Assembly: GCA_002710885.1 (NCBI GenBank)
Contig: PAIW01000091.1
Span: forward strand, 1-7,266
Length of the DNA: 7,266 nt
Direction: 5' to 3'
Source: Chloroflexota bacterium
GTDB lineage: Bacteria; Chloroflexota; Dehalococcoidia; SAR202; UBA11138
This document shows positions 1 through 7,266 of the stretch, in pieces. A model generated the notes under the pieces. It worked only from the letters and a program-made list of their open reading frames with translations, did no database searches and was not told the DNA's origin. The first letter of the stretch is position 1; each line of letters opens with the position of its first letter. Both the position numbers and the translations under genes were made by a program.

Positions 1-70
1 GGCAGGAACTGAAGCGTCAAAGTGACGAGGAGAACCGAATCTACTATGAGCCGCGGTGCCACGAAGGGAA
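1..70 (+). repeat. 70-bp perfect direct repeat, copy 1 (copy 2 at 1248-1317)
   Basis: Bases 1-70 match 1248-1317 at every position; the first mismatch is C at 71 against T at 1318. Both copies lie in the same reading frame near the 3' ends of two tandem paralogous genes. Copy 1 begins at the window edge, so the true repeat may extend further upstream. Perfect identity including silent positions points to recent duplication or gene conversion. Confidence 0.95.
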
Positions 71-188
71 CTATGGCTTGGCTGCGATGTTCATCGGTGC
101 GCGGGTTCGCGAGCAGGAGTTTGAGGCGGGGCGCGGGCCGGACCCGTTCTCATTGGACACCACCACGGGCGGCGGTGGTGCGCGGTAG
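1..188 (+). CDS. 3' end of a secreted hypothetical protein, tandem paralog of the 299-1438 gene (partial)
   Basis: Only the last 61 complete codons are in the window; the reading frame starts at base 3 and ends at TAG 186-188. The peptide carries QELKRQSDEENR, then YYEPRCHEGNYG, and later EQEFEAGRGPDPFS. It aligns without gaps to residues 318 onward of the next gene until the last few residues, where this copy ends in a Gly-rich TTTGGGGAR and the neighbour ends in TATCVNGLPE. The first 70 bases are identical to 1248-1317, after which the copies diverge at silent and replacement sites. This is therefore a recent tandem duplicate, or two copies kept alike by gene conversion. Its N-terminus lies upstream, but by analogy it should be an exported protein of about 380 residues. 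The function of this family is unknown to me. Confidence 0.85.
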   Translation, partial: QELKRQSDEENRIYYEPRCHEGNYGLAAMFIGARVREQEFEAGRGPDPFSLDTTTGGGGAR

Positions 189-223
189 CGACCTTCAGAA
201 TGGGAGTCAGTACTAGGTTGTCA

Positions 224-252
224 TTGACAGGGGCGAGGCCTAGGTGTATCAA
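224..252 (+). promoter_or_regulatory. Candidate sigma70-type promoter for the 299-4523 operon
   Basis: TTGACA at 224-229 is a perfect -35 consensus. It is followed after 17 bases by TATCAA at 247-252, which matches four of six -10 positions. Transcription would start near 259, leaving a leader of about 40 bases that includes the strong ribosome binding site at 286-292. It lies in the 110-base gap between the partial gene ending at 188 and the next start. Assignment rests on consensus matching only, and the upstream operon may also read through. Confidence 0.45.
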
Positions 253-285
253 GCATTGACTCCATTGTAGGTGAGTCATGATTTC

Positions 286-292
286 AGGAGGT
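286..292 (+). promoter_or_regulatory. Strong ribosome binding site that fixes the start at 299
   Basis: AGGAGGT occupies 286-292 and is complementary to the 3' end of 16S rRNA. ATG 299 is 6 bases downstream, which is ideal spacing. In-frame ATG 278 lies upstream of this site and ATG 293 directly abuts it, so neither can use it. Confidence 0.8.
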
Positions 293-298
293 ATGGAG

Positions 299-1438
299 AT
301 GAGGCCACGATTGGTCAAGTCGCTCGGTGTGGCAGCACTGGTCGCGAGCGTTATGGTGTTCTTGCAGTTCACCTCGGTATCGGTGGGTGGACAAGGGGCG
401 GCCTCGACCGCATGGGGTCACTCCAACCTAGAAGGCATCTGGCTCGATGTGTATGCGACGCCCTTTGAACGGGCGTCGGGGCTTGGCGATCGAGAGTTTG
501 CCACGATCGAAGAGCGAACCGCACGGGACCAAGCCCGAATGGTTAACCCGGGGCGTAACGAGCGCGCGGACCGTGCAGGTCAGGACGTTGCCGGCGCTTA
601 TAACGCCGTCTATACCTCAGCGAAGCCGGCCGGCCCACGCACGTCGCTGGTTGTTGATCCACCGAACGGGAGGATTCCGGCCTTGACCCCAGAGGCCCAG
701 CGGCAGAACGAATCACAGCAAGAGTGGCGACTGATGCTCCTGCAAAACACGGAGACCTGCCAGAGTGAAGCGCCAGGTTGCGCCGGTGGGAACTACGGGC
801 CACCGTCCGAGCGTAGATTCGACGTCGCTCCTTTCTACAATACGTCCCGCATGAACCGCCACTTTGGTCCAGAGGATCAGAGTTCGGGCGACCGGTGTAT
901 GTCAGGACGCACGCCAGATTTCAATGGGTTCCGCCGCATCGTACAGGGCGAGGATTCGATCGCTATCGGGTATGACACTGGACAGGGCCAGGGATTCCAA
1001 CGGGTCGTCTACCTGAGCGGGCGCCATCCGGCGAGCCAGATTCGTTTGCGGCATGGAGACTCGCGGGGGCACTGGGAAGGTGACACGCTGGTTATCGAGA
1101 CTACGAACTTCTCTCCCAAGTTTCCCTACCGTGGGTCGGGTGAGAACCGGAAGCTCGTCGAACGGTATACGCGTGTCGACGAGAATACGCTTGAGTACGA
1201 AGTGACGATTGAGGATCCGACGGTATGGGCGACACCGTGGACGGTCCGGCAGGAACTGAAGCGTCAAAGTGACGAGGAGAACCGAATCTACTATGAGCCG
1301 CGGTGCCACGAAGGGAATTATGGCCTCCCGGCCTTGCTCATCGGCGCGCGTATGGATGAGCAGGAATTTGAAGCGGGGCGCGGACCGGACCCGTTCTCCA
1401 TGGATACCGCCACGTGTGTCAATGGTTTACCGGAGTGA
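299..1438 (+). CDS. Secreted hypothetical protein of the 'RWEGDTLV' family, 379 aa
   Basis: The function is unknown. The N-terminus MRPRLVKS is followed by a hydrophobic run to about residue 23 (VAALVASVMVFLQF), a typical Sec signal peptide, so the mature protein should be periplasmic or outer-membrane associated. NLEGIWLD at 43-50 corresponds to the 'PNFNGVWQ' motif of the downstream paralog. GHWEGDTLVIETTNF at 257-271 is the family's clearest motif, and TIEDPTVWATPWTV at 303-316 matches TITDPETFTRPWTI of the paralog. The central part (about 150-240) has several cysteines (C154, C161, C200), with C336 and C373 near the end, suggesting disulfides in an exported protein. ATG 299 is chosen over upstream ATGs 278 and 293 because of the Shine-Dalgarno at 286-292 and because it puts the basic residues right before the hydrophobic core. 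The next gene starts 6 bases after its stop. Family and export are well supported; the role is not. Confidence 0.85.
   Translation: MRPRLVKSLGVAALVASVMVFLQFTSVSVGGQGAASTAWGHSNLEGIWLDVYATPFERASGLGDREFATIEERTARDQARMVNPGRNERADRAGQDVAGAYNAVYTSAKPAGPRTSLVVDPPNGRIPALTPEAQRQNESQQEWRLMLLQNTETCQSEAPGCAGGNYGPPSERRFDVAPFYNTSRMNRHFGPEDQSSGDRCMSGRTPDFNGFRRIVQGEDSIAIGYDTGQGQGFQRVVYLSGRHPASQIRLRHGDSRGHWEGDTLVIETTNFSPKFPYRGSGENRKLVERYTRVDENTLEYEVTIEDPTVWATPWTVRQELKRQSDEENRIYYEPRCHEGNYGLPALLIGARMDEQEFEAGRGPDPFSMDTATCVNGLPE
1248..1317 (+). repeat. 70-bp perfect direct repeat, copy 2
   Basis: This copy is identical to bases 1-70 and lies inside the 299-1438 gene, encoding its residues from about Q318 (QELKRQSDEENR, then IYYEPRCHEGN). 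Similarity continues more weakly beyond 1317, as expected of paralogs, so the perfect block is a sharply bounded tract. Confidence 0.95.
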
Positions 1439-1444
1439 GGAACG

Positions 1445-2431
1445 ATGATGCGAAATTGGTTTAGAGGTTCGACGGTTATCGTGGCGCTGGCCGCAGCTAC
1501 GGTGGGTGCTGTTGTCTCGGTCGCGGTAAGAAATACGGCCGGGCAAGGTCAAGACCAGAGCCAGGCGGCGCGTCCGGCGCAAACGCCTGATGGCAGACCA
1601 AACTTCAATGGCGTGTGGCAGGTGAACAACGAAGCACATTGGGACCTGGAAGCCCACGAGGCACGTCCGGGAATGGTGATGCAGGAAGGCGTCTATCCCT
1701 ACGAATACGCCAGGGTGCCGGCAGCGCCTGTGTTGGCACTGGGCGCGGCGGCTGGAGTACCCGGGTCGTTGGGAGTAGTGGGGGGCGACGGTCGGATTCC
1801 CTACACACCCGAGGCTTTACGCATCAAGCAGGAGAACGCCGAGAATTGGATCGACCGGGACCCCGAGCTCAAGTGCTACCTGCCCGGCATTCCGCGCGCA
1901 ATGTATATGCCCTATCCCTTTCAGATCGCCCAAGGCACCGACAAGATCCACATGACGTTCGGTTTTTCGAACGCAGCGCGTGTCATACACCTGGATGACG
2001 TTACTGGGCCCCCGGACTATACCTATATGGGGCATTCGGTTGGACGGTGGGAAGGGGACACACTGGTCGTCGATGTAACGTATTTCAATGGCAAGACTTG
2101 GTTCGACAGGGCCGGAAACTTTCATAGTGAGGACTTGCAGCTCACAGAGCGTTTCTCGCCGATGACACCAGATGCTATCTGGTACGAAGTGACGATTACC
2201 GATCCCGAGACTTTTACTCGCCCTTGGACGATCGCGATGCCGCTTTACCGGCGTCTTGAACCGAGTGCTACAGTTCTGGATTATCCCTGCATCGAGTTCG
2301 CCGAAGAGTTCATGTATGGGAATTTACGCAGGGAGCCATTGGTTACACGATGGGAAGGTGAGACCATGATCGTTGACATCACCCGCAAGATTCCGCCTGG
2401 CGATCGTCTCCATGAGTGGTATCGAAGGTAG
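1445..2431 (+). CDS. Secreted hypothetical protein of the 'PNFNGVWQ / RWEGDTLVV' family, 328 aa
   Basis: This is a distant paralog of the preceding gene, of unknown function. MMRNWFRGS followed by a hydrophobic stretch to about residue 28 is a signal peptide or N-terminal anchor, followed by a Gln/Ala-rich linker (33-47). The family signature DGRPNFNGVWQ is at 49-59, GDGRIPYTPEA at 114-124, LKCYLPGIPRAMY at 142-154, GRWEGDTLVVDVTYFNG at 200-216 and TITDPETFTRPWTI at 250-263. A second copy-like motif, TRWEGETMIVDITRK, occurs at 301-315 near the C-terminus. The start is ATG 1445, 6 bases after the previous stop, with GGAG at 1432-1435; ATG 1448 (spaced from GAGGA at 1437-1441) is an equally possible start one codon later. 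Close packing with the neighbours suggests co-transcription and a shared envelope task. Homologs of this kind are common and usually unannotated in Acidobacteriota. Confidence 0.85.
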   Translation: MMRNWFRGSTVIVALAAATVGAVVSVAVRNTAGQGQDQSQAARPAQTPDGRPNFNGVWQVNNEAHWDLEAHEARPGMVMQEGVYPYEYARVPAAPVLALGAAAGVPGSLGVVGGDGRIPYTPEALRIKQENAENWIDRDPELKCYLPGIPRAMYMPYPFQIAQGTDKIHMTFGFSNAARVIHLDDVTGPPDYTYMGHSVGRWEGDTLVVDVTYFNGKTWFDRAGNFHSEDLQLTERFSPMTPDAIWYEVTITDPETFTRPWTIAMPLYRRLEPSATVLDYPCIEFAEEFMYGNLRREPLVTRWEGETMIVDITRKIPPGDRLHEWYRR

Positions 2432-2447
2432 TGTGTTGTCAGGCAAT

Positions 2448-2454
2448 GGGGAGG
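2448..2454 (+). promoter_or_regulatory. Ribosome binding site that fixes the DUF6152 start at 2463
   Basis: GGGGAGG lies 8 bases before ATG 2463. It supports this start over an in-frame TTG at 2373, which lies inside the upstream gene and would add 30 residues ahead of a signal peptide. Confidence 0.7.
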
Positions 2455-2462
2455 CGAAAGTA

Positions 2463-2912
2463 ATGAGAATGGGACACGTGGTTGCGGTTTTAGGGATCTG
2501 TGCGTGGGTGGTGGGAACTGCCGTGCCAGTCACGGCGCATCATGCATTTGCCGCCGAATTCGATGCGGACAGCCCGGTCGAGTTCAGTGGTACGGTCACG
2601 AAAGTTGAGTGGGTGAATCCCCATGTCTGGATTCACCTTGACGTGACGCGGGATGACGGCACGATGGAGGGTTGGGCATTCGAAGCTGGGACTCCGAATG
2701 TACTGTTCAGGCGGGGCTTTACGAGGGACTCGCTCCTACCTGGGACCGATGTCAGGGTCGATGGGTATCAGGCGAAGGATGGAACTAACCGGGCGAACGG
2801 TCGTGACATCACCTTTATCGACGGGACTAAGTTGTTTCTCGGTTCGTCTGGTACCGGGGCACCCTGGGAACTGGCACGACCCGGCGTAGATACCTCGGAT
2901 CCTCTGCGCTAA
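2463..2912 (+). CDS. DUF6152 family exported protein, 149 aa
   Basis: A small exported protein of the DUF6152 family; its biochemical role is not known. MRMGHVVAVLGICAWVVGTAVPVTA is a signal peptide, with probable cleavage after the Ala at 25, leaving a mature protein that begins HHAFAAEFD. The His-His start, the FDADSPVEFSGTVTKVEWVN segment (33-52), the NPHVWIHLDV segment (52-61) and the GFTRDSLLPG segment (85-94) give the usual layout of the family: a small beta-rich domain with a 'V..VEWVNPH' core. An exposed N-terminal His pair and the His of NPH could bind metal, but this is speculation. ATG 2463 is chosen for the GGGGAGG at 2448-2454. The gene follows the previous stop by 31 bases and precedes the membrane protein gene by about 24 bases, so it is likely in the same operon. 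Family assignment is strong. Confidence 0.9.
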   Translation: MRMGHVVAVLGICAWVVGTAVPVTAHHAFAAEFDADSPVEFSGTVTKVEWVNPHVWIHLDVTRDDGTMEGWAFEAGTPNVLFRRGFTRDSLLPGTDVRVDGYQAKDGTNRANGRDITFIDGTKLFLGSSGTGAPWELARPGVDTSDPLR

Positions 2913-2936
2913 CTGACCCCGGTCGGTTGACATGGT

Positions 2937-4523
2937 TTGGGCTTGAGTGCGACGCGAGGCGGAGCGGTCTCTCTCTCTCCGTTGAGGGGCTTCTGTCTAG
3001 TCGGCTTCTTCGTAAGCGGTCTCGCTGCGTTCGGTTTCCTTGATGACGTCAGGCAGAACTCAGGGTTTCAGTGGTCGTTTCTCGGTGCGGTCGTCTTGCT
3101 TTTCGCCTGGAGCGGCACTGTGTTCGCGTTGGCTCGGCACACGGGTCGAACGCTGACGCTTAAGGTCATCCTTAGAAAACAGCACTACGTACAAGCCAGC
3201 GCGCAAGTGGTCTTCCTGTTGTATTGGGGATGGTACTGGCGTCCGGTCTACGACTCGGCCTTTCTCATCGTTGCTCAACTGGTCTTCGCCTACGCGTTCG
3301 ACATGCTGTTGTGTTGGTCGCGACGCGATACCTACGTGCTTGGGTTTGGCCCGTTCCCTGTCATCCTTAGTATCAATTTATTTCTCTGGTTCGTGGACGA
3401 TTGGTTTTTTCTGCAGTTTTCGCTGATTGCGTTGGGCTTTGCGGCCAAAGAGCTGATCCAGTGGAACAAGCAGGGACAGCAAGTCCACATCTTTAATCCC
3501 TCGTCGTTTCCGCTCGCTGTTTTCTCGCTCGCGTTGATTCTCACCGGTACCAGTGACCTCACGTGGGGACAGGACATTGCGATTACACAGTTCTTTCCTC
3601 CGCACGTGTATCTGGTGTTGTTTTTGGTCGGGCTGCCGGGGCAGTACCTGTTCGGTGTGGCATCGATGACGATGTCTGCGGTCATAGTCACCTACGCGTT
3701 CGGGCTCCTCTACTTTGCGGCGACAGGCGTCTATTTTTTCTACGACTCGTATATCCCTGTTGCCGTGTTCCTTGGCATGCATCTCTTGTTCACGGACCCG
3801 TCCACAGCGCCGAGGAGTGAGGTGGCTCGTATCCTGTTCGGGGTGCTCTACGGCTTGAGCACCGTGGCGCTGTATGCACTTCTCGGATATGTGGGCGTAC
3901 CGACCTTTTACGACAAACTGTTGTTTGTACCCGTGCTGAACCTCTCTGTTCAACTATTGGACCGCCTGACACTGGCACGTTGGCTTCGCCAGTTTGAACG
4001 CGTGGCATTCTGCCGCTTGCGTAGCCAGCCGCAACGAAATCTCGCCTATATAGCGGTCTGGGCGGCAGTATTTTCGGTCATGAGCGTCGTTCAAGGTGTG
4101 GGCGACCGTCATCCCGGCCAGTGGGTGCCGTTTTGGCAAGAGGCTTGCAGTCAGGGGCGAACGTACGCCTGTTCGTATCTCGCTGACATGCAGGAGAGGT
4201 ATTGTCGGAGTGGGTCCGGGTGGGCATGCAACGAAGCAGGCATTCTTCACGTTGCGCTGGTTCGCTCGGGAAAGGATCGTCGCCGGCTCGACGTCGCAGA
4301 CGCCGCAGGGACGCTTGGGCGTGGTTGCGACCTTGGCTTCGGCCCAGCCTGCCGGAACGTCGCGAGACTGGCCTCGGGTTTGAACTCATTTGAGCACGGA
4401 CAACCGACGCTGCAGGACTACCCGATCATCTTGCGCGGAACCAAGGGACCGATCAAGGACCGCTCGCCCGAGGCACTATATGCTCGCGCTTGCAACCAGG
4501 GTTGGAACAACGCGTGTAGATAG
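2937..4523 (+). CDS. RnfD/NqrB-like polytopic membrane protein with C-terminal Cys-rich Sel1-like repeats, 528 aa
   Basis: Residues about 17-390 contain roughly ten to twelve hydrophobic segments (for example 17-35, 46-65, 86-101, 107-126, 189-203, 222-240, 270-285, 297-319, 369-387). VHIFNPSSFPLA at 183-194 and LLFTDPSTAPRS at 283-294 match the 'FNPxxF' and 'DPxTxPxxxxGRxxFG' landmarks of the NqrB/RnfD family, membrane subunits of ion-pumping flavin electron-transport complexes. The SGAT-type motif that carries covalent FMN in that family is not visible, so classical flavin loading is doubtful. The last 130 residues are soluble and hold four Cys pairs, each in a C-x7-C spacing (404/412, 423/431, 464/472, 519/527) within 'AC..G...AC' contexts. 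This resembles Sel1-like repeats stabilised by disulfides, so the tail is probably periplasmic. No other Rnf/Nqr subunit is in the window. The start is uncertain: an in-frame stop sits at 2928-2930, the first candidates are TTG 2937, TTG 2943 and TTG 2982, and none has a clear Shine-Dalgarno. Confidence 0.75.
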   Translation: MGLSATRGGAVSLSPLRGFCLVGFFVSGLAAFGFLDDVRQNSGFQWSFLGAVVLLFAWSGTVFALARHTGRTLTLKVILRKQHYVQASAQVVFLLYWGWYWRPVYDSAFLIVAQLVFAYAFDMLLCWSRRDTYVLGFGPFPVILSINLFLWFVDDWFFLQFSLIALGFAAKELIQWNKQGQQVHIFNPSSFPLAVFSLALILTGTSDLTWGQDIAITQFFPPHVYLVLFLVGLPGQYLFGVASMTMSAVIVTYAFGLLYFAATGVYFFYDSYIPVAVFLGMHLLFTDPSTAPRSEVARILFGVLYGLSTVALYALLGYVGVPTFYDKLLFVPVLNLSVQLLDRLTLARWLRQFERVAFCRLRSQPQRNLAYIAVWAAVFSVMSVVQGVGDRHPGQWVPFWQEACSQGRTYACSYLADMQERYCRSGSGWACNEAGILHVALVRSGKDRRRLDVADAAGTLGRGCDLGFGPACRNVARLASGLNSFEHGQPTLQDYPIILRGTKGPIKDRSPEALYARACNQGWNNACR

Positions 4524-4591
4524 TTACGTAGACTTCGCTTCGGCATCCGTAATGACTAGATCCTTATTCACTAGATTGAAAATGGAGGAGA

Positions 4592-4615
4592 CGGAGAGCG
4601 TGCGCGCACTCTCCG
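4592..4615. terminator. Candidate bidirectional terminator hairpin 1
   Basis: CGGAGAG at 4592-4598 pairs perfectly with CTCTCCG at 4609-4615, and part of the interior (GTG against CGC with a wobble) can stack further. It lies 69 bases after the plus-strand stop. Neither side has an immediate U-tract, so it is not a textbook intrinsic terminator; it could instead protect a 3' end. Confidence 0.45.
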
Positions 4616-4667
4616 AACCCTTTGACCCGCACGGCATGCAAGCGGTTAACGTCGTGCGCTGACGACC

Positions 4668-4688
4668 CGCGCCATATGCGATGGCGCG
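4668..4688. terminator. Candidate bidirectional terminator hairpin 2
   Basis: CGCGCCAT at 4668-4675 and ATGGCGCG at 4681-4688 form a perfect 8-bp stem with a 5-base loop. It sits between the convergent genes, 42 bases beyond the cytochrome stop on the minus strand. The flanking sequence has no long T-run on either strand, so it could act as a terminator or an RNA-stabilising hairpin. Confidence 0.45.
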
Positions 4689-4730
4689 TTCCAACGTGCG
4701 CATTAATTGTAGCTGTTTGAACGATTGCGT

Positions 4731-5285
4731 TTAATCGACGTCAGGACGCGGGTCAGGCACGAATCCGTTACGGTTCGGCATCTGTACTTCTGGCACGGTC
4801 GTTGCGTCCATTCGTTCGGACTCGTCAATGATACCGTTGAGATAGAGTACGTATGCAACTGAGCCGTAGACCTCATCTGCCGCGAGTACTCCAGGCTGAT
4901 CAAACGGCATCGCGCGATTGATGTAATCCCACAGCGTTGTTGCAAACGGCCAATAGCTACCGACCGTTTTACTCGCAACATCACTCGTCAGGCTTCCTTG
5001 GCCGCCAGCGAGAACACTATCAGGGCCTTCGGTGCCATTGATTCCATGACAGCGCGCACACCGTTGTTGATAGATGCGTCGTCCTTCAGTGGCTGTCGAG
5101 CCGCCGGCGGGTAGCCCGTCTCCACTCGGACTGATATTCACGCCCCAATCCTTGATCGCTGCCGGTGTTACAGGTTGTCCAACGTTGAACGTTTGTGATG
5201 CCGCCTGTTGGGGTGCGACGACGTACACGAGCAAAACCGTAAGTAGGAGCGTGGTCAGCACCGTCCAGTCATGTCGACTAGACAT
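4731..5285 (-). CDS. soxD: SoxD-like single-haem cytochrome c, partner of SoxC, 184 aa
   Basis: A periplasmic or membrane-anchored c-type cytochrome expected to take electrons from the molybdenum subunit encoded just upstream. Residues 8-24 (TVLLTTLLLTVLLVYVV-like run) form a signal peptide or anchor. RCARCHG at 75-81 is the CxxCH haem site (C76, C79, H80), and M126 in AMPFDQPG is the likely distal haem ligand. TPAAIKDWGVNISPSGDGLP (40-59), GSYWPFATTLWDYINRAMPF (109-128) and the late VQMPNRNGFV (167-176) match the N-terminal domain of SoxD from sulfur oxidisers. SoxD from Paracoccus-type systems continues into a second haem domain; this protein stops after the first. The start ATG 5285 is preferred over ATG 5291 because GGAG (plus-strand 5293-5296) is 7 bases upstream of it. 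It overlaps the soxC stop by 8 bases, so translation is probably coupled. The symbol is by similarity; 'SoxD-like' is the safe reading. Confidence 0.85.
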   Translation of the reverse strand: MSSRHDWTVLTTLLLTVLLVYVVAPQQAASQTFNVGQPVTPAAIKDWGVNISPSGDGLPAGGSTATEGRRIYQQRCARCHGINGTEGPDSVLAGGQGSLTSDVASKTVGSYWPFATTLWDYINRAMPFDQPGVLAADEVYGSVAYVLYLNGIIDESERMDATTVPEVQMPNRNGFVPDPRPDVD

Positions 5286-6492
5286 AGACATTCTCCACGG
5301 TTCCGTCTGCCGCGACCTTCCACGACTGGATAGCGTTATTGTGGTAGCTCGACTGCAGGCCGCGCTTGGCAATGAGCGCGTCGCGTGTTGGTTGGGTGTA
5401 GCCAGTTTCATCAATGCACCGTGATTGAAGCACCGCTTCTCCTCCATCCCACGCCCAGTTGAAGCGAAACCGTGTGTGTGCAAGTGGCAGTATGGGGGAT
5501 TGAAGCTCAGCGCGGTGCCAGTCTTTGCCTCCATTGGTAGATACCTCGACTCGGTCTACTCGTCCACGACCTGACCACGCGATACCTTCGATCTGATGGG
5601 AACCTACGCTACTGAGTTGTTGGCCGCCGGACGGATTCGTGATCACCGACTTGGCTTCCATGATGAATGTGAACTGTCGTGCCGTCCCGTCTGGCAAGAG
5701 ATCGGTGTACTTCGATGTTTCCTCTCTGGTCATGTACGGTTGGTCAACTAGTTCGATACGGTGGAGCCATTTGACGCTAATGTTGCCTTCCCAGCCAGGC
5801 ACAAAAAGTCGCAACGGATATCCTTGTCCGGGACGGAGTGCCTCTCCGTTTTGACCAAAGGCAACCAACGTGTTGTCTAATGCCTTCGTGAGGGGAAGGC
5901 TCCGGTTAAGCCGGCTGGCGTCTGCGCCCTCGGCAACAAGCCATGTGGCTTCCGGACGCACACCGACTTCTTGCAATAGTAGCGAGAGCGGGATCCCCAC
6001 CCATTCACTGCAGCTCGTCATACCATGCGTGCTCTGTACGGTTGTCGCGCCAGCCTCTCCCCAGAGGGTACGACTATTACCGGAGCATTCGAGGCTGTAG
6101 ATTCGAGAGACTACCGGCAACTGCTTGAGGTCGTCGAGGGAAAATTCTAAGGGACGCTCAACCAAACCGTGAATCAACAGACGATGGGTTGACGGGTCAA
6201 TATCTGGCACTCCCGCATGGTGCCGCTCAAAATGGAGGGCAGACGGTGTGATGGTACCGTGCAGGTCTCGGAGCGGTGTCCGACTGCTCGATGCCTCAGA
6301 ATGTCGACTGTCTCGCAGAAGCCGAATCGCGGTTTCAAATCGAGAGCGGGCGCCGTAGGCGCTGACCCCATGACCAAGCGTGCGCGCGGCATCCTGTAAT
6401 TGGCCGAACAGTACTGACGGCTGCAATGCAGCAAAAGTTGGGCCGAGTATTGCCCCGATTTTTAGAAAGCGCCGCCGGGTCCGAAGTTCCAT
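5278..6492 (-). CDS. soxC: SoxC: molybdopterin sulfite/sulfane dehydrogenase catalytic subunit, 404 aa
   Basis: A sulfite oxidase-family molybdoenzyme that oxidises sulfur at a molybdenum-molybdopterin centre in the periplasm. TRRRFLKIG at 5-13 is a twin-arginine motif followed by a hydrophobic stretch, so the folded enzyme should be exported by Tat. HFERHHAGVPDIDP at 87-100, LECSGNS at 134-140 with the molybdenum-ligating C136, WLVAEGADAS at 184-193, GYPLRLFVPGWEGN at 224-237, TREETSKYTDLLPDG at 255-269 and YHNNAIQSWKV at 383-393 are close to SoxC sequences. The molybdopterin domain comes first (about 70-265), then the Ig-like dimerisation domain (about 270-404), with full length for the family. 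In Sox systems SoxCD removes electrons from SoxY-bound sulfane sulfur; without soxYZ here, sulfite may be the substrate. The start ATG is supported by AAGGA 8 bases upstream. The cytochrome gene overlaps its stop. Confidence 0.93.
   Translation of the reverse strand: MELRTRRRFLKIGAILGPTFAALQPSVLFGQLQDAARTLGHGVSAYGARSRFETAIRLLRDSRHSEASSSRTPLRDLHGTITPSALHFERHHAGVPDIDPSTHRLLIHGLVERPLEFSLDDLKQLPVVSRIYSLECSGNSRTLWGEAGATTVQSTHGMTSCSEWVGIPLSLLLQEVGVRPEATWLVAEGADASRLNRSLPLTKALDNTLVAFGQNGEALRPGQGYPLRLFVPGWEGNISVKWLHRIELVDQPYMTREETSKYTDLLPDGTARQFTFIMEAKSVITNPSGGQQLSSVGSHQIEGIAWSGRGRVDRVEVSTNGGKDWHRAELQSPILPLAHTRFRFNWAWDGGEAVLQSRCIDETGYTQPTRDALIAKRGLQSSYHNNAIQSWKVAADGTVENVYV
5293..5296 (-). promoter_or_regulatory. 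Ribosome binding site for the SoxD-like cytochrome, inside soxC
   Basis: On the minus strand GGAG (plus-strand CTCC) lies within the last codons of soxC and 7 bases before ATG 5285. It decides between two in-frame ATGs six bases apart, since ATG 5291 would directly abut it. Confidence 0.6.
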
Positions 6493-6500
6493 GCCTGTGT

Positions 6501-6505
6501 TCCTT
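6501..6505 (-). promoter_or_regulatory. Ribosome binding site of soxC
   Basis: The minus strand reads AAGGA (within AGAAAGGAAC) 8 bases before ATG 6492, a good Shine-Dalgarno match and spacing that supports this start. Confidence 0.65.
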
Positions 6506-6533
6506 TCTGCGTGGTGCTAAACGTATCACGCCG

Positions 6534-6552
6534 CGAGCACTAGTCGAGCACT
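6534..6552. repeat. Two 8-bp direct repeats spaced one helical turn apart upstream of soxC
   Basis: CGAGCACT occurs at 6534-6541 and again at 6545-6552, an 11-base period that places both copies on the same face of the DNA. They lie 42-60 bases upstream of the soxC start codon, where an activator or repressor might bind. The overlapping ACTAGT at 6539-6544 is a palindrome. No regulator is encoded nearby, so the role is only suggested. Confidence 0.35.
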
Positions 6553-6660
6553 GTTTTCCTTGGTTTTTGTTTCCGGATCGTCCTGCACAATAAGCGTGGG
6601 TTTACGCTCTAGTGCACGGTCCAGAGCGAGTGTTTCTGGGGCTGCAATACTGGTAGAACG

Positions 6661-6682
6661 GTCCACGTTGACAGGCGTGGAC
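6661..6682. promoter_or_regulatory. Inverted repeat (candidate operator) over the -35 element
   Basis: GTCCACG at 6661-6667 and CGTGGAC at 6676-6682 form a perfect 7-bp inverted repeat with an 8-base spacer. The spacer contains the TTGACA of the candidate promoter, so a dimeric regulator bound here would cover the -35 box. The left arm is part of ACGGTCCA (6658-6665), which also occurs at 6616-6623, 42 bases (about four turns) upstream. Confidence 0.45.
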
Positions 6683-6696
6683 AGCCTCGCCACAAT
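6668..6696 (+). promoter_or_regulatory. Candidate sigma70-type promoter of the cytochrome c-DUF1587 gene
   Basis: A perfect TTGACA at 6668-6673 is followed after 17 bases by CACAAT at 6691-6696, which matches four of six -10 positions. Transcription would begin around 6702-6705, immediately before ATG 6706, which has no Shine-Dalgarno. The resulting message would be leaderless or nearly so. Confidence 0.45.
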
Positions 6697-6705
6697 GAAC
6701 ACCTC

Positions 6706-7266
6706 ATGAGGAATGTGACTGTTTTGGCCCATGTTGCCGTAGTCGTTGCGGTGGCAGCTTCGGCCGCTGGTCAGGGACCCGCCCCGAATCGACAGTCTGC
6801 TGCAAGTGCGCGTTCTGAGGGACCTGCGTACGAGGGATTGCTCGACCAGTATTGTGTTAGTTGCCACAACGAGGCGATGAGCGGTCAGGGGACCGTACCG
6901 TTTGCCTTTGAACACCTCGACGTGACTGACGTGGGCGCCGACGCGGCGATGTGGGAAACGGTAGCTCGGAAGTTGCGGCTCGGTATGATGCCGCCGCTCG
7001 GTCGACCGCGCCCGGACCGTGTGACAAACGACCGGTTCGTGACGTGGCTCGAAGGGGAACTTGACGCGGCGGCGGCGGCCAACCCGAATCCAGGGCGTTC
7101 AGTGGTCCGCCGTTTAACCTCCGCCGAGTACATCAACGCCGTCCAGAGCCTGCTTGCTTTTGAGGTCGATGAGCACTGGCTACTGTTTCCGGTAGATGAC
7201 GTGGACCAGCAAGGTTTCGATACGAACGGGGACGTGCTCTCGGTGTCGCCGGCGCTTGTTCGATCG
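6706..7266 (+). CDS. Secreted cytochrome c-DUF1587 protein (Planctomycete-type), 5' part only
   Basis: The first 187 codons of a gene that continues past the window end. MRNVTVLAHVAVVVAVAASAAG is a signal peptide. CVSCHN at 50-55 is a CxxCH haem c site (C50, C53, H54), with RLGMMPP at 91-97 offering the distal Met ligand; together they form the small cytochrome c domain often called PSCyt1. RRLTSAEYINAVQSLLAFEVD at 135-155, then FPVDDVDQQGFDTNGDVLS (161-179) and SPAL (181-184) match DUF1587. Proteins of this class usually continue through DUF1595, DUF1592, DUF1588 and DUF1585 domains, to about 700-900 residues, and are often followed by a DUF1552 gene. Their reaction is unknown. ATG 6706 is the first Met after an in-frame stop at 6610; GTG 6715 is an alternative. 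It is transcribed divergently from soxC. Confidence 0.87.
   Translation, partial: MRNVTVLAHVAVVVAVAASAAGQGPAPNRQSAASARSEGPAYEGLLDQYCVSCHNEAMSGQGTVPFAFEHLDVTDVGADAAMWETVARKLRLGMMPPLGRPRPDRVTNDRFVTWLEGELDAAAAANPNPGRSVVRRLTSAEYINAVQSLLAFEVDEHWLLFPVDDVDQQGFDTNGDVLSVSPALVRS

Follow-up and report, generated by a model that had tools for sequence, protein, structure and literature searches.

What is known of RnfD and NqrB comes mainly from redox pumps of six parts, in which they are subunits, and the Amt, Rh, and urea channels have the same fold without a cofactor. In NqrB, the riboflavin pocket consists of Thr162, Asn200, Asn203, and Asp346 (PMC9325719). In RnfD, both the N- and C-terminus are cytoplasmic and a linker at residues 140–190 carries Thr153 (PMC9588780). 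An eLife 2021 report (PMC8238504) includes a fused NqrB-NqrF protein among the NQR/RNF-like flavinylation systems. On the side of Sel1-repeat proteins, the disulfides of HcpC are structural and lock its superhelix, while an E. coli Sel1 homolog reaches the same geometry without disulfides (PMC3851747).

We analyzed a window of 7,266 nucleotides in which an ORF on the forward strand (2937–4523, +; 528 amino acids, TTG start) encodes an RnfD/NqrB-like membrane protein with a Cys-paired Sel1-like tail. The reading frame is open, with further in-frame TTG codons at 2943 and 2982. A first-pass annotation had proposed that an RnfD/NqrB-type membrane domain and a Cys-paired tail are joined in this one ORF. 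The joining was confirmed by the motifs FNPSSF (residues 187–192) and DPSTAPRS (residues 287–294) and by four C-x7-C pairs (404/412, 423/431, 464/472, and 519/527), and conservation of the fusion was supported among the homologs; the remaining Cys residues are at positions 20, 126, and 359. Our preferred reading, to which we assign a probability of roughly 40%, is that the protein works on its own as a flavin/quinone electron conduit and carries a docking arm in the periplasm, the redox step being putative. We are much surer of the fold, the tail type, and the domain arrangement than of this full statement.

The core (residues 81–344; 3177–3968, +) has the ten-helix RnfD/NqrB-type fold, although recognizing it required a family alignment. 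Searches with the lone window sequence against Pfam, NCBIfam, and, using phmmer, the PDB gave no match over threshold. The window protein scored 16.8 bits against PF03116 (NQR2_RnfD_RnfE), below Pfam's curated cut-off of 27.7, so that of the proposed NqrB/RnfD assignment the fold stood while the profile match of this protein remained sub-threshold; a TPR-tailed relative (L086) scored 29.1 bits, above that cut-off. NCBIfam rnfD did not match the window protein and gave only weak, partial matches to its relatives, and Foldseek found nothing in the PDB at E ≤ 0.001 (best, 0.023). The hhalign comparison of the core with three NqrB sequences was weak (probability 3.5%) and served only to locate the NP and TDP motifs.

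The segment HIFNPSSFP (residues 184–192; 3486–3512, +) puts H184 and N187 where NqrB has the riboflavin-pocket residues Asn200 and Asn203, as matched by eye through the NxxNPA/HxxNPS motif. D287, in DPSTAPRS (3795–3818, +), corresponds to NqrB Asp346 and aligns with RnfD Asp248 at the Na+/riboflavin site (alignment to 7zc6_D). Asn203 and Asp346 are kept, Asn200 is replaced by His, and Thr162 has no placement; the RnfD gate residue Phe244 is Leu in the window protein. Because of these last three differences, the pocket may contain something else or nothing. A rival reading, which we consider doubtful, makes the core a channel or carrier that has the Amt/urea-transporter fold and no cofactor; the solenoid would then deliver or sense a ligand-binding protein, for instance the lipocalin-like C1 product described below. 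In the electron-conduit reading, the core would bind one non-covalent, riboflavin-like flavin and/or a quinone.

The motif SGAT is absent from the whole window protein sequence, and at the site of the RnfD FMN threonine the linker (residues 204–223; 3546–3605, +) has only about 20 residues between model helices 190–203 and 224–239, which supports the earlier remark that the SGAT-type FMN attachment motif is not visible. Thr217 is found in 31/65 clade A rows and 32/32 clade B rows, never in an SGAT context, and FMN may possibly be attached to Thr217 or Thr209 outside such a motif.

Conservation was evaluated in two sets of homologs. In a 97-row alignment, picked from 241 kept proteins without motif selection and reaching down to 37% identity, H184, N187, and D287 were each invariant (97/97). 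A second set of 56 rows covering all tail types was selected by the motifs FNP[SA] and [FYH]YDK; H83, W97, Q114, S145, H184, L279, L283, D287, T290, and N335 were identical in all 56, as were N187, P188, D326, and K327, which are constant by row choice. Core residues that stay identical over all tail types indicate that the conserved function resides in the core, with the tail resembling a docking solenoid that can be exchanged.

The model has four helices ahead of the half-helix at 139–149 versus two in RnfD, which suggests two extra N-terminal helices. These would form a possible transmembrane pair additional to NqrB (residues 15–69; 2979–3143, +; model helices 15–32 and 42–69). The starts of the alignments on the model were mixed, with 7/11 NqrB rows beginning at residues 61–78 and 4/11 NqrB and 4/4 RnfD rows at 1–16, and the extra pair is probable but not settled. 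Behind the core, a positive stretch (residues 337–369; 3945–4043, +; per-row means of 6.8 K+R and 2.0 D+E) is probably cytoplasmic, and the model, hydropathy, and charge pattern place an extra hydrophobic C-terminal helix after it (residues 364–384; 4026–4088, +). Since both ends of RnfD are cytoplasmic, the additional C-terminal helix and the charge pattern should carry the tail to the other side of the membrane. The tail is probably periplasmic on these grounds of fold, helix count, and charge, in line with the location first suggested for it.

The tail itself (residues 397–528; 4125–4520, +) appears to form an Hcp-like Sel1 solenoid, with provisional membership of the Sel1 repeat family (PF08238). 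Its profile matched HcpC (1ouv, E = 2.5e-14), HcpB (1klx, E = 1.4e-4), and COA7 (7mqz, E = 0.001), and the Hcp-like, Cys-paired character that had been recognized in it was supported. Four or more C-x7-C pairs arose in just 1 of 20,000 shuffles of the tail residues. A survey of homologs for the eight tail Cys residues found them conserved, with Cys in 119–121 of 121 rows at each position (the 120 best homologs plus the query) and in 97/97 rows of the Cys-tailed alignment that reaches 37% identity. Among 49 Cys-tailed rows with tails of at least 110 residues, the number of pairs ranged from 3 to 7, and all tail Cys residues lay within C-x7-C pairs in 46/49 (exceptions: L009, L012, and L059). 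No CxxC occurs in the tail of the window protein.

Five sister proteins join the same core to a TPR tail, one of them mixed with Sel1, and tail Cys residues are absent from 5/5. These proteins were chosen because their matches ended at or near the core, and two further proteins were taken alongside them, so that 5/54 is not a frequency. In the core tree, the five form one group, next to the seven-pair clade and the relatives of that clade; its support of 91/94 falls short of the level that the tool stars.

These sisters bear directly on the suggestion, made when the sequence was first read, that the paired Cys residues take over electrons, or thiol/disulfide equivalents, at the core and relay them into the periplasm. 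Their invariance in 97/97 Cys-tailed rows and the probable periplasmic location of the tail are what such a relay would call for, but it is hard to reconcile with the Cys-free tails of all five TPR-tailed sisters, a pair number that varies from 3 to 7, the lack of CxxC in the window protein tail, the structural role of the HcpC disulfides, and the E. coli Sel1 protein that keeps its geometry without them (PMC3851747). We consider the relay very unlikely. Taken together, the Cys-free sisters and the role of disulfides in HcpC indicate that the Cys residues most likely stabilize the tail, and that conservation concerns the core and the fact that some solenoid is attached to it. This solenoid probably serves for docking, and its C-x7-C pairs would be structural disulfides.

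Candidates for docking are encoded next to the gene. Two C1-family genes, encoding an apparently secreted protein of 386 amino acids (278–1438, +) and a protein of 328 amino acids with a predicted lipocalin/FABP-like barrel, at moderate confidence (1445–2431, +), are conserved neighbors, as is a DUF6152 gene directly upstream (2373–2912, +; PF19649, 106.3 bits). The C1 proteins of the window could be assigned to no family in Pfam or NCBIfam. By tblastn of the loci L001–L027, C1-family secreted genes lay within 6 kb in 21/27 and DUF6152 in 16/27; both were absent from the examined flanks of six (L005, L006, L007, L012, L015, and L024) and from the surroundings of the paralogs L037–L040. Counts based on ORFs over 40 loci (at least 24 with C1 and at least 13 with DUF6152) are underestimates, since some genes were masked by longer spurious ORFs (L010, L018, L019, L022, L023, and L026). 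In the electron-conduit reading, the products of these neighbor genes would be the likely partners, and the core would move electrons between the quinone pool and whichever partner the solenoid holds in the periplasm.

Both neighbor families are hugely expanded, with at least 26–154 C1 and at least 6–73 DUF6152 matches per genome in G001–G008, G085, and G124. At the left edge of the window, positions 3–188 appear to be the end of another C1 copy, near-identical to the end of the 278–1438 protein, and the block thus seems to extend upstream by recent tandem duplication. DUF6152 copies begin with a signal-peptide-like stretch that could end just ahead of a His-His (AHHA in 12/13 and AHHS in 1/13), followed by a conserved NPH motif. 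Judged from these residues, their N-terminus could be a candidate copper site resembling a histidine brace. Our literature search on DUF6152 found no paper. On the opposite strand of the window, a SoxC-type sulfite dehydrogenase gene (TIGR04555, 565 bits; 5278–6492, −) is followed by a cytochrome c gene (4731–5534, −). Elsewhere, in L085 (2106–3722), an FG-GAP protein with a CxxCH motif at its start adjoins a Cys-tailed member, and in L086 (3743–5686), a TPR protein that matches a copper monooxygenase below threshold adjoins a TPR-tailed one.

Another reading is a scaffold or maturation factor, with the core as a membrane anchor and the solenoid assembling or loading secreted proteins. COA7, a Sel1-repeat protein that is an assembly factor of cytochrome c oxidase, is the model for this reading and is among the tail profile matches (7mqz, E = 0.001); the neighbor proteins look secreted, and cleaved DUF6152 copies would begin with His-His, which would suit a metal site. 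A mere anchor, however, would not keep so many invariant core positions over 37–41% identity, and we consider this reading unlikely. Returning to the electron conduit, its fullest form would be a new class of single-protein transmembrane conduit, in which an RnfD/NqrB core that has become independent of the Rnf/Nqr sodium pump, with no covalent FMN and a riboflavin/quinone site containing the invariant His184, exchanges electrons with secreted, possibly copper-binding partners docked on an exchangeable Sel1/TPR arm. We put this forward tentatively, as less probable than the general conduit reading.

The family is large, with at least 6,077 database proteins matching at E ≤ 0.001 among 7,995 candidates scored. 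In the class of G001, at least 70/149 genomes matched, 50 of them strongly (best E ≤ 1e-168) and 20 weakly (best E ≥ 5e-13), most of the weak matches being through the Sel1 part. Matches were found in 7/149 genomes of the phylum draw and, within one family, in at least 6/81 genomes, one of them weak. Acidobacteriota-type labels are borne by 25/27 loci from species genomes, and we take the locus names other than L001 and L016 to be Acidobacteriota. L001 (95% identity) is labeled Dehalococcoidia and L016 Bordetella parapertussis; both contigs look Acidobacteriota and are probably mis-binned or mislabeled. The window likewise looks like Acidobacteriota DNA.

As the first-pass annotation had noted, no other Rnf/Nqr subunits are adjacent: Pfam searches of the seven ORFs of the window found none besides the window protein, and no ApbE. 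Full-length PF03116 matches with SGAT are present in 3/8 family-carrying genomes, on other contigs. Partner subunits may still be encoded elsewhere in the genome of the window. With no SGAT threonine and no partners beside it, the window protein does not qualify as an Rnf/Nqr subunit, yet it has the fold; it would be an inner-membrane protein that stands alone while being related to the RnfD/NqrB subunit. In two genomes we observed a second RnfD-like protein of 281–282 amino acids (L041, 6105–6950; L042, 6172–7020) that keeps both pocket Asn residues and has no SGAT; it adjoins an ApbE gene (Pfam) in L041 and a similar ORF in L042. A possible link to enediyne UnbU/UnbV gained no support from the literature search.

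A large family that consists of one gene and lacks the FMN site would reveal which part of a six-part pump works alone, and little-studied Acidobacteriota would gain a redox or docking system that links membrane and periplasm. Since one core occurs naturally with either a Cys-paired Sel1 or a Cys-free TPR tail, what core and tail each contribute can be tested directly in this uncharacterized combination, which may transfer electrons between the membrane and proteins that are secreted.

We found no description of a membrane core with a solenoid tail in the literature searched, whereas its parts are already known. RnfD and NqrB share with the window protein the core fold, the TDPxTxPR and NP motifs, and the inner-pocket Asn and Asp. 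The window protein differs from them in its short linker without SGAT, His for pocket Asn200, Leu for gate Phe244, one extra C-terminal helix, probably two additional N-terminal helices, the solenoid tail, and the lack of partner subunits in the window. HcpB and HcpC, the Helicobacter cysteine-rich proteins, share the Cys-paired Sel1 repeats, whereas Hcp chains of solved structure lack a membrane core; COA7 matches the tail profile but is a 236-residue chain, again without a membrane core. The closest precedent that we encountered is the NqrB-NqrF fusion, which likewise joins an NqrB/RnfD membrane domain to a soluble domain; in that report (PMC8238504) the soluble domain is cytosolic and NAD-binding and its clusters are ApbE-linked, whereas the window protein carries a solenoid.
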